Of a DNA stretch of 64,000 bases, positions 1 through 64,000 are shown piece after piece; the first letter of the stretch is position 1, and each line of letters starts with the position of its first letter. The stretch lies in the NCBI GenBank assembly GCA_030038095.1, contig JASHPK010000042.1, forward strand, positions 1 through 64,000, written 5' to 3'. The notes below the pieces were generated by a model. It saw only the letters and a list, made by a program, of their open reading frames with translations, was not told where the DNA came from and made no database searches. The stretch comes from Thermoplasmata archaeon (GTDB lineage Archaea > Thermoplasmatota > Thermoplasmata > Lutacidiplasmatales > UBA184). The translations under genes were made by a program, and so were the position numbers.

Positions 1-3000
1 CGCGCGCCCCTCCGCCGACCGCGAAACCGCCGGCGCGCGCGGGCCTCACGAAGACGTTCTGGGCCCTCTTCCTCATCGGGATCGTCCTCATCGGGACCGG
101 GGCGGGCCTCCTCCTCTCCTTCTATCCCGACGTCGTGAAGGCCACGAACGCGAACCAGTTCCTCGACAACTCGGGCGCCCAGCTCTGGAGCGAGAACCCG
201 ACCGTCCAGGTCGTCCGGCTCACGAGCACCTCGCTCTCGGTCGGCCAGACGGTCGTCATCAAGGACACGGTCGCCTCGGCGACGTACAACTCTTCGACCG
301 GCACGACGTTACTCACCTTCGACTCGATCAATAGCCTCCCCATCTCCCAGCGGGCGGCCGCCGCCACGCTGGCCGAGGATCTGTTCGGGACCGTGAAGGG
401 CCAGATCAGCTGGATCGGCGCGGGCACCCAGATCGTGATGACCTTCACGGTGGTCCAGAACACGATCCCGCCCGGAGGGTCGTACCCGAGCCAGACGTAC
501 CTCACGCTCGACGCCGCGGCGGACGCGACGCAGTCGGCGCTCGCCTCGGGCGCGAGCGGCCCCGCGGCGGTCGCGATCGGCCAGCAGTACTTCCAGCACT
601 ACCCCGCCGCCCTCTACGACGGGCTGTTCTACTTCCTGATCGGGATCGGCATCGCGGTCGTGCTGATCGGGGTCGTCCTCCACCAGAAGATCGAGACGTG
701 GTTCAAGCGCCAGACGAAGGACCCGAAGAACCTCGTCGTCGGCCTGATGGGGCTCGTGATGCTCCTCGGCGGCTTCTTCATGCCGTTCTACCCGTGGCCG
801 TACGTCCTGTTCTTCTCCCTCTCGGTGATGGCGCTCGCCTGGAAGTTCCCCCAGCTGTCGCTCCTGCTCTGCGTCCTCCTGGTCGTGCCTGAGGTCGCCT
901 ACCAGTCCGGGGCGCTGGGGCTGATCTTCCTCTTCGCGATCATCCCGGTCCTGTTCGCGTCGCTGCTCGACTGGCGGTTCGGGGTCGGGGCGTTCCTCAC
1001 CCTCTTCCTCGCGCCGATCGGCCTCTCCTTCGCCGTGCCGATCTTCTTCGGCCTCATCTTCTCGCTCTACCTCGGCCTCGCGGTCGCGGTCGCGGGCGGT
1101 CTCATGATCAGCCTCTTCGTGACCCTCGGGAACCTCCCGATCCTCGGGTACCTGGTCGGTCCCGGCGGCACCGCCTCGAAGACGCTCGTCTCGGGCCATT
1201 CGGCGGCGCTCCTGCCGACCCTCCCGCTCGAGTACTTCACCCTCAACAACGTGGGGCAGGCGTACGGGAACCTGCTGAACCCGAACTTCTCGGTCCTCGC
1301 GAGCGGCGGGACCGGGCTCGGGCTGATCGCGGTCCCGCTGCTCGAGGTCGGGGCCTGGTGCCTCGCCGTCTGGCTCGTGACCCGCGCGCTGCGCGACCGC
1401 GAGCACCAGACCGCGGCCGCCCTGACGAGCTCGAGCGCGATCGGCGGGGTCGCCATCGCCGGCGCGACCGCGGCGGCGGTCCTCGCGTTCAACTACTCGC
1501 CGGGGAGCTGGATGCTGGTCGTGCTCCTGTTCATCCCGGCCGCGATCGCGGCCACGACGGGGTCGCTGATCATCCGGGACGAGTTCGAGGCGTACTTCAC
1601 GAGCCGCCTCGGCGGGACGAGCGTCGGGACGCGCGTGGCCGAGATGAAGGGCCTCCAGGTGGTCACGTTCGAGATGGTCGGCGGTCTCCACGACGTGAAG
1701 ACCGACATCAAGGAGTCGCTCGCGATGCCGCTCATGCGCCGCGACATCTCGACGCGCTTCCGCCTCGAGCCGCCGAAGGGGCTGCTCCTGTTCGGCCCGC
1801 CCGGGTGCGGGAAGACGATGCTGATGAAGGCGCTCGCGACCGAGCTCGGCGTCGAGATGATCTCGATCAAGGCGTCCGACGTGATGAGCAAGTGGTACGG
1901 GGAGTCGGAGAACAAGATCGCCGACCTCCTCAAGACCGCCCGCGAGCGCGCGCCGTGCATCCTCTTCATGGACGAGATCGACGCGATCGCGAAGCGCCGC
2001 GACATGTACACGGCGGACGACGTGACGCCCCGCCTCCTGTCGATCCTGCTCGCCGAGATGGACGGCATCGACAAGTCGGTCGGCGTGATCATCGTCGGCT
2101 CGACCAACAAGCCGGACCTGATCGATCCCGCGCTCATGCGGCCGGGCCGCCTCGACAAGATCATCTACGTCCCGCCGCCCGACTTCACGGAGCGGGCGGA
2201 GATCCTGCAGGTCCACCTCGCCGGGCGCCCGGCGGCCTCCGACATCAACCTCTCGGAGATCGCGAAGCGCACCGAGCGGTTCAGCGGCGCCGACCTCGCG
2301 AACGTGGTCCGGGAGGCGGCGACCCTCGCCGTCCGGCGCGAGATGGTGACCGGGGTCGCGACCCCGATCCAGATGGACGACTTCATGCACGTCCTGCCGC
2401 GGATCAAGCCGTCGATCTCGCTGCGCATGATCGCCGAGTACGAGACCCAGAAGCTCGACTACGAGCGCAAGATGCACCAGTCGGTGCGCACCGAGCGGCG
2501 CATCGTCGTCCGGTGGGACGACGTCGGCGGCCTCGAGGACATCAAGCAGGCGATCCGCGAGTACGTCGAGCTCCCGCTCACCCAGCCCGACCTCATGGAG
2601 AGCTACCGGATCAAGACCGGCCGCGGCATCATGCTGTTCGGTCCGCCCGGCTGCGGGAAGACGCACGTGATGCGCGCCGCCGCGAACGAGCTCAACGTTC
2701 CGATGCAGATCGTGAGCGGACCCGAGCTCGTGAGCGCGCTCGCCGGCCAGTCGGAGGCCGCGGTCCGGGACGTCCTCTACCGGGCGCGCGAGAACGCCCC
2801 GTCGATCGTCTTCTTCGACGAGATCGATGCGCTCGCCGGGAGGGACTCGATGAAGACCCCCGAGGTCTCGCGCGCCGTGAGCCAGTTCCTGACCGAGATG
2901 GACGGGCTCCGGCCGAAGGACAAGGTGATCATCATCGCGACCACGAACCGGCCCCAGACGCTCGATCCGGCGCTCCTGCGGCCCGGCCGCTTCGACAAGA

Positions 3001-3359
3001 TCTTCTACGTGCCGCCGCCGGACTTCAACGCGCGCCGGGACATCTTCCGGATCCACCTGAAGGGCGTGCCGACCGATGGTCCGGTGGACGTCGACGAGCT
3101 CGCGCGGCTCGCGGACGGCTGGAGCGGCGCGGACATCGCGAACGCCGTCGATGAGGCGAAGCTGATCGCGATCCGCAACCAGATCGCCGTGACGGGCGGG
3201 CCGATCGCGCCGCCGACGGTCGGGGCGCCGATTCCGACCCTCCGCGGGATCCGTCAGGCCGATCTCGCCACCGCGGTGCGCCGCGCGAAGTCGAGCGTGA
3301 CGCCCGAGACGCTCGCGTGGGCCGAGGAGTTCATCCGGATGTACGGGACGAGGGGGTAG
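1..3359 (+). CDS. Membrane-anchored tandem AAA+ ATPase (CDC48/VAT-like D1+D2) with N-terminal TM, extracytoplasmic domain and polytopic membrane region; 5' truncated by window edge
   Basis: Frame is open from base 3 (RAPPPTAKPPARAGLTKTFWALFLIGIVLIGTGAGLLLSFYP...), so the listed start at 135 is internal. Two Walker A (LLFGPPGCGKTMLMKA, MLFGPPGCGKTHVMRA), Walker B (ILFMDEIDA, IVFFDEIDA) and SRH motifs (GSTNKPDLIDPALMRPGRLD, ATTNRPQTLDPALLRPGRFD). Multiple hydrophobic helices at roughly 610-1600. Confidence 0.93.
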   Translation, partial: RAPPPTAKPPARAGLTKTFWALFLIGIVLIGTGAGLLLSFYPDVVKATNANQFLDNSGAQLWSENPTVQVVRLTSTSLSVGQTVVIKDTVASATYNSSTGTTLLTFDSINSLPISQRAAAATLAEDLFGTVKGQISWIGAGTQIVMTFTVVQNTIPPGGSYPSQTYLTLDAAADATQSALASGASGPAAVAIGQQYFQHYPAALYDGLFYFLIGIGIAVVLIGVVLHQKIETWFKRQTKDPKNLVVGLMGLVMLLGGFFMPFYPWPYVLFFSLSVMALAWKFPQLSLLLCVLLVVPEVAYQSGALGLIFLFAIIPVLFASLLDWRFGVGAFLTLFLAPIGLSFAVPIFFGLIFSLYLGLAVAVAGGLMISLFVTLGNLPILGYLVGPGGTASKTLVSGHSAALLPTLPLEYFTLNNVGQAYGNLLNPNFSVLASGGTGLGLIAVPLLEVGAWCLAVWLVTRALRDREHQTAAALTSSSAIGGVAIAGATAAAVLAFNYSPGSWMLVVLLFIPAAIAATTGSLIIRDEFEAYFTSRLGGTSVGTRVAEMKGLQVVTFEMVGGLHDVKTDIKESLAMPLMRRDISTRFRLEPPKGLLLFGPPGCGKTMLMKALATELGVEMISIKASDVMSKWYGESENKIADLLKTARERAPCILFMDEIDAIAKRRDMYTADDVTPRLLSILLAEMDGIDKSVGVIIVGSTNKPDLIDPALMRPGRLDKIIYVPPPDFTERAEILQVHLAGRPAASDINLSEIAKRTERFSGADLANVVREAATLAVRREMVTGVATPIQMDDFMHVLPRIKPSISLRMIAEYETQKLDYERKMHQSVRTERRIVVRWDDVGGLEDIKQAIREYVELPLTQPDLMESYRIKTGRGIMLFGPPGCGKTHVMRAAANELNVPMQIVSGPELVSALAGQSEAAVRDVLYRARENAPSIVFFDEIDALAGRDSMKTPEVSRAVSQFLTEMDGLRPKDKVIIIATTNRPQTLDPALLRPGRFDKIFYVPPPDFNARRDIFRIHLKGVPTDGPVDVDELARLADGWSGADIANAVDEAKLIAIRNQIAVTGGPIAPPTVGAPIPTLRGIRQADLATAVRRAKSSVTPETLAWAEEFIRMYGTRG

Positions 3360-3421
3360 ACCTTCCGCCAGGGCCCGGGTGGGCGGGTGGTGGCCACTCC
3401 GAACGCGGGAGGTTCCAAGCG

Positions 3422-6400
3422 ATGGCCGGCGGACACCCGATCGGCCCTCCTCCCGCCTGGTGGTTCGCGGCGAGGACGTACGCGGCGATCGGGATCGTCG
3501 GCCTCGTCCTCCTTGCGGTCGCGCTCGACAAGAACTCGCTGCCCGGGGTCTCGGGTGCGGTGTACGTGCACATCGGCCTCGCGGTAGCCGGGGGCGGTCT
3601 CGCGATGCTCGGTCTCGGCCGGTGGAACGTGCTCCGCCAGTACCCGGGCGGGGGCCGCCGGCGCCCGGAGCGCCGGCCGCCGATCCCCGAGGAGCGGGTC
3701 CCCTACCAGATCTACTCGCCCCCGCGGGACGGGGACCGGCCCCGCCGCAAGGTCGCTCCGCCGTTCGAACCGTTCTCGGTCCGCAGCTACCGCGCCCGTC
3801 GGGTCTCGGTCCCGATCGCGGCGGCCCTCGCCGCCCTCCTCGTGGCGAGCTTCGTCGTCTCGGGGCTCCCGCTCCCCCCGGCGGCGTCGTCCGGACCCGC
3901 CCACCCGTCGGCGCCCACGGCCGCTCCCGCTCGCCCGGCCGCCGGGAGCCCGCCGGCCCCGGCGATCTCGGCGTCGATCAGCTGCATCCCCGGGATCTAT
4001 CCGGTCTACACGACGGTCGACGGGTTCAACCCGCCGCTCCCGAAGTACGCGAGCCAGTCGCCGTGCAAGGTCTCGGCGGACGAGGTCCACGCGTCGTTCT
4101 CCTCGCCGGTCGCCGGCTCGGGGGACAACGTCCGCATCCCGATCCACCTCCCGGGGAGCGGAGCGTACGCCCCCAGCGAGACGTACTCCGACGTCTACCT
4201 CGGGATGGTGGTGAAGGGCGACTCCGCGTCGGTCGATGGCCAGTCGTACGCGAGCCTCGTGATGACCCCGGGCCTCTCGGCGAACGCGTCGACCGACTGG
4301 AGCGTCGCGGTCGTCGTCTGGTCGCTCCTCCTCAACAACTCGTGCTCGAGCGGCCTCAACTTCACCTGGAACGGCGGCTACGGCTGCGTCATCATCGATC
4401 TCTCGAACGGACTCGGGGACACGCTGATCTCGGGCCTCCCCGGGAACACGAGCGCGAACGTCACGTTCATGGGGAGCCCGACCTCCTCGAGCGAGCCGCT
4501 CCGCATCTACTTCAACGACTCGACCGACCCGAACCTCACGGCGAAATGGACCGCGAACACGGCGACGACCGGGACGTACCTCTTCCAGCCGTACTACGCG
4601 ACCGCGTGCCCCGACGCCTGCCTGTTGAACTGGTCGATGCCGTTCGGGCTCGGGGAAGGGGTCGACCTCTGCGACTACTACGGGTGCACCTCGTACAACG
4701 CGACGATCCAGAACGGCACGCCGCCGTTCGAGGTCGGGAGCCCCGAGTTCTGGAACGGCCTCGCGTACGCGGGCGACTATCGCTACGTCGCGCTCGAGAG
4801 CACGACGGGGGCCTGCGGCGCGGTGGGGGGAGTCCCCCCGTGCACGCCCGACGCGGAGTCCGGCATCTATCCCACCGTCACGTTCAACGGGACGACGATC
4901 GACTTCGCCGGGAACTACTCCTGGACCACGGAAGCGTTCGGCGGGGCGACGCACGAGTTCGACGCGTACGCGACCGAGACCGACTTCACGCCGCTCTTCC
5001 TGGACGAGCTCTCGAACTCGAGCCGGGTCGGCTACGTCGCGCCCGGGACGCCGCTGAAGGTGAGCGTCCGCGCCCAGGCCCTCGGCACGATCCGCTGGGT
5101 CAACCTCTCCTATCTCCTCCCCGGCGGCTCCCTCACCAACGTCTCGATGACCCTGACCCCGGGGGGGACGGCTTCGGACGGGATCTACAACGGCACGGTG
5201 CCGGGCGTCGGGCCGAACGGCACGATCTCCTTCCGCACGAACGCGACCGATGCGGCCGGTGCCTTCGTCACGCTCCCGGCGACCGGCCTCCCCCCCGCGA
5301 CGGTCAACCGTACCCGCATCCCGACCGTCACGATCGTCGCCGACGTCGTCCCGGGCTCCTGCGGCGGCGTCTCGATCAACGGGAGCGCCTTCCGGGCGAA
5401 CGGCTCGAGCTTCTCGATTCTCGCGGGGGCGTACGGGATCGCGGCGTCCGGCTGCTATCCGTATGCCTTCTCGGGCTGGCTGACGACCGGTGGCGTCTCG
5501 GTGGTGGGATCGGGGCCGTCCGCGACCGTCCTGGCCCGGTACAACGGCACGGTCACCGCGCGCTTCAGCTTCTACCACCCGCTCGACACGATCTTCCTCG
5601 ATTTCTCGCCGACGACGTGCGGGGAGATCGGCCTGAACGGCTCGGTCTACCCGGCGACCGGCACCGAGCAGAAGGTGCTGCTGCGCGATGACGCGAACTA
5701 CTCGCTCAGCGTCGCCGCGTGCGGCGGCGACTCCTTCTCGGGCTGGGACGCGTCGGTCCCCGCGAACCTCACGATCCTCGGGCCGACCCTCGCCCTCCAC
5801 GGCAACGGGACGATCACCGCCACGTTCGTCTCGACCGTCTCCTCCTACCCGATCCTGTTCGGGACGTCGCCCGCGACGTGCGGCGGCGTCCGCCTCGGCA
5901 GCGCGGGGTACACGAACGGGGAGTCGGTGAACCTCCTCGCCGGCTCCGGGTACTCGATCGGACCGGATCCTTGCTACGGCTGGGGGTTCTCGGGGAACCT
6001 CACCACGTCCGGCGGGGTCTCGGTCAGCGACGGTGACCTCTCCGTGACGGGGGCGGGCACGGTCACGTACTCCTACTACCAGCTCACGCTCGTCTCCGTG
6101 TCGACCGACCCGACCGACTGCGGCGGGATCGACTGGGACGGCGTCCTCGAAGCGAACGGCGCCGTGCTCAACGTGACGAACCACACGGTCCACTCGCTCT
6201 CGGGCTCGCCCTGCGCCGGCTACTATCTCGGGAGCCTCTCCGTCTCGGGCGGGGTCACCCTCACCGGGACCGTCGCGACCGTGAACGGGCCCGGCGCGAT
6301 CCTCGCCGTCTTCCGCCCCGGCGTCCAGCAGTACTACGTCGGCTTCATCACCGATCCGTCGACGTGCGGCGGGATCGAGTTCGACGGCACCACGTACACG

Positions 6401-7495
6401 AACTCGGAGTTCGTCGACGTCCTCCCCGACACCATCCACACCCTGCGCGCGGTCCCGTGCGCCGGCTACGGGCTCGTCGGCTGGACGCCGAGCGGGCCGA
6501 TCGGGCTCCCCTCGGGACCCGCCGCGAGCGGGGTCGCCTACGTGAACGGCTCGGGGTCGATCACCGCCGTCTACCATCCGCTCGTCACGGTCGCGATCTC
6601 GACCTCGCCGTACGACTGCGGCTCGATCGCGATCGCCGGGATCGCGTACGCGAACGGCTCGGTCGCGATGTTGCCCGAGGACGCCCTGTATTCGATCGTC
6701 GCCGAGCCGTGCGCCCACGAGCTGCTCTCCTCGTGGGAGACGAGCGGCGGCGCGACGATCGCGAACGGGACGCTCTCGCTCACCGGCGCGGCGATCATCA
6801 GGGCCATCTTCACCCCGGCGCTCTATCCGCTCACCGTCGCCATCGCTCCGGCGGCCTGCGGGTTCGTGACGATCGACGCGATCCAGTACCCGAACGGCAC
6901 CACCCTGAACCTCACTGCCGGTGCGTACTCCTTCGCGACGACCGTCTGCTCCGGCTACGAGATCGTCGACCTCGCGGCGAGCGGGGACGTGAACCTCTCG
7001 GGCACGTCGCTCGTGGTCACGGGCCCGGGGAGCGTCACCCTGACGCTCGGCCCGGTCCCGCCCGCGGTCACCCTCTTCGCCCCGACCTCGAGCTCCGCCG
7101 GCCTCGCGGCGAGCTTCCGCGCCTCGGTCGCGGTGCCGGTGCCGCCCTACAACTATACCTACGACTGGACCTTCGGCGACGGCACGAACGTCTCGACGCC
7201 GTCGAACTTCACCTCCCACACCTACGCGGGGGCGGGGACCTACGAGGTGACCGTGACCGTGCACGACCCGTTCGGCCGCACGGCGGAGGCGTTCGCGAAC
7301 GTCACGGTCGTCCCGACCTCGAGCGGGACGGCGGTCTCCCTCGGGGCCTCGGGCTACGCGGTCCTCGGGATCGCGGCGGCCGTCATCGTCGGGGGACTCC
7401 TCTACGCGGTGCTGAGCGCCCGGCGGGCCCGCCGATCGGAGACCTCCGAGGGTCCGATGGCTCCCCCCACCTCGGAGGGCCCGGAGGGGCCATGA
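3422..7495 (+). CDS. Giant surface protein: N-terminal TMs, Cys-containing N-terminal ectodomain, about 7 Cys-pair InlB-B-like repeats, PKD domain, C-terminal TM and short tail
   Basis: ATG at 3422 in the frame of ORF 3317-7495. Repeats of type 'TCGGI..DG..Y.NG..V.L..G..Y.L.A.PC.GY.F.GW'. PKD motif (YTYDWTFGDGTNVS...HTYAGAGTYEVTVTVHD). C-terminal TM followed by RRARRSETSEGPMAPPTSEGPEGP. Confidence 0.88.
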   Translation: MAGGHPIGPPPAWWFAARTYAAIGIVGLVLLAVALDKNSLPGVSGAVYVHIGLAVAGGGLAMLGLGRWNVLRQYPGGGRRRPERRPPIPEERVPYQIYSPPRDGDRPRRKVAPPFEPFSVRSYRARRVSVPIAAALAALLVASFVVSGLPLPPAASSGPAHPSAPTAAPARPAAGSPPAPAISASISCIPGIYPVYTTVDGFNPPLPKYASQSPCKVSADEVHASFSSPVAGSGDNVRIPIHLPGSGAYAPSETYSDVYLGMVVKGDSASVDGQSYASLVMTPGLSANASTDWSVAVVVWSLLLNNSCSSGLNFTWNGGYGCVIIDLSNGLGDTLISGLPGNTSANVTFMGSPTSSSEPLRIYFNDSTDPNLTAKWTANTATTGTYLFQPYYATACPDACLLNWSMPFGLGEGVDLCDYYGCTSYNATIQNGTPPFEVGSPEFWNGLAYAGDYRYVALESTTGACGAVGGVPPCTPDAESGIYPTVTFNGTTIDFAGNYSWTTEAFGGATHEFDAYATETDFTPLFLDELSNSSRVGYVAPGTPLKVSVRAQALGTIRWVNLSYLLPGGSLTNVSMTLTPGGTASDGIYNGTVPGVGPNGTISFRTNATDAAGAFVTLPATGLPPATVNRTRIPTVTIVADVVPGSCGGVSINGSAFRANGSSFSILAGAYGIAASGCYPYAFSGWLTTGGVSVVGSGPSATVLARYNGTVTARFSFYHPLDTIFLDFSPTTCGEIGLNGSVYPATGTEQKVLLRDDANYSLSVAACGGDSFSGWDASVPANLTILGPTLALHGNGTITATFVSTVSSYPILFGTSPATCGGVRLGSAGYTNGESVNLLAGSGYSIGPDPCYGWGFSGNLTTSGGVSVSDGDLSVTGAGTVTYSYYQLTLVSVSTDPTDCGGIDWDGVLEANGAVLNVTNHTVHSLSGSPCAGYYLGSLSVSGGVTLTGTVATVNGPGAILAVFRPGVQQYYVGFITDPSTCGGIEFDGTTYTNSEFVDVLPDTIHTLRAVPCAGYGLVGWTPSGPIGLPSGPAASGVAYVNGSGSITAVYHPLVTVAISTSPYDCGSIAIAGIAYANGSVAMLPEDALYSIVAEPCAHELLSSWETSGGATIANGTLSLTGAAIIRAIFTPALYPLTVAIAPAACGFVTIDAIQYPNGTTLNLTAGAYSFATTVCSGYEIVDLAASGDVNLSGTSLVVTGPGSVTLTLGPVPPAVTLFAPTSSSAGLAASFRASVAVPVPPYNYTYDWTFGDGTNVSTPSNFTSHTYAGAGTYEVTVTVHDPFGRTAEAFANVTVVPTSSGTAVSLGASGYAVLGIAAAVIVGGLLYAVLSARRARRSETSEGPMAPPTSEGPEGP

Positions 7496-10400
7496 TGCGA
7501 CTCAAGCCCACCCCGGTCCTCGCGGTGTCGGTCGTGCTCGCGATGGTCGCGTCGGGGCTCCTCGCGGGCGGGGCGTGGGCCACGGCCTCGTCGGGAGGCC
7601 CCGGGTCCGGGGCGGGTGCCCCCGCGGTCGTCTCCTCCACGATCAGCCCCTCCTCGAACGCCCGACCCGCCCTCCTCGGCGGATTGGCGATCCCCACCGA
7701 GGTCCCCGTGCCTCGGGAGGCGCCGGGGAAGGTCGGGCTCGTCCCGGCCCCCTACCTCGGGGCGGCCCCGATCGGCCGGCCGGGCCCTGCCCCCTTGAGC
7801 GCCCGGGCGAGCGCGAACCCCGCGAACCCGACCCTCGACCAGCTCTCGGCGGCCGCGTCGGTCGCCGCGGTCGGTCCGAGCAACCAGACCGCGCTCGTCG
7901 GGATCATCGACGAGACGCTCCTCGTGACCGGTTCCGGCCAGTTCTTCAACGACGGCTACTCCGCGGCGTTCCGGACGACGGACGGCGGATCGAGCTGGAC
8001 CGAGGGGTGGGTCGGCCCGAACGCGAGCTGGAGCATCTCCTCGAACCCCGCCTACGGGGACGTGACGTGGGGGGCGGACTCGGTCGCGGGGGCGAACGGC
8101 ACGGCGCTCTACGCCGCGATCTACGCCCAGCCGTGCGCGGTCTTCGCCGCGCCCCCCTGCAACTCGACCCTCGAGTACGGGGCCCCGAGCGGCGTCTCGG
8201 TCGCCCGATCGACGAACGGGGGGGCCTCCTTCGACGCGCCGCAGCCGATCGACTCAGTCGCGGAGTGGCGGCTCACGAACATCACGTGCAGCGGAACTCC
8301 GTACTCCTACTACATCCCGGCGAACATCTCGGACAAGCCGAGCGTCGCGGTCGCCTTGGACGGGCGGGTGGCGGCGGTCGGCTGGGACGTCGTCGACTAC
8401 AACGACGCCCTCGTCTGCGAGAGCAGCGGGCTCGGCCTCGCGATCAACGGGGTCTCCGACTACTCCCAGGTCTCCGTCTCGACGAACGGGGGGGCCTCGT
8501 GGAGCGCGCCCCGGACGATCGGGGCCGGCGTGAGCGGTCCGGCTTCGGTCGGGATCGGCCCGTCGCCCGCCGACGCGATCTTCTTCGTCTACCAGGACTC
8601 GCAGAACGGCACCTCCACGACCTTCCCGTACGCGGTCAGCGTCTCCACGGACTTGGGCGCCCGCTGGTCGGCGCCGGTCGACATCGGCGCGCGCACGATG
8701 GTCCACCCCGTCGAAGGGACCGCCAGCGATGAGCCGTGGGCGACGGCGAGCCTTCCGAACCTCGCGGTCGACTCGAACTCGAGCTCCCCGTACGCGGGGA
8801 CGGCCTATCTCACCTGGGAGGACAACCGCTCGGGCGCGGTGGGGTCTCCCTCGATCGCGGTCGTCTCGGGGGAGGCGTCCGGCGGGTGGAGCGGCACCTC
8901 CTACCTCACTCCGGCCGGCGGCGACGAGCGGTACTTCGAGCCGAGCGTCGCGGTCGACCCCTCGGGCCGCGTCTACGTCGTTTACTACGCGGTGAACCTC
9001 TCCTCGGGCGCCTACCAGCTCGAGGGCCAGTCCTCGAGTGACGCGGGCACGAGCTGGAGCGCGCCGTTCGCGGTCGCGACCAACGCGAGCCTTCCGGCGA
9101 GCTCCGTGACCTGGATCGGCTACTGGACGGGGGCCGCCGCGACGAGCGCCGGCCTCTACGCGGGCTGGACCGACTGCAGCTCGGCGACCTGCGAGAGCGA
9201 GGACGACCCGGCCGTCGATGCGGCGCACGCCGTCCCGGTCTCGATCTCGGCGAACCTTCCCGCCGTCCGCGCCACGTCGGTGAGCGGCGGGGTCACGACC
9301 GTGGGGACCGTCCCCGTCGCGACCGCCTGGGATCTCGGCGCGCTCGTCTCCGCCTCGGTGCCCGCGTGGGTCGACCTCGAGAACACCTCGCAGTACGTCG
9401 GCGTCTTCGAGTCGTTCAGCGGGCTCATCTCGTCCACGATCACCCCCGTCGAGCTCGACTTCGAGGGGGGGAGCTCCCTCGTCGCGACCTACGGGTTCAG
9501 CCCGGTCGGCTGGGTCGCGGGCAGCGTGAGCCCCGCGAACTCCGCGCCGACCGTCACCGTCGACTCGGAAGCGGTCGGGCTCTCCCCCGGGCCCGGTGGG
9601 GTCGACACGTTCAACGTCTCGCTCCTTCCGGGCGCGGTCTACTGGGTCAATGCGAGCGCGATCGGCTACTCGCCGTACTCGACCCAAGTGCCGGTCGGAC
9701 TCGGGACGACGAGCTCGGTCACGATCGTGCTGCACCGCCTCACCGGCTGGATCTCGGGCCGCCTCACGCCCGTGAACGCGACCCTCACGGTGAACGGCAC
9801 GACCGTCACGTCGGTGGACCCCACGACCGGTCTGTTCAACGTCACCGTGGGCTGGGGCGCCTACTGGGTCAACGCGACGAGCTACGGCCTCACGAGCTTC
9901 TCGAAGGAGGTGTCGGTCACGATCGATCGGACGACCTCGGTCAGCCCGACCCTCCTCGGTTCCTGGCTCACGGGGACGATCTCGCCGGCGAGCGCGAACC
10001 TCACGATCGACGGGTCCGTCGTCCTCGTCGCGAGCGGCACCTTCAACGTCTCGCTCTACGGCGGGACCCATACGGTCGCGGCGAGCGCCCCCGGCTACGC
10101 CCCGTACCTGGAGCCGGTCACGACGGTCGCCGGGCGGGGCACGTACCTCTCGGTCGTGATGACGGACCTCGGCTGGATCGCCGGGACGATCGCGCCGCCG
10201 ACCGCGACGGTCTCGGTCGACGGGAACCGCATCGCGGTGATCGGCGGGGAGTTCAACTTCTCCGTGACGGGCGACGCGGTCTACAACGTCAGCGCGAGCG
10301 CGGCCGGTTTCGTCCCGGCCTGGTCCAACGTGCGGGTGACGCCGGCGCGGGTCAGCCCGGTCCAGTTCTCGCTGGAGGCCCTGCCGACCTCCTGCGTTTC

Positions 10401-10632
10401 GGGCTGCGCGAGCTCGAACGGGACGAGCAACGCGACCCGCGTCGCGGGCGCTCCGATCTCGTACGCCGACGTCGGAATCGCCGCCGGCGCGATCCTCGGG
10501 GCGGCGGTCGTCATCGCGGTCGTCCTCGGGTACCGCGACCGTCGCCCGCCGAGGGGCGAGGGGCTATACGCGGCTCCGGATTCGGCTCCGGAGCCTTCCG
10601 GCAGCTCGGCTCCGCCCCCGGGCCCGCCGTAG
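7492..10632 (+). CDS. Giant surface protein with BNR/Asp-box (sialidase-like propeller) region, PEGA-like repeats and C-terminal TM
   Basis: ATG overlaps the upstream stop (ATGATG). Signal peptide-like N-terminus MMRLKPTPVLAVSVVLAMVASGLLAGGAWA. Asp-box-like TTDGGSSWTEGW, STNGGASFDAPQPI, STNGGASWSAPRTI, SSDAGTSWSAPFAV. PEGA-like 'GWISGRLTPVNATLTVNGTTV'. C-terminal TM AGAILGAAVVIAVVLGYRDRR. Confidence 0.87.
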   Translation: MMRLKPTPVLAVSVVLAMVASGLLAGGAWATASSGGPGSGAGAPAVVSSTISPSSNARPALLGGLAIPTEVPVPREAPGKVGLVPAPYLGAAPIGRPGPAPLSARASANPANPTLDQLSAAASVAAVGPSNQTALVGIIDETLLVTGSGQFFNDGYSAAFRTTDGGSSWTEGWVGPNASWSISSNPAYGDVTWGADSVAGANGTALYAAIYAQPCAVFAAPPCNSTLEYGAPSGVSVARSTNGGASFDAPQPIDSVAEWRLTNITCSGTPYSYYIPANISDKPSVAVALDGRVAAVGWDVVDYNDALVCESSGLGLAINGVSDYSQVSVSTNGGASWSAPRTIGAGVSGPASVGIGPSPADAIFFVYQDSQNGTSTTFPYAVSVSTDLGARWSAPVDIGARTMVHPVEGTASDEPWATASLPNLAVDSNSSSPYAGTAYLTWEDNRSGAVGSPSIAVVSGEASGGWSGTSYLTPAGGDERYFEPSVAVDPSGRVYVVYYAVNLSSGAYQLEGQSSSDAGTSWSAPFAVATNASLPASSVTWIGYWTGAAATSAGLYAGWTDCSSATCESEDDPAVDAAHAVPVSISANLPAVRATSVSGGVTTVGTVPVATAWDLGALVSASVPAWVDLENTSQYVGVFESFSGLISSTITPVELDFEGGSSLVATYGFSPVGWVAGSVSPANSAPTVTVDSEAVGLSPGPGGVDTFNVSLLPGAVYWVNASAIGYSPYSTQVPVGLGTTSSVTIVLHRLTGWISGRLTPVNATLTVNGTTVTSVDPTTGLFNVTVGWGAYWVNATSYGLTSFSKEVSVTIDRTTSVSPTLLGSWLTGTISPASANLTIDGSVVLVASGTFNVSLYGGTHTVAASAPGYAPYLEPVTTVAGRGTYLSVVMTDLGWIAGTIAPPTATVSVDGNRIAVIGGEFNFSVTGDAVYNVSASAAGFVPAWSNVRVTPARVSPVQFSLEALPTSCVSGCASSNGTSNATRVAGAPISYADVGIAAGAILGAAVVIAVVLGYRDRRPPRGEGLYAAPDSAPEPSGSSAPPPGPP

Positions 10633-10650
10633 GGCGCTGGCAGGGGTTGC

Positions 10651-13600
10651 ATGCTGCACTCCGCATCGTCCGAACGAGCGTCGTCGTTCGCCACTCGGGG
10701 CCCGCCTCCCGTCCGTCGGGCGGCCCGGCTCGTCGCGCTCCTCGCGCTCGCGGCGGGGCTCGCGGTGGTGGGATCGACCGGCTGGAACGCCTCGGTCGCC
10801 GCCGTCGCTCCCGCGACCCCGCACGCCTCCGAGGGCGTCGCCCCGACCGATTCCCCCCGGGGGAACGTCCCCGGAGCCCCCTCCAGCGCCCCGCGCGCCC
10901 CGGACGTGAGCGCGAACTGCTCGGCCCTCTCCGCCGGCTGGGCGATCCTCGGCGCGGGACGTCCGGCGCCCCCCGTCGCTCCGTCGCTCGAGACCCCCTG
11001 CGTCCTCGATCCGGACTCGGCGGGCCTGTACTTCACCTCGAACTCCACGGACGCGGGGGCCCGCACCGAGTTCTCGATCGTGCTGCCCGCGAACAGCTCG
11101 GCGAGCGCCCGGGAGTACTCGACCTTCTGGATCGGAATGTGGCTCGGCGGGATCGCCTGCTCCTACGATGCGGCCTCCTACCTCACGGTCGAGCTCGTCC
11201 CGCCGTATTCCGCGGGCGCCGGGGTCACCGGCGAGCCGTACTGGACGGTCGAGGCCCCCGTCTGGGACCTCGTCCCCGCGGGCTCGTGCGACTCGCAGTG
11301 CCAGAACGACACCGCGTTCTTCACGATCGCCGGGCGCGGCTACTGCGAGGACGACGCGGTCGTCGCCGGGATCGGGGCCCTCAACCCGACCGGGACGGGG
11401 TCGTTCGCCCCGGGCGACGCGATCTCCCTCACGCTCGACGGCGAGGCCGGGGGACCCGCGCCGCTCGCGATCTACCTCAACGACACGACCCACCCGGGCT
11501 CCTCGCTGAGCTGGAACTACTCGTCAGGGACCCGGGTCGACTCGGTGACGGTCAACACGACCGTCACGTCGACCGCGCTCTACCCGCTGTACCAGAACGC
11601 CACGGCGGCCGACGGCGGCTGGACCGGGGGGCTCAACGTCGGCTTCGGCTTCTCCGGCTGTCCCGCGCCGGCCGGAGGCACGAGCTTCGCCGCTCCCTGC
11701 GTCTCCTACGGGGGCGGCTGGAGCCTCGCCTCCACGCCCGAGGTCGCCGCGGTCGAATCGTTCAACGCGACGTCGCGCACGTACTCGAACCCGTACCCGA
11801 GTTTCGAGACCGTCTCGAGCACGGGGGCGTGCGGGGGGTCCTCGGGGATGCCCGACTGCGCCGACTTCTCGAGCTTCGGCGGCGTCGGGGCCTACCCGCT
11901 CTTCGGGCTCGGCACCGGGCTCGCCCGCTCCTGGATCACCTTTGCCCCCTCGGGGACCGGGGCGTTCTTCCCGTTCGGTTCCGTGGCGAGCGAGTTCCCG
12001 GCGAACGGCAGCCTGAGCGCGTCGTTCGGGCCTGCGATCGTCGGCCCGGCGACGGTGAGCGTCGGCCCGACCTCGGCGACCGTCACGTTCCGCTCGAGCG
12101 ATCCGATCGGCACCGCCCGGGCATGGATCACGACCTGGTGGTGCGCGTCCTCGACCGTGACCGCCACCGAGACGACGTACGCGGCGACCCTCTCGACCTC
12201 CCTCGGGAACGGCCCCGGGGACGGGAACTGGTCGGCCGCCGTCGCGACGAACGGGCTCACCGGCACGATGTACTTCTGGACCCGGGCGCTCGCCCTCGAC
12301 ACGACCGCGGCGACGAGCCCGGTCGAGAACGTCACGATCAGCGCGGGGAGCGGGGGATGCGGCGCCTCGCCCCCGAAGGCCCCGAGCTTCACCGCGAGCG
12401 ACGTCGCGCCGGTCGGCGGCGGGTACTCCCTCTCCTGGACCGGCAACGTGTCGGACGGGACGAGCGCGTACACCGTCCTCGCGAAGCCGATCAAGGGCGG
12501 GACGACGCTCGAGTTCCCCGTCGGGAACACGACCTCGGCGCGGATCGTCGGCCTCGAGGGCAACGCCTCCTACAACCTCACGGTCGTCGCCGCGGACCCG
12601 CTCGGCCTCGCGACCCCGAGCACCCCCGCCGTGACCGCGCCGATGACCCTGTACCCGCTTGCCTACAAGCTCGTCAGCCTCACCTCGTCGTCGCCCTGGG
12701 CGGGCGATGTGGTCCTCCACCTCCAGGCGAACATGACGGGCGGCCTCCCGCCGTACCACTTCTACTTCTCCTTCGGCGATGGCACGCCGACCCTGCCGGT
12801 CTGGGTGACGGGCGACGTCGCGAGCGCGACGCACACCTACCCCGCGAACTACACGGGGGTGTCGGTCGTCTCCCTCACGGTCATCGACACCGCGGGGGAC
12901 GTGGTGACCCCGTCGCCGGTCTACCTGCCGATCCAGGGTCCGCCCCTCGCGGTCCCCGCGACGATCGTCGGCGGTTCGGACTTCGTGCAGCTCCGCTGGA
13001 GCGCGCCGGCCTCCCACGCGCCGCTCCTCGGCTACAAGGTCCTCTGGACGACCGACGCCGCGGGCGCGCGGTATCTCACGGCCGTGGCGCCGGCGAACGC
13101 CTCGTTCGCGCCGATCGGCGACGCCCTCCTCCTGCCGACCAAGACCTTCTACTCGATCGCCGCCCCCGCGGGGACGATGGTCTACGCGGACGTGTTGGGG
13201 ATCAACGCGTTCGGTGAGGGCCTCCTGCCCGCCGTGCCGTTCCTCGGCGCCCGGGAGTACCTCAACGCGAGCCAGTATCCGTTCACCGGCATGCTGATCT
13301 CCTCGATCGGGGAGGGCCCCGCCCCGCTCCCCGTCACGTTCAACGCGACCTTCACGCTCGCCCCCAACGATACGCTCGCGAACGCCACGTACCGCTTCCT
13401 CCCGGCCGGCGGCTCCTTCCCCGCCGAGATCGGCTACCTGAACGGGACCTGGTGGGCGAACGGGTCGACGACGTTCGACACGCCGGGACTCGAGAACGCC
13501 TACCTCTACGTCATCGACGCGATCGGCCAGTTGCTCGTGCTGTACACGACCGTCTACGTGACCGTCGGCGAAGCGCCGCTCGTGTCGATCGCGGTCGGCT

Positions 13601-14364
13601 CGAGCCCCGTCTGGGCGAACACGTCGGTCGAGTTCACGGCGGGCACGACCGGGGGATCGGGGCACTTCGACTACGCGTGGAGCTTCGGCGACGGGGTCAA
13701 CGCGACCGGCAACCCGGTCACGACGAGCTACCTCGACCCCGGCAGCTACCTCGTGAGCCTGACGGTGAACGACACCGAGTACGGGGGCGTGGGGACCGCC
13801 GCGATCCCGGTCGCCGTCTACGCGCCGCCGACCGTCGGGATCGCCGAGACGTCGACCGGGACGTACGGCCAGTACCAGTTCACCGCGATCCCGCACGGGG
13901 GCTACGGGCGGCTCAACTACACGTGGCTCTTCGGCGACGGGACGAGCGCGACCGGCGGGACCGTCGATCACAGCTGGGCGTTCAGCGGGAACTACACGGT
14001 GACGCTCGACGCGTCGGACGGCTACGGCCACACCACGACCGCCGCGATCAGCGTCCTCGTCCCGGCGCTCCCGTCGAGCTCGTCGAGCTCGGGCGGCTCG
14101 ACCGTGTCGGCGTCGATCCTCGGCGCGTTCGTGATCGCGACCCTCGCCCTCGCGGTCCTCGCCGTCGTCCTCGCGATCCTCCTCCGCCGCGCCCGCGCGG
14201 CGGCGCGCTCGGGGCCCCCCGGGGCGCCCGTCGAGGGGGAGTTCACGTGGGCCCCGGGGACGCAGCCGTACGGCGAGACGCCGACCGGGACCGGGGAGGC
14301 CCCGCCGGAGGCCCTCCCCGAGCCGCCCCCGCCCGAGCCCGAGGAAGGTCCGCCGTTCTCGTAG
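10651..14364 (+). CDS. Giant surface protein with Cys-containing N-terminal ectodomain, Fn3-like and multiple PKD domains, C-terminal TM and Pro-rich tail
   Basis: PKD motifs (FYFSFGDGTPTL, YAWSFGDGVNATG, YTWLFGDGTSATGG). Fn3-like segment (LRWSAPASHAPLLGYKVLWTTDAAGARYL). C-terminal TM ILGAFVIATLALAVLAVVLAILLRRARAAAR. Confidence 0.86.
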   Translation: MLHSASSERASSFATRGPPPVRRAARLVALLALAAGLAVVGSTGWNASVAAVAPATPHASEGVAPTDSPRGNVPGAPSSAPRAPDVSANCSALSAGWAILGAGRPAPPVAPSLETPCVLDPDSAGLYFTSNSTDAGARTEFSIVLPANSSASAREYSTFWIGMWLGGIACSYDAASYLTVELVPPYSAGAGVTGEPYWTVEAPVWDLVPAGSCDSQCQNDTAFFTIAGRGYCEDDAVVAGIGALNPTGTGSFAPGDAISLTLDGEAGGPAPLAIYLNDTTHPGSSLSWNYSSGTRVDSVTVNTTVTSTALYPLYQNATAADGGWTGGLNVGFGFSGCPAPAGGTSFAAPCVSYGGGWSLASTPEVAAVESFNATSRTYSNPYPSFETVSSTGACGGSSGMPDCADFSSFGGVGAYPLFGLGTGLARSWITFAPSGTGAFFPFGSVASEFPANGSLSASFGPAIVGPATVSVGPTSATVTFRSSDPIGTARAWITTWWCASSTVTATETTYAATLSTSLGNGPGDGNWSAAVATNGLTGTMYFWTRALALDTTAATSPVENVTISAGSGGCGASPPKAPSFTASDVAPVGGGYSLSWTGNVSDGTSAYTVLAKPIKGGTTLEFPVGNTTSARIVGLEGNASYNLTVVAADPLGLATPSTPAVTAPMTLYPLAYKLVSLTSSSPWAGDVVLHLQANMTGGLPPYHFYFSFGDGTPTLPVWVTGDVASATHTYPANYTGVSVVSLTVIDTAGDVVTPSPVYLPIQGPPLAVPATIVGGSDFVQLRWSAPASHAPLLGYKVLWTTDAAGARYLTAVAPANASFAPIGDALLLPTKTFYSIAAPAGTMVYADVLGINAFGEGLLPAVPFLGAREYLNASQYPFTGMLISSIGEGPAPLPVTFNATFTLAPNDTLANATYRFLPAGGSFPAEIGYLNGTWWANGSTTFDTPGLENAYLYVIDAIGQLLVLYTTVYVTVGEAPLVSIAVGSSPVWANTSVEFTAGTTGGSGHFDYAWSFGDGVNATGNPVTTSYLDPGSYLVSLTVNDTEYGGVGTAAIPVAVYAPPTVGIAETSTGTYGQYQFTAIPHGGYGRLNYTWLFGDGTSATGGTVDHSWAFSGNYTVTLDASDGYGHTTTAAISVLVPALPSSSSSSGGSTVSASILGAFVIATLALAVLAVVLAILLRRARAAARSGPPGAPVEGEFTWAPGTQPYGETPTGTGEAPPEALPEPPPPEPEEGPPFS

Positions 14365-14415
14365 GCGTACCGCCGCGGGGTTCCCCCGGGCCCCCGGACG
14401 GGGCCCGACGGGAGG

Positions 14416-15270
14416 TTACGGGGACTCTCGCCGCCGAACGGTCGGCGGAGCCCCCCGCCCCTTCGACGGGGGGCCCGGCGGGGTGGGGTTCGCGGACGGA
14501 ACAGACTCGGCCGCGGGGCGCACCCCCTCGTACTCGGGGGGCTCGGTCCGGGGGTCGACCGTCGACCGCTGGAGGTCGGAGAGGATCTCGTAGGCGCGAA
14601 GCGCGTCCTGCGAGCGCAGGGCGAAGTGGGTGTCGGTGTAGACGCTGATCATCTCGACGCAGTTGATCCCCCACCGGCCGATTGCGTCCGCGAGGAAGCT
14701 CAGGACCCGCGGCGTCACGAGGACGTCCTCGGGGCTGTGGACGCTGACCACGGACAGGCGCCGCCGGATCGAGATGATCGACTCCCGCGGGAGCATACCG
14801 AGGATGGGGGCGAGGATCGCCTCGTCGCACAGGATCGTCACGGAATCGCCCCCCTCGAACAGCTGGAGGATCCGGTCGCGCTGCACGAGCGAGCGTTCCG
14901 AGCTCACGAGGACGCGCCCGAGGAACGCGATGTCCCCCCGGACCGTGATCGACGCGACGTGCGAGCGCAGCTCGAGATGGCTGGCCCGCACGACCGTGCG
15001 CAGGAGCTCCTCCTGGCGGGCCTCCTCCTGCATCTGCCGGCGATAGCGGCGGCAGGCGATCTCGACCGCCTCCTGGCTCTCGAGGCCCGTCTCGCGCCGG
15101 ATCCGCCGCGCGAGGGCGGTGAAGTTCACGATGTCGTACCGGATGCAGTCGCGGATCGACGGGCGGCTGTCGAGGTAGCGGCGGGTCTCGTCCGCGACGT
15201 TCCCCCGCCGGGGGGCCGGGGTCGCGGGGGCCTTCGGTCCGGCCGGGGCCGGGACGGTGCGGGGGGTCAT
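14416..15270 (-). CDS. ACT-domain-like regulatory protein (archaeal predicted regulator of amino acid metabolism, COG2150-like)
   Basis: MTPRTVPAP... then SIRDCIRYDIVNFTALARRIRRETGLESQEAVEIACRRYRRQ, and two ACT-like segments (ASITVRGDIAFLGRVLVS; EDVLVTPRVLSFLADAIGRWGINCVEMISVYTDTHFAL). An upstream in-frame start at 15309 is possible. Confidence 0.7.
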   Translation of the reverse strand: MTPRTVPAPAGPKAPATPAPRRGNVADETRRYLDSRPSIRDCIRYDIVNFTALARRIRRETGLESQEAVEIACRRYRRQMQEEARQEELLRTVVRASHLELRSHVASITVRGDIAFLGRVLVSSERSLVQRDRILQLFEGGDSVTILCDEAILAPILGMLPRESIISIRRRLSVVSVHSPEDVLVTPRVLSFLADAIGRWGINCVEMISVYTDTHFALRSQDALRAYEILSDLQRSTVDPRTEPPEYEGVRPAAESVPSANPTPPGPPSKGRGAPPTVRRRESP

Positions 15271-15570
15271 CGATGCGCTCGTGGGGGTATCCCGTCGAAG
15301 GTCCGGCACGTAAATCCCTTGGTGCCGCGTCGCAAAGGCCCGGCGGGGACGACGCTACGCCCCCGCTCCGTCGCATCCGAGACAAGGCCCCGCCCTCATC
15401 GCCCTCCCTCTCGAGGGCCGGGAGGGCTCCCTCCGACCCCATTTTCTCGCCGGAGAGCTCCGGGCCGCCCGTCCCGGGTCGGGTCCGGAGGACCCCGCGG
15501 CCCCCCGGGAGAACCGCCGTCCGGAGCCGTCTACGAAAGGGCCTTAAGCGGGCCCTATGTCCTCCGCCCC

Positions 15571-18500
15571 ATGTATAAGAGCCGGTGGCGCCACACCGGT
15601 GTGAGCCACGGAATCTGGACGTCCCTGTTGGTGGTCGCGATCGTCGCGATCATGCTCTTGAGCGCCGTCTTCGTCGTGGGCGCTTCCTCCATGGGCCGGA
15701 GTGCCGCTCCCTCCCCGTCGAACTCGATCCCCGCCGCCGGCACCCCCCCATCGATCTTCGGGTTCTTCGCCTCCCCCGAGGAGTTCTTCGAGGGAGGCTC
15801 CACGAGCCTCATCGTCTCCGCCTACTCCCAGTGGCCGATCACCTACACCTACTCCGGCCTGCCCCCCGGATGCGTCAGCGCCAACACCTCCTTCCTCTCC
15901 TGCACCCCCACCGCCCCCGGTTTCTTCAACGTCACCGTTTCCCTCGTCGACACGTCGACGCCCGTCCCGGCGAGCTCTTCGACGGACCTGCTCGTCGACA
16001 CGGTCGCGACGGGGAATTTCTTCAGCCTCAACTCGTCCGTCGCGACGTTCGCGAATGCGACCGCCGAGGACTGCGCGTCGATCGCGAGCCCGCCGTTCTA
16101 CCAGAACTTCTGCTCGCCCGAGGTCCAGTCCCCGACGCTTCTCCCGCTCCCGAACGGCACCCTCGGCCTCGGCTACCAGCGCGACACGACCGTGACGACG
16201 AACCCCTGCAGCGCGGGGAACGAGACGGTCGCCCGGGTCAATTTCCAGGTCTCGAGCAACAACGGCTCGAGCTTCGGGGCCGTGGAGGACCTCGGGAACG
16301 AGACGTGCTCGTACCTCGATGCGATCGAACCGTCGTTCGCGGTCGGAGGCCCGAACGTCTACGGCGCGTTCATCGAAGAGAATTCGTCCCTTCTGCCCTG
16401 GGAGTACGTCGTGCGGTCCTCGGACGCGCTCGGCTTCGTGAGCTCCGCGAACAACGGGACGAACTTCTCGGTCCCCGTCACGCTCGACGCGAGCGGGAAC
16501 CTCGCCCAGCCGGTCGTCGCCGCGTTCGGTTCGGACGTGTACGTCGCGGTCGAGGACATCGCGAACTCGACGACGCCGATCGCGGGCGGCGTCCTTCCGA
16601 TCGCGATCGAGGTCCTCGCCTCCACCGACAACGGCACGACGTGGCAGGCGCCGGTGACGCTCCCTGGGCTCAACGCGAGCGCCGGGTACGACGCGACGAG
16701 CCCCGCGATCGCCGTCAACGCGACGGGCACCGTGACCGTGGCCTACGCGACCGACCGCTCCTGCCTCGCCTCGGGTCCATTCGGCTGCACGGAGTACGGC
16801 GACGCGATCGTCGTGAGCTCCTCGACCGACAACGGCGCGACCTGGTCGGGGCCGACGGTCATCGCCCCGCCCGCCGGCGAGTCCGCCTGCTTCACGGGCG
16901 CCTGCGAGTCCGCCTATTTCGAGTCCACGCCCGAGATCGCGCTCGCCTACGCCCCGGGCGGCACGGACCTCTATGTCGTCTATGCTGCGACGTACGACCA
17001 GGGCACCGGGGTCCCGAACAACTTCAACCACACCGGCCTCTTCGCGGCGGCGTCGACCGACTCCGGCGCGACGTGGACCGACTCGGCGATCTCCGCGTCG
17101 GTCGGTCCCACGGCGCTCCGGTACTTCGAGCCCGCGATCGGCGTGAACGCGTCGACCGTCTACGTCTCGAGCCTCGTCGCGAACGAATCGTCCGGCAGCT
17201 GGGGCTTCGCCAACAGCCTCGCCGATTTCGTGGAGACCGAGCCGACGGGCGCGACCGCGGCCTGGTCCGTCCCGACCGCCAACGACATCGAGTCGTTCGT
17301 CTCGGGCGGCTCGGTCAACTCGACGCGGACGTCGTTCCCGGGCTTCTCGTCGAGCGTCGTGATCCTCCCGAGCGGCCGCGCCATGATCGCGTTCGCCTTC
17401 CCGGAGCCTTCGACCTACTCGATCTCTCGCGGGCCGGGGTACTACTACGCGAACACGAGCTACCCGAGTGCCCTCGTCGTCGGGGCGCTCGTCCTGCCGA
17501 CGGACCCGAACGCCCTCACGGTGTCGTTTGAGCAGACCGGGCTCCCGACGGGGGTGTCGTGGCTCTTCACGATCAACGGCGTCCCGTACCGCCTCGAGAC
17601 CCCGATGATCGAGTTCACGAACATTCCCGAGGGCGTCCCGATGATGGTCGGGGCGTACTACCAGGGTGGCTACTGGACGATCAGCAGCTCGTACTACAAC
17701 GCGACCCTGAACACGTTCTACTTCAACGAGACCGACACGTTCACGTTCGAGGTGTGGGTCGGCTTTGAGTTCAACACGTTCCCGAGTCTCGACGGGCTGT
17801 GGTACACCGTGTATCCGTACGGGGACGCGGACCTCTCCGCGACCGTGGTCAACTCTCCGTTCTACGCCTACGTCTACACCTCGTGGGAGCTCTACGGCAA
17901 CTTCATCTGCATCATCACCTGCAGCTACACGCTCCAGAACTACAACGACTACTACGCCTTCTCGTTCCCCTCCTCGCCTCCCTCGTGGTACCAGCAGTGC
18001 GTCGGGGCCATCTGCAGCAACTGGACCTCCCCCTGGTACTTCCCGCTCGGGTCGACCGTCTTCCTCAACACGTCCGCCTGGCCGTTCTTCGGGCTCACGC
18101 CGACGTACTGGACCGGGCAGGGCGCGGGATCGTACACGGGCCTCACGGGAGGGTACTGTTACTACGCGTTCTACGGCTGTGACTATGCCTCGGGTCCGAT
18201 CCACATGCTCGGGCCGATCAACGAGACGATCTGGCTCGCGAACGGTCCGGTGAACCTCACCCGGAACATCACCTTCAGCCCGTACGGGCTCCCCTCGTCG
18301 TCGGTCTACCATTTCACGATGGGGGGCGTGGAGTACAACGGCACCGCCCCCGCGGACCTGACGGTCCCGGACGTAAAGACCGGCGCCTACCACGTTAGCG
18401 GGATCTGGGCCTCGTCGTCGGAGCCGGGGTGGGAGTACTTCGGGTACGTGAACGGCCCGAACCCGTTCCTTTCGGCCTCCCTGACGAACGTGAACCTCAC

Positions 18501-20244
18501 GTTCGACTCCCTCGTCAACCTCTCGGCGCCCGCTGGAGTCGTCACGTTCCACGCGCCCGGCCTCGCCACCGGTACGTATTGGGCGCTGACCCTCAACAAT
18601 ACCCGGTATTCGTCGACCACTCCGTGGATCAACATCACGACGCATCCCGGCACGTTCTTCTGGTCGGTCGCCGACGCGGTGTCGCCGAGCGGCACGGCCG
18701 GGTACGTCCCGACGGGCGTCTCGTCGAGCATCTCCGTGACCCCGGACCACACGTACGACGTGCAGTACACCCCCGCCTACCTCGTCCACCTCGAGAGCTC
18801 GACCGGGGGCCTCGTCTCGCTCAACGGCGGCTACCCGACGAACTCGGTCTCCGCGTGGGAGGCTTCCGGCGCGTCCGTCAGCATCTCGGCGACCCTCTCG
18901 CCCGGCTACTCGTTCGTGGGGTGGAGCGGGACCGGTACCGGGGCCTATTCGGGGAACCTCACGACCACCTCGGTGGCCGCGGGGAGCCCGCTGCTCGAGA
19001 CGGCGACGTTCCAGCCGCTCCCCGGAGCGCGGTTCAACCTCTCGCTCACGGAGTCGGGTCTTCCGGCGGGGACGTGGTGGACCGCCAACCTGAACGGCGC
19101 GGGCCACTCGTCCGACAACCCGACCTTCACGGTCGGGAACCTGTGGCCCTGGACCGCGCCGAACGGGCTCGGCTTCTACAACCTCAGCATCCCGAACGCC
19201 TACGAGAACAGCACGAACCTGACGCGGTTCGTGCCGCTCCCGACGTACCCGACCGTGGTCGGCACGAACGGCTCGTTCACGCCGCCCGTGGTGGTCTCCT
19301 TCCAGGAGCAGTCCCTCCTCCAGCTCACCGCGCTCCCCGGAGGGACGCCCGAGGCGACGTACGACGGAGCGCCGACGGGCAGCTCCGCGTGGATCGTCCC
19401 CGGTGGCCTGGTGACGATGGTCGCGGTGCATAACCCCGGCTACGTCTTCGAGGGCTGGGAAGGGACGGGCGACGGATCGTACACCGGACCGGACTCGCCG
19501 GTCACGATCACCTCCGAGGGACCGATCACCGAGGTCGCGGTGTTCGCCCCGGCCGTGACCCCGCCCTTGCCGCGCTACTCGATCACCTTCCACCTCGAGG
19601 ACCCGCTCGTCCCCGGCACGACCTGGAGCGTCGTCTTCGGCGGACAGGGCTACTCGTCCAGCGGGACGAACCTCACGATCCCCGATGTCCTCGGTGGCAC
19701 GTACGGGATCTCGGTCGGCACGGCGGTCTCCCCGAGCGGCCTCGTCGAGTACCAGGCGACGTCGAGCGACCCGGCGGCCTACACCGTCCGAGGCAACGCG
19801 ACCCTCGACCTCACGTATCAGACGTACTACTGGGTGGGCGTCTCGGCGTCCGTGGGGGGTTCGGTGAGCCCGGGTTCGGGGTTCTACGAGGCCGGGAATC
19901 TGCTCTACCTGGTCGCGACGCCGAACGCGACGTACACGTTCAACGGCTGGGGCGGCAGCGGCACGGGGAGCTACTCCGGCTCGAACGCGACCGCGTCGAT
20001 CCTGGTCCAGTCCCCGCTGACCGAGATCGCCACGTTCCGCGCGACCCCGACGGGGGCCTCCTCGAGCTCCTCGGTATGGACGAACCCGCTCTCGTGGCTC
20101 GGGATCGGTGCCCTCGCGCTCATCGCGGGCCTCATCGTCGGAACGGTGGGGGCCCGGTGGCGCGCCCGACCCGCCAGCTCTCCCCCTCCCACCGGCCGGA
20201 GCCCGCCGGCTCCCACTTCCCCCGGCGCCCGGAGCGGCCCATGA
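15571..20244 (+). CDS. Giant surface protein with BNR/Asp-box propeller, ETGLP-type modules, InlB-B-like repeats, C-terminal TM and Pro-rich tail
   Basis: ATG at 15571 with TTAA box at 15544. N-terminal TM IWTSLLVVAIVAIMLLSAVFVVGA. Asp-box STDNGATWSGPTVI and STDSGATWTDSAI. Repeats FVGWSGTGTGAYSGNLT, FEGWEGTGDGSYTGPDSP, FNGWGGSGTGSYSGSNAT. C-terminal TM LSWLGIGALALIAGLIVGTVGARWRARP. Confidence 0.87.
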   Translation: MYKSRWRHTGVSHGIWTSLLVVAIVAIMLLSAVFVVGASSMGRSAAPSPSNSIPAAGTPPSIFGFFASPEEFFEGGSTSLIVSAYSQWPITYTYSGLPPGCVSANTSFLSCTPTAPGFFNVTVSLVDTSTPVPASSSTDLLVDTVATGNFFSLNSSVATFANATAEDCASIASPPFYQNFCSPEVQSPTLLPLPNGTLGLGYQRDTTVTTNPCSAGNETVARVNFQVSSNNGSSFGAVEDLGNETCSYLDAIEPSFAVGGPNVYGAFIEENSSLLPWEYVVRSSDALGFVSSANNGTNFSVPVTLDASGNLAQPVVAAFGSDVYVAVEDIANSTTPIAGGVLPIAIEVLASTDNGTTWQAPVTLPGLNASAGYDATSPAIAVNATGTVTVAYATDRSCLASGPFGCTEYGDAIVVSSSTDNGATWSGPTVIAPPAGESACFTGACESAYFESTPEIALAYAPGGTDLYVVYAATYDQGTGVPNNFNHTGLFAAASTDSGATWTDSAISASVGPTALRYFEPAIGVNASTVYVSSLVANESSGSWGFANSLADFVETEPTGATAAWSVPTANDIESFVSGGSVNSTRTSFPGFSSSVVILPSGRAMIAFAFPEPSTYSISRGPGYYYANTSYPSALVVGALVLPTDPNALTVSFEQTGLPTGVSWLFTINGVPYRLETPMIEFTNIPEGVPMMVGAYYQGGYWTISSSYYNATLNTFYFNETDTFTFEVWVGFEFNTFPSLDGLWYTVYPYGDADLSATVVNSPFYAYVYTSWELYGNFICIITCSYTLQNYNDYYAFSFPSSPPSWYQQCVGAICSNWTSPWYFPLGSTVFLNTSAWPFFGLTPTYWTGQGAGSYTGLTGGYCYYAFYGCDYASGPIHMLGPINETIWLANGPVNLTRNITFSPYGLPSSSVYHFTMGGVEYNGTAPADLTVPDVKTGAYHVSGIWASSSEPGWEYFGYVNGPNPFLSASLTNVNLTFDSLVNLSAPAGVVTFHAPGLATGTYWALTLNNTRYSSTTPWINITTHPGTFFWSVADAVSPSGTAGYVPTGVSSSISVTPDHTYDVQYTPAYLVHLESSTGGLVSLNGGYPTNSVSAWEASGASVSISATLSPGYSFVGWSGTGTGAYSGNLTTTSVAAGSPLLETATFQPLPGARFNLSLTESGLPAGTWWTANLNGAGHSSDNPTFTVGNLWPWTAPNGLGFYNLSIPNAYENSTNLTRFVPLPTYPTVVGTNGSFTPPVVVSFQEQSLLQLTALPGGTPEATYDGAPTGSSAWIVPGGLVTMVAVHNPGYVFEGWEGTGDGSYTGPDSPVTITSEGPITEVAVFAPAVTPPLPRYSITFHLEDPLVPGTTWSVVFGGQGYSSSGTNLTIPDVLGGTYGISVGTAVSPSGLVEYQATSSDPAAYTVRGNATLDLTYQTYYWVGVSASVGGSVSPGSGFYEAGNLLYLVATPNATYTFNGWGGSGTGSYSGSNATASILVQSPLTEIATFRATPTGASSSSSVWTNPLSWLGIGALALIAGLIVGTVGARWRARPASSPPPTGRSPPAPTSPGARSGP

Positions 20245-23200
20245 CCGCACGACGGACCTTCCTCACCTCCCGCGCCCTCGCGGTGCTGGTCGCGCTCGCG
20301 GTGGTCGGGTCGTTCGGCGCGACCGTGCTCGCGGGCGGGGCCGCGGCGCCGGTCGCGCCGTCGGGGTCGACCGGACTCGTGGCCGGGCACACGTCGTCCC
20401 GAGGCGCGGCCGCTCCCCCTCCGGCCGCGAGCCCGCTCGGGAACGCCTCGGGACCCGGCGTCTTCTACAGCACCTCCGCGCTCTCCGGTGCCTCGTTCAA
20501 GAACTCCACGTGCGTTTCCGGACTCTGCTACAGCGTCACGAATGACGTCAGCACGACCGTGACGCCGAGCGGTGAGCTCGTCGCGGCCTACACGACCCTC
20601 ACCGATCGGAGCCCCTGCGCCGCGCTTCGCTCCTACAGCGTCTCGAACGTCGCGATCGAGACCTCCACGAACGGCGGCGCGTCCTGGTCGCCGGTCGAGT
20701 ACCTCGGGAACCCGAACTGCGCCGCGTCGGGATACCCGGACGCCTGGCAGCCGTCGATCGCGACGCTCGGGAACGGCACGCTGGTCCTCGCGTACGTCGA
20801 GTACAACCTCTCCGCGGGCTCGCTGCCCCCGCTCACCCAGTACACCTGGCCGCCGACCGAGTCCCGCCTCGTCCTCACCGAGAGCTACGACGGCGGCGTC
20901 GCCTGGTCGAACCCGTACGTCCTCAACATCTCGAACCCGCCGAGCGCCCCGCCCGGCCTCCAGTATACCCCCGCGTTCCCCTCGGTCGCCACGATCGGGA
21001 ACACGATCTACGTCACCTGGATGTCGCTGACCACCTGGAACTCGGAGGGGAGCATCGCGCTCGTCGTCTCGTCGAACGGCGGGGCGACCTGGAGCCCGAC
21101 CCTCACGGTATCGTCCGGGCCGTTCGCCGGCTACTCGATGGACCCCGACGCGATCGTCGAGCCGAACGGGAACCTCGTGATCGCGTACACGGCCAACGTC
21201 TCGTTCACCTCGTTCATCTGCGGGGCGTTCATCTGCACCTTCTATCCGTACGGCCTCTGGACCGGGAACGTCTGGGTCGCCTCGTCGTTCTACAACGGGA
21301 CCGTCTTCAACTATACCGAGGTCGCCTCCGAGGTCCCGCTGGGGTCGTTCGGATGGGACCCGTACACGAACCCGACCTCGTTCGGGCCGTTCGAGACGCC
21401 GGCGCCCCAGCTCGCGTACTCGAACGCGACGGGCCAGATCTACCTCGCGTTCACGGCCGGGGTCACGACGAATGACACCTCGTACTGTCCGTACCCTTCG
21501 TTCGCCTGCCTCGCCGACGACCTGTTCTTCTTTAGCTCGCCCGACAACGGCTCGTTCTGGAACCAGGGGAACATCGGGACGACCGTCTTCAACCCCTCGG
21601 TCATCGACCCGTCGACGACGAACCTGAACGCGACCGACTCGGTCCCGACCGTTTCGCTCGCCACGTCGGGATCGACCGTCTACCTCGAGGCGTCGTACTA
21701 CAACGGCACCCTCTGCGAGAGCGGGGTGTGCGGGGTCTCGACCGAGGTGGTCTTCTCGACGTCCGACAACGGCACGACCTTCACCCCGCCCGTGACGGTC
21801 ACCGCCCCGTACACGCCCTACGACTACGCCTGGACGGGCGAGTACGGTTCGGTCGCGGTCGTGAACGGGACGCCGCTCTACTTCTGGACGCTGAACTCGT
21901 GCCCGGGCTGGTCGATCACCCCGTGCGGTGCGTACCCCGGCTCGAACCTGCCGCTCTCGGCGGTCTCGGTCTCCGAGCTGTTCAACGGCACCGGAGGGGC
22001 GAAGCTCACGCTCACGGCCGTCGGCCTCGGCCCCGGCGTCAACTGGACGGCGAACGTCCTCGGCAACGTCCGCACGGGGCCGGGCAACGGATCGCTCTCC
22101 GTGAGCGGCATCCCGAAGGGGGTGCCGATCTTCTTCACGGTGCCGGGCGTCAACGAGACGAGCGTCCGGTACTACGTGCTGCCCGGTGCGATTGTCCCCG
22201 CCCCACCGGTGGTTCTCACCAAGAGCCTGACGGTGACCGTCACGTTCACCGAGTACGTTCCGGTGACGATCTCGTTCGCTGTCCCGGACCTTCAGGGCCC
22301 GGCCTGCCAGGGCTTCTTCACGTACCTCTCTGGCTGTCCGAGCTTCTACCCCGGCTGCCTCGGGGCGCCGATGGGCAACTACACCGAGGCGTGCTTCTCC
22401 TACTACTTCAACCCGATTCCGCCCCATGGCGCGAGCTGGGTACCCGCCGGCCGGGCGGACTCGGTCGGCCTGAGCCCGTTCCCGGGTCCGGTCTGCTGGT
22501 ACTATTACGGGGGGATCTACGGCTACACCTACTGTTACATCTACGAGTTCAACCTGGAGCCGCTCGGCTGGTCGGGGTCGGGCCCCGGCAGCGTCTCGAC
22601 CTCGGCGCTGAACATCACGTTCTACCCGACGGGCCCGGTCACCGAGACCGCGGCGTTCATCGAGACCGGCTTCTGCATGTCGTTCTACGAGAACTTCACG
22701 GGGTTCAAGTACTACTATAACTACGGCTGCGAGAACTTCAGCGCCCCCCTGACCGTCAAGGAGACGGGGCTGCCACCGGGGACCCCGTGGGCGGTGACGC
22801 TCTCGGGCGCCGCCGGCGACACGACCAACTACTCGGTCGCGGGGACCCCGATCGTCAACAACACCGCCGGGGTGGGTATCGGGGAGGTCATCCCGTGGAA
22901 CGTCCCGAGCTCGACGCCTGGGGAGGAGTGGGTCGGGACCCCGAGCGTGTTGTCGCCGATGATCCTGCCGCTCACGGCCCCGCTCGTGATCAACTACACG
23001 CTCGAACCGCTCGCCGCCGCCGCGGAACCGGTCGAGCTCGAGACGATCGGCCTTCCCGCCGGCCTCCAGGCAAACCTCACCGTGAACAACGAGGGCACGG
23101 GGACCTCGACGGTCCTCCCGGCGAGCTCGAGCCCCCTCAACGTGACGCTCCCGGCCGGGGACTACTCGCTCAATGCCTCGGCGGTCATCGACATCAACGG

Positions 23201-24836
23201 GACCTCGTACTATCCCCGGGCGATCTACTCGGACGTCGACCTCGTGAACGAGTCCAACCAGAGCGGTACGTCGCCGAGCTCGATCTTCCTGGGCGGCGCC
23301 GCGCGGATCGCGGTCGCGTACGCCCCCGAGTACTGGGTGTCGATCGCAGCCGGCGCCGGTGGGACGGTCACGCCCGCGAGCCAGTGGGTCGAGGGGGGTG
23401 GGACGATCGCGCTCAGCGCGAGCGCGGACCCGGGGTACGAGTTCCTCTACTGGGTCGGCACCGGTCCCGGCTCCACGTCCGGCCCGGAGGCGCTCCTCTC
23501 GCACGTGGTGATCTCGCCCGGCGGGCCGGTGACCGAGCTCGCCGTCTTCGGCCTGAAGCCCCCGCCGTCCTGGACGGTCACCGTCTCTCCGACGGGCCTT
23601 CCGCTGGGCCAGGAGTACTCGGTCACGCTCGGGGGCCAGACGTACTCGGGCGTGGGCATCCTCAAGATCGGGAACCTGTCGACCGGCACGTACTCGCTCT
23701 CGCTCCCGGACGTCGTCTCACCGGCGTCGTCCGCGGTCCGCTACGCGCTCTCGGCCCTTCACGCGTCGACGGGGCTGTCGAACGGGGCGCTGACCGTGGA
23801 CGAGAACCTCTCCCTCGACCCGGTCTATTCGACCCAGTACCTCGTTTCCGTCTCGGTGATCGGGAACGGGACGCTCAACGTCACCTCCGGCGCGTACTGG
23901 TACGGGGCGAACGCGACCTTCACCGCGACCGCGACCCCCGCGACGAACTTCGTCTTCTCGGGCTGGTGGGCCGCGATCGGCGGAGGGACCTCCACCGAGA
24001 TCTCGACGAATGCGTCGCTCGCGCTCGTGCTGACGTCGTACGCCACGATCGCCGCGCAGTTCACCCCGGCGCCGCCGGTCATCACCCCGACCTACGCGTT
24101 CACGTTCTCCGAATCGGGTCTCCCGGCCGGAGCGTTCTGGCAGGTATCCCTCACGCCCGGGGTCGGCGTCTCGGGCCGGACGGCCAACCTCACGGTGACC
24201 GTCCCGGGCGGGAGCTACGTCGTGAACGTGGCGGCGGTCTACACGACCACCGGCGTGCGCTACGTGTCGAACGTCGCCCAGAACCTCTCGGTCCCGATCC
24301 CCTCGACCGGCTCCGCGCTCTCGGTCCGGTTCACGGAGGAGTTCCTCGTCTCCGTCTCGACCTCGGGGAGCGGCAGCGCGACCGGGAGCGGCTGGGCGAT
24401 CGCCGGCGAGACGGCCACGATCTCGGCGGCGCCCGCGCCGTCCGGCTGGACGTTCGTCGGCTGGGACGGGACCGGGAGCGGCAGCTACTCCGGAACGAAC
24501 TCGACCGAGCAGGTGCTCCCGAAGGGACCGATCACCGAGACGGCGACGTACGTGCCGACCAGCACGACCACGAGCTCGACCGCGTCGGTCGCGTGGTACG
24601 ACTGGGCCGCGCTCGGCCTCGTCGTGGCGGTCCTTTTGATCGTGGGCCTGATCGAGGGGCTCAGCGTGATCCGACGCCGCAAGCCCCCCGCCGCCTCGGC
24701 GCCTCCGCCCCGGCCCGGCCTCCGGGCCTCGCCGGCCCCCCCGGCGCTCCCCCCGACCGCGCCCCAACGGGCCCCCGCCCCGTCCCCCGGGCCGACGACC
24801 CCTCCGTCGTCCCCCTCGCCCTGGAAGGAGACGTAG
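20241..24836 (+). CDS. Giant surface protein with signal peptide, BNR/Asp-box propeller, ETGLP-type modules, InlB-B-like repeats, C-terminal TM and Pro-rich tail
   Basis: ATGA overlap with upstream gene. MTARRTFLTSRALAVLVALAVVGSFGATVLAGG. STNGGASWSPVEYLG, SSNGGATWSPTLTV, STSDNGTTFTPPVTV. FVGWDGTGSGSYSGTNST. C-terminal TM ALGLVVAVLLIVGLIEGLSVIRRRKPP. Confidence 0.87.
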   Translation: MTARRTFLTSRALAVLVALAVVGSFGATVLAGGAAAPVAPSGSTGLVAGHTSSRGAAAPPPAASPLGNASGPGVFYSTSALSGASFKNSTCVSGLCYSVTNDVSTTVTPSGELVAAYTTLTDRSPCAALRSYSVSNVAIETSTNGGASWSPVEYLGNPNCAASGYPDAWQPSIATLGNGTLVLAYVEYNLSAGSLPPLTQYTWPPTESRLVLTESYDGGVAWSNPYVLNISNPPSAPPGLQYTPAFPSVATIGNTIYVTWMSLTTWNSEGSIALVVSSNGGATWSPTLTVSSGPFAGYSMDPDAIVEPNGNLVIAYTANVSFTSFICGAFICTFYPYGLWTGNVWVASSFYNGTVFNYTEVASEVPLGSFGWDPYTNPTSFGPFETPAPQLAYSNATGQIYLAFTAGVTTNDTSYCPYPSFACLADDLFFFSSPDNGSFWNQGNIGTTVFNPSVIDPSTTNLNATDSVPTVSLATSGSTVYLEASYYNGTLCESGVCGVSTEVVFSTSDNGTTFTPPVTVTAPYTPYDYAWTGEYGSVAVVNGTPLYFWTLNSCPGWSITPCGAYPGSNLPLSAVSVSELFNGTGGAKLTLTAVGLGPGVNWTANVLGNVRTGPGNGSLSVSGIPKGVPIFFTVPGVNETSVRYYVLPGAIVPAPPVVLTKSLTVTVTFTEYVPVTISFAVPDLQGPACQGFFTYLSGCPSFYPGCLGAPMGNYTEACFSYYFNPIPPHGASWVPAGRADSVGLSPFPGPVCWYYYGGIYGYTYCYIYEFNLEPLGWSGSGPGSVSTSALNITFYPTGPVTETAAFIETGFCMSFYENFTGFKYYYNYGCENFSAPLTVKETGLPPGTPWAVTLSGAAGDTTNYSVAGTPIVNNTAGVGIGEVIPWNVPSSTPGEEWVGTPSVLSPMILPLTAPLVINYTLEPLAAAAEPVELETIGLPAGLQANLTVNNEGTGTSTVLPASSSPLNVTLPAGDYSLNASAVIDINGTSYYPRAIYSDVDLVNESNQSGTSPSSIFLGGAARIAVAYAPEYWVSIAAGAGGTVTPASQWVEGGGTIALSASADPGYEFLYWVGTGPGSTSGPEALLSHVVISPGGPVTELAVFGLKPPPSWTVTVSPTGLPLGQEYSVTLGGQTYSGVGILKIGNLSTGTYSLSLPDVVSPASSAVRYALSALHASTGLSNGALTVDENLSLDPVYSTQYLVSVSVIGNGTLNVTSGAYWYGANATFTATATPATNFVFSGWWAAIGGGTSTEISTNASLALVLTSYATIAAQFTPAPPVITPTYAFTFSESGLPAGAFWQVSLTPGVGVSGRTANLTVTVPGGSYVVNVAAVYTTTGVRYVSNVAQNLSVPIPSTGSALSVRFTEEFLVSVSTSGSGSATGSGWAIAGETATISAAPAPSGWTFVGWDGTGSGSYSGTNSTEQVLPKGPITETATYVPTSTTTSSTASVAWYDWAALGLVVAVLLIVGLIEGLSVIRRRKPPAASAPPPRPGLRASPAPPALPPTAPQRAPAPSPGPTTPPSSPSPWKET

Positions 24837-25041
24837 ATCGGGCGGGCGTCGGCGCGCCGGACTCGGGGCCGGCTCCTCCGACAGGGGGGCGGGCGGTGTC
24901 GCGCTTGAGACACGACCGGGGGTCACCCTCCGCTCCCGGTACAGTAGGGAGGGAATCTGCCTCGGCGGCTACGCCGGCGCGGGGGGTCTCCCTCTCGGCG
25001 GAGGCGAACCGTCTTAACGGGGACGGGTGTCCAAGCCTCGC

Positions 25042-28000
25042 ATGTCGCGGCTCGTCGTCGTCGCGGTCGTCCTGAGCGCCGTCGTCCTCGCCGGATCCCT
25101 CGCGGTCCTTCCCGGGGCCCACGCCGCGCCCCGGGCGGCCCCCGGGACGCCGGCGGCCCACGCGACCGCGGTCCCCGAGCCCAAGATCGCCCCGGCCCCG
25201 CCGTCGAGCTCGTTGGCGGCCTCCTCCGCCGCGCGGGAATCGCTCGGACGGTCGATCCTGAGCGACCTCGAGGGGTCCGGCGTCCCGGCCCGCGCGATCT
25301 ACCTCCCGGACTTCGCGGGGGGCGGCGTCCTGCACGGGAACGTCGTCTCGCCGATCACGACCATCGCCCCGGCCCCGATGGGCCTCGGCGACTACGGCGT
25401 CCGGAACACGACCGGGACGCCGCAACCCTACGTGATCGACTCGACCAGCTGGGAGGGGACGATCTCGCTCAACTCGGGGGACTTCTTCTACATCGACAAC
25501 GACGGTCCCGACACGTTCGGGGTCCAGCTGAACGCCGTCCTCTCCAACGTGACGGTCGCCGGCAACGCGTCGAACGACTTCTGGATCCAGGACGTCCTCT
25601 TCTTCACCCCGAGCACGGACAGCATCCAGATGCTGGACAACGTCTGGAACCTGTCGACCCCGTCGACCGCCGAGCCGGCGAGCACGTTCTTCGAGTACAA
25701 CGGCACGCCGGTGGACGGCCACTACTACTACGATTTCGGGCCGGCGTTCACGACCAGCTTCCCGTTCACGGCCCACCTCTACGAGAACGCGAGCCTCACG
25801 AACATCAGCGGGAGGTCCTACTCGACCGTGCGGTTCGGCTACGACATCGTCAGCGGCACGGGAGCCACGATCGGCCACGGGGTCTTCGACACGGTCCTCT
25901 TCGCCTCGGACGTCAACGCGGTCCCCGGGGTGCATCTGCCGCAGTTCCAGGTCAACGGCGGCCGGCTCACGCCGACGAACTTCCTCCTCTACGACACCGA
26001 GCTCATGATCGGGGGACCGGGCGGGGGCAGCACGACCCAGGTCTACAGCCTGAACGGCTCGATGCAGATCGCCTACTACAACCGCTCGACCGGCCACTAC
26101 TCGTTCGACCCCTCCGCCTGGAGCGCGGGGGCCGACACGGGCGAGACGAGCCAGGGCGTCGCGGTCTCCTACCTGACCCCGGGGACGGGGCTCCTCGGCG
26201 CCGGCCCGTCGTTCATCGAGCCGCTCTGGAACGCGACCCCCGGCGGGAACCAGGGGCAGCTCGAGCTCACGGGCTCCGTGGCGCCGGACAACGCCTTCCT
26301 CTTCCTTTCTCAGGGGGGCACCTTCAACGCCACGTCCGCCGCCTGGGCGCCGTTCCTCCCGGGCGGGAGATACACGTTCTACCTGCCGCCCGGGGACTAC
26401 TCGGGAGAGGCCCTGCTCTCGAACCACGATACCCGGGACGTCTTCTACTCGGGCGGGGCCGGAACGACCGACTCCGTCGCGATCTCGCTCCCCTACGACC
26501 TCACGGTCGGGGTCGACACGCCGCTCTTCGCCTGGAACAACGCGGAGCTCGCGAACCTCTCGTTCGCGGGGGACGGGACGGCGAACTCCCCGTACCTCCT
26601 CTACGACAACGAGTACACGACGCTCGATCCGCTCTTCGGGGAGCTCAATGACTACCTCTTCCCGGTCTTCCCGGGCGTCCTCATCTCGGGAACGACCGCG
26701 TACTTCGACCTCGACCACGCCCCGCCCTTGACCGTGCTCTATCCGTCGATCTACGACGCCCGGCTCTTCGTGAACGGGCTCCCCGACACGAACCAGCTCC
26801 AGATCGAGCTCTACGATACGAGCCACGGGTCGATCACGGACTCGAGCGACATCGGCGGGTGGATCTGCGGTTGCCAGTTCAACTTCCCGACGGTCTACTA
26901 TCCCGACGGGGAGATCGTCCTCTGGGGCGCGACCGACACCCTCGTCGCGGCGAACATCTTCGACGACCAGGGGGTCGGGATCGTGCTCATGCAGGGGAGC
27001 GACAACGTCGTCTGGGGCAACGAGTTCCTGAACGGCCTCCTCGCTCCCGCGACGTTCCCCGCCCAGTTCGGGATCTGGGAGTTCGAGTCGGGCGACCTCA
27101 TCTACAACAACGCGTTCGACACGTCGGTCACCGCCTACTCGCCGAGCTACAACCTCTACAACGGCAACAACCAGACGAACGTGAACTCCTGGAACCTCTC
27201 GGGCTGGCAGCCGTCGAGCGCGGTGAACGTCGTCAACGGGTTCAACCTGTCGGGGAGCCTCCTCGGCCTCCCGGCGGTGTGCGGCAACTGGTGGTGGGAC
27301 TACTCGCCCGGGATGTCGCTCCCGTACAACGAGCCGTACGACGGCGGTGCGCCGTTCATCTTCACGGGCGGGGACTACTGCCCCTCGGGGCCGAACGGGA
27401 CGATCGGCTACCTGGTCTCGTTCTCGGAGACGGGGCTCCCCGGCGGCACCTGGACGGTCACCCTCGCGGGCGTCAGCGGGACCGCCGCCGCCGGCAGCCC
27501 GATCACCTTCGCGATGCCGAACGGGACGTGGTCGTACTCGGTCGCCGCGGTCGGCGGCCTCACGGTCTCGCCGGCGGCCGGCACCGTGACCGTCCACGGG
27601 CGGAGCGTGAGCACCGCGATCGCCTTCGCCCAGCCGATCTCCTCCGTCACGCCCACGAGCTACCTGACCACGGTCGCCGAGTCGGGCCTGGCGCCGGGCG
27701 TGACCTGGTCGATCACGATCAACGCGACCCGCTATAGTGCGAACGGCACGACCGTCGCGCTCACGCTCACCAACGGATCGTACGCGTACACGGTCGCCGC
27801 CGTGACCGACTACAGCCTGCTCTCGCCCGCCTCGGGGGCGATCACGGTGGACGGCGCCCCCGCGACCCTCGACCTCAAGTTCACGCCGGATCCGGGCTGG
27901 CTCAACGCGACCGTCGCGCCCGCGACCGCGTCCGTCTGGGTCGATGCGGTGTCGGTGCCGCTCACCTCGGGCGCCTTCAGCCTCGAGGAGATGCCGGGCA

Positions 28001-28413
28001 CCTACGCGGTCGAGGTGACCGCGACCGGCTACGCACCGTACTACAACAACGTCACGGTCGTCCCGGCGATCGGGACGGCGATCGCGGTCCACCTGACGCA
28101 GGTCGGGAGCACGTCGTCGCCCGGTTCGACCCGGTCGAACAGCTCGACGACCACGACCTCCTCGAGCGGCCTCACGGACGCGCAGTTCTACGCGGTGATC
28201 GGCGGCCTCCTCGCGGTGGCGGTCGCCATCGTCCTCGCGGCGCTCCTCCTGCGCCGCCGGGGGTCGCCGCCGCCTCCGGAGCCCCCCGCCTACGAGCCGG
28301 CGGCCCCGGCGGAGTACGCGGGGCCCCAGCAGCGGGTCGATCCCACGCCCGGCAGCCCCGACGTGTACTACGAAGGACCCCCGGTGGACGGCCCGCCGCC
28401 CCCGGGCGCGTGA
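25042..28413 (+). CDS. Thermopsin-family protein (peptidase A5-like) with C-terminal ETGLP-type modules, C-terminal TM and Pro-rich tail
   Basis: ITTIAPAPMGLGDYGVRNTTGTPQPYVIDSTSWEGTISL and DTFGVQLNAVLSNVTVAG..DFWIQDVLFF resemble thermopsin. TTAA box at 25014, 28 nt before the ATG. C-terminal TM AVIGGLLAVAVAIVLAALLLRRRG. Confidence 0.82.
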   Translation: MSRLVVVAVVLSAVVLAGSLAVLPGAHAAPRAAPGTPAAHATAVPEPKIAPAPPSSSLAASSAARESLGRSILSDLEGSGVPARAIYLPDFAGGGVLHGNVVSPITTIAPAPMGLGDYGVRNTTGTPQPYVIDSTSWEGTISLNSGDFFYIDNDGPDTFGVQLNAVLSNVTVAGNASNDFWIQDVLFFTPSTDSIQMLDNVWNLSTPSTAEPASTFFEYNGTPVDGHYYYDFGPAFTTSFPFTAHLYENASLTNISGRSYSTVRFGYDIVSGTGATIGHGVFDTVLFASDVNAVPGVHLPQFQVNGGRLTPTNFLLYDTELMIGGPGGGSTTQVYSLNGSMQIAYYNRSTGHYSFDPSAWSAGADTGETSQGVAVSYLTPGTGLLGAGPSFIEPLWNATPGGNQGQLELTGSVAPDNAFLFLSQGGTFNATSAAWAPFLPGGRYTFYLPPGDYSGEALLSNHDTRDVFYSGGAGTTDSVAISLPYDLTVGVDTPLFAWNNAELANLSFAGDGTANSPYLLYDNEYTTLDPLFGELNDYLFPVFPGVLISGTTAYFDLDHAPPLTVLYPSIYDARLFVNGLPDTNQLQIELYDTSHGSITDSSDIGGWICGCQFNFPTVYYPDGEIVLWGATDTLVAANIFDDQGVGIVLMQGSDNVVWGNEFLNGLLAPATFPAQFGIWEFESGDLIYNNAFDTSVTAYSPSYNLYNGNNQTNVNSWNLSGWQPSSAVNVVNGFNLSGSLLGLPAVCGNWWWDYSPGMSLPYNEPYDGGAPFIFTGGDYCPSGPNGTIGYLVSFSETGLPGGTWTVTLAGVSGTAAAGSPITFAMPNGTWSYSVAAVGGLTVSPAAGTVTVHGRSVSTAIAFAQPISSVTPTSYLTTVAESGLAPGVTWSITINATRYSANGTTVALTLTNGSYAYTVAAVTDYSLLSPASGAITVDGAPATLDLKFTPDPGWLNATVAPATASVWVDAVSVPLTSGAFSLEEMPGTYAVEVTATGYAPYYNNVTVVPAIGTAIAVHLTQVGSTSSPGSTRSNSSTTTTSSSGLTDAQFYAVIGGLLAVAVAIVLAALLLRRRGSPPPPEPPAYEPAAPAEYAGPQQRVDPTPGSPDVYYEGPPVDGPPPPGA

Positions 28414-28454
28414 TCCGAGCGAGGAAGGCCGGCGCGAGGGACCGGGGCCTCAGG

Positions 28455-28561
28455 TCCCGGCTGCCTGACTCGAACAGGCGACCTGAGGATCTCCACGGGG
28501 GCCGCCGGAGGCCCGGCAGTCTCGCCTACAGTCCCCCGCTCTACCACTGAGCTAAGCCGGG
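28455..28561 (-). tRNA. tRNA-Tyr (GTA) with 35-nt intron after position 37
   Basis: Minus strand: CCCGGCT-TA-GCTCAGTGGTAGAGC-G-GGGGA-CTGTAG[intron 28525..28491]ATCCTC-AGGTC-GCCTG-TTCGAGT-CAGGC-AGCCGGG-A. Acceptor, D, anticodon and T stems all pair. C1-G72 and discriminator A fit archaeal tRNA-Tyr. Confidence 0.93.
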
Positions 28562-28586
28562 ACGGGAGCGCGGAGCGGTCCTCCGC

Positions 28587-29240
28587 CTATAAAACCTGCC
28601 CCCGGGAACCCTCGGCGACGGCCGCGCGCACGCGCGCGGCGACCTCGTCGGGGGACCCGCTCGCGTCGATCGGCCGGAGTCGTCCCGCGCCGCGGTAATG
28701 GTCGAGGAGCGGGGCCGTCTGCTCCGCGTACACCTTAAGGCGCGTCGCGACCGCCTCCGGGCGGTCGTCCGGCCGCTGGACGAGCTCGGCGCCGTCCTTG
28801 TCGCACCGACCGGCCGCGCGCGGGGGCTGGCTCACGAGGTTGTAGGTCGACTGGCACTTCGGGCACCAGCGGCGGCTCGACAGGCGCTCGATGAGCGTCG
28901 CGGAGGGCAGGTCGAACGAGACCACCACGTCGACCACCGTGAGACGGGCGAGCGCTTCCGCCTGCGCGAGGTTGCGGGGGAACCCGTCCAGGAGGAACCC
29001 GGCCTGCGCGTCCGGCGCGCCGAGGCGGTCCTTCAGGATCCGCAGGACCAGATCGTCCGGGACGAGCCGTCCCGCCCGCATGTGGCCGTCCGCCTCCCGG
29101 CCGAGCGGCGTCCGGGCGGCGACCGCGGACCGCAACAGGTCCCCGGTCGACAGATGCGGGACGCCGAGCTCCCGGGAGAGCCGGGCCGCCTGCGTCCCCT
29201 TCCCCACCCCCGGGGGGCCGAGGAAGACGATCCGCCGCAT
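28587..29240 (-). CDS. adk: Adenylate kinase
   Basis: MRRIVFLGPPGVGKGTQAARLSRELGVPHLSTGDLLRSAVA..; Cys4-like LID CPKCQ...CDKDG; LLDGFPRNLAQAEAL. Confidence 0.95.
   Translation of the reverse strand: MRRIVFLGPPGVGKGTQAARLSRELGVPHLSTGDLLRSAVAARTPLGREADGHMRAGRLVPDDLVLRILKDRLGAPDAQAGFLLDGFPRNLAQAEALARLTVVDVVVSFDLPSATLIERLSSRRWCPKCQSTYNLVSQPPRAAGRCDKDGAELVQRPDDRPEAVATRLKVYAEQTAPLLDHYRGAGRLRPIDASGSPDEVAARVRAAVAEGSRGQVL
28588..28594 (-). promoter_or_regulatory. TATA box for tRNA-Tyr, overlapping the adk stop codon
   Basis: TTTTATA on the minus strand, 27 nt upstream of tRNA position 1 (28561). Confidence 0.75.
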
Positions 29241-29284
29241 GCGGGGCCCCTGACGGCCGAGCTAATTGGCTTTGCTCCGCGGGC

Positions 29285-29995
29285 CTAGACCTCGACCCGG
29301 CTCCCGTCGAACGGCCGGCCGAGGATCGCGGCCTCGAGGTTCTCCAAGTCCCTGCCCTGCACCACCGCGAGGGCGATCCCAGAGCGCGAGAGGGAGTCGG
29401 CCCCGAGGCGGTCGAACAGGAAGCTCTGGCCTGCCGTACCATCCGTCTCGGAGCTGACGAGGGCGCGGAACTCGGGCCAGGAGAGCCGCGCGATGCGACG
29501 GGCTCCCGGGAACTTCCGCGGGTCGCGGTCGTACACCCCGCTGACGTTGGTCGCGTTCACGAGCCGCGCCGCGCGCAGCCGGACGGCGAGCAAGGCCGCG
29601 ACCCCGTCGGTCGTGTGACCCGGCTCGGTCCCGCCGAGCACGATCGGCGAGGCCCGGTGCACGAGCTCCGCGGCCGCCCGGACCGTGGTCGGGGGATCGG
29701 CGGGGGTGGGCGGACCGACGCAGGCCGCGAGGAGGCGCGCGTGCAGGCGCGTGACCTCGATGCCGACCTCGTCGAGCTCGAACTCCGTGAGGCCGAGGTC
29801 CCGCCCGATCGTGATGTAGTCCCGGGCGGTCCGGCCTCCGCCCACGGTGACCACGAGGGGAAGGGCCCGCCCGAGGCGCTTCAAGAGCCCCGCGAGGCGC
29901 ACGAGGTACTCCCGGTCTCCCTCACCGGTGAGGAACACCGATCCCCCGATCGACACGACGACGGGGGCGCTCGTCCGAGGGGAACGCGGCGGCAT
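29285..29995 (-). CDS. pyrH: UMP kinase (archaeal PyrH-type, amino acid kinase family)
   Basis: VVVSIGGSVFLTGEGDREYLVRLAGLL...VVTVGGGRTARDYITIGRDLGLTEFELDEVGIEVTRLHARLL; TEPGHTTDGVAALLAVRLRAARLVNATNVSGVYDRDPRKFPGA. Confidence 0.9.
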   Translation of the reverse strand: MPPRSPRTSAPVVVSIGGSVFLTGEGDREYLVRLAGLLKRLGRALPLVVTVGGGRTARDYITIGRDLGLTEFELDEVGIEVTRLHARLLAACVGPPTPADPPTTVRAAAELVHRASPIVLGGTEPGHTTDGVAALLAVRLRAARLVNATNVSGVYDRDPRKFPGARRIARLSWPEFRALVSSETDGTAGQSFLFDRLGADSLSRSGIALAVVQGRDLENLEAAILGRPFDGSRVEV

Positions 29996-30081
29996 CGGCC
30001 CGGGGAGGCTCGGGCCGTCTTAAGCGGTGTCGGCGGGGGAGGGAGGGTCGGATTGAAGAGGCCGCGGCCCTCGGGGCTATC

Positions 30082-30792
30082 GTGGCCGACCCGTGGGCGG
30101 GGGCGAAGGCGGCGGCGGCGCGCCACGCGGTCGCGACCCGCGTGCGCCCGGGCCTCAAGATCGCCCTCGGGACCGGCTCGACCGCGGCGTGCGCGGTCCG
30201 CGCGATCGCGGAGCGGTTCCCCGGCGAGCCCTTCGACTGCGTCTCGAGCTCACTCGCCACGGAGGAGCTCGCCCGCTCGCTCGGCCTCGCGGTGCGCGAG
30301 CTCGGGGCCGACGATCGGTTCGACCTGATGCTTGACGGGGCGGACGAGGTCTCCCCCGCCCTCGACCTCACGAAGGGCGGCGGGGGCGCCCTCTTCCGCG
30401 AGAAGTTCCTCGCGCGGCTCTCCCGCGAGACCGTGATCCTCGTCGACCCTTCGAAGCTCGTGAAGGCCCTCGGGGAGCGCGCGCCGATCCCCGTCGAGGT
30501 CGTGCCGTTCGCCCGCCCGGTGCTCGTCCGGGAGCTCCGCGGCCTCGACTACGAGGTCCGCCTGCGGCTCAACCCGGGAGGCCAGCCATTCCGCACGGAC
30601 AACGGCAACGAGCTCCTTGACCTCTCCCCGAAGCGCCCCCTTCCGGACCCGAAGGCGACGGACCGCGACCTCCACGCGCTCCCCGGGGTCGTGGAGACCG
30701 GCCTCTTCCCGGGCCTCGCGAGCCGGGTCGTCATCGGCGAAAACGACGGCCGGGTCGCCGAGCGCCTTCCCTCCGGCGGTGCGCGCGCCTAG
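30082..30792 (+). CDS. rpiA: Ribose-5-phosphate isomerase A
   Basis: GLKIALGTGSTAACAVRAIAE; DLMLDGADEVSPALDLTKGGGGALFREKFLA; PIPVEVVPFARP; RTDNGNELLDL. Confidence 0.94.
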   Translation: MADPWAGAKAAAARHAVATRVRPGLKIALGTGSTAACAVRAIAERFPGEPFDCVSSSLATEELARSLGLAVRELGADDRFDLMLDGADEVSPALDLTKGGGGALFREKFLARLSRETVILVDPSKLVKALGERAPIPVEVVPFARPVLVRELRGLDYEVRLRLNPGGQPFRTDNGNELLDLSPKRPLPDPKATDRDLHALPGVVETGLFPGLASRVVIGENDGRVAERLPSGGARA

Positions 30793-30877
30793 GCCGGTCG
30801 GCCCCCCATCGTCGCGCTTATCCGTCCCGAGCGGTGCGGTCGTCACCGCCGGCGACACGGCGGGGCGGAAGAGAGCG

Positions 30878-31660
30878 ATGCAGGGCAAGTACGTGACGAC
30901 CCGCGTGGACGACCACGTCGGGTACATCGAGATCGACAAGCCGAAGGCGAACACCTACGACCTCGACATGATGCGGGGGTTCGACGCGGCGCTCGAGGAG
31001 TTCCGGTTCAACGATGACGTCCGCGTGATCGTCCTAGCGAGCCGCGTCCCCGGCTTCTTCAGTGCCGGCGCCGACATCGAGATGCTGAAACGGAGCCAGC
31101 CGGACTTCAAGGCGATGTTCTGCCTCCACTGCCAGGAGACCCTCGACAAGTTCGCGAAGACCCCGAAGGTCGTGATCGCCGCGATCCACGGCCACTGCGT
31201 CGGCGGCGGGCTCGAGATCGCGCTCTCCACGGACCTCCGCATGATGGCGAGGGACTCCGGCCGGATCGGGCTTCCCGAGGTGACCCTCGGCGTGCTTCCC
31301 GGGACGGGCGGCACCCAGCGCCTCCCGCGTCTCATCGGCGCTTCGCGGGCGCTCGACATGATGATCACGGGGAAGCTCCTCACCCCCGACGAGGCGCTCG
31401 CGATTGGCCTCGTGAACTACGTCTACCCGAAGGAGACGTTCGCGAAGGACGTCCAGGCGTACGCGGCGGCCCTGGCCCACGGTCCGTCCCGGGCGGTGAG
31501 CCTGATCAAGCGGAGCGTGATCGAGGGGATCGAGATGCCGCTCACGGCCGGCCTCGCGCTCGAGCGCGAGCTCCAGAACCGGCTCTTCATCACCGAGGAC
31601 GCGAAGGAGGGGCTGACCGCCTTCGTCGAAAAGCGAAAGCCCACCTTTAAGGGACATTAG
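30878..31660 (+). CDS. Enoyl-CoA hydratase/isomerase (crotonase superfamily)
   Basis: ATG at 30878; [65 protein letters not shown]. Confidence 0.93.
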
Positions 31661-31682
31661 GTTCTAGGAAGGGAGGATACCG

Positions 31683-32531
31683 ATGACCGGCCGACCCCCC
31701 GCCCCGAGCGAGCCCGCTCGACCCCGCACCCGCGCCGGCGCATCGAGCCTGAAGGACGGCGGCACGATCGAGCCGGTCCGCGAGATCCTCTGGGGTTCCA
31801 GCGCGGGGGTCCGCAAGTACGAGACGGCGGAGGAGGTCCCCTCTGACATGCGCCAGCTGGTCGTGAAGCTCCTCGTCGTCCAGGCGGACACCGAGTTCGC
31901 CTCGATCCAGCAGCACCGCCCCTGGCTCGACCGCGCCCCGACCCTCGAGGACCGCTGGATCGAGTCGCGGATCATCGCCGACGAGGCCCGCCACGGCCTG
32001 CAGGCGTGCCGCATCCTCCGCGACTTCGGCGAGGAGGGCCAGCGGTTCATCGACGAGCTCCTGGCGAAGAAGGAGGGCGAGCACAAGCTGGACGCCTTCA
32101 ACATGAAGTTCGACGCCTGGAGCGATGTCGGCGCGTTCACCTGCTTCGTCGACCGCGTCGGCGTCTACCAGCTGCGGGCGTTCCAGGAGTGCTCCTACGG
32201 CCCCCTCGCCCGCGCGATGCCGCTCATGCTGAGCGAGGAGCAGCTGCACCTCAACTTCGGGGCGAGCGTGCTGCGCCGGATGGTGCAGGACGGCTCGAAG
32301 TACTACGGATCGAAGGAGGAGGCGCAGGCCTCGATCCAGAAGTGGTACCCGCGCGCTCTCGACATGTTCGGCCACTCGAATTCCGACACGAGCCGCCGCG
32401 CGATCGAGTACGGTCTCAAGCGGTGGACGAACGAGGAGGCCCGGGCCCGATACATCGAGGAGGTCTCGGGACTCGTCCAGTCGATCGGACTGACCCTGCC
32501 GGCGCCCGAGTTCGACCGCCACGTCCTGTAG
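31683..32531 (+). CDS. Phenylacetic acid catabolic protein-like diiron oxygenase (PaaA/BoxB-like, ferritin-like fold)
   Basis: Two ExxH-type diiron motifs: ...ESRIIADEARHGLQACRIL... and ...PLMLSEEQLHLNFGASVLRRM. RBS-like GGAGG just upstream of the ATG. Confidence 0.8.
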   Translation: MTGRPPAPSEPARPRTRAGASSLKDGGTIEPVREILWGSSAGVRKYETAEEVPSDMRQLVVKLLVVQADTEFASIQQHRPWLDRAPTLEDRWIESRIIADEARHGLQACRILRDFGEEGQRFIDELLAKKEGEHKLDAFNMKFDAWSDVGAFTCFVDRVGVYQLRAFQECSYGPLARAMPLMLSEEQLHLNFGASVLRRMVQDGSKYYGSKEEAQASIQKWYPRALDMFGHSNSDTSRRAIEYGLKRWTNEEARARYIEEVSGLVQSIGLTLPAPEFDRHVL

Positions 32532-32547
32532 CGGGATCTCGCCCGAT

Positions 32548-33591
32548 CTATCGGGCCCGACGGGCCGGACGCGATCGGCGGCGCGGGGCCAGGCGGCGGC
32601 CCCCCGGCCCCGGGTGGAGCGCGAGGGTCGATCGGACTCCCGGAAGGCGAGCGAGCCTCCGGCGCACCCCGGCGAGGTCCTGGGCGAGGGTGAATACGTG
32701 CATGTGGGCACCCGCGTCGTGGGTGTACGCCGCGACCGGGCGGCCGGCCTCCCGGTTCAGCGAGCGCACCTCCCCCAGGATGGCGCGCGAGGTCGGGGTG
32801 AGGTAGTCGAGCGTCGGCCGGGTCGTCTCGCAGACCGAACGGAAGCTGTCGCACTCCTCCATAACGAGCGGGAACAACGCGGCGGAGTCCCGGGCCGCGA
32901 TGGCCCGGCGGATCCGCTCAAGGCGCCGCGGGAGCCCGCGGAGGCGCGCGGCATATTCCGGGCTGGTCCGGACGGTCAGCTGCATCGCGTCCATCGAGCG
33001 GACCTCCTTCACGGGCGCCCCTTCCACGAGGAGCACGAGGTCGACGAGCGCGGGCCAGTGCCCCGGCCCAAAGAGGGTCCGGGCGAAGCAGTCGCTCCCG
33101 TCGGCGCGCACGCCCGCCCGCCACTCGACGAAGCCGCCGAAGATCGACCGGCAGGCGCTCCCGGATCCGGACCGCGCGAGCTCGGAGACCTCCCGGTCGG
33201 AGAGCGTGAGGCCGGCGGCGAGGGACGAGGCGCCCGCGAGCGCGGCGAACCCGCTCGCGCTCGAGGCGAGACCGCTCGCCATCGGGAAGTTGTTGTCCGA
33301 GCGGACCTCGGCGTACCGGTCGGATCGCGCGAGAGCCCGAACGCGGTCGAGCAGGGCGACGACCCCCGCCCGGGGTCCCCCGGTCGCCTCGGCGCCGTTC
33401 AGGACCACCCGGTCGCTCGTGAGGTCGTCCGAGAAGCGCACGGTCGTCCGGCTCCGGAGGCGGTCGAGGGTGACGGAGAGGGAGGAGTTGTACGGGATCC
33501 CGAGGTCCGGGTCCCGGACCCCCCAGTACTTCACGAGCGCGATGTTCGGCGCCGCCTCGTACGTGACCGTCGCGCGCGGGGGTCGGGCCAT
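32548..33591 (-). CDS. GHMP-family diphosphomevalonate decarboxylase-like protein (mevalonate pathway)
   Basis: TYEAAPNIALVKYWGVRDPDLGIPYNSSLSVTLDRLRSRTTV; SDNNFPMASGLASSASGFAALAGA; RSGSGSACRSIFGGFVEW; THDAGAHMHVF. Confidence 0.88.
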   Translation of the reverse strand: MARPPRATVTYEAAPNIALVKYWGVRDPDLGIPYNSSLSVTLDRLRSRTTVRFSDDLTSDRVVLNGAEATGGPRAGVVALLDRVRALARSDRYAEVRSDNNFPMASGLASSASGFAALAGASSLAAGLTLSDREVSELARSGSGSACRSIFGGFVEWRAGVRADGSDCFARTLFGPGHWPALVDLVLLVEGAPVKEVRSMDAMQLTVRTSPEYAARLRGLPRRLERIRRAIAARDSAALFPLVMEECDSFRSVCETTRPTLDYLTPTSRAILGEVRSLNREAGRPVAAYTHDAGAHMHVFTLAQDLAGVRRRLARLPGVRSTLALHPGPGGRRLAPRRRSRPARRAR

Positions 33592-33653
33592 GCGCTCCTC
33601 GCCGACCCGGAGCCGCGAAGTACTTATCGGGCGCGGCCGCTAGGCCCCCGGTC

Positions 33654-34163
33654 GTGCGACGAGCGTCCGACGCGTCCGAGCCTCGCCCGGTCGCCCCGAT
33701 GCCCGACCTCATCGCCGCGGCGCGCCGGGGCGGTTTCCATCAGGTCGCCGGCTTCCAGATCGATCCCGCCCATAGCGGCCGGGGCCACTGCACGGTGACC
33801 GGCCGGGTGGAGCACCGGCACCTCAACATCAACGGGGTCGTCCATGGCGGGGTCTACGCCACGATCCTGGACACGGCGATGGGTGCCTCGGTCGTGACGC
33901 TGCTCGGCCCCGGCGAGACGACGGCCACGACGAGCCTCTACGTGGAGTACCTGCGGGCGGCCCGCGAGGGGGACCACCTCACCGCCCGCGGCGCCGTGCT
34001 GCGTCGGGGGCGTCACATCGCGTTCGTCGAGGGGAACCTGTACGGCGCGGACGACCGGCGCCTGGCTCAGGCCCGGGGCACGTGGTACATCTGGTCGTCC
34101 GAGCCCGAGACCCCCTCCACCGTCCGGCGGCGCGGGAAGCGTTCGGGCGTCAAGCGGCGCTGA
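33654..34163 (+). CDS. PaaI-type hotdog-fold thioesterase
   Basis: HLNINGVVHGGVYATILDTAMGASVVTLL...TTSLYVEYLRAAREGDHLTARGAVLRRGRHIAFVEGNLY. Start GTG 33654 (TTAT box at 33624) or ATG 33699. Confidence 0.85.
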   Translation: MRRASDASEPRPVAPMPDLIAAARRGGFHQVAGFQIDPAHSGRGHCTVTGRVEHRHLNINGVVHGGVYATILDTAMGASVVTLLGPGETTATTSLYVEYLRAAREGDHLTARGAVLRRGRHIAFVEGNLYGADDRRLAQARGTWYIWSSEPETPSTVRRRGKRSGVKRR

Positions 34164-36582
34164 ACCGCGAGCGGAGCCGCTCGAGCCCCGCGAGGCGTTC
34201 GAGGCCCTTCGCCCGGCCCGAGGCCCCCTCGGGGGTCTGGTCGGCGAGGAAGAACGCTCGGACGTCCTCGGGGTGATCGAGCCCGAGGTACGGGATCACG
34301 CTCTGGAAGAGGTCCGTCAGGAAACTGGACCCCCGGAACAGGGACGCGAGCTCGGGGAGGTGCTGCTGGAGCCAGGTCCAGGTCATCGAGCGTCCTTGCG
34401 GGTTCTGAGCGGCCTGCAGGATCACGGCCACGACGTGGCCCAGGTTGACCCTCCCCGATAGGGTGAGGTCGAGGGTCTCCTGGATCAGCGCCTCATCGGG
34501 GACCCACGCGAGCGCCCGCTCCAGGCGCAGCGTCTCCCGCTCGGGCCGCACCCGGGCCTCGAGCGCCCGGCGGACCTCCCGGTAACCGACCGCGCCTTCG
34601 GTGCGCACCCGGGCGCACGCGACGGCCGCCCAGAGGTCCGGGTCGAGCCGATCCCAGCCCACGAACCGGCCGGAGACGTCCCGGGCGAACGCGGCGTCCA
34701 CGCGGACCCGGGCGAAACCGATCCGGTCCCGCAGGATGCCGGCCGTCGTGGGCTCTCCCGGCCGTCGATCGATCCCGAGTCGGTCGATCTGATCGGCGTA
34801 GAACCATCGGGCGAGGCTCTGGATCGGCGGGATCGAGGGGAAGCAGAGGGCCGGCGCGAGCAGCTGGCTGGCGATCGACTCGGCGACCAGGCGGTCCGAG
34901 GTCGGCCCCAGCGCCCGCACGAACCGCTCGTACGTCGCCCAGTCGACGTCCCCCGACACGAGGAACGCGCCGAGGTCCTCGACCACGATCCAGCGATCCC
35001 GGACCGGTCGGCCGGGCAGCGTCGCGAGGAGGCGCTCGTACAGCGCCGGGTCGTAGAGGACCCGGTAGAACCCGACCGCGCCGGGGTTCAGATGGACGGG
35101 AGCCCCGTCGGGGACGGGCATCGTCGTGGTCCGGGTGTCGAACAGGATCCGGTCGCGCCGGCCATCGACCTCGTAGACCATCGGGATCGGCCAGGGCTCC
35201 TCGTCGCGGGACCCCCGGAAGTCGAAGCGCCGCTGGGTGAGCTCGAGGCCCCGGGGGCCGAGCCGGGCGGAGATCACCGGGAGTCCGGGCCGATCCGTCC
35301 ACGGGGACATCAGGCGGCGGACCGGGGCCGCGGAGGCGGATTCGAGTGCGTCCCAGAGGTCCTCCGTGCGCGCGTTGGAGTAGCGGAAGCGGTGAAGATA
35401 TTGCGTGACCCCGCGGCGGAACACCTCCTCGCCGAGATACGCCTCGAGCATGGAGATGAGGCTCGAGCCCTTCCCGTAGGTGATCTCGTCGAAGATCTGG
35501 CTGATCTCCTCGGCCCGGGCGACCGGCACCCGGATCGGATGACTGGTCGCGAGGGAGTCACCCTCGAGGGCGGCCTGCATCCCGGCCACCCGCAGCACGA
35601 AGTCGGTCGGAGCGTCCAGCGACGGCTCGAGCCGCTGCGTGATCTTGGTCTCGAGGAAGGCCGCGAAGCTCTCGTTCAACCAGATGTCGGACCACCACGC
35701 CATCGTGACGAGGTTGCCGAACCACTGGTGGGCGACCTCGTGGGCGATCGTCTCAAAGACGTCCCGCCGGTCGAACGATCCCGCGTTCGGTTCGATCAGG
35801 AGGCGCATGTCGCGGAAGCAGATCGCCCCCCAGTTCTCCATCGCCCCGAAGGCATGCTCCGAGACCGCGACGAGGTCGAGCTTGGGCAGCGGGTACGGAA
35901 GGTCGTAGTACTCGGCGAGGGCGGCGAGGATCCGGCGCCCCGCCTCGGCCGCGAACCGGCCCGAGGCGCCGCGCCCGGGAGGCGCCAGGACCCGGACGGT
36001 CACCGGTCCTCCCGGCGCCTCGATCGCGTCGAACCGTCCGATGCCGAGGTAGAACAGGTACGGGGCCATCGGGGGCGTGGCCGCGAAGCTCCAAGTTCGT
36101 CGGCCGTCGACGGTCGTCGATCGTTCGGGGACGGTGTTCGACACGACGAGCAGTCCGTCCGGAGCCGACACCTCCAGCCGGAGGCGGGCCTTGCGGTCGG
36201 GCCGGTCGAGACAGGGGAAGATCTTCCGGGCCCCGTTCGGCTCCCCCTGCGAGGTCAGCACGTAGCCGTCCCCGCTCCGGCTCCGGTAGAGGCCGAGGAG
36301 GTTCCGTTGGGCGACCTCCCCCGAGTATTCGATGGCGATGGGACCTTTCGTCCCCTCGAGCGAGGGCAGTCGGAGGACCCGCTCCTCCCGATCGACCCGG
36401 AACGGCACGGCCCGGCCTCCCCGGCGGACCGCGTGGATCTCGAGCCCGTCCGAGTCGAGATCGAGCGAGCCCGGCTCGCCGGCGAGGTCGATCTCCAGCG
36501 TGCCGGTCCAGCGGAGATGCTCGAAGTCCACGTCGAGCCGGAGCCGGTACTCCGAGACCGAGGGCGGAACCGCTTCGGCCAA
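34150..36582 (-). CDS. M1-family zinc metalloaminopeptidase (tricorn interacting factor F2/F3-like)
   Basis: GAMENWGAICFRDMRLLI; HEVAHQWFGNLVTMAWWSDIWLNESFAAFLE; FDEITYGKGSSLISMLEAYLGEEVFRRGV. The track start (36771) lies inside 5S rRNA, so an internal start (possibly TTG at 36582) is more likely. Confidence 0.9.
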   Translation of the reverse strand: MAEAVPPSVSEYRLRLDVDFEHLRWTGTLEIDLAGEPGSLDLDSDGLEIHAVRRGGRAVPFRVDREERVLRLPSLEGTKGPIAIEYSGEVAQRNLLGLYRSRSGDGYVLTSQGEPNGARKIFPCLDRPDRKARLRLEVSAPDGLLVVSNTVPERSTTVDGRRTWSFAATPPMAPYLFYLGIGRFDAIEAPGGPVTVRVLAPPGRGASGRFAAEAGRRILAALAEYYDLPYPLPKLDLVAVSEHAFGAMENWGAICFRDMRLLIEPNAGSFDRRDVFETIAHEVAHQWFGNLVTMAWWSDIWLNESFAAFLETKITQRLEPSLDAPTDFVLRVAGMQAALEGDSLATSHPIRVPVARAEEISQIFDEITYGKGSSLISMLEAYLGEEVFRRGVTQYLHRFRYSNARTEDLWDALESASAAPVRRLMSPWTDRPGLPVISARLGPRGLELTQRRFDFRGSRDEEPWPIPMVYEVDGRRDRILFDTRTTTMPVPDGAPVHLNPGAVGFYRVLYDPALYERLLATLPGRPVRDRWIVVEDLGAFLVSGDVDWATYERFVRALGPTSDRLVAESIASQLLAPALCFPSIPPIQSLARWFYADQIDRLGIDRRPGEPTTAGILRDRIGFARVRVDAAFARDVSGRFVGWDRLDPDLWAAVACARVRTEGAVGYREVRRALEARVRPERETLRLERALAWVPDEALIQETLDLTLSGRVNLGHVVAVILQAAQNPQGRSMTWTWLQQHLPELASLFRGSSFLTDLFQSVIPYLGLDHPEDVRAFFLADQTPEGASGRAKGLERLAGLERLRSRFSAA

Positions 36583-36702
36583 GAAACACCTCGGAAAGGC
36601 CGTCGGCGTCAACGCCGCGGCCGTCGGTCGAGCCGCGCGCCGAGATGAAGGTTCCGAGGGGGAATCCAAGGCGTCGCGCGGACTGGAAACGGCCGAATCA
36701 AG

Positions 36703-36711
36703 GTTAAATAT
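36703..36711 (+). promoter_or_regulatory. TATA box for 5S rRNA
   Basis: GTTAAATAT, about 25 nt upstream of the inferred 5S 5' end. Confidence 0.6.
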
Positions 36712-36730
36712 CGGAGCCCGGTCCGCCCGC

Positions 36731-36858
36731 TTGGCTGACGGCCAAAGCGGCGGGGAAACACCCGGTCCCATTCCGAACCCGGCAGTTAAGCCCGCTGGCG
36801 TTCCGCGCAGTACTGAAGTGCGCGAGCCTACGGGAGACGCGGAAAGCTGTCAGCCTTC
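36731..36858 (+). rRNA. rrf: 5S ribosomal RNA (solitary gene)
   Basis: GGCTGACGGCCAAAGCGGCGGGGAAACACCCGGTCCCATTCCGAACCCGGCAGTTAAGCCCGCTGGCG...GCAGTACTGAAGTGCGCGAGCCTACGGGAGACGCGGAAAGCTGTCAGCC. Conserved 5S core; 5' GGCTGAC pairs with 3' GTCAGCC. Ends approximate. Confidence 0.93.
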
Positions 36859-36925
36859 CCCGGGAACTCTCGTACCCGGAGCCCTGGCCCGATAGGTTAT
36901 CTCCCGAGTTCCTGTCGCCCGGCGG

Positions 36926-37846
36926 ATGTACCTCGGCGCACACCTCGGGATCGCGGAGGGGCTCGGCGAGGCGGTCCGCACGGCCCGGGCGATCGGCGGC
37001 GAGGCGATCCAGATCTTCTCGAAGAGCCCTCAGATGTGGAGCGGACCGCCCTTGAGCGCGGAGGCCGCGGCGGAGTTCCGGGCGGCGGTCCAGACGGAGG
37101 GACTTCGCGCGAGTCACGTCCACCACGGCTACCTGATCAACCTCGCGAGCCCGAAGCGAGCGATGCTGGGCCGCTCACGGAAGGCGTTCCAGGACGAAGT
37201 GCACCGGGCCGAGCTCCTCGGCGTCGACGGGCTCATCTTCCACCCGGGGGCCCATCTCTCCTCGGGGACCGAGGCCGGGGTTCGGACGATCATCGAGAGC
37301 CTGACGAAGACCCTCGAGGCCGTGCCCGAGGGCCGGGTGCGTCTCCTGCTCGAGAACGCGGCGGGCCAAGGGACCGCGATGTGCTCGACGTTCGAGGAGC
37401 TCGCCTCCGTCCTCCATGCGGTCGGCCCTCCGTCAAGGGTCGGAGTTTGTCTCGACACCTGTCACCTCTTCGCGGCGGGAGTGGACTTCACGACCGAATC
37501 CGGATACGGCACGCTCGTCGACCGGATCGAGGCGACCTTCGGAAGCGCGGCCGTGGGCGCCTTCCACCTGAACGACGCGAAGGCCGAACTCGGTTCTCAT
37601 CTCGACCGTCACGAGAACATCGGGAAGGGCCGGATCGGCGCCGAGGGGTTCCGCTCCCTCGTCAACGATGCTCGCTGGGAGGCCGTGCCTGGCTACCTCG
37701 AGACGCCCCTCGACGAACGGGGCTATGCGCGTTACGCGGAGGATCTGCTGACCCTCCAGGCCCTGCGTCCCCCGATGGCCTCCGGGGTCGCCCCGGCCCG
37801 TCCCGCCCGGCGGGGCGGCGCATCGCGCTCCTCAACCGTCAAATAG
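36926..37846 (+). CDS. nfo: Endonuclease IV (AP endonuclease)
   Basis: YLGAHLGIAEGL; AIQIFSKSPQMW; ASHVHHGYLINLASP; LLLENAAGQGTAMCSTFEEL; VGVCLDTCHLFAAGVDF; FHLNDAKAELGSHLDRHENIGKGRIGAEGF. Confidence 0.95.
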   Translation: MYLGAHLGIAEGLGEAVRTARAIGGEAIQIFSKSPQMWSGPPLSAEAAAEFRAAVQTEGLRASHVHHGYLINLASPKRAMLGRSRKAFQDEVHRAELLGVDGLIFHPGAHLSSGTEAGVRTIIESLTKTLEAVPEGRVRLLLENAAGQGTAMCSTFEELASVLHAVGPPSRVGVCLDTCHLFAAGVDFTTESGYGTLVDRIEATFGSAAVGAFHLNDAKAELGSHLDRHENIGKGRIGAEGFRSLVNDARWEAVPGYLETPLDERGYARYAEDLLTLQALRPPMASGVAPARPARRGGASRSSTVK

Positions 37847-37869
37847 CCACGTCCACCTCGGCGGCGCGC

Positions 37870-38727
37870 GTGTCGGGGGAAGAGGTTCCGGCGGAGGTGG
37901 TCGCCTCGCTCGAGGCGCGGGCCCGGGAGATCCGCCGCCACATCATCCGGATGACCTACGCCGCCGGCAGCGGTCATCCGGGGGGCAGCCTTTCGGCCAC
38001 CGACCTGCTGACCGCGCTCTATTTCCGGGAGCTCCGGGTCGATCCCGAGCGGCCCGACTGGCCGGACCGGGACCGCCTGGTCCTCTCGAAGGGTCACGCG
38101 GCCCCCGCCCTCTACGCGACGCTCGCCGAACGGGGGTTCCTGCCCCGCGAGGAACTGCTCTCGCTCCGTAAGCTCGGCAGCCGGCTCCAGGGCCACGTCG
38201 ACCGCGGGAAGCTCCCCGTCATCGAGGCCTCGACCGGGTGCCTCGGCCAGGGGATCGGCATGGCGGTCGGCATGGCGCTCGACGCGCGCCTCTCGGGGCG
38301 CCCGAGCCGGGTGTACGCGGTCCTCGGCGACGGCGAGTGCCAGGCGGGCCCGACGTGGGAGGCGCTGATGGCCGGCGGGCACTACCGCCTGTCCAACCTC
38401 GTCGCCCTCCTCGACCGGAACGGCTATGAGACCGACGGCTCGACCGAATCGATCCTCGGCATCGAACCGATCGCCGACAAGTTCCGCGCGTTCCGCTACC
38501 ACACCCTCGAGATTGACGGGCACGACTTCCGGCAGATCCTGGCCGCGTTCGCCGAGGCGCGACGCATCTCGGACGGCCCGACCGCGATCGTGGCCCGGAC
38601 GGTGAAGGGCAAGGGGGTCTCGTTCATGGAGGGCCAGCATGCCTGGCACGGGAAGGCCCCCTCGAAGGCCGAGGCGGAGCGGGCGATGGGGGAGCTCGGG
38701 GGGACGCTCGACGGGGTGGTCCGGTGA
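37870..38727 (+). CDS. Transketolase N-terminal subunit
   Basis: GTG at 37870; MTYAAGSGHPGGSLSATDLLTALYF; DRDRLVLSKGHAAPALYATLAERG; VLGDGECQAGPTWEALMAGGHY; NLVALLDRNGYETDGSTE. Confidence 0.93.
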   Translation: MSGEEVPAEVVASLEARAREIRRHIIRMTYAAGSGHPGGSLSATDLLTALYFRELRVDPERPDWPDRDRLVLSKGHAAPALYATLAERGFLPREELLSLRKLGSRLQGHVDRGKLPVIEASTGCLGQGIGMAVGMALDARLSGRPSRVYAVLGDGECQAGPTWEALMAGGHYRLSNLVALLDRNGYETDGSTESILGIEPIADKFRAFRYHTLEIDGHDFRQILAAFAEARRISDGPTAIVARTVKGKGVSFMEGQHAWHGKAPSKAEAERAMGELGGTLDGVVR

Positions 38728-39677
38728 GCGCTCCGGCGAAGGTGGAGAGCCTGCGCGACGCCTACGGCCAGGCCCTTCTCGAGCTCGGCGAGCGCGACCC
38801 GAAGCTGATCGTCCTCGATGCCGACCTCTCGGGGTCGACCCGGACCGTCCTCTTCGGCAAGAAGTTCCCCGACCGGTTCTACAACGTCGGCGTCATGGAA
38901 CCGACGATGATGTCGATCGCCGCAGGGTTCTCGCTGGAGGGCCGCACGGTCTACGCGAGCACGTTCGCGGTCTTCGCCGCCGGCCAGGCCTACAACTTCG
39001 TCCGCCAGTCGATCTGCTACAACCGGGCGAACGTGAAGATCGTCGCGACCCACGGCGGGCTCCTCGTCGGCCCCGACGGAGGCACCCACCAGATCGTGGA
39101 GGACATCGGGTTGATGCGGGGTCTCCCCGGCATGACCGTGATCGTGCCCGCCGACGCCCCGACCGCCCGCGCCGCCACCTTCGCGGTCGCGGAGCGGGAA
39201 GGGCCCGCGTACGTGCGCCTCACCCGGGAGAGCCTGCCCACCGTCACCGACGGATCGTTCCAGATCGGCCGCGCGGCCGAGCTCCGGTCGGGAAGCGACC
39301 TCACGATCGTGGCCGTCGGCGCGCTCGTCGCCCGTGCCCTCGAGGTCGCCGGCGAGCTCGCCGAGATCGGGATCTCCACGCGGGTCCTCGACCTCGCGTC
39401 GGTCAAGCCGTTCGACGAGCCGGCGCTGCTCCGGGCGGCCCGCGACACGGGGGCGATCCTCGTCCTCGAGGAGCACTCCGTGCTCACGGGCGTCGGCGCC
39501 CTCGTCGCGGCGACGACGGGGGAGAACTACCCGGTGCCGGTCCGACGGGTCGGGGTGCCGGACCTCTTCGGCGAATCCGGGGAAGCCTGGGCGCTCCTCG
39601 ACCGGTTCGGCATGTCGAAGGAGCGCATCCGCGAGGAGGCTTGGGAGCTGCTCCGCCTCCGGGGCAAAGTTCAGTAG
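38724..39677 (+). CDS. Transketolase C-terminal subunit
   Basis: 4-nt overlap with upstream subunit; [83 protein letters not shown]. Confidence 0.93.
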
Positions 39678-39705
39678 CGGGGAGTCTCTCGGGGAGGACC
39701 GGACG

Positions 39706-40353
39706 ATGCAGCTGTTCCTGGACACGGCGAGCGTGACCGAGATCCGGACGATGTGGGAGATCGGGATCCTCGATGGGGTCACGACCAACCCGACCCTCGT
39801 CGCGAAGGAGGGGCGCAAGTTCGAGGAGGTCCTCAAGGAGATTTGCGCGCTCGGCGTGCCGAGCGTGTCGGCGGAGGTCGTCGCGACCGATCCCGAGGGG
39901 ATGCTCCGCGAGGGCCGCCACCTCCGGGAGATCCACCCGTCGATCTACGTCAAGGTCCCGATGACCCCGGCGGGCCTCCGGGCGACGAAGGTCCTCAGCC
40001 GAGAGGGCACCCGGGTCAACATGACCCTCGTCTTCAGCGCGAACCAGGCGCTCCTAGCGGCGAAGGTCGGCGCCGCCTATGTGAGCCCGTTCATCGGGCG
40101 CCTCGACGATCAGGGGGAGGTTGGGATGGACCTCATCGGCGAGATCGTGCAGATTTACCGGAACTACCGCTTCCCGACGAAGATCCTCGTCGCGAGCATC
40201 CGGCACCCGGTCCACGTCCTCGAGGCGGCGAAGCTCGGGGCCGATATCGCCACGATGCCTTACGGCGTCATGGAGAAGCTCGTCCAGCACCCCCTCACGG
40301 ACCTCGGGCTCGCCCGCTTCCTCAAGGACTGGGAGAAGGTCCCGAAGGGCTAG
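39706..40353 (+). CDS. Transaldolase / fructose-6-phosphate aldolase-like (TalC type)
   Basis: [81 protein letters not shown]. Confidence 0.94.
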
Positions 40354-40399
40354 GCCCGCGCGACGGCTATTACGGGTCCGGGGCTGGGGAGCGAGACCC

Positions 40400-40684
40400 G
40401 TGACGGATCCGGCGCTGCTCGAGAAGTACCTCCGCCTCACCCGCGAGGCGCTCGCCAAGGTCTCGGCCGCTCCCCCGGAACGATCGTTCCTCCACGGGGC
40501 CTCCGCCGACTTCCTTTCCATGGCCCGATCCTATCTCGCCGACGCGGAGCACTTCTCCGCCTCCGGGGACGCGGATCGAGCGCTCGCGGCCGCGAGCTAC
40601 GCCCACGCCTGGCTCGACGCGGGCGTGCGGCTCGGCCTCCTGAACGGAGGTGACGATGACCAACGGTTCACCCTCTTCCGGTGA
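40400..40684 (+). CDS. DUF357-like small protein
   Basis: GTG at 40400; YLRLTREALAKV...DFLSMARSYLADAEHFSASGDADRALAAASYAHAWLDAGVRLGLL. Archaeal DUF357-type sequence directly upstream of the translin-family gene. Confidence 0.65.
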   Translation: MTDPALLEKYLRLTREALAKVSAAPPERSFLHGASADFLSMARSYLADAEHFSASGDADRALAAASYAHAWLDAGVRLGLLNGGDDDQRFTLFR

Positions 40685-41321
40685 GCCCCCGGCCCCGAAC
40701 GGCGGGGGCCTCGCCGATTCGGTCCTCTCGACGATCGAGGCCCACCTGCGCCAGCGGGAGCTCCGGCGGGAGGACCTCTACCAGCGGGCCCGCCGGCTTC
40801 GCCGACTCGCCCAGGGGACGATGAACCGCCTCCACGCGGAGGGGGCCGCCCCCGTGGAGCTCGCCGAGATCCGGCGCGGCATGGCCGACCTCGCCGACTG
40901 GCTCCGTCGGGAGGGCCGGGGGGACGAGGCGATGGCGCTCGACGCCCTGCAGGAGTCCGTCGAGGCGGTCCTCCTCGGCGCCGTCGTCGCCGGGCAGCCG
41001 ATGCCCGGACCCTCGGAGCTCGGGGTCGACCCCGAGCCGTACCTCCTCGGGCTCGGCGACGTCGTCGGCGAGGTCCGTCGCCGGGTGCTCGACCACCTCG
41101 GACGGGACGACCTGGCCTCCGCCGAGGCGGATCTCGCCCTCATGGAACGGCTCACCCGCGCGCTCCTGCGGTTCGACACCACTCGGGCGATCGTACAGCT
41201 CAAGCCGAAGCAGGACGTCGCGCGGGCGCTCCTCGAACGGACCCGAGGGGAGATCGTGATGGCGCGCTTCCTCGCCCGGGCGCGTCCGCCCGCCTCCGCC
41301 CCGCCCGGGGAGCCGGAATGA
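40656..41321 (+). CDS. Archaeal translin-family protein
   Basis: Helical; LYQRARRLRRLAQGTMNRLH...ADWLRREGRGDEAMALDALQESVEAVLLGAVVAGQPMPGPSELGVDPEPYLLGLGDVVGEVRRRVLDHL. GGAGG upstream of ATG 40656. Confidence 0.8.
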   Translation: MTNGSPSSGEPPAPNGGGLADSVLSTIEAHLRQRELRREDLYQRARRLRRLAQGTMNRLHAEGAAPVELAEIRRGMADLADWLRREGRGDEAMALDALQESVEAVLLGAVVAGQPMPGPSELGVDPEPYLLGLGDVVGEVRRRVLDHLGRDDLASAEADLALMERLTRALLRFDTTRAIVQLKPKQDVARALLERTRGEIVMARFLARARPPASAPPGEPE

Positions 41322-42115
41322 GTTCGCCCCCCCGCCGGACGATCGCGGTGATCGGCGGCAGCGGGGTCACGGGGATCTTCGACCCGGGCTCGGAGCGGAC
41401 CGTCCACCGGGTCTCCTCCCCTTGGGGGGCCCCGAGCGGACCGATCGAGGAGGGCCGGGTCGGCGGCGTCCGCGTCCTGTTCCTTCCCCGGCACGGTCCC
41501 AGCCACACGATCCCGCCCCACCGGGTGAACTACCGGGCCAACGTCGACGCCCTCGTCTCGCTCGGGGCGGAGGCGATCGTGACGGTCAGCTCGGTCGGCT
41601 CTCTCCGGGAGGAGCTCCCGCCGGGCACGTTCGTGCTCCCGAGCCAGTTCGTCGACTTCACGAAGCAGCGCCCGACCACCTTCTTCGAGGGCGGGCGGGT
41701 CTACCACGTCTCCCTCGCCGACCCGTTCTGTCCGGACCTCGCGCTCACCGCCGCGGCGGTCGGGCGGGACGTGGGCGCGCCGTTCGTCGAGGGCCGCACC
41801 TACGTCTGCGTCGAAGGGCCCAGGTTCAGCACCCGCGCGGAGTCGAAGTTCTTTCGCACGTTCGCGGACATCATCGGCATGACGCTCGTGCCGGAGGTGA
41901 CGCTCGCCCGGGAGCGGGCCGTCTGCTACGCCTGCCTCGCGATGGTCACCGACTTCGATGTGTGGGCCGAGCGCCCGGTCGAGGTCCGGGACGTCCTCGC
42001 GCGCATGCAACAGAACATCGATCGGATGGGGGCCGTCCTCTCGAGGCTGATCCCGCGGGTCGCCACCCCACCCACGTGTTCCTGCCGGCACGCCCTTGAC
42101 GAGGCCGGCGTCTAG
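41318..42115 (+). CDS. mtnP: S-methyl-5'-thioadenosine phosphorylase / purine nucleoside phosphorylase
   Basis: IAVIGGSGVTGIFDPG; VLFLPRHGPSHTIPPHRVNYRANVDAL; VSSVGSLREELPPGTFVLPSQFVDFTKQRPTTFFEG; VCVEGPRFSTRAESKFFRTFADIIGMTLVPEVTLARE. Confidence 0.93.
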   Translation: MSSPPRRTIAVIGGSGVTGIFDPGSERTVHRVSSPWGAPSGPIEEGRVGGVRVLFLPRHGPSHTIPPHRVNYRANVDALVSLGAEAIVTVSSVGSLREELPPGTFVLPSQFVDFTKQRPTTFFEGGRVYHVSLADPFCPDLALTAAAVGRDVGAPFVEGRTYVCVEGPRFSTRAESKFFRTFADIIGMTLVPEVTLARERAVCYACLAMVTDFDVWAERPVEVRDVLARMQQNIDRMGAVLSRLIPRVATPPTCSCRHALDEAGV

Positions 42116-42124
42116 CGGGCCGGG

Positions 42125-42394
42125 TCACTGCGCGACGCCGCGCCGCACCGTGATCGGGATCCGGCTGGCAGCGAACTCACGCTCGGCGATCTCGACCGGG
42201 TCCACGAGCGTCGGGGGCACATCGATGAGGATCGGCGCGCCGAGCGAGATCTGCAGAGCGCGGGCGCCCAGGATCCGCGCCCGCTCGAACCGGGTGTACT
42301 CCTCCGCGCCGAGGGGTCGAGCTGCTGGTCGGGACGTCACGCTGCCGCTCCCCCCGGCCGGCAGGACCGCTGCGGCCGTCAAGGGCCCGGCCAC
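42125..42394 (-). CDS. rpoK: DNA-directed RNA polymerase subunit K (Rpb6 family)
   Basis: [54 protein letters not shown]. Start uncertain (GTG at 42394 or 42340). Confidence 0.92.
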
Positions 42395-42419
42395 TCAGGG
42401 TTCGGTATTTACCCCTTGC

Positions 42420-42443
42420 GGACCCACCGGCTTTGCCCGAAAA
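42420..42443 (+). repeat. Left copy of perfect 24-bp direct repeat
   Basis: GGACCCACCGGCTTTGCCCGAAAA, identical at 45437..45460. Confidence 0.95.
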
Positions 42444-42452
42444 GCCGCCGGT

Positions 42453-42482
42453 GCACAGAAACTCGAGAGAATGCACAGAAAC
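42453..42482 (+). repeat. Two copies of 10-bp GCACAGAAAC repeat (42453 and 42473)
   Basis: GCACAGAAAC-TCGAGAGAAT-GCACAGAAAC; three more copies at 45375, 45395 and 45409. Confidence 0.85.
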
Positions 42483-42609
42483 CCCGTCGAGCCCCGAATC
42501 CGCCATATACGAACCGGCGCTGGGGAGCACGGCTGAGGGGTCAGCCGAGCCCCGATAGTCTGCGGGGCTGAACCGCAGGCTCACTGCCAATGACCCCTGG
42601 GGAGATTCG

Positions 42610-43071
42610 ATGCCCAGGGTAACCGAAGGCAGGACCAAGCAAGCCGAAACTAGACGGCCGCCCATTCAACCCGCCCCGCTCACGCTTGAGCTGTCTCCCG
42701 GGCTTGTTGAAAGTCTGCGACCGTGGATCGATCTGGAACAGGTTGGCTCAGACGGATTTCAGGTCTGGCTTTCCTCCGTTCTCCCGCTGATCCCGCTTCC
42801 TCGCACGGAGAGTAGCCTCCTGTCGGTCAACCCCGCTGCCCGAATCAAGGAGCTGGCGGCCGCGCTGTCTGGATGCGCTTCTGACCGAGCTAGGGTCCAT
42901 TTCCAAGCTGCCGAATACTACCGGGACAACCAACGCTTGGCCCGCCGACTACGTGCACTGGAATCCGTCCTGCGAACCAGTTCGAGTCCTTCGGGCGCAG
43001 TAGCCAATCCAGGACCAGATTCCGAGGCTGACGCCGCAGCAGAACGGTATCTCCCGCCCCGAAAGTGCTAG
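42610..43071 (+). CDS. Hypothetical protein (153 aa) in low-GC island
   Basis: ATG-initiated ORF with no competing long ORF and a lower-GC context; no recognisable family. Confidence 0.5.
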   Translation: MPRVTEGRTKQAETRRPPIQPAPLTLELSPGLVESLRPWIDLEQVGSDGFQVWLSSVLPLIPLPRTESSLLSVNPAARIKELAAALSGCASDRARVHFQAAEYYRDNQRLARRLRALESVLRTSSSPSGAVANPGPDSEADAAAERYLPPRKC

Positions 43072-43273
43072 CCCCTACCCACCTAACCGGTCGGATGTTG
43101 GGATGCGCTCCCATCTAGGACTGAATACCGAAGTCGCCGCTACAGCCCAAGAGCAGTCTTGATAAGCCAGAGACGTTCCTTCGTGTTGCAGGGGATGAAG
43201 CTCCCCTTCGACCGCCCGGCGCGGGCTGATAGCTTCTACCTCGCCCAACCGCGCCAAGGAAGAGGGCGGACCG

Positions 43274-44401
43274 ATGGTCGCGTGGGCACTGCTGACAATA
43301 GTACTGGGCCTAGCCGTTCTGGCGTCGCTTGTCTCCGTTCGTCTCGGCGTTTCCGTAGCGATCCTTGAGATCGTAGCCGGGATACTGGCGGGCAACTTCT
43401 TCGGCGTATCAACGGTCGGGCAGGATTGGCTCCCGTTCGTTGCGGGAGTAGGTAGCGTGGTCCTCACTTTCCTCGCCGGGGCCGAGATTGACCCTGTGGC
43501 GATGCGAAAGACGTGGAAGGCGTCGGTTAGCATCGGTTTGCTGTCGTTCCTGGCTCCCTTTCTCGCCTCTTGGGGATTTGTCTATGTGTTCCTGGGCTGG
43601 GGATGGGAGGCATCGCTTCTCGCCGGGGTCGCTCTCTCCACCACGTCGGTGGCGGTCGTCTACGTTGTGTTGGTCGAGACCGGCGCCAGCCACACCCCCA
43701 CAGGGAAGCTGATTCTGTCGGCGTGCTTCGTGACGGATCTGGGGACCGCCCTCGCACTGAGCCTCTTGTTCGTGCGGCCCAATGAGTACATCTTCCTGCT
43801 GATCGCGGCCATCATTGCGGCAACGTTTGCCCTTCCCCGCCTCTTCGATTGGCTTTTTGCGAGACTCAAGGGAAGGGCCGGTGAGCCGGAGGTCAAGCTG
43901 CTCCTCTTCGGGGTGGTGCTTCTCGGCGCTGCCGCACAGCTCGCCGGGTCTCAGGCCGTCCTGCCCGCATACATTCTCGGTCTTGCGCTTGCGAGCGTGC
44001 TCGGTCGCAATCGAGAGGTCCTGCTGAAGCTGCGAACCCTGACTCTTGCGATCCTGACCCCGTTGTTCTTCATTAACGCGGGCTTGAACGTGTCGGTAGC
44101 GGCGCTGGCGGCGGGGCTCGGACTGATCATAGTGCTGTTCGGAGTCAAGGTCGGGGCGAAATTGATCGGGGTCTTTCCGACGGTCCGTCGTCTCGTAGGC
44201 CATGACTCCACTTACATCGCGTTGCTGATGAGTACCGGACTGACCTTTGGGACCATCTCCGCGACCTATGGTCTCACATCTGGAATCATCGACAAATTCC
44301 AGTTCTCTGTGCTCCTCATGGTTGTTATCGCGACTGCAATCGTTCCGACTATCATCGCGCAAACCTGGTTCCGACCGGCGACGACGGGGGCCAGCGGCTA
44401 A
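43274..44401 (+). CDS. CPA2-family cation:proton antiporter
   Basis: About 12 hydrophobic helices; FLAGAEIDPVAMRKTWKASVSIGLLSFLAPF; GVALSTTSVAVVYVVLVETGASHTPTGKLILSACFVTDLGTALALSLLF; LTPLFFINAGLNVSV. Confidence 0.88.
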   Translation: MVAWALLTIVLGLAVLASLVSVRLGVSVAILEIVAGILAGNFFGVSTVGQDWLPFVAGVGSVVLTFLAGAEIDPVAMRKTWKASVSIGLLSFLAPFLASWGFVYVFLGWGWEASLLAGVALSTTSVAVVYVVLVETGASHTPTGKLILSACFVTDLGTALALSLLFVRPNEYIFLLIAAIIAATFALPRLFDWLFARLKGRAGEPEVKLLLFGVVLLGAAAQLAGSQAVLPAYILGLALASVLGRNREVLLKLRTLTLAILTPLFFINAGLNVSVAALAAGLGLIIVLFGVKVGAKLIGVFPTVRRLVGHDSTYIALLMSTGLTFGTISATYGLTSGIIDKFQFSVLLMVVIATAIVPTIIAQTWFRPATTGASG

Positions 44402-44835
44402 TGTCCGACCACCTGACCGACGGCATCAGATCCATCCTCGTGCCGGTGGATGGCTCCGATAGCAGCCGAAGAGCCGTCGTATTGGCCTCTGAGATGGCCC
44501 GTGCGTTTGGCGCGGATTTGACCCTATTGCATGTAGCCTCGATCAGGGAGCTTCCGGTCCTGATGTCAGAGGCTCAGGATCCTCGCGAAGAGCAGGATAC
44601 AGAGCTCGTTTTGGGAGAAGATGCGAAGTTAGCCCGGGGCTACGGCGTGGAACCCTCGGTGGTCCTTCGGAAAGGCCATGTCGCTAATCAGATTCTGCGG
44701 CACATAGATAGAACCCGGCCCGACTTGGTTGTGATGGGGACGCGCGGCTTGACCGGAACGAGGGGCGTGTTGGTTGGAAGCGTATCCCGCGCCGTCACGC
44801 GTCGAGCTCGAGTACGGGTCGTTCTAGTTCGTTAA
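44401..44835 (+). CDS. Universal stress protein (UspA family)
   Basis: TAATG overlap with antiporter; IRSILVPVDGSDSSRRAVVLASEMARAFGADLTLLHVASI; RPDLVVMGTRGLTGTRGVLVGSVSRAVTRRARVRVVLVR. Confidence 0.92.
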   Translation: MSDHLTDGIRSILVPVDGSDSSRRAVVLASEMARAFGADLTLLHVASIRELPVLMSEAQDPREEQDTELVLGEDAKLARGYGVEPSVVLRKGHVANQILRHIDRTRPDLVVMGTRGLTGTRGVLVGSVSRAVTRRARVRVVLVR

Positions 44836-45209
44836 CTCTGAGAATTCCACGACGGGTTCCGCGTTCCCATTCAGGAGAACATTGGCGGGCCCGCCTGGGC
44901 AGATGAAAGACCGGGCAATGCGGCTGGTAGTCGGTGAGTTGGGACGCTCGTACGTTGAGGCGGAATAAGAGAGCTCGATGGTCGGATTGTGGCTACCGCA
45001 CTATCCAGTGATTAGGAGTGCCAGTTGAAAGTTCCCGCGCCATTGGAGCCCGCTTTGGTTGTCAGGTGTCGTCCAGTTCCACCAGGTTTCGTAGAAGCCG
45101 GGTCCACCTAACGTCGAGACAAAGATGGGACTATGCCCGGGTTCGGTCGCTAGAGGATACTGACCAAGCATTTCATGCCGTCGAGTTCGTGGATCGATAC
45201 GAGTGTCAC

Positions 45210-45347
45210 ATGGACGCGAAAGACCCATTCAAGGATCCGATGGGCCACCTAGTTGAGGACAGCCCTGGTACTTTGGCGCTCGTCGGCGGGCTGGCACTTG
45301 TTGGCGTCATGATCGCCCGCATTTATGCGTTGAGCCGTCAACAATGA
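45210..45347 (+). CDS. Possible small single-TM protein (45 aa)
   Basis: MDAKDPFKDPMGHLVEDSPGTLALVGGLALVGVMIARIYALSRQQ; in-frame ATG inside ORF 45018-45347. Confidence 0.3.
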   Translation: MDAKDPFKDPMGHLVEDSPGTLALVGGLALVGVMIARIYALSRQQ

Positions 45348-45374
45348 TGGTGGCGGCTGACTGATTCCCGCTCC

Positions 45375-45418
45375 GCACAGAAACCCGACCAGCCGCACAG
45401 AAACCCCCGCACAGAAAC
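45375..45418 (+). repeat. Three copies of 10-bp GCACAGAAAC repeat (45375, 45395, 45409)
   Basis: GCACAGAAACCCGACCAGCCGCACAGAAACCCCCGCACAGAAAC. Confidence 0.85.
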
Positions 45419-45421
45419 TAG

Positions 45422-45460
45422 TTCTCGGGCAAAGCCGGACCCACCGGCTTTGCCCGAAAA
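45422..45460. repeat. Near-perfect inverted repeat (17-bp arms, 1 mismatch, 5-nt loop) containing the right copy of the 24-bp repeat (45437..45460)
   Basis: TTCTCGGGCAAAGCCGG-ACCCA-CCGGCTTTGCCCGAAAA. Confidence 0.92.
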
Positions 45461-45577
45461 CTTTCCCGAGCACGGAGAGGCCACGGTCCGTACACTAACT
45501 CGAGAGCCCAGACGCAAGTCCGTACGCTGCAGTCCCGCCGGGCCGGTTCTCATTGATCACGTGGGTTAGGCGGATAA

Positions 45578-47863
45578 TCAATGAGGAGGGGCACGCCCGC
45601 GTCCAACCACAGCCAGCGCCAGCGCTGCGAAGGCGCTGCCTACAACGAGCGTCATGAGTAGGACGAACGAGAGTGCGCCGGAGCTGCTGTTGCTCGGACC
45701 GGGCGACCCTTCGGCGGTCAGAGCATACGTGTTGGGAGCGGACCCCTCGACGGTCACGATGTTGACGCTTGATTTCACGGAATACCCAGGGGGGAGGCTG
45801 AACGAGATCGCGTAGGTGCCATTGGGGAGAGGGATCGTGACCGCGTCGGTGACCGAACTCGCCGTGCGATTGAACTCGGTCGTCGAGTTCGTTGCGGTCA
45901 CGCTCCATCGGGAGCCGCTCGGAAGACCGAGTTCGACAAAGATCACCGGGTACGACTCGGGCTGGAACTCCACCGCGACGGTGACATCGGTTCCGTCCAC
46001 CGTCACGGACCCCGAACTGGTCGCGGTGTAGCCGGTGACAGCGAGCACCACGTAGTCAAACGTTCCGTTGGGCTTCGTGAAGATTAGCTGATTCGAGGAC
46101 GAGGTTTGCAACTCCGAACCGATCGCGACGCCCCAGCCGGTCCCATTGGGGAGGCCGGTTTCCTGAAACGTGAGGAGATAATCCCCGGGTACGGGAATCG
46201 GGCTAAAGGCAACCCTCTGAGTCAAGTTCGCGCCGTTGACGGTAATGCTCCCCTCCGACGGCTCGGCGGTGTACCCGATTGCCATCCCTACGGTGAAGGT
46301 GTAGGAGCCGTTGGTGAGCCAGGCGGTCAGATTGGTTGAGCTCGATGAGAAAGATCCGGCGCCCCCGCTGACTTCCACCGTCCATGGAGTGCCCTGAGCG
46401 AGCCCAGTCTCCGTGAAAGTGCCCGCGTACTCGGACTGATGAGCGAATGTCATGTTCACGGTCACGCCGGTCCCCGAGATCGTGAGAGTTCCGTTCGAGG
46501 GAGACGCGACCCACGAGTACGGGGGCGCGGCAGTATAGAAATACGAGCCATTGACAAGGTCGAACTGGATCGGAGTACCGCCGGCAAGCCCCGTTCCCGA
46601 CCCGACCCCCGTAACGGCTACGCTCCAGGCCGCGCCCTCAGGAAGGCCGGTCTGGTTGAAATCTGCGGGGTAGAGCGATTGAGGCACGCCCCCAAAAAAT
46701 CGTGCGCACTCGAAGGTGGTGTTGGCGGTGTTGGTCACGCAGATGTCGCCCGTCTCGGGATCGTATGCCACGCCGGAGGGGTCGAAATTGAGAACCGTGA
46801 GAAGCGTCTCGTTAGCGGGTTCGATTACTGCCATTGTGGCCCGTCCCCCGCCCACCCAGATCAGCCCGTCCCCGCTATCGTACGCGATTCCCTGTAGGTC
46901 AACGGGTCCGAGGTATCCGGGTTGCGTCACGGAGATGTTCGTGACTCCGGCAAGGGTGGATCCCGAAATCACGGACACGTTGCGTGCGCCCTCGTCCGAC
47001 ACGTAGATGGTGTCCGTGAGATTGTCCACCGCGACGCCATAGGGTCCCGCGGGAGTGGGATCGTTGCGAAGAACTTGATTCGTCGATCCGGAGATGACCG
47101 TGACGTTTGAAGACCCCCAGTTGGCAACGTAGACGTTTCCCGTGCTGGGGTCAGCAGCGACTCCGAGAGGGTTCACCCCCACGGACACCGTGGCTACCAC
47201 CTGCAAGGAGGCTGCGGAGATCACCGAGACGTTGTCCGAACCGTTGTTCGCGACGTAGACCTCGTTGTTCACGGGATCGTACGCCACTCCCTGGGGTTGC
47301 CAGCCGACGGATATCGATGAGATTGGACTGGAGAGACTTCCTGAGAGGACACTCACGTTGTTCGACCCGGAATTCGTTACGAACAGATCGCCGCTGAGAT
47401 TGTCATAGGTTACCCCGAAAGGAGCGCTTCCGACGGGTATCGTTGCCGTGACAACGGGAGCGGAGGTGAAGTTCGCCGGCACGATATCGACGTCGGAGGG
47501 ATCTACGGCTACGTAGAATGACTGGTCTGCCGGATCATAGGCAAGCCATGTCGGCGTGCTTGGGAGGGTTCCCAGGGGTTCCGGACTCAGGCTTACGGAG
47601 GATAGGCGCAGGAAGAGTTGGTTCAGGCGGGCTATAGGCGTGGGGCGGATCGGAGGGGGAGGCCCAGCGCCTGAATCCCGACTCGTCAGAACCGGCCGTT
47701 CTGAATATTTCGGATTCGAGGTGCCGTCGGACTCGGCAGACGTCAGGACCATCATCACCATGAGAGCCGCCAAAACCGGCCAGATCGCGGCGCTCCTCGG
47801 TGGGATCCCCTGCGAACGCTTGGCCCAGCGACGAGGTTTCCAGAAGGCGGCGTCGCTCATCAT
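45578..47863 (-). CDS. Surface protein with YVTN-type beta-propeller repeats, about 4 ETGLP-type modules and C-terminal TM
   Basis: Start MMSDAAFWKPRRWAKRS..IWPVLAALMVMMVL. Repeats VGWQPQGVAYDPVNNEVYVANNGSDNVSVISAASLQVVATVSVGVNPLGVAADPSTGNVYVANWGSSNVTVISG. NQTGLPEGAAWSVAV, TETGLAQGTPWTVEV, QETGLPNGTGWGVAI, VELGLPSGSRWSVTA. C-terminal TM LSFVLLMTLVVGSAFAALALAVVGRG. Confidence 0.88.
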   Translation of the reverse strand: MMSDAAFWKPRRWAKRSQGIPPRSAAIWPVLAALMVMMVLTSAESDGTSNPKYSERPVLTSRDSGAGPPPPIRPTPIARLNQLFLRLSSVSLSPEPLGTLPSTPTWLAYDPADQSFYVAVDPSDVDIVPANFTSAPVVTATIPVGSAPFGVTYDNLSGDLFVTNSGSNNVSVLSGSLSSPISSISVGWQPQGVAYDPVNNEVYVANNGSDNVSVISAASLQVVATVSVGVNPLGVAADPSTGNVYVANWGSSNVTVISGSTNQVLRNDPTPAGPYGVAVDNLTDTIYVSDEGARNVSVISGSTLAGVTNISVTQPGYLGPVDLQGIAYDSGDGLIWVGGGRATMAVIEPANETLLTVLNFDPSGVAYDPETGDICVTNTANTTFECARFFGGVPQSLYPADFNQTGLPEGAAWSVAVTGVGSGTGLAGGTPIQFDLVNGSYFYTAAPPYSWVASPSNGTLTISGTGVTVNMTFAHQSEYAGTFTETGLAQGTPWTVEVSGGAGSFSSSSTNLTAWLTNGSYTFTVGMAIGYTAEPSEGSITVNGANLTQRVAFSPIPVPGDYLLTFQETGLPNGTGWGVAIGSELQTSSSNQLIFTKPNGTFDYVVLAVTGYTATSSGSVTVDGTDVTVAVEFQPESYPVIFVELGLPSGSRWSVTATNSTTEFNRTASSVTDAVTIPLPNGTYAISFSLPPGYSVKSSVNIVTVEGSAPNTYALTAEGSPGPSNSSSGALSFVLLMTLVVGSAFAALALAVVGRGRAPPH

Positions 47864-48048
47864 ACTCCGCTCCGTGCTGATGCTTGTGAGTCCGAGACTT
47901 ATCTGCCTGCGCGGAAGAAACGACCGAGATATGCTGAAGATCGAAGATACGCCAAGAGTATTCCTGTCTGTATTCACCTCACCGGGGTGACTCCCGGAAG
48001 CGCCGACGGGTCCGCCGATCGCGGATGGATCCGGCCCCGCGAGGACGG

Positions 48049-48537
48049 CTAAGGAAACAGATCCTCCCTCAGGTACTCCGGGAGAGGGATGTGGGCCCGG
48101 TCGACCACGACCCGGCTCGCCGGTCGCCAGGAGGATTCGAGTGATCCGCAGGATTTGCCCGCCTCTACCGTGGCGGTGGTGACGCGGATCGCGAGGTGCT
48201 CCGGGGTCTGCTCCACGATACGCCCCCGGGCGAGATGGCCCACGCCGACCCTCGGAAGTCGATCCGCGGTGTAGGTGGCCGGGCCCACCATGACCCACAC
48301 CTTCCCCGTCAGGGTGAGCGCCGTCCAGTACGAGACCTCGCTCATCACCAGGAAGTGAAGGCCGTGGTGGAAGACCGTCGGCCAGCCGATCTCGTCCGGC
48401 TTCGGCGTGAACGAGGTCCGGACCTCGGGGACACCGTCCTCCCCTTCCGCGCGCTCGAACTGAAGGTGGAGGCCGCGGGCATGTTTCGGTCCGCAGCCGA
48501 AGCACGGACTCTCCTCAGGGTTCTCCAGGTACGCCAT
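48049..48537 (-). CDS. Hotdog-fold thioesterase-like protein
   Basis: PCFGCGPKHARGLHLQFERAEGEDG..VRTSFTPKPDEIGWPTVFHHGLHFLVMSEVSYWTALTLTGKVWVMVGPATYTADRLP. Confidence 0.6.
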   Translation of the reverse strand: MAYLENPEESPCFGCGPKHARGLHLQFERAEGEDGVPEVRTSFTPKPDEIGWPTVFHHGLHFLVMSEVSYWTALTLTGKVWVMVGPATYTADRLPRVGVGHLARGRIVEQTPEHLAIRVTTATVEAGKSCGSLESSWRPASRVVVDRAHIPLPEYLREDLFP

Positions 48538-48616
48538 GCCGGTCGAGGGACCCGAGGGCTTTCACCTGTTACCTCCCGCTCTAGGGGCGCGGAGTCGCCG
48601 TCGGGAAGGGCGGGCC

Positions 48617-49207
48617 CTAGCCCACCGCCGAGTAGGCGAACCGGACCGTGGCGTCCCGGAGCTTCTCCAACGCGGTGCGTCGTGCCCGGAGGAGAAAGGA
48701 ATCGAACAGGAGCGTCTCGATCGGGTCCCAGAGCATCACCCAGACGATGGTGATGAACACGAGGTAGAGGAGTGCGGTCAGGTAGGTCACGAACGAGGTC
48801 CGCGTCAGCTCCGGGAGCGTCACGTAGAAGACCCCGGCGACCGCGAGGGCCAGCACGATCAACGGGAGCCCGAACCGCAGGGAACCCAGGCCCTCGACCC
48901 GATTCACCCGGACGTCCAGGTCGGCGCTGACCCGCTCCTCCTCGAAGTACGTCCGCAGCGCCCGCCGGACCTCTTCCTCGGCGGAGGCCGGCAGGGCCGG
49001 CGAGTGCAGCGTCACCTCGAGATCGAGCGCCGGTGCGTGTCGTTGTTCGCGAGCGAGTCCTTCGAGATAGAGCGCCAGCTTTGGGTTCACCAGGCGCCCG
49101 GAGTGGGGGAAAGCCGGGGGCGTCGTGCCATCGAACAAGGCATCGGCGTTCGGGGCCGCGATCGACAGCTGAGGCCTCAACGGCGAAGCCATCGTCAGCC
49201 CGTTCAT
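48617..49207 (-). CDS. Hypothetical membrane protein (2-3 TM)
   Basis: Soluble N-terminus then FGLPLIVLALAVAGVFYVTLPEL...FVTYLTALLYLVFITIVWVMLWDPIETLLFD. Confidence 0.6.
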   Translation of the reverse strand: MNGLTMASPLRPQLSIAAPNADALFDGTTPPAFPHSGRLVNPKLALYLEGLAREQRHAPALDLEVTLHSPALPASAEEEVRRALRTYFEEERVSADLDVRVNRVEGLGSLRFGLPLIVLALAVAGVFYVTLPELTRTSFVTYLTALLYLVFITIVWVMLWDPIETLLFDSFLLRARRTALEKLRDATVRFAYSAVG

Positions 49208-49334
49208 CGGCCGCGTCTACTTAGGGGAGCCGTCCGCTCCGATCCCCGACGACGAGCCCTCCGCCGGGCCGGACCGGTACGCCGACTCGAGGCGTCTCCG
49301 CCAGCTTTACGAACCCGAAGTCGGTGGGGCGCCC

Positions 49335-50390
49335 GTGGCGTACCGGCGGGGCTCGTTCTTCACCCGCGTGATCCGCCGCCTCTGGATCTTTCTCGCGGGG
49401 TACGTCGTGGTGTTCCTCGTCGCCGCGCTCGGGTTCTTCTGGCTCGAGTCGGGGAAGGTGAACCTGCTCAACTCGTTCTACTGGGCGATGGTCACCCTCT
49501 CGACGATCGGCTACGGCGACATCGTGCCGACGAACGATCCGGCGAAGCTCTTCACCATCGGGATCGCCGCGACCGAGGTCTTCCTCGGAGCCTACCTCGT
49601 CTCGATCGTCATCTCGGTCGTGGCGGAGGAGTCCCAGCACCGGGCCCTCGGGACGCTCGGCACGAACCTCTCGGATCACATCGTCGTCCTCGGGTACTCC
49701 TCCGTCGCGCAGGCCGCGATCCGGGAGCTGCTCGCGCAGGAGGAGAAGGTCGCGGTGGTGGTCGAGGATGCGGCCGAGGTCCAGAACGTACGGACGCGGG
49801 CGCGCGAGGGCCAGCTGTTCGTCACGTACGGCCCGCCGGCGGACCAGGAGATCCTGCGTCGCGTGAACGTCGTCGCCGCGCACTCCGTGATCGTCGCGAC
49901 GGGCGACGACACGACGGCGCTCGTCGCCGCGTTGAACGCCCGAATGCTCAACCCGAGAATCCGGATCGTTGTCTCGGTCTCGCGGCCGGAGCTGCGTCAG
50001 ACCCTGAAGGCGGCCGGCGTCACGTACGTGGCCTCTCCCGGGGACATGGGCGGCCGGCTCTGCGCGGACGCGGCGTTCCGCCCCGAGGTCGCCAACGCCA
50101 TCGAGGACATCACGACGACCGACCTCGGGGCCGACATGGAGGAGTTCCTCCTCACCGACCGGACCCCGATCTCGACCCAGCCGCTGCCCGAAGCCGAACG
50201 GCTCGTCCGATCCGAGTCCGACTGCATCGTGATCGGATACGCGCGACCGGGGGCGAACGGGGAGTTCACCGCCGTGATCAATCCTCCGTCCTCGTTCCGA
50301 TTCCAGCCGGGAGACGCCATCATCGTGCTCGGAACGCTGGCGAACCTGCACAAGCTCCAGCGGTGGCTCGGAGTGCCCCAGGGGCGGTAG
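49335..50390 (+). CDS. Two-TM potassium channel with RCK/TrkA-N and probable TrkA-C domains (MthK-like)
   Basis: Selectivity filter FYWAMVTLSTIGYGDIVPTN between two TM helices; HIVVLGYSSVAQAAIRELLAQEEKVAVVVED; C-terminal FRFQPGDAIIVLGTLANLHKLQRWL. Confidence 0.92.
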   Translation: MAYRRGSFFTRVIRRLWIFLAGYVVVFLVAALGFFWLESGKVNLLNSFYWAMVTLSTIGYGDIVPTNDPAKLFTIGIAATEVFLGAYLVSIVISVVAEESQHRALGTLGTNLSDHIVVLGYSSVAQAAIRELLAQEEKVAVVVEDAAEVQNVRTRAREGQLFVTYGPPADQEILRRVNVVAAHSVIVATGDDTTALVAALNARMLNPRIRIVVSVSRPELRQTLKAAGVTYVASPGDMGGRLCADAAFRPEVANAIEDITTTDLGADMEEFLLTDRTPISTQPLPEAERLVRSESDCIVIGYARPGANGEFTAVINPPSSFRFQPGDAIIVLGTLANLHKLQRWLGVPQGR

Positions 50391-50447
50391 GACGGGCGGG
50401 CCGAGCCTGGGCGAGCGAACCCGGTCCCCCGGGATCGGGACGCGAGC

Positions 50448-51650
50448 TCACGCGACCTCGGGACGGGGAAGGAACGCCCGGGCGGCTCGAGGGAAGAGGA
50501 GGGAACCAACGAGGGTCGTCACGATCGCCATCACGATCACGGCCCCGAACAGGGTCGGAGAGAAGAGACCGGAAGAGAGGCCCAGGGCCCCCACCAGGAG
50601 TCCGATCTCTCCTCGCGGGATCATGCCCACCGCGGCCGCGGATGCCGCGGGACGGTCCTTCAGTCGGCGGAGCGCGAACGGATAGACGCCGAGCCACTTT
50701 CCGGAGGCCGCAATCGCGGCGAGCGCGAGCGCCGTGGCGAAGAGGACGGGGTTCGTCAGCAGGCCGACATCGAACTCGGCCCCGATGATGATGAAGAACA
50801 GGGAGCCGAAGACCCCGACCAGCACGGCGGTGATCTCCCGCGTGCGGTCGGCGACGACGCTCTCGGCGACCGCGAGCCCGGCGATGAACGCACCAATCAC
50901 GGGAGAGAATCCGAGGCCGAGGACGACGGCGATGAGGATGAACAGGAGCGCGAACGGCACGCTCTCGTTCTCCCGGAGGACCTGGACCCGGAGCAGCCTC
51001 GGCACGAGCAGCACGGCGGCGAAGAGCAGCACGACCCACGCGACGATCGAGGTGACGACGATTCCGGTGAGCTTCCAGGGATCGGTGCTCCCCCCGATGA
51101 TCGCGAGGACGACGGACAGGAGCACGAGCGCGACGACATCGTCGAGGGCGGCGGCGTTCATGAGGAACTGCGCCCCCGGAGTGGTGCGAAGCCCCCCGCT
51201 GCGGATCAGCGATGCGGCGACCGCGGCACTCGTCGCGGCCACCGCGACCCCGAGCAGGAGCGCGGAGTCGATCGGATAGAACCTCGAGAAAATGAGGACG
51301 GTCACGGCGAACGACACCAGGTCACCGGCGATCGCCGCACCCACCGCCGGGGCGCCCGCCCGGCGCAGGGAGATGAACCCGCCGTCGAGTCCCGCCGAAA
51401 AGAGGAGGAGGACGACCGCGAAGTCGGCGAAGAGCAGCACGCCGGCCGAGAGCGCAAACAGGTGGATCCCGAACACCGAGTCGATCAGGCCTCCGATCGC
51501 GTAGCTCCCGATCGTCATCCCGGCGAGGAGGTCCGCGACGATCTCGGGGAACCCGGCCCTCCGGGCGATCGACCGGATCAGCTGGGCGACGGCCAGGAAG
51601 ATGAAGATCTCGAGGAGGGTGTAGTAGTCGCTGGCCAGCAGGAGCGCCAA
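50448..51650 (-). CDS. CPA2-family cation:proton antiporter (KefB-like)
   Basis: Polytopic; GFPEIVADLLAGMTIGSYAIGG; LFSAGLDGGFISLRRAGAPAVGAAIAGDL; GVAVAATSAAVAASLIRSGGLRTTPGAQFLMNAAALDDVVALVLLSVVL. Confidence 0.9.
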   Translation of the reverse strand: MALLLASDYYTLLEIFIFLAVAQLIRSIARRAGFPEIVADLLAGMTIGSYAIGGLIDSVFGIHLFALSAGVLLFADFAVVLLLFSAGLDGGFISLRRAGAPAVGAAIAGDLVSFAVTVLIFSRFYPIDSALLLGVAVAATSAAVAASLIRSGGLRTTPGAQFLMNAAALDDVVALVLLSVVLAIIGGSTDPWKLTGIVVTSIVAWVVLLFAAVLLVPRLLRVQVLRENESVPFALLFILIAVVLGLGFSPVIGAFIAGLAVAESVVADRTREITAVLVGVFGSLFFIIIGAEFDVGLLTNPVLFATALALAAIAASGKWLGVYPFALRRLKDRPAASAAAVGMIPRGEIGLLVGALGLSSGLFSPTLFGAVIVMAIVTTLVGSLLFPRAARAFLPRPEVA

Positions 51651-51822
51651 TCGGATCCCCGGCGCCCGGTACCCGTCCGGGTATTTCTATGGACGGCTCC
51701 GCAGACGCAAGGAGCCCCTCCCGGCGGGTGGTACCGCGCTACCCTGGCTCGAGCTCGGAACGGGGCCGGAGATGCCGGCCCGGCGGACGGGTCGAACGTC
51801 CGGCGCAGCGGTAGCGGCCCGA

Positions 51823-53508
51823 CTACGAGAGTCCCGTGACCTCGCCCTGGGCGGTCACGGAGATGTGGACGGCCGCGGGATGCTCCGGGAGGCCGGGCAT
51901 CGCGAGGATCTGTCCGAGGTGCGCGACGGCGAAGCCGGCTCCGGTCCACGCATCCAGTCGATGGACGGAGACGGTGAAGCCGGTCGGGGCGCCGAGCTTC
52001 TTCGCATCGTCCGAGAGCGAGAGCTGGGTCTTCGCCATGCAGAGCGGGCCCGGATCGAGCCCGACCTGCCCGAGCAGTTCGAGATCCGACGCGGCCCGGG
52101 GGAGCAGGGAGATCCCGCTCGCGCCGTAGAACGTCTTTGCGATGGTCTCCATCTTCTTCGTCAAGGAGTGGGCCGGGCTCACGACCGGCCGGGCGGGATG
52201 ACCCTGGTCCGCCGCCTCGCGCACGAGGCGCGCGAGGTTCGCGGCGCCTGCGCTCCCGCTCGAATACACGGTCGAGCGGGCGTACCGTAGCCCCTCCGAC
52301 CGGCAGAACGACTCGAGCACGTCGAGCTCGGCGGCCTGGTCGTCCGGGTGGATGTTGATCGCGATCACGGGGTCGAGTCCGACCGCCTTCAGGTTCGCGA
52401 CGTGCTGGGCGAGGTTTCCGAGCCCCCGACGCACGACCTCGGGTCCCTTCGAGATCGGCTCGTCCGGGCTCTCCCTCGCGTGGTGACGGAGCGCGGAGAC
52501 GGTCGCGACCAGGATCGCGGCGACGGGGCTGAACCCGCCCACGGGGCCCACCAGATCGACGAACTTCTCGCCTCCGAGGTCGCTCGCGAATCCCGCCTCG
52601 ACCATGACATAGTCGGACAGGGAGAGCGCGAGGCGGATCGAGGAGACGCTCGCGGTCCCCGGCCCGAGGTTGGCGAACGGGCCGGCGTGGACGAGCGCGG
52701 GCGTCCCCTCGCACGTCTGCACGAGGTTCGGCTCGATGGCGTGCCGCATCACCGCGGCCATCGCCCCGCCGCCCTCGAGGTCGGCGGCGGTGACGGCCTT
52801 CCCGTCCTTCGTGAAACCCACGGTCATCGCGCTCAGCCGCCGCTGAAGGTCCTCGGGATCACGGGAGAGGCACTGGATCGCCGCGACCTCCGAGGCCGCG
52901 GCGATCACGAACCGGTCGGGCCGCTCGGGGGCGGTGCCCTTGCCTCCCGTGCCGACTCGTACGCCACGGAGCGCGCGGTCGTCGAGATCGATCGTCCGCG
53001 GGAGGGTGATTCGCTCGGGATCGAGACCGAGCGAGTTCCCATGATGGAGGTGGTTATCCACGAGAGAGGCGAGAAGGTTCTGGGCGGTCGCGACCGCGTA
53101 GAGGTCCCCGGTGAGTCCGAGGTTGATTTCAGCGCTCGGCTCGACGGTCGCTTTCCCGCCTCCGGTCGCCCCGCCCTTCGCCCCAAACACGGGCCCGAGG
53201 GACGGTTGGCGCAGTACCGGGATCGCGCGCAGGCCGTCCCGCGCGAGGGCCATGGCCGTCCCGATCGCGGTGACCGTCTTGCCCTCCCCGGCGGAGGTGG
53301 GGGTCATGGCGGTGACGAGGACCAGCTTGCCCCGCGGTCGCTCGGCATGGGCCTGGACGACCGGAGTCGGGATCTTCGCGACCCCGGGGCCGTACGGAAC
53401 CACCGAGTTGGGGGCGAGGCCGAGAGCGTGAGCCACGTCCGTGATGTGCCTCATGGGGATACGCACACTCTCGAGTGTTGTCAAGGTATCGCCGTGCGAG
53501 GGCGACAC
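51823..53508 (-). CDS. fhs: Formate--tetrahydrofolate ligase
   Basis: KLVLVTAMTPTSAGEGKTVTAIGTAMALARDG; LRQPSLGPVFGAKGGATGGGKATVEPSAEINLGLTGDLYAVATAQNLLASLVDNHLHHGNSLGLD; TPALVHAGPFANLGPGTASV. Confidence 0.95.
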   Translation of the reverse strand: MSPSHGDTLTTLESVRIPMRHITDVAHALGLAPNSVVPYGPGVAKIPTPVVQAHAERPRGKLVLVTAMTPTSAGEGKTVTAIGTAMALARDGLRAIPVLRQPSLGPVFGAKGGATGGGKATVEPSAEINLGLTGDLYAVATAQNLLASLVDNHLHHGNSLGLDPERITLPRTIDLDDRALRGVRVGTGGKGTAPERPDRFVIAAASEVAAIQCLSRDPEDLQRRLSAMTVGFTKDGKAVTAADLEGGGAMAAVMRHAIEPNLVQTCEGTPALVHAGPFANLGPGTASVSSIRLALSLSDYVMVEAGFASDLGGEKFVDLVGPVGGFSPVAAILVATVSALRHHARESPDEPISKGPEVVRRGLGNLAQHVANLKAVGLDPVIAINIHPDDQAAELDVLESFCRSEGLRYARSTVYSSGSAGAANLARLVREAADQGHPARPVVSPAHSLTKKMETIAKTFYGASGISLLPRAASDLELLGQVGLDPGPLCMAKTQLSLSDDAKKLGAPTGFTVSVHRLDAWTGAGFAVAHLGQILAMPGLPEHPAAVHISVTAQGEVTGLS

Positions 53509-53626
53509 GCGGACGTCGAGAGGATTCCACCCGACGATCGACGGGGCGCCGTTCGACCCGACACGGGTCGGCTACGCCGCTATCTGAGGGCGGGGCTCCC
53601 GGCCGCCAGGGCGCCGGAGCCGGAGG

Positions 53627-54571
53627 ATGAGGAGCGGGGAGTACGCGCTGCTCGTCCTTCTCGCCGCGATGTGGGGGCTTTCCTACGTCTTCTACCGCGT
53701 CGGGGCACCGGCTCTCGGTCCGGCGCTGTTCGTTGAGCTGCGGGTGCTCGTCGCCGTCGCCCCGCTCGTCGCGTACACCGTGGGGACGGGGCGGTGGAAG
53801 GCGACGTGGAGCCGTCTCCGAGGTCAGCGTCGTCGCTACCTCGTCCTCGGCGCGACCAACGCCGCGATCCCGTTCGGCTTGATCGCGACCGCCGAGCTCA
53901 CGCTCCCCGCCTCATTCGCTTCGATTCTTAACTCGACCGCGCCCCTCTTCTCTGCGCTCCTCGGGATTCCCTTGCTGGGTCAGGCGGTCGGCGGGCGGCA
54001 GGGTGTGGGGATCGCGTTCGGGATTGTGGGGGTCATCGTGCTCGTGGGTGCGGCGCCGTTCGCGTTGACCCCCCTCGTGGTCGGCTCGGCGTGCGCCTCC
54101 CTGGTCGCGGCCCTGTCCTACGGGTACGCCGCGATCTACGTGCGACGCCGGCTCCCCAACGAGGATCCCCTCCACCTCGCTCTCGGCCAGCAGCTCTCCT
54201 GCGCCCTCCTGGTGGCGCCGTTCGCTGCGGTCGAGGTTCCCAGCGCACGCTTTTCTCCGCCCGCGATCGAGTCGGTGCTGGGGATCGCCCTCGTCTCCAC
54301 GGCGCTCGCCTACGTGATCTACTTCCGGATCCTTCAGAGCACGGGCCCCACCGAGGCGCTCGCCGTCACCTTCCTGATCCCGATCTTCGGAGTGTTCTGG
54401 GGATGGGCGCTCCTCGGGGAGCCCCTAGGGCTGGGGCTCGTCGTCGCGGTCGCCCTGATCCTGGCTGGCGTGGCGCTGACGACCGCGCGGAGGAGGCCCG
54501 GGGCCCGAGTCGGAGGTCCGCCGTCGCCGGGGCCGGCCGTGCTGCACGACGCACCGAAGGGACAGGCGTAG
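53627..54571 (+). CDS. EamA/DMT-superfamily transporter
   Basis: About 10 hydrophobic helices in two halves; EYALLVLLAAMWGLSYVFYRVGAPALGPALFVELRV; TALAYVIYFRILQSTGPTEALAVTFLIPIFGVFWGWALLGEPL. Confidence 0.9.
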   Translation: MRSGEYALLVLLAAMWGLSYVFYRVGAPALGPALFVELRVLVAVAPLVAYTVGTGRWKATWSRLRGQRRRYLVLGATNAAIPFGLIATAELTLPASFASILNSTAPLFSALLGIPLLGQAVGGRQGVGIAFGIVGVIVLVGAAPFALTPLVVGSACASLVAALSYGYAAIYVRRRLPNEDPLHLALGQQLSCALLVAPFAAVEVPSARFSPPAIESVLGIALVSTALAYVIYFRILQSTGPTEALAVTFLIPIFGVFWGWALLGEPLGLGLVVAVALILAGVALTTARRRPGARVGGPPSPGPAVLHDAPKGQA

Positions 54572-54598
54572 CCGTCTTCTTCGGGCCCCGGTTCCGCA

Positions 54599-55558
54599 AT
54601 GTCGATGTCGGTGGCGCTGCGGCGGCTCGGCGCGTCCGGGCTCGAGGTCTTTCCGCTCGCGCTGGGGGGCAACGTCTTCGGCTGGACGGCGGACGAGGCG
54701 ACCTCGTTCCGGATTCTCGATCGGTATGTGGCGGCGGGCGGGAACCTCATTGACACCGCGGACGTCTACTCGAGGTGGGCGCCCGGAAACCAGGGCGGAG
54801 AGTCGGAAACGATTCTCGGCCGCTGGCTCGAGCGGAGCGGCCAGCGAGAGCGGGTGCTGATCGCGACGAAGGTAGGGATGGAGATGGGTCCGACGCGGAA
54901 GGGGCTCGCGCCCGCGTACATCCGCTCGGAGGTCCAGGAATCGCTGCGGCGGCTCCGGATCGATCGCATCGATCTCTACCAAGCCCACGTCGACGACGAA
55001 GCGACTCCGCTCGAGGAGTCGCTCGGGACGTTCGCCGAGCTGATCGCGGAGGGCCGTGTCCGGGCGTTGGGCGCGTCGAACTACCGGGCCGATCGCCTCG
55101 AGGAGTCGCTGCGCCTCAGCCGGGCCCGCGGGCTGCCGAGCTTCGCGAGCTTCCAGCCGCACTACAACCTCTACGATCGGGCCGAGTACGAGGCCGGCCT
55201 CGAAGCGGTCTGCGCCCGCCACGGCCTCGGGGTGATCCCCTATGCCTCCCTCGCGAGCGGCTTCCTGACGGGCAAGTACCGGTCGGTGAAGGATTTTGGT
55301 AAGAGCGCCCGGGGTCCTCGGATGCGGCGTCTGCTGAACGAGCGGGGGCTCCGCATCCTCGATGTCTTGCACGAGGTCGCCGGAGAACGGGGAGCGACCC
55401 CGGCCCAGGTCGCGCTCGCGTGGCTCCTCACGCGCCCGACCGTGACGGCACCGATCGCGAGCGCGACTTCGGTGGAGCAGCTCGAGGAGCTCCTCGGGGG
55501 AACGGTGCTCCAGCTCGGTCGGTCGGACCTCGACCGCCTCGAGCGCGCCTCGGCGTAG
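54599..55558 (+). CDS. Aldo/keto reductase
   Basis: LRRLGASGLEVFPLALGGNVFGWTADEATSFRILDRYVAAGGNLIDTADVYSRW; VQESLRRLRIDRIDLYQAHVDDEATPLEESL; VIPYASLASGFLTGKY. Confidence 0.94.
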   Translation: MSMSVALRRLGASGLEVFPLALGGNVFGWTADEATSFRILDRYVAAGGNLIDTADVYSRWAPGNQGGESETILGRWLERSGQRERVLIATKVGMEMGPTRKGLAPAYIRSEVQESLRRLRIDRIDLYQAHVDDEATPLEESLGTFAELIAEGRVRALGASNYRADRLEESLRLSRARGLPSFASFQPHYNLYDRAEYEAGLEAVCARHGLGVIPYASLASGFLTGKYRSVKDFGKSARGPRMRRLLNERGLRILDVLHEVAGERGATPAQVALAWLLTRPTVTAPIASATSVEQLEELLGGTVLQLGRSDLDRLERASA

Positions 55559-55581
55559 GTGCGGGCTCCCCGTCGCCGCCC

Positions 55582-56706
55582 TCAGGGGTGCTTCGGCCGG
55601 AACCGCTGAGAACGCCGTCGCACGCGCCCGAGCGCCGCCTCGTCGATCTCCACCCCGATGCCGGGGCCGCGGGGGACGGCGAGGGTGCTCCCCGGCCCCA
55701 GCTCGAACGGCGAATCGATGATCTCGGTCCGGTAGTACCGGCGGCTGGCGGAGAGGTCGGCGGGGAGCACGAAGTTCGGCAGCGTCGCCAGCGCGACCGC
55801 GTGCGCCCGGCCCACCCCGGTCTCGAGCATCCCCCCGACCCAGGCGGGGATCCGGGCGGCGGCGGTGATGCGCTGGAGCTCCCGGGACGAGGTGAGGCCT
55901 CCGACCCGCCCCGGCTTCACGTTGAGGCTCGAGAGGGCCCGCTGCCGGATCGCCTCCTCGAGGGAGGCCCGATCGACGATCGACTCGTCGAGGCAGACGC
56001 GGAACCGGCGGGCTCGGCAGAGCCGGGCGTGGGCGCCGAACTCGCGCTCGGCGAAAGGCTGCTCCACCTGCTCGACCCCCAACCGGACGGCCCACCGGAC
56101 GATCGCCGGGCCGGCGGAGGGGGGATAGGCCTGGTTCGCATCGACCCAGATGCGGAGATCGGGGAACTCCTCGCGCACGGCGCCGACGGGGGCCGCGTCC
56201 CATCCGGGGCGCACTTTGAGCTTGACCCGGCGGTACCCTTCGTCGAGATACTCGCCGACCCGGCGCACGAGCGCCTCAATTGAGGGCTGGATCCCCACGC
56301 TCACGCCGACCTCTACCCGACGGCGTTTTCCGCCGAGCGCGGTCGCGAGCGGCTCGCCCCGTTCCCGGGCGTATAGGTCCCAGAGCGCCATTTCGGCGGT
56401 GGCCTTGGCCATCGGGTGGCCCTTCAGTCCCCGGACCCGGTCGAGGAAGGCACCGGGATCGGGCGTCTCGTGGGCCAGAAGATCGGGGATCAGGTACCGG
56501 CTGAGAAGCCACCGGGCCGTGGCCACGGATTCGGCCGAATAGAGCGGATCGCGCGCGGCCACGCACTCTCCCACGCCCCTCTCCCCCGACGCACCGACGA
56601 GCTGCAGCAGAAGCAGCCGACGGCGGCGCTCGACGCCGAAGCTCGTCTCGAACGGCTCGACCAGCGGAAGTTCGAGCTCATCGAGCCGGGCCTCGAGGAC
56701 GCGCAT
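55582..56706 (-). CDS. Enolase-superfamily enzyme (o-succinylbenzoate synthase / N-acylamino acid racemase-like)
   Basis: LVEPFETSFGVERRRRLLLLQLVG; AEMALWDLYARERGEPLATALGGKRRRVEVGVSVG; YRRVKLKVRPGWDAAPVGAVREEFPDLRIWVDANQAY; VCLDESI; LNVKPGRVGGLTSSRELQ; PAWVGGMLETGVGRAHAVALATLPNF. Confidence 0.88.
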   Translation of the reverse strand: MRVLEARLDELELPLVEPFETSFGVERRRRLLLLQLVGASGERGVGECVAARDPLYSAESVATARWLLSRYLIPDLLAHETPDPGAFLDRVRGLKGHPMAKATAEMALWDLYARERGEPLATALGGKRRRVEVGVSVGIQPSIEALVRRVGEYLDEGYRRVKLKVRPGWDAAPVGAVREEFPDLRIWVDANQAYPPSAGPAIVRWAVRLGVEQVEQPFAEREFGAHARLCRARRFRVCLDESIVDRASLEEAIRQRALSSLNVKPGRVGGLTSSRELQRITAAARIPAWVGGMLETGVGRAHAVALATLPNFVLPADLSASRRYYRTEIIDSPFELGPGSTLAVPRGPGIGVEIDEAALGRVRRRSQRFRPKHP

Positions 56707-56927
56707 CGTGGGTGGGGGCTCCTAGCGCCGCTCGGCGGCCGGCGGCTCGGTACCCCGGTGAGCCTCGGGCCGGAGTCTCATCGGGTCGTCCCTACGCATC
56801 GGCTCGCGTAAGTTGGGCCGCGTTATCGCGCTTGCCCGTCCCCGGCCGGATCGCGCAAGGGATCGGTGAGAGCGGAGGGAGCCGAGCAAGGAAGATACGG
56901 AGCTGCCGGCTCGGGGCCGCTCGTTCG

Positions 56928-57848
56928 ATGGGCGACCTGCGACAATCCGTCCCAGCCTCCGTGCGACGCCGCCATCTCCGGCGGACGTTCGACGCCCGGA
57001 TCGACCGCGAGTGGGGCCGTTACGCCGGCGAGCCGAGACGCGTACTGGTCCGTCATCTTCGGGAGCGGTTTCTGCGCCAGCATCTCCCCTATGGACCGGG
57101 AGTCGTCCTCGAACTCGGGCCCGGTCCCGGACGCTTCAGCTCGACGATCCTCGGGCTCTCCCGTGGACCTCTCCTCGCGATCGACCTGTCCCAAGAGGTC
57201 CTGCGCCGGGGGCAGCGCCGGCTGGGGGGAGATCCGCGGCGACGTCGCGTCTCGTGGATCCAGGGAGCCGGAGAGCACCTTCCCCTCCAAGATCGTTCGG
57301 TGGGGACCGCGGTCGTGCTCGGCAACATCGTCTGCTTTGCCGGTACGGACGGCCCCCGGCTCCTCCGTGAGATCGCGCGAGTAGTCCGGCCGGGGGGTAC
57401 GCTCGTCGCCGACTTTGCCTCACCGGCCGCCGCCACCCAGGAGTTCTTCGAGGTCGTCTCCCGGCGACGCCAGCTGCGCCGGATCTTGCGCCGTCCCGAG
57501 TTCTACCTAATCCATCAGATCCTCGATTCGGGCTACCAGCCATACCTGCCGAGACGGCTCGCCGCCTGGGAGTTTCAATTCTACACCGTCGACTCCGCCC
57601 GACAAGCACTCGTCCGCGCCGGTTTCCGAGTCCGCGACGCGATGGCGGTCGGCGCGGTCGGATGGACCGTCGGCCGCATCGCCGCCTCCGCCCGTCGAGA
57701 ACCCCGGACCTGGGAGAACCTACTTCGGATCGAAGAGCGGATCGGCCGGCGGCCGGGAGCGCTCGAGACCGGCCACGGATTCCTGGTCGCCGCGACCCGG
57801 GCGGCTCGCCGGAGACGTGAGCCGAGGACCCTCCCCACCAAACCCTAA
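56928..57848 (+). CDS. Class I SAM-dependent methyltransferase
   Basis: VVLELGPGPGRFSSTILGLSRGPLLAIDLSQEVLRRGQRRL; LREIARVVRPGGTLVADF. Confidence 0.85.
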   Translation: MGDLRQSVPASVRRRHLRRTFDARIDREWGRYAGEPRRVLVRHLRERFLRQHLPYGPGVVLELGPGPGRFSSTILGLSRGPLLAIDLSQEVLRRGQRRLGGDPRRRRVSWIQGAGEHLPLQDRSVGTAVVLGNIVCFAGTDGPRLLREIARVVRPGGTLVADFASPAAATQEFFEVVSRRRQLRRILRRPEFYLIHQILDSGYQPYLPRRLAAWEFQFYTVDSARQALVRAGFRVRDAMAVGAVGWTVGRIAASARREPRTWENLLRIEERIGRRPGALETGHGFLVAATRAARRRREPRTLPTKP

Positions 57849-57927
57849 GTGTCGCGGACCCGTCCTCGCCTGCGCATATCGAGTTTTGGCGACGATCTCA
57901 CCGCCGAGGCGCGGCGGAAAATCAATG

Positions 57928-57935
57928 TTTTATAT
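57928..57935 (+). promoter_or_regulatory. TATA box upstream of the hemerythrin-like gene
   Basis: TTTATATA in an AT-rich intergenic stretch, 42 nt before ATG 57977. Confidence 0.65.
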
Positions 57936-57976
57936 AGCGTGACATAGAGTATATTCGTCGAGGCACCGAGTGCCCC

Positions 57977-58672
57977 ATGACGGAGCGTGAGAATCTCTTC
58001 CGCCCCATCCACAAGGGGATCCGGGCCATGATCTACGAGCTCGGACGCCGGGTGCAGGTCACCGACTTCACCGACACTACGGAGTCGAACGCGATCGCCC
58101 GCCAGCTCCAGCACGGTCTCAATTCGGCGGTCTCGAACTGCATCCTCTGTCTCCTCCACGCGCACTCGAGGCACGAGGAAGTAGAGATCTTCGCCCCGTT
58201 GCGCCGGCTCGATAGCGACGTCGTCGAAGCGATCATGGTCGAACACGCCGAGGTCGTGCGTCGGATCCTGGGCGTCACGAAGACCTGCGACGAGCTGCTC
58301 GCGCAGTCGGGACTGGGCCGCCGGATCGAGATCGGGGACCGTCTGAACCTCGAGACGAACGACCTCTTCGCGTTCTACCTCCAGCATATGAACAACGAGG
58401 AGGCGACGCTCGTCCCCATCCTGTGGGAGCACTTCTCGGATGACGACCTGCGGGCGATGCGACGTCAGTTCCATTCGAGCCTGCCCCCGGCTCGGCTCGA
58501 GGAGTGGATGCGCTGGACGCTGCCGGCGCTCAACTCCCACGAGCTTCTCCAGTGGTTCCAGTCTCTTCGGCTCGACGGCCCTCCGGAGCTGTTCGAAACG
58601 ATGGTGCGCCTCGCGGGGGAGACGGTGGACCCCTCCCGCTGGGAGGACGTCAAGGGCCGTCTCGGCTCCTGA
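57977..58672 (+). CDS. Hemerythrin-like HHE-domain protein
   Basis: FRPIHKGIRAMIYELGRRV; LLHAHSRHEEVEIFAPLRRLD; IMVEHAEVVRRI; YLQHMNNEEATLVPILWEHFSDDDLRAM. Confidence 0.82.
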   Translation: MTERENLFRPIHKGIRAMIYELGRRVQVTDFTDTTESNAIARQLQHGLNSAVSNCILCLLHAHSRHEEVEIFAPLRRLDSDVVEAIMVEHAEVVRRILGVTKTCDELLAQSGLGRRIEIGDRLNLETNDLFAFYLQHMNNEEATLVPILWEHFSDDDLRAMRRQFHSSLPPARLEEWMRWTLPALNSHELLQWFQSLRLDGPPELFETMVRLAGETVDPSRWEDVKGRLGS

Positions 58673-58750
58673 TCCCTACGCGCGGCCCGCTGCGGAGCGG
58701 GAGGGGGACCACGCCGCAAACCGCTTTCCCTCGGGCCGTGTAGGTCGCGC

Positions 58751-59545
58751 GTGCCCTGGTACTCGTTCGACCCCATCGCGGACACCTACGATGCGACGCG
58801 GACGCTCGACGTCCGGGCGATCGACAGGGCCCTCACCGCGCTCACCCGGGAGTTTCCCCCGCACCGCTTTCGCGAGGTCCTCGACGTGGGGATCGGCACG
58901 GGCCGACTGGCGTTCCCGTTCGCCCGCCACGGCTACCGCGTCGTGGGGATCGATATTTCGACGCGGATGCTCGAGCGATTCCGCCGTCGCCGGGCCCGGC
59001 GGGACCGTCGCGCGGTGGGGGCGCTCCGGGCGGACGCGACCCGCATGCCGTTCCGCGACGGCGCGTTCGACATGGCGTACTGGGTCCATGTGCTCCATCT
59101 CGTTCCTCAATGGCGACGCGCGCTCGACGAGGCCGTCCGTGTCACGCGTCCCGGCGGGGTGCTCGTCTACGCCCGGACGGAAGGAGGCCGCGATATCGAC
59201 GAGCTCGCCGCGGAGTACCTACGCATCCTACGGTCCCTCGGCTACCGGCGGCCACGCCTCGGAGCGCGACGCCAGGAGACGGTTCTCCGGTACCTCGGGT
59301 CCCTGGGTTGCGAGGTCGAGCGCCGCCGGGTCCGCTGGGAATGGGAGGAGCGGGTCTCCGTCGGCGAAGCGCTGCACTACCACTCCCTACGCACCTACTC
59401 CATGAACCGGTTCGCGCCCCTCGAAGTCCACCGCGAGGCGATGCGGCGGCTCCGAACTTGGGCCGCACGGGAGCTCGGTCCGCGGAATAGACGCTACCCC
59501 GTGATGGGCGCCGTGGCGTTCGACCTAGCATGGATTCCGCGCTGA
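58751..59545 (+). CDS. Class I SAM-dependent methyltransferase
   Basis: EVLDVGIGTGRLAFPFARHGYRVVGIDISTRMLERFRRRR; ADATRMPFRDGAFDMAYWVHVLHLVPQWRRALDEAVRVTRPGGVLVYAR. Confidence 0.92.
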   Translation: MPWYSFDPIADTYDATRTLDVRAIDRALTALTREFPPHRFREVLDVGIGTGRLAFPFARHGYRVVGIDISTRMLERFRRRRARRDRRAVGALRADATRMPFRDGAFDMAYWVHVLHLVPQWRRALDEAVRVTRPGGVLVYARTEGGRDIDELAAEYLRILRSLGYRRPRLGARRQETVLRYLGSLGCEVERRRVRWEWEERVSVGEALHYHSLRTYSMNRFAPLEVHREAMRRLRTWAARELGPRNRRYPVMGAVAFDLAWIPR

Positions 59546-59812
59546 CCCTTCCCGGACTCCTCCCTCCCGCCCGCCGAAGAGCTCCCCGAGACCCGCCTGC
59601 ATCGGCCGGAATCCCTGTTGAGGGTTCGCCCCGAGTCGGGGTCGGGTTCACCCGGTACGACCGGGGGCGGTACGGAAACCTCTCCATTTTCGCCCACGAT
59701 CCCGAGGGCGGTTCTGGGGCGTCGCAGTCGCGATCCACCCGATGGGCGTCGGGGCCCTCCGTCCGCGAATTCTTTCTATCCGCCTTCCCTGACAGGGAGG
59801 ACGGAGCCCGTC

Positions 59813-60376
59813 ATGCGATGGTCGTGGGTAGCCGTCGGAGTCGCACTCGCCGTCGTCGGAGTCCTCTTGCTCTACGTTCCGGTCGTACCGCAACGGAGCG
59901 AGACGGCGACCTACTCGACCTCGAGTGAGGGCGTACAGTACGGCTACTACCGTGCAAATGTGAGCGGGTACTCGCTCTCGGGAACGGTGGTCGTCGACGT
60001 CTCGTGGACGTCGAACACGAGCACCTCCGTGCAGGTGATTGCGGCCGCCTGTACGGCGGCCTGCGGCGGAGACTATCAGCACTTGAGCGACGTGACGAAT
60101 GAGACCGGCACGCAGGGCCGCTTCGTCCTCGATCAGCCGAACGGCGGCTCGATCGTGATGGGGGTGCTTTCGACCGCGACGGGCAAGGACGCCTCGGTCA
60201 CGTTCAAGATCACGACCGCGTTCGCGACCGCCGGGTCGGTCCTCGTCGTGGCGGGTCCCGTTCTGGTGATCGTCGGGGCCGTCGTGCGTCGGCGCCCTGC
60301 GAGGGCCGCTCCGACGACGCCGGAGCCCTCCCCCATCGATGGGTCCGACCGCGGGGACCCTGGAACCCCGACATGA
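59813..60376 (+). CDS. Hypothetical two-TM membrane protein with extracellular domain and basic/Pro-rich tail
   Basis: MRWSWVAVGVALAVVGVLLLYVPVV ... FATAGSVLVVAGPVLVIVGAVVRRRPARAAPTTPEPSPIDGSDRGDPGTPT. Confidence 0.6.
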   Translation: MRWSWVAVGVALAVVGVLLLYVPVVPQRSETATYSTSSEGVQYGYYRANVSGYSLSGTVVVDVSWTSNTSTSVQVIAAACTAACGGDYQHLSDVTNETGTQGRFVLDQPNGGSIVMGVLSTATGKDASVTFKITTAFATAGSVLVVAGPVLVIVGAVVRRRPARAAPTTPEPSPIDGSDRGDPGTPT

Positions 60377-60491
60377 CGCGGGCGTCCGAGAGGCGCGAGA
60401 CCTGCGCCCAGAGGACGCCCTTCCGCGTCTAGGTCCATCCCCCCCGATCGCTCTTGATCCCGGTGGAACCGGAGCCCGGCTGGCGGGCCCG

Positions 60492-61646
60492 CTAACTCTT
60501 GGGGGAGCTCGCCGGCGGATGGGTCGTGGGCGGGGGGCTCGCGGGGGGAGGGCTCGCGGTCGGGGGAGGCGAATACGGCCGCGGAGGGGGACGAGCCTTG
60601 ACGCCCCGTCTCCAGCGCCGGTACAGGAAGAGGAGGAGGCCGAGAGCCACGACCACGACGATCGCCACGAGCGCGGCAAGCACGGCGTAGCCTTCCGCGG
60701 GGACCAGTCCAAGGAACGTGATCGAGCTGAAGGTGATCGAGACGCTCGTGGCGGAGCCGTCCACCCGGACGGTGCCGAAGCTCGGATTCACGTTGTATCC
60801 GTTGACGGAACCGATACCGAAGGTGTAGTTCCCGTTCGGGAGACTAAAGTCGATGTAGTCTCCCGTGGAGAACTGGGTCGTCCCGTTGACCGACGCGAAC
60901 CAGGCCGTGCCCGCCTTGAGTCCCGTCTCCACGATCGTGAGCACATAGTCCACTGGCGGGGTGAAGGCGACCGCCACGTTGGCGGGACCCCCGTTCACCG
61001 TGACGGTTCCAAAGCTCGTATTCAGTCCGTAGCCTCGGACGGGGCCGATGCTGTACAAGTACGTCGCGTTCGGGAGGTCGAACACAATGGTGTTCGTCAC
61101 GGAAAGCTCCGTCGATCCATTGACGGTGGCCGACCATTGGGTTCCCGACTCCAAGCCGGTTTCGGTCACCGTCAACGCGTATTCCGGCGGCGCCATCGAA
61201 GTGAACGTCTCGGATCGAGTGAAGTTGACTCCATTCACCTTGAGATTTCCAAACGGTAGCGATGGTGCGTAACCGTTCACGGCGGCGACCCCATAGCTGT
61301 AGCTCCCGTTCGGGATGCCGTCGAACTCGATCGGACGACCGGCGTTGGCGTATGCGGTGCTCCCGTTGAGGGTGGCCGACCAGACGAGGCCAGTGGGAAG
61401 ACCCGTCTCTTTGAAGAAGACCGTGTAAAAGCCTTGGGCCTGTGGGGTCGGAGCGGCGCCCGGAGAGGTCGGCTGGGATACCGTGAGACCTCCGACCGGC
61501 CCGGCGAGGGTGGAACCCGCCTCGGAACGCACCTCCGGCCCCATCTGCGAGGCATTCGCCGGCGCGCCTGGCGCGGTCAGGGCCGGCAATGCGGCCAGGA
61601 CGCCGACGAGAAGAACCATGACGATGAGCGGGCCCGTGGCCTTCAT
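60492..61646 (-). CDS. Surface protein with three ETGLP-type modules, signal peptide, C-terminal TM and Pro-rich tail
   Basis: Start MKATGPLIVMVLLVGVLAALPALTAPG. KETGLPTGLVWSATLNG, TETGLESGTQWSATVNG, VETGLKAGTAWFASVNG. TM EGYAVLAALVAIVVVVALGLLLFLYRRWRRG then PPPRPYSPPPTASPPPASPPPTTHPPASSPKS. Confidence 0.88.
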   Translation of the reverse strand: MKATGPLIVMVLLVGVLAALPALTAPGAPANASQMGPEVRSEAGSTLAGPVGGLTVSQPTSPGAAPTPQAQGFYTVFFKETGLPTGLVWSATLNGSTAYANAGRPIEFDGIPNGSYSYGVAAVNGYAPSLPFGNLKVNGVNFTRSETFTSMAPPEYALTVTETGLESGTQWSATVNGSTELSVTNTIVFDLPNATYLYSIGPVRGYGLNTSFGTVTVNGGPANVAVAFTPPVDYVLTIVETGLKAGTAWFASVNGTTQFSTGDYIDFSLPNGNYTFGIGSVNGYNVNPSFGTVRVDGSATSVSITFSSITFLGLVPAEGYAVLAALVAIVVVVALGLLLFLYRRWRRGVKARPPPRPYSPPPTASPPPASPPPTTHPPASSPKS

Positions 61647-61673
61647 TCGTAAGGGCTCGGGACGACGACCGCC

Positions 61674-61684
61674 AGTATTTATAT
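61674..61684 (-). promoter_or_regulatory. TATA box for surface protein gene 60492..61646
   Basis: Minus-strand ATATAAATACT about 28-38 nt upstream of the ATG at 61646, implying a leaderless or very short-leader transcript. Confidence 0.7.
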
Positions 61685-61821
61685 GGGAAGGTGGGGGTCG
61701 ACCGGCGTTCTCAACCCATGCGCCCGGGCGCGACACGCCGGTTATACGACTGAGCCGTCAAATTTCCGGTCAGGACTTGACGGACGGCCGGAATCGGACC
61801 CGTCCGGGGTCGGAGCTGGGC

Positions 61822-62142
61822 CTACACCCCACGGCTGTGGCGGGGAATCCCCTGCGTACTACGGTCCGGCGACTGACGTCGCGATCCCGGATGGACGGAT
61901 TGGGCCGTCGCCGTAGGGCGTCGCTCGAGGTGAAGATCGATCACGAACTGGAGCACCTCGCGGGCTCCGGCCGGATCAATCGCGGGTCGGTCAGGGAAGG
62001 CGCCCCCCAGGACGGTCCGGATGAATTCCCGGGTCTCTCGCCGCGTTTCCGCGAGCGTCCGGCCCTCGACCGTGCCGATTCCGTCGATCCAGGCGAGATA
62101 TCCCCCCTCCTTGCGGAACACCCGGACCTGGAACGAGGGCAC
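61822..62142 (-). CDS. Possible HicB-like small protein
   Basis: VPSFQVRVFRKEGGYLAWIDGIGTVEGRTLAETRRETREFIRTVLGG; GTG start at 62142 inferred inside a longer ORF. Confidence 0.35.
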   Translation of the reverse strand: MPSFQVRVFRKEGGYLAWIDGIGTVEGRTLAETRRETREFIRTVLGGAFPDRPAIDPAGAREVLQFVIDLHLERRPTATAQSVHPGSRRQSPDRSTQGIPRHSRGV

Positions 62143-62201
62143 GCGAATCCGAGCGACCCGAGGGATTATCCCCCTGCGACGGGGGTCGCGGAACGGTCGG
62201 T

Positions 62202-63074
62202 TCAGTCTCCCGTGACGTCCAGCAGGAAGTCGCGGACCGCGCCGAGGAACTCCTTCGGCTGCTCGAAGATCGCCATGTGGCTGCTGTGGGGGAGGACGCG
62301 CAGGTGCGCCGGTTCGATGCGTTCGGCCATCTCGGCGGACGCGTTGAGGAAGAAATCGTACCGGCCGACGACGATGAGCCCCGGCACGTCGATCTTGGAG
62401 TAGTACTTGCGCCCGTCCCACCGAGCGATCGTCCCGTCGACGACGAACTCGTCGCCCGTCCGCGTCATCATCGCCCGGTAGACCTTGAGATGCATCTTGG
62501 TCGCCTTCCAGTCCTTCGGCGTGCCCCGGAGGAACCGGGTCTGGAACGGCTGCGCGATCTCCGTCGCGATGCGCTGGTACTCCGGCGAGTCAAACGCGCG
62601 GGCGTGGGTGAGCTCGCGGAGCCGCTTGCGCAGACGGGGAGACGCGGCCGCGAGCATCGTCCGGTTCGCCTGTCGGACCTCCTCGGCGCTGCCTGCGGTC
62701 GCGCAGAGGAGGAGCGAGGTGAGCTTCGACTGATATCGGTGCGCGTATTCGAGGGCCACGAACCCACCCGCGGAGTATCCGAGGAGATGGAGCTCGGTGA
62801 TCCGCAGCGCGCGCCGGATCAGCTCGACGTCCTCCGCCATCTGGGGGATCGTGAGGTCCGAGGGACTGCGGGGCGACCAGCTGTGGCCGACCCCCCGCGG
62901 GTTGAACAATACGACCCGCAGATGGGAGTTCGCCAGCTTGAGGAAGGCGCGCAGATAGTGGTACGTGAGCCCCGGTCCGCCCGGATGGACGAGGAGCGTG
63001 GCCGGACCCTTCCCCTGAGAGACGTACTCGAACGACCGACGTCCGGCGACGGTCACTCGACGCAATCGGGCCAT
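62202..63074 (-). CDS. Alpha/beta hydrolase (proline iminopeptidase-like)
   Basis: Start MARLRRVTVAGRRSFEYVSQG; LLVHPGGPGLTYHYLRAF; VVLFNPRGVGHSWSP; LHLLGYSAGGFVALEYAHRY (nucleophile elbow GYSAGG); VLPHSSHMAIFEQPKEF. Confidence 0.92.
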   Translation of the reverse strand: MARLRRVTVAGRRSFEYVSQGKGPATLLVHPGGPGLTYHYLRAFLKLANSHLRVVLFNPRGVGHSWSPRSPSDLTIPQMAEDVELIRRALRITELHLLGYSAGGFVALEYAHRYQSKLTSLLLCATAGSAEEVRQANRTMLAAASPRLRKRLRELTHARAFDSPEYQRIATEIAQPFQTRFLRGTPKDWKATKMHLKVYRAMMTRTGDEFVVDGTIARWDGRKYYSKIDVPGLIVVGRYDFFLNASAEMAERIEPAHLRVLPHSSHMAIFEQPKEFLGAVRDFLLDVTGD

Positions 63075-63417
63075 GGTTGCCCGTAAGGGAACTGGGACAA
63101 AAGACGTGCGACCCGATCCCGGCAGGGCCCGTACGGGCCATCCCACGACGGGATGAGCGGCCGGAGCCGCCCGCGGCCGCTGGATTGGAGATCCGCCCCG
63201 GGTCCGATCGAGGTGAGGTGATTCGTGTGCGGAGGCCGATAGCGCCCAAAGAGCATCCCGCTGTTCGCGCCCCACCTCGGTGCGAGCCGGTTCGGATCGC
63301 TCTGCCTCGCGCGCCCTCGGTAAGGTACGCGAGGATGGAAGGCGATCGTCGCCCGGGTGGCCCCCGGCCCAGGGCCGTAATGCGCCTAATCCGCCGGAGC
63401 GGTCGCGCCGGTAAACG

Positions 63418-63491
63418 TGCGGGCACCGGGATTTGAACCCGGGTTATAGGCTTGGCAAGCCTATGTGATGACCAGACTACACTATGCCCGC
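63418..63491 (-). tRNA. tRNA-Gly (GCC)
   Basis: Minus strand GCGGGCATAGTGTAGTCTGGTCATCACATAGGCTTGCCAAGCCTATAACCCGGGTTCAAATCCCGGTGCCCGCA. Cloverleaf pairs; anticodon loop TTGCCAA. No intron. Confidence 0.96.
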
Positions 63492-63692
63492 ATCCGGGGT
63501 CCGTCGCACGCTCACGCCGTTCTCGTCTCCACGACCCGACCCAGGAGGGCGGGCCCTCGGGGCGACCCCGACATCGCTCGGTGATTAAAGCGGCTCGGTG
63601 GGGACAGAACGGGTCCCCCCGAAACTCTCGCGGCCGAGGGTCGGGTTATTACGGGGGCCGCGACGTGCCTCGGGGTCGCCCGCGGGGGAACG

Positions 63693-64000
63693 ATGGGGGA
63701 ATGCTGGGCGGAGGGGGAGGTCGTCGCGTTGAAGCGGCCCGGGGTCGCGGCGACCCTCATCCCGCTCGAACGAGGGCCCCGGCGCGTCGGGAACGAGGGA
63801 GTGGTCGATCTGAGCTCCTTGATCGGAGCGGCGCCGGGCGGCGAGTTCCTCTGGTCCGGCACGACCTATCGCGCGATGCGACCGTCGCTCTCGGACCTCT
63901 TCGGCGCCCTGCACCGGGGGGCCCAGATCGTGACCCCGAAGGATGCGGCCCACCTCCTCTGGCTCGCGGGGGTCGCGCCCGAAGGGAAGGTGATCGAGGC
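63693..64000 (+). CDS. trmI: tRNA (adenine-58-N1)-methyltransferase, TrmI-like (3' truncated by window edge)
   Basis: MGECWAEGEVVALKRPGVAATLIPLERGPRRVGNEGVVDLSSLIGAAPGGEFLWSGTTYRAMRPSLSDLFGALHRGAQIVTPKDAAHLLWLAGVAPEGKVIEA. Open to the window end, so absent from the ORF track. Confidence 0.75.
   Translation, partial: MGECWAEGEVVALKRPGVAATLIPLERGPRRVGNEGVVDLSSLIGAAPGGEFLWSGTTYRAMRPSLSDLFGALHRGAQIVTPKDAAHLLWLAGVAPEGKVIE

Follow-up and report, generated by a model that had tools for sequence, protein, structure and literature searches.

The described systems that most resemble the locus analysed here are Tn7-like transposons, casposons, integrons and mobile insertion cassettes (MICs). Tn7-like transposons insert site-specifically next to an essential, conserved gene, which remains undamaged, and they carry large, defence-rich cargo. 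Tn7 inserts downstream of its target gene, duplicates 5 bp of the target and exhibits target immunity. The ends of Tn7 are asymmetric, with three transposase sites on the left and four on the right, and Tn7-like transposases have been reported to be absent from archaea (PMC8649781). Casposons are archaeal elements that encode Cas1 and PolB and are bounded by terminal inverted repeats (TIRs). Their targets are the 3' ends of tRNA or EF-2-type genes. Previous studies have documented that casposons have a leader-like determinant, use one site repeatedly and insert in tandem (PMC6614799, PMC10359463), and the known casposon duplications measure 14-15 bp (PMC6614799). Integrons and CALINs, including archaeal ones, form tandem arrays of unrelated cassettes that carry no recombinase gene and grow from one fixed end. 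In MICs, the cargo lies between IS-like ends without a transposase, and mobilisation in trans is presumed. To our knowledge, MICs are neither site-specific nor stacked at one promoter.

In the present study, we analysed a window of 64,000 nucleotides from a Thermoplasmata archaeon (GCA_030038095.1, contig JASHPK010000042.1, positions 1 to 64,000) and compared it with genomes of one genus of Lutacidiplasmatales-type Thermoplasmata (78 genomes; the window genome is G000). In the window, rpoK and a TrkA-type channel gene enclosed two tandem elements (Table 1), which probably belong to a family of non-autonomous, site-specific transposon-like cassettes confined, as far as tested, to a single archaeal genus. 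A preliminary description had reported perfect 24-bp repeats at this locus, and these were confirmed. The 24-mer GGACCCACCGGCTTTGCCCGAAAA occurred identically at 42420-42443 and 45437-45460, whereas shuffled sequences predicted no such repeat; these were its only two copies across the 1.84-Mb genome, and the 24-mer is thus not a dispersed motif in this genome. The 10-bp repeat GCACAGAAAC was likewise recovered as described, with two copies on the left and three on the right, and these five were all the copies genome-wide (a reversed control pattern occurred once). However, the 24-mer was not an element end in itself. Each copy consisted of a 9-bp direct repeat, GGACCCACC, and a 15-bp TIR, GGCTTTGCCCGAAAA, which reappeared inverted at the opposite end of element 1 as TTCTCGGGCAAAGCC. 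The extent of element 1 was derived from this division into direct and inverted parts, relatives included. The right 24-mer combined the same 9 bp with the first 15 bp of element 2, an older and decayed tandem element. At the right end, a 19-bp inverted repeat with 5 nt separating its arms (45420-45438/45444-45462) formed a hairpin. Hairpin ends of the IS200/IS605 type were considered and rejected, since duplications were present and the TIRs were true inverted repeats.

Table 1. Features of the rpoK-Trk interval in the window.
Feature	Position	Strand	Evidence
rpoK (RNA polymerase subunit K/Rpb6); its promoter is the target	42125..42394	-	PF01192, 7.7e-10
BRE/TATA-like rpoK promoter GCAAGGGGTAAATA, conserved in relatives, undamaged by insertion	42406..42419	-	~55 aligned rpoK upstream regions
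Left 9-bp direct repeat GGACCCACC, target-site duplication	42420..42428	+	Repeat analysis and blind site test
Element 1, 3,008 bp	42429..45436	.	Bounded by TIRs and 9-bp duplications
A-end TIR GGCTTTGCCCGAAAA	42429..42443	+	Inverted-repeat analysis; A-end alignment
A-end subterminal 10-bp repeats, two copies (42453-42462, 42473-42482)	42453..42482	+	Near-fixed spacing, six genomes
ORF of 153 aa matching no family; coding signal weak, possibly not genic	42610..43071	+	ORF and profile search
Fluoride riboswitch aptamer, 28 nt 5' of antiporter gene	43182..43245	+	RF01734, 38.6 bits (gathering 34)
CPA2-type cation/proton antiporter, cargo	43274..44401	+	PF00999, 1.4e-33; TIGR00932 below its cut-off
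Universal stress protein (UspA), cargo	44401..44835	+	PF00582, 3.9e-30
ORF, 109 aa, no family match	45018..45347	+	ORF and profile search
B-end subterminal 10-bp repeats, three copies (45375, 45395, 45409)	45375..45418	+	Fixed spacing, nine sequences
B-end TIR (TTCTCGGGCAAAGCC read on + strand)	45422..45436	-	Inverted-repeat analysis; B-end alignment
Right 9-bp direct repeat GGACCCACC, common to elements 1 and 2	45437..45445	+	Repeat analysis and blind site test
A-end TIR of element 2 (older, tandem)	45446..45460	+	Exact TIR
Element 2, putative span (GC low up to ~48.0 kb)	45446..48000	.	TIR and GC profile
NHL/beta-propeller repeat protein, probably secreted, element 2 cargo; start uncertain	45578..47815	-	PF01436
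TrkA-type K+ channel gene, host gene on the distal side	49335..50390	+	Adjoins rpoK in empty-site relatives

The rpoK gene sits 26 bp to the left of the left 24-mer. Beyond the TIR of element 2, degenerate 10-bp repeats extended to ~45510 and read GTACACTAACTCGAGAG where the intact form is GCACAGAAACTCGAGAG, and no recognisable distal end of element 2 was found. The lower interior GC content noted previously was real (~0.55-0.63 from ~42.44 to ~48.0 kb, compared with ~0.70 outside), but its boundary lay at ~48.0 kb rather than at 45.46 kb. A protein similar to the NHL/beta-propeller protein of element 2 was encoded in the array of a relative (G036). The 15-bp TIRs, the tandem element 2 and the fluoride riboswitch had been overlooked in the preliminary description.

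The cargo of element 1 comprised the CPA2 antiporter and UspA genes named in that description, and no integrase or transposase gene was found in the cassette, which also agreed with it. The riboswitch aptamer, which exceeded the gathering threshold of its covariance model, lies 5' of the antiporter gene, indicating that the cassette holds a fluoride-responsive antiporter-UspA operon; fluoride resistance is its suggested function. In Enterobacter, a fluoride-riboswitch operon containing uspA was shown to confer resistance (PMC5533749). The homologous antiporter gene was also preceded by a fluoride riboswitch in two relatives (G010 and G005). Homologous CPA2 loci (G010, 78%; G005, 77%, with Usp; G038, 68%) lacked the element repeats, so that the antiporter operon is a resident at other loci and has been captured here; the idea that the cassette forms a unit wherever its genes occur was rejected on the same ground. 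In a plasmid collection, the sole match was the antiporter gene (65% identical). Cargo common to several arrays included SRPBCC-like, NHL, ABC and GIY-YIG-looking proteins, and the defence-type candidates elsewhere were ShosT/ShosA-like genes in G114, a BilD-like protein in G012, and a ThiF/multiubiquitin pair with a PDC-S19 protein in G108. The cassettes reached 14 kb and occurred in both orientations.

The cassette was not an isolated case: the same ends recurred among the relatives, often in arrays. In ~55 aligned rpoK upstream regions, 9 bp always separated ...GCAAAGCC from the conserved BRE/TATA box (VCAARNNNYWWWTA). A pattern search was positive in 15 of the 78 genus genomes and gave no control matches. 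Fourteen of these positives were at rpoK, with the start codon 25-26 bp beyond the element end, and one was at the rpoE promoter of G110, a second target whose gene was identified by its translation. At rpoK, the variant end ACAAAGCC was observed in G005 and G110. Altogether, at least 16 of the 78 genomes carried an element end at rpoK, separated from the upstream edge of the BRE/TATA box by exactly 9 bp; this is a lower bound because the exact pattern misses or would miss G005, G010 and G114. The third target, in G114, was the promoter of a small membrane-protein gene, where the element was flanked by an exact 9-bp duplication, GCGCTGAGG, with the copies 3.2 kb apart. All genomes were MAGs, and some arrays were split between contigs (G005, G038).

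Empty sites were found in seven relatives (G059, G022, G033, G030, G041, G054 and G021), in which the rpoK-Trk gap was 93-190 bp compared with 6.9 kb here, and most relatives with the conserved rpoK-Trk arrangement had no element there. These results supported the preliminary view of an integrated, apparently non-autonomous mobile cassette beside rpoK. If the locus were instead an ancient rpoK regulatory region with host genes, the repeats would be regulatory boxes or terminator hairpins; they do flank a promoter, and the hairpin could fold in RNA. This non-mobile origin is nevertheless highly improbable, given the absence of the element from those relatives, the genome-specific 9-bp duplications, the GC shift, the unrelated cargo at the same place and the ends at rpoE and one other promoter, and the blind test of the duplications described below largely refutes it. 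Outside the genus, the same motif gave no matches in ~330 genomes from 103 other genera of the class. A search with the palindromic site yielded, besides G108, scattered bacterial hairpins and nothing else in GTDB genomes, and no matches in viral contigs. G108 matched contig JAKIWI010000003 of isolate AcS5-58, whose genome is one of those listed for Lutacidiplasmatales from acidic pine-forest soil (PMC9287336).

The origin of the 9-mers was evaluated by a blind test, in which 516 kb of DNA was searched with the pattern GGGCAAAGCC-N9-GGCTTTGCCC (<=4 mismatches) and the 9-mer itself was not used. Ten internal sites were detected in six genomes (G000, G005, G025 twice, G058, G108 four times, and G110), compared with one site in shuffled sequence at the same stringency. 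At eight of the ten, the 9-mer matched the promoter 9-mer of its own genome at 9/9 positions, and the two most decayed sites matched at 8/9 and 7/9, whereas the mean match between genomes was 2.9/9. The duplication length was 9 bp at all sites. In addition, SRPBCC-like cargo (64-88% identical) was present in five genomes having different 9-mers, which indicated that the 9-mer is derived from the host and duplicated on insertion. Such host-specific 9-mers are the signature of site-specific insertion with a 9-bp target duplication.

A tyrosine recombinase, either the host Xer-like enzyme or a phage integrase, would explain the locus by conservative site-specific recombination, in an integron- or IMEX-like manner: a circular cassette carrying an attP-like site (three repeats, inverted core, two repeats) would recombine with an attB at rpoK, and the 9 bp would be the crossover overlap. 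The circularised ends do resemble a lambda attP, with an inverted core between direct 10-bp arm sites, and the window genome has a tyrosine recombinase, an Xer-like protein encoded on a different contig from the array. This type is the single tyrosine recombinase in each of the element-positive genomes G000, G108 (a ~90% complete MAG), G102, G038 and G058; however, it is present in most genus genomes, with or without elements. A carried overlap should move with its cassette, yet the 9-mer is genome-specific despite shared cargo, and the empty sites have no inverted partner core to the left of the 9-mer. Tyrosine recombinases usually have an overlap of 6-8 bp, which 9 bp exceeds. We therefore regard this mechanism as unlikely. 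A 9-mer supplied by the host favours transposition by a staggered cut rather than conservative recombination in which the cassette brings its own overlap. Because the 9-mer is host-specific, an interpretation of the 24-mers as the attL and attR sites of an integrase element was rejected as a first choice.

The arrays measured ~17.7 kb in G108, with four or five sites, and ~9.7 kb in G025. In G108 and in the window, decay was greatest at the sites farthest from rpoK, suggesting that new cassettes enter beside the promoter. Both A ends and B ends were found next to rpoK, so the orientation of insertion is free. The A ends (six genomes) consisted of the terminal repeat and two 10-bp repeats, and the B ends (nine sites) of the terminal repeat and three, both at near-constant spacing. 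The terminal inverted repeat of each element read GGCTTTGCCCGAAAA or a closely similar sequence. The 10-bp repeat also recurred, in variant form, as the inner segment (GCCCGAAAA) of the terminal repeat. Both changed jointly in G005 and G110, to GTCCGAAAAC/GTCCTAAAAC in the 10-bp repeats and GGCTTTGTCC in the terminal repeat. Because they vary together, one protein may bind both.

In comparison with Tn7-like transposons, the cassettes also insert site-specifically next to an essential, conserved gene that they leave undamaged, and also carry large, defence-rich cargo. Their asymmetric ends, counted with the terminal repeat, match Tn7 in repeat number (three and four), but the units are of 10 bp, the orientation of the inner repeats to the terminal repeat differs between A and B ends, and the binding is putative. 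The two systems differ in the duplication (9 bp at all sites here, 5 bp in Tn7), in the re-use of the site in tandem as opposed to target immunity, and in insertion upstream at a promoter rather than downstream of a gene. Furthermore, the cassettes lack tns genes, and no rve-domain protein (PF00665) was detected in G000 or G108 (MAGs 92% and 90% complete). No recombinase common to the cassettes was found across the arrays. An IS5/IS1182-like SWIM-DDE transposase in G108, with fragments in G005, G012 and G045, is a weak candidate for the mobilising enzyme; no IS ends were visible around it in G108. Several passenger insertion sequences were also observed in the arrays, and none recurred consistently across them.

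Integration by a Cas1-type, casposase-like enzyme was also considered, in which the rpoK promoter would serve as the leader and the 9 bp would correspond to the duplicated repeat, by analogy with casposons and CRISPR adaptation. The leader-like determinant beside the duplicated segment, the re-use of the site and the tandem insertion fit the anatomy of this locus, and casposons share with it an archaeal host, TIRs and a target duplication. However, the duplication is 9 bp here, the target is a promoter and not the 3' end of a gene, and subterminal repeat arrays have not been described for casposons. Moreover, neither cas1 nor polB was seen in these cassettes (cargo ORF lists and Pfam scans of selected ORFs). 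Involvement of a Cas1-type enzyme thus seems quite unlikely. The tandem, unrelated, recombinase-free cassettes growing from one fixed end recall integrons and CALINs. Nevertheless, host-specific 9-bp duplications, cassette sizes and free orientation set them apart, attC boxes (RYYYAAC ... GTTRRRY; R''/R') were found in neither of the two window sites on either strand, and no intI was found next to the array. With MICs, the cassettes share cargo between IS-like ends and the lack of a transposase.

Terminal inverted repeats, duplicated host sequence and an empty site in relatives, which define a site-specific transposable element, were all found, and movement of the cassettes is suggested by these features together with the arrays and the re-use of the site. 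In the mechanism we propose for such a transposon-like cassette, a single mobilising protein acting in trans would bind the two A-end and three B-end 10-bp repeats as well as the terminal repeats. A 9-bp staggered cut would be made directly upstream of the rpoK BRE, the cassette would enter in either orientation, and repair would duplicate the 9 bp on both sides. The site can be re-used because the rpoK promoter remains intact after insertion. Each newer cassette would enter directly beside the promoter and displace the older ones outward, yielding a tandem array in which all sites carry the genome's own 9-mer. That promoter factors guide the insertion is a guess based on the three targets, all of which are promoters. 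More broadly, and with somewhat more doubt than confidence, we consider a new archaeal gene-capture system. Its integrase, to which the basal promoter machinery may give guidance, would insert cassettes a set distance upstream of RNA polymerase subunit gene promoters and would build integron-like arrays of defence and stress cargo by target duplication resembling CRISPR adaptation.

A family of mobile cassettes stacked at one exact site before rpoK is apparently undescribed. Literature searches, with incomplete coverage of subscription journals, returned no paper that deals with mobile elements in Lutacidiplasmatales or with integration at the rpoK locus, and the novelty is therefore provisional. 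The words mobile, transposase and integrase are absent from the main text of PMC9287336. If the proposed reading is true, acidic-soil archaea possess a hotspot of gene capture that resembles an integron but lacks integron machinery. This raises a directly testable question, namely, what enzyme inserts DNA precisely 9 bp upstream of BRE/TATA boxes. Ty3 is a eukaryotic retroelement that targets promoters. If promoter factors guide the insertion, the cassettes would be an archaeal counterpart of such promoter-targeting retroelements. The arrays are also a hunting ground for new archaeal defence systems, with ShosTA-like, BilD/ThiF-like and PDC-S19 candidates.

Elements of this family were also found at promoters other than that of rpoK. 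In the related genome G110, an element end was observed 9 bp upstream of the rpoE (Rpb7) promoter, and rpoE is a second RNA polymerase subunit gene serving as a target. In G114, an element of ~3.2 kb, which is flanked by an exact 9-bp duplication (GCGCTGAGG) and carries ShosT/ShosA-like genes, lies at the promoter of a gene for a small membrane protein.

In the window's own genome (G000), a single A-like end, TCTTCGGGCAAAGCC, was detected outside the rpoK site, adjoining a low-GC ORF of 846 aa; no duplication was found at this end, which is perhaps a decayed element at a different site. In a phage-like IMG/VR contig, GGCTTTGCACAGAAAC is followed by two further GCACARAAAC copies, and by sequence these resemble the A end, a likeness that may be due to chance.

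Coordinates of the features described
Feature	Source	Position
Element end, rpoE promoter	G110 (L119)	C12:42176-42215
Element, membrane protein promoter	G114 (L165)	C60, around 3123
Lone A-like end	G000	C52:10098 (L166:4100-4115)
A-end-like sequence	3300037506_000184	L231:721-790
Fluoride riboswitch	Window	43182-43245 (+)
Fluoride riboswitch, like arrangement	G010	L060:6770-6833
Fluoride riboswitch, like arrangement	G005	L061:5788-5852
Two high-GC ORFs	Window	48049-49207

The CPA2 antiporter and UspA genes are preceded by a fluoride riboswitch, here in an archaeal host, as in two relatives. Between the low-GC block and the TrkA-type channel gene lie two ORFs (162 and 196 aa) of high, host-like GC, which were missing at the corresponding place in the relatives checked.

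The arrays of G025 and G113 (L121, L117) have in common a 154-aa protein (MPVKEWG...; 74% identity), which had no Pfam match and, judged by eye from its sequence, looks like a GIY-YIG nuclease. One cassette of the L116 array, at about -13.6 to -11.4 kb relative to the rpoK insertion site, encodes ThiF/E1-like, small unknown and multiubiquitin-like proteins; with the neighbouring DUF3644 (PDC-S19), DUF7002 and adenylosuccinate-synthetase-like proteins, these genes represent a candidate defence gene cluster.
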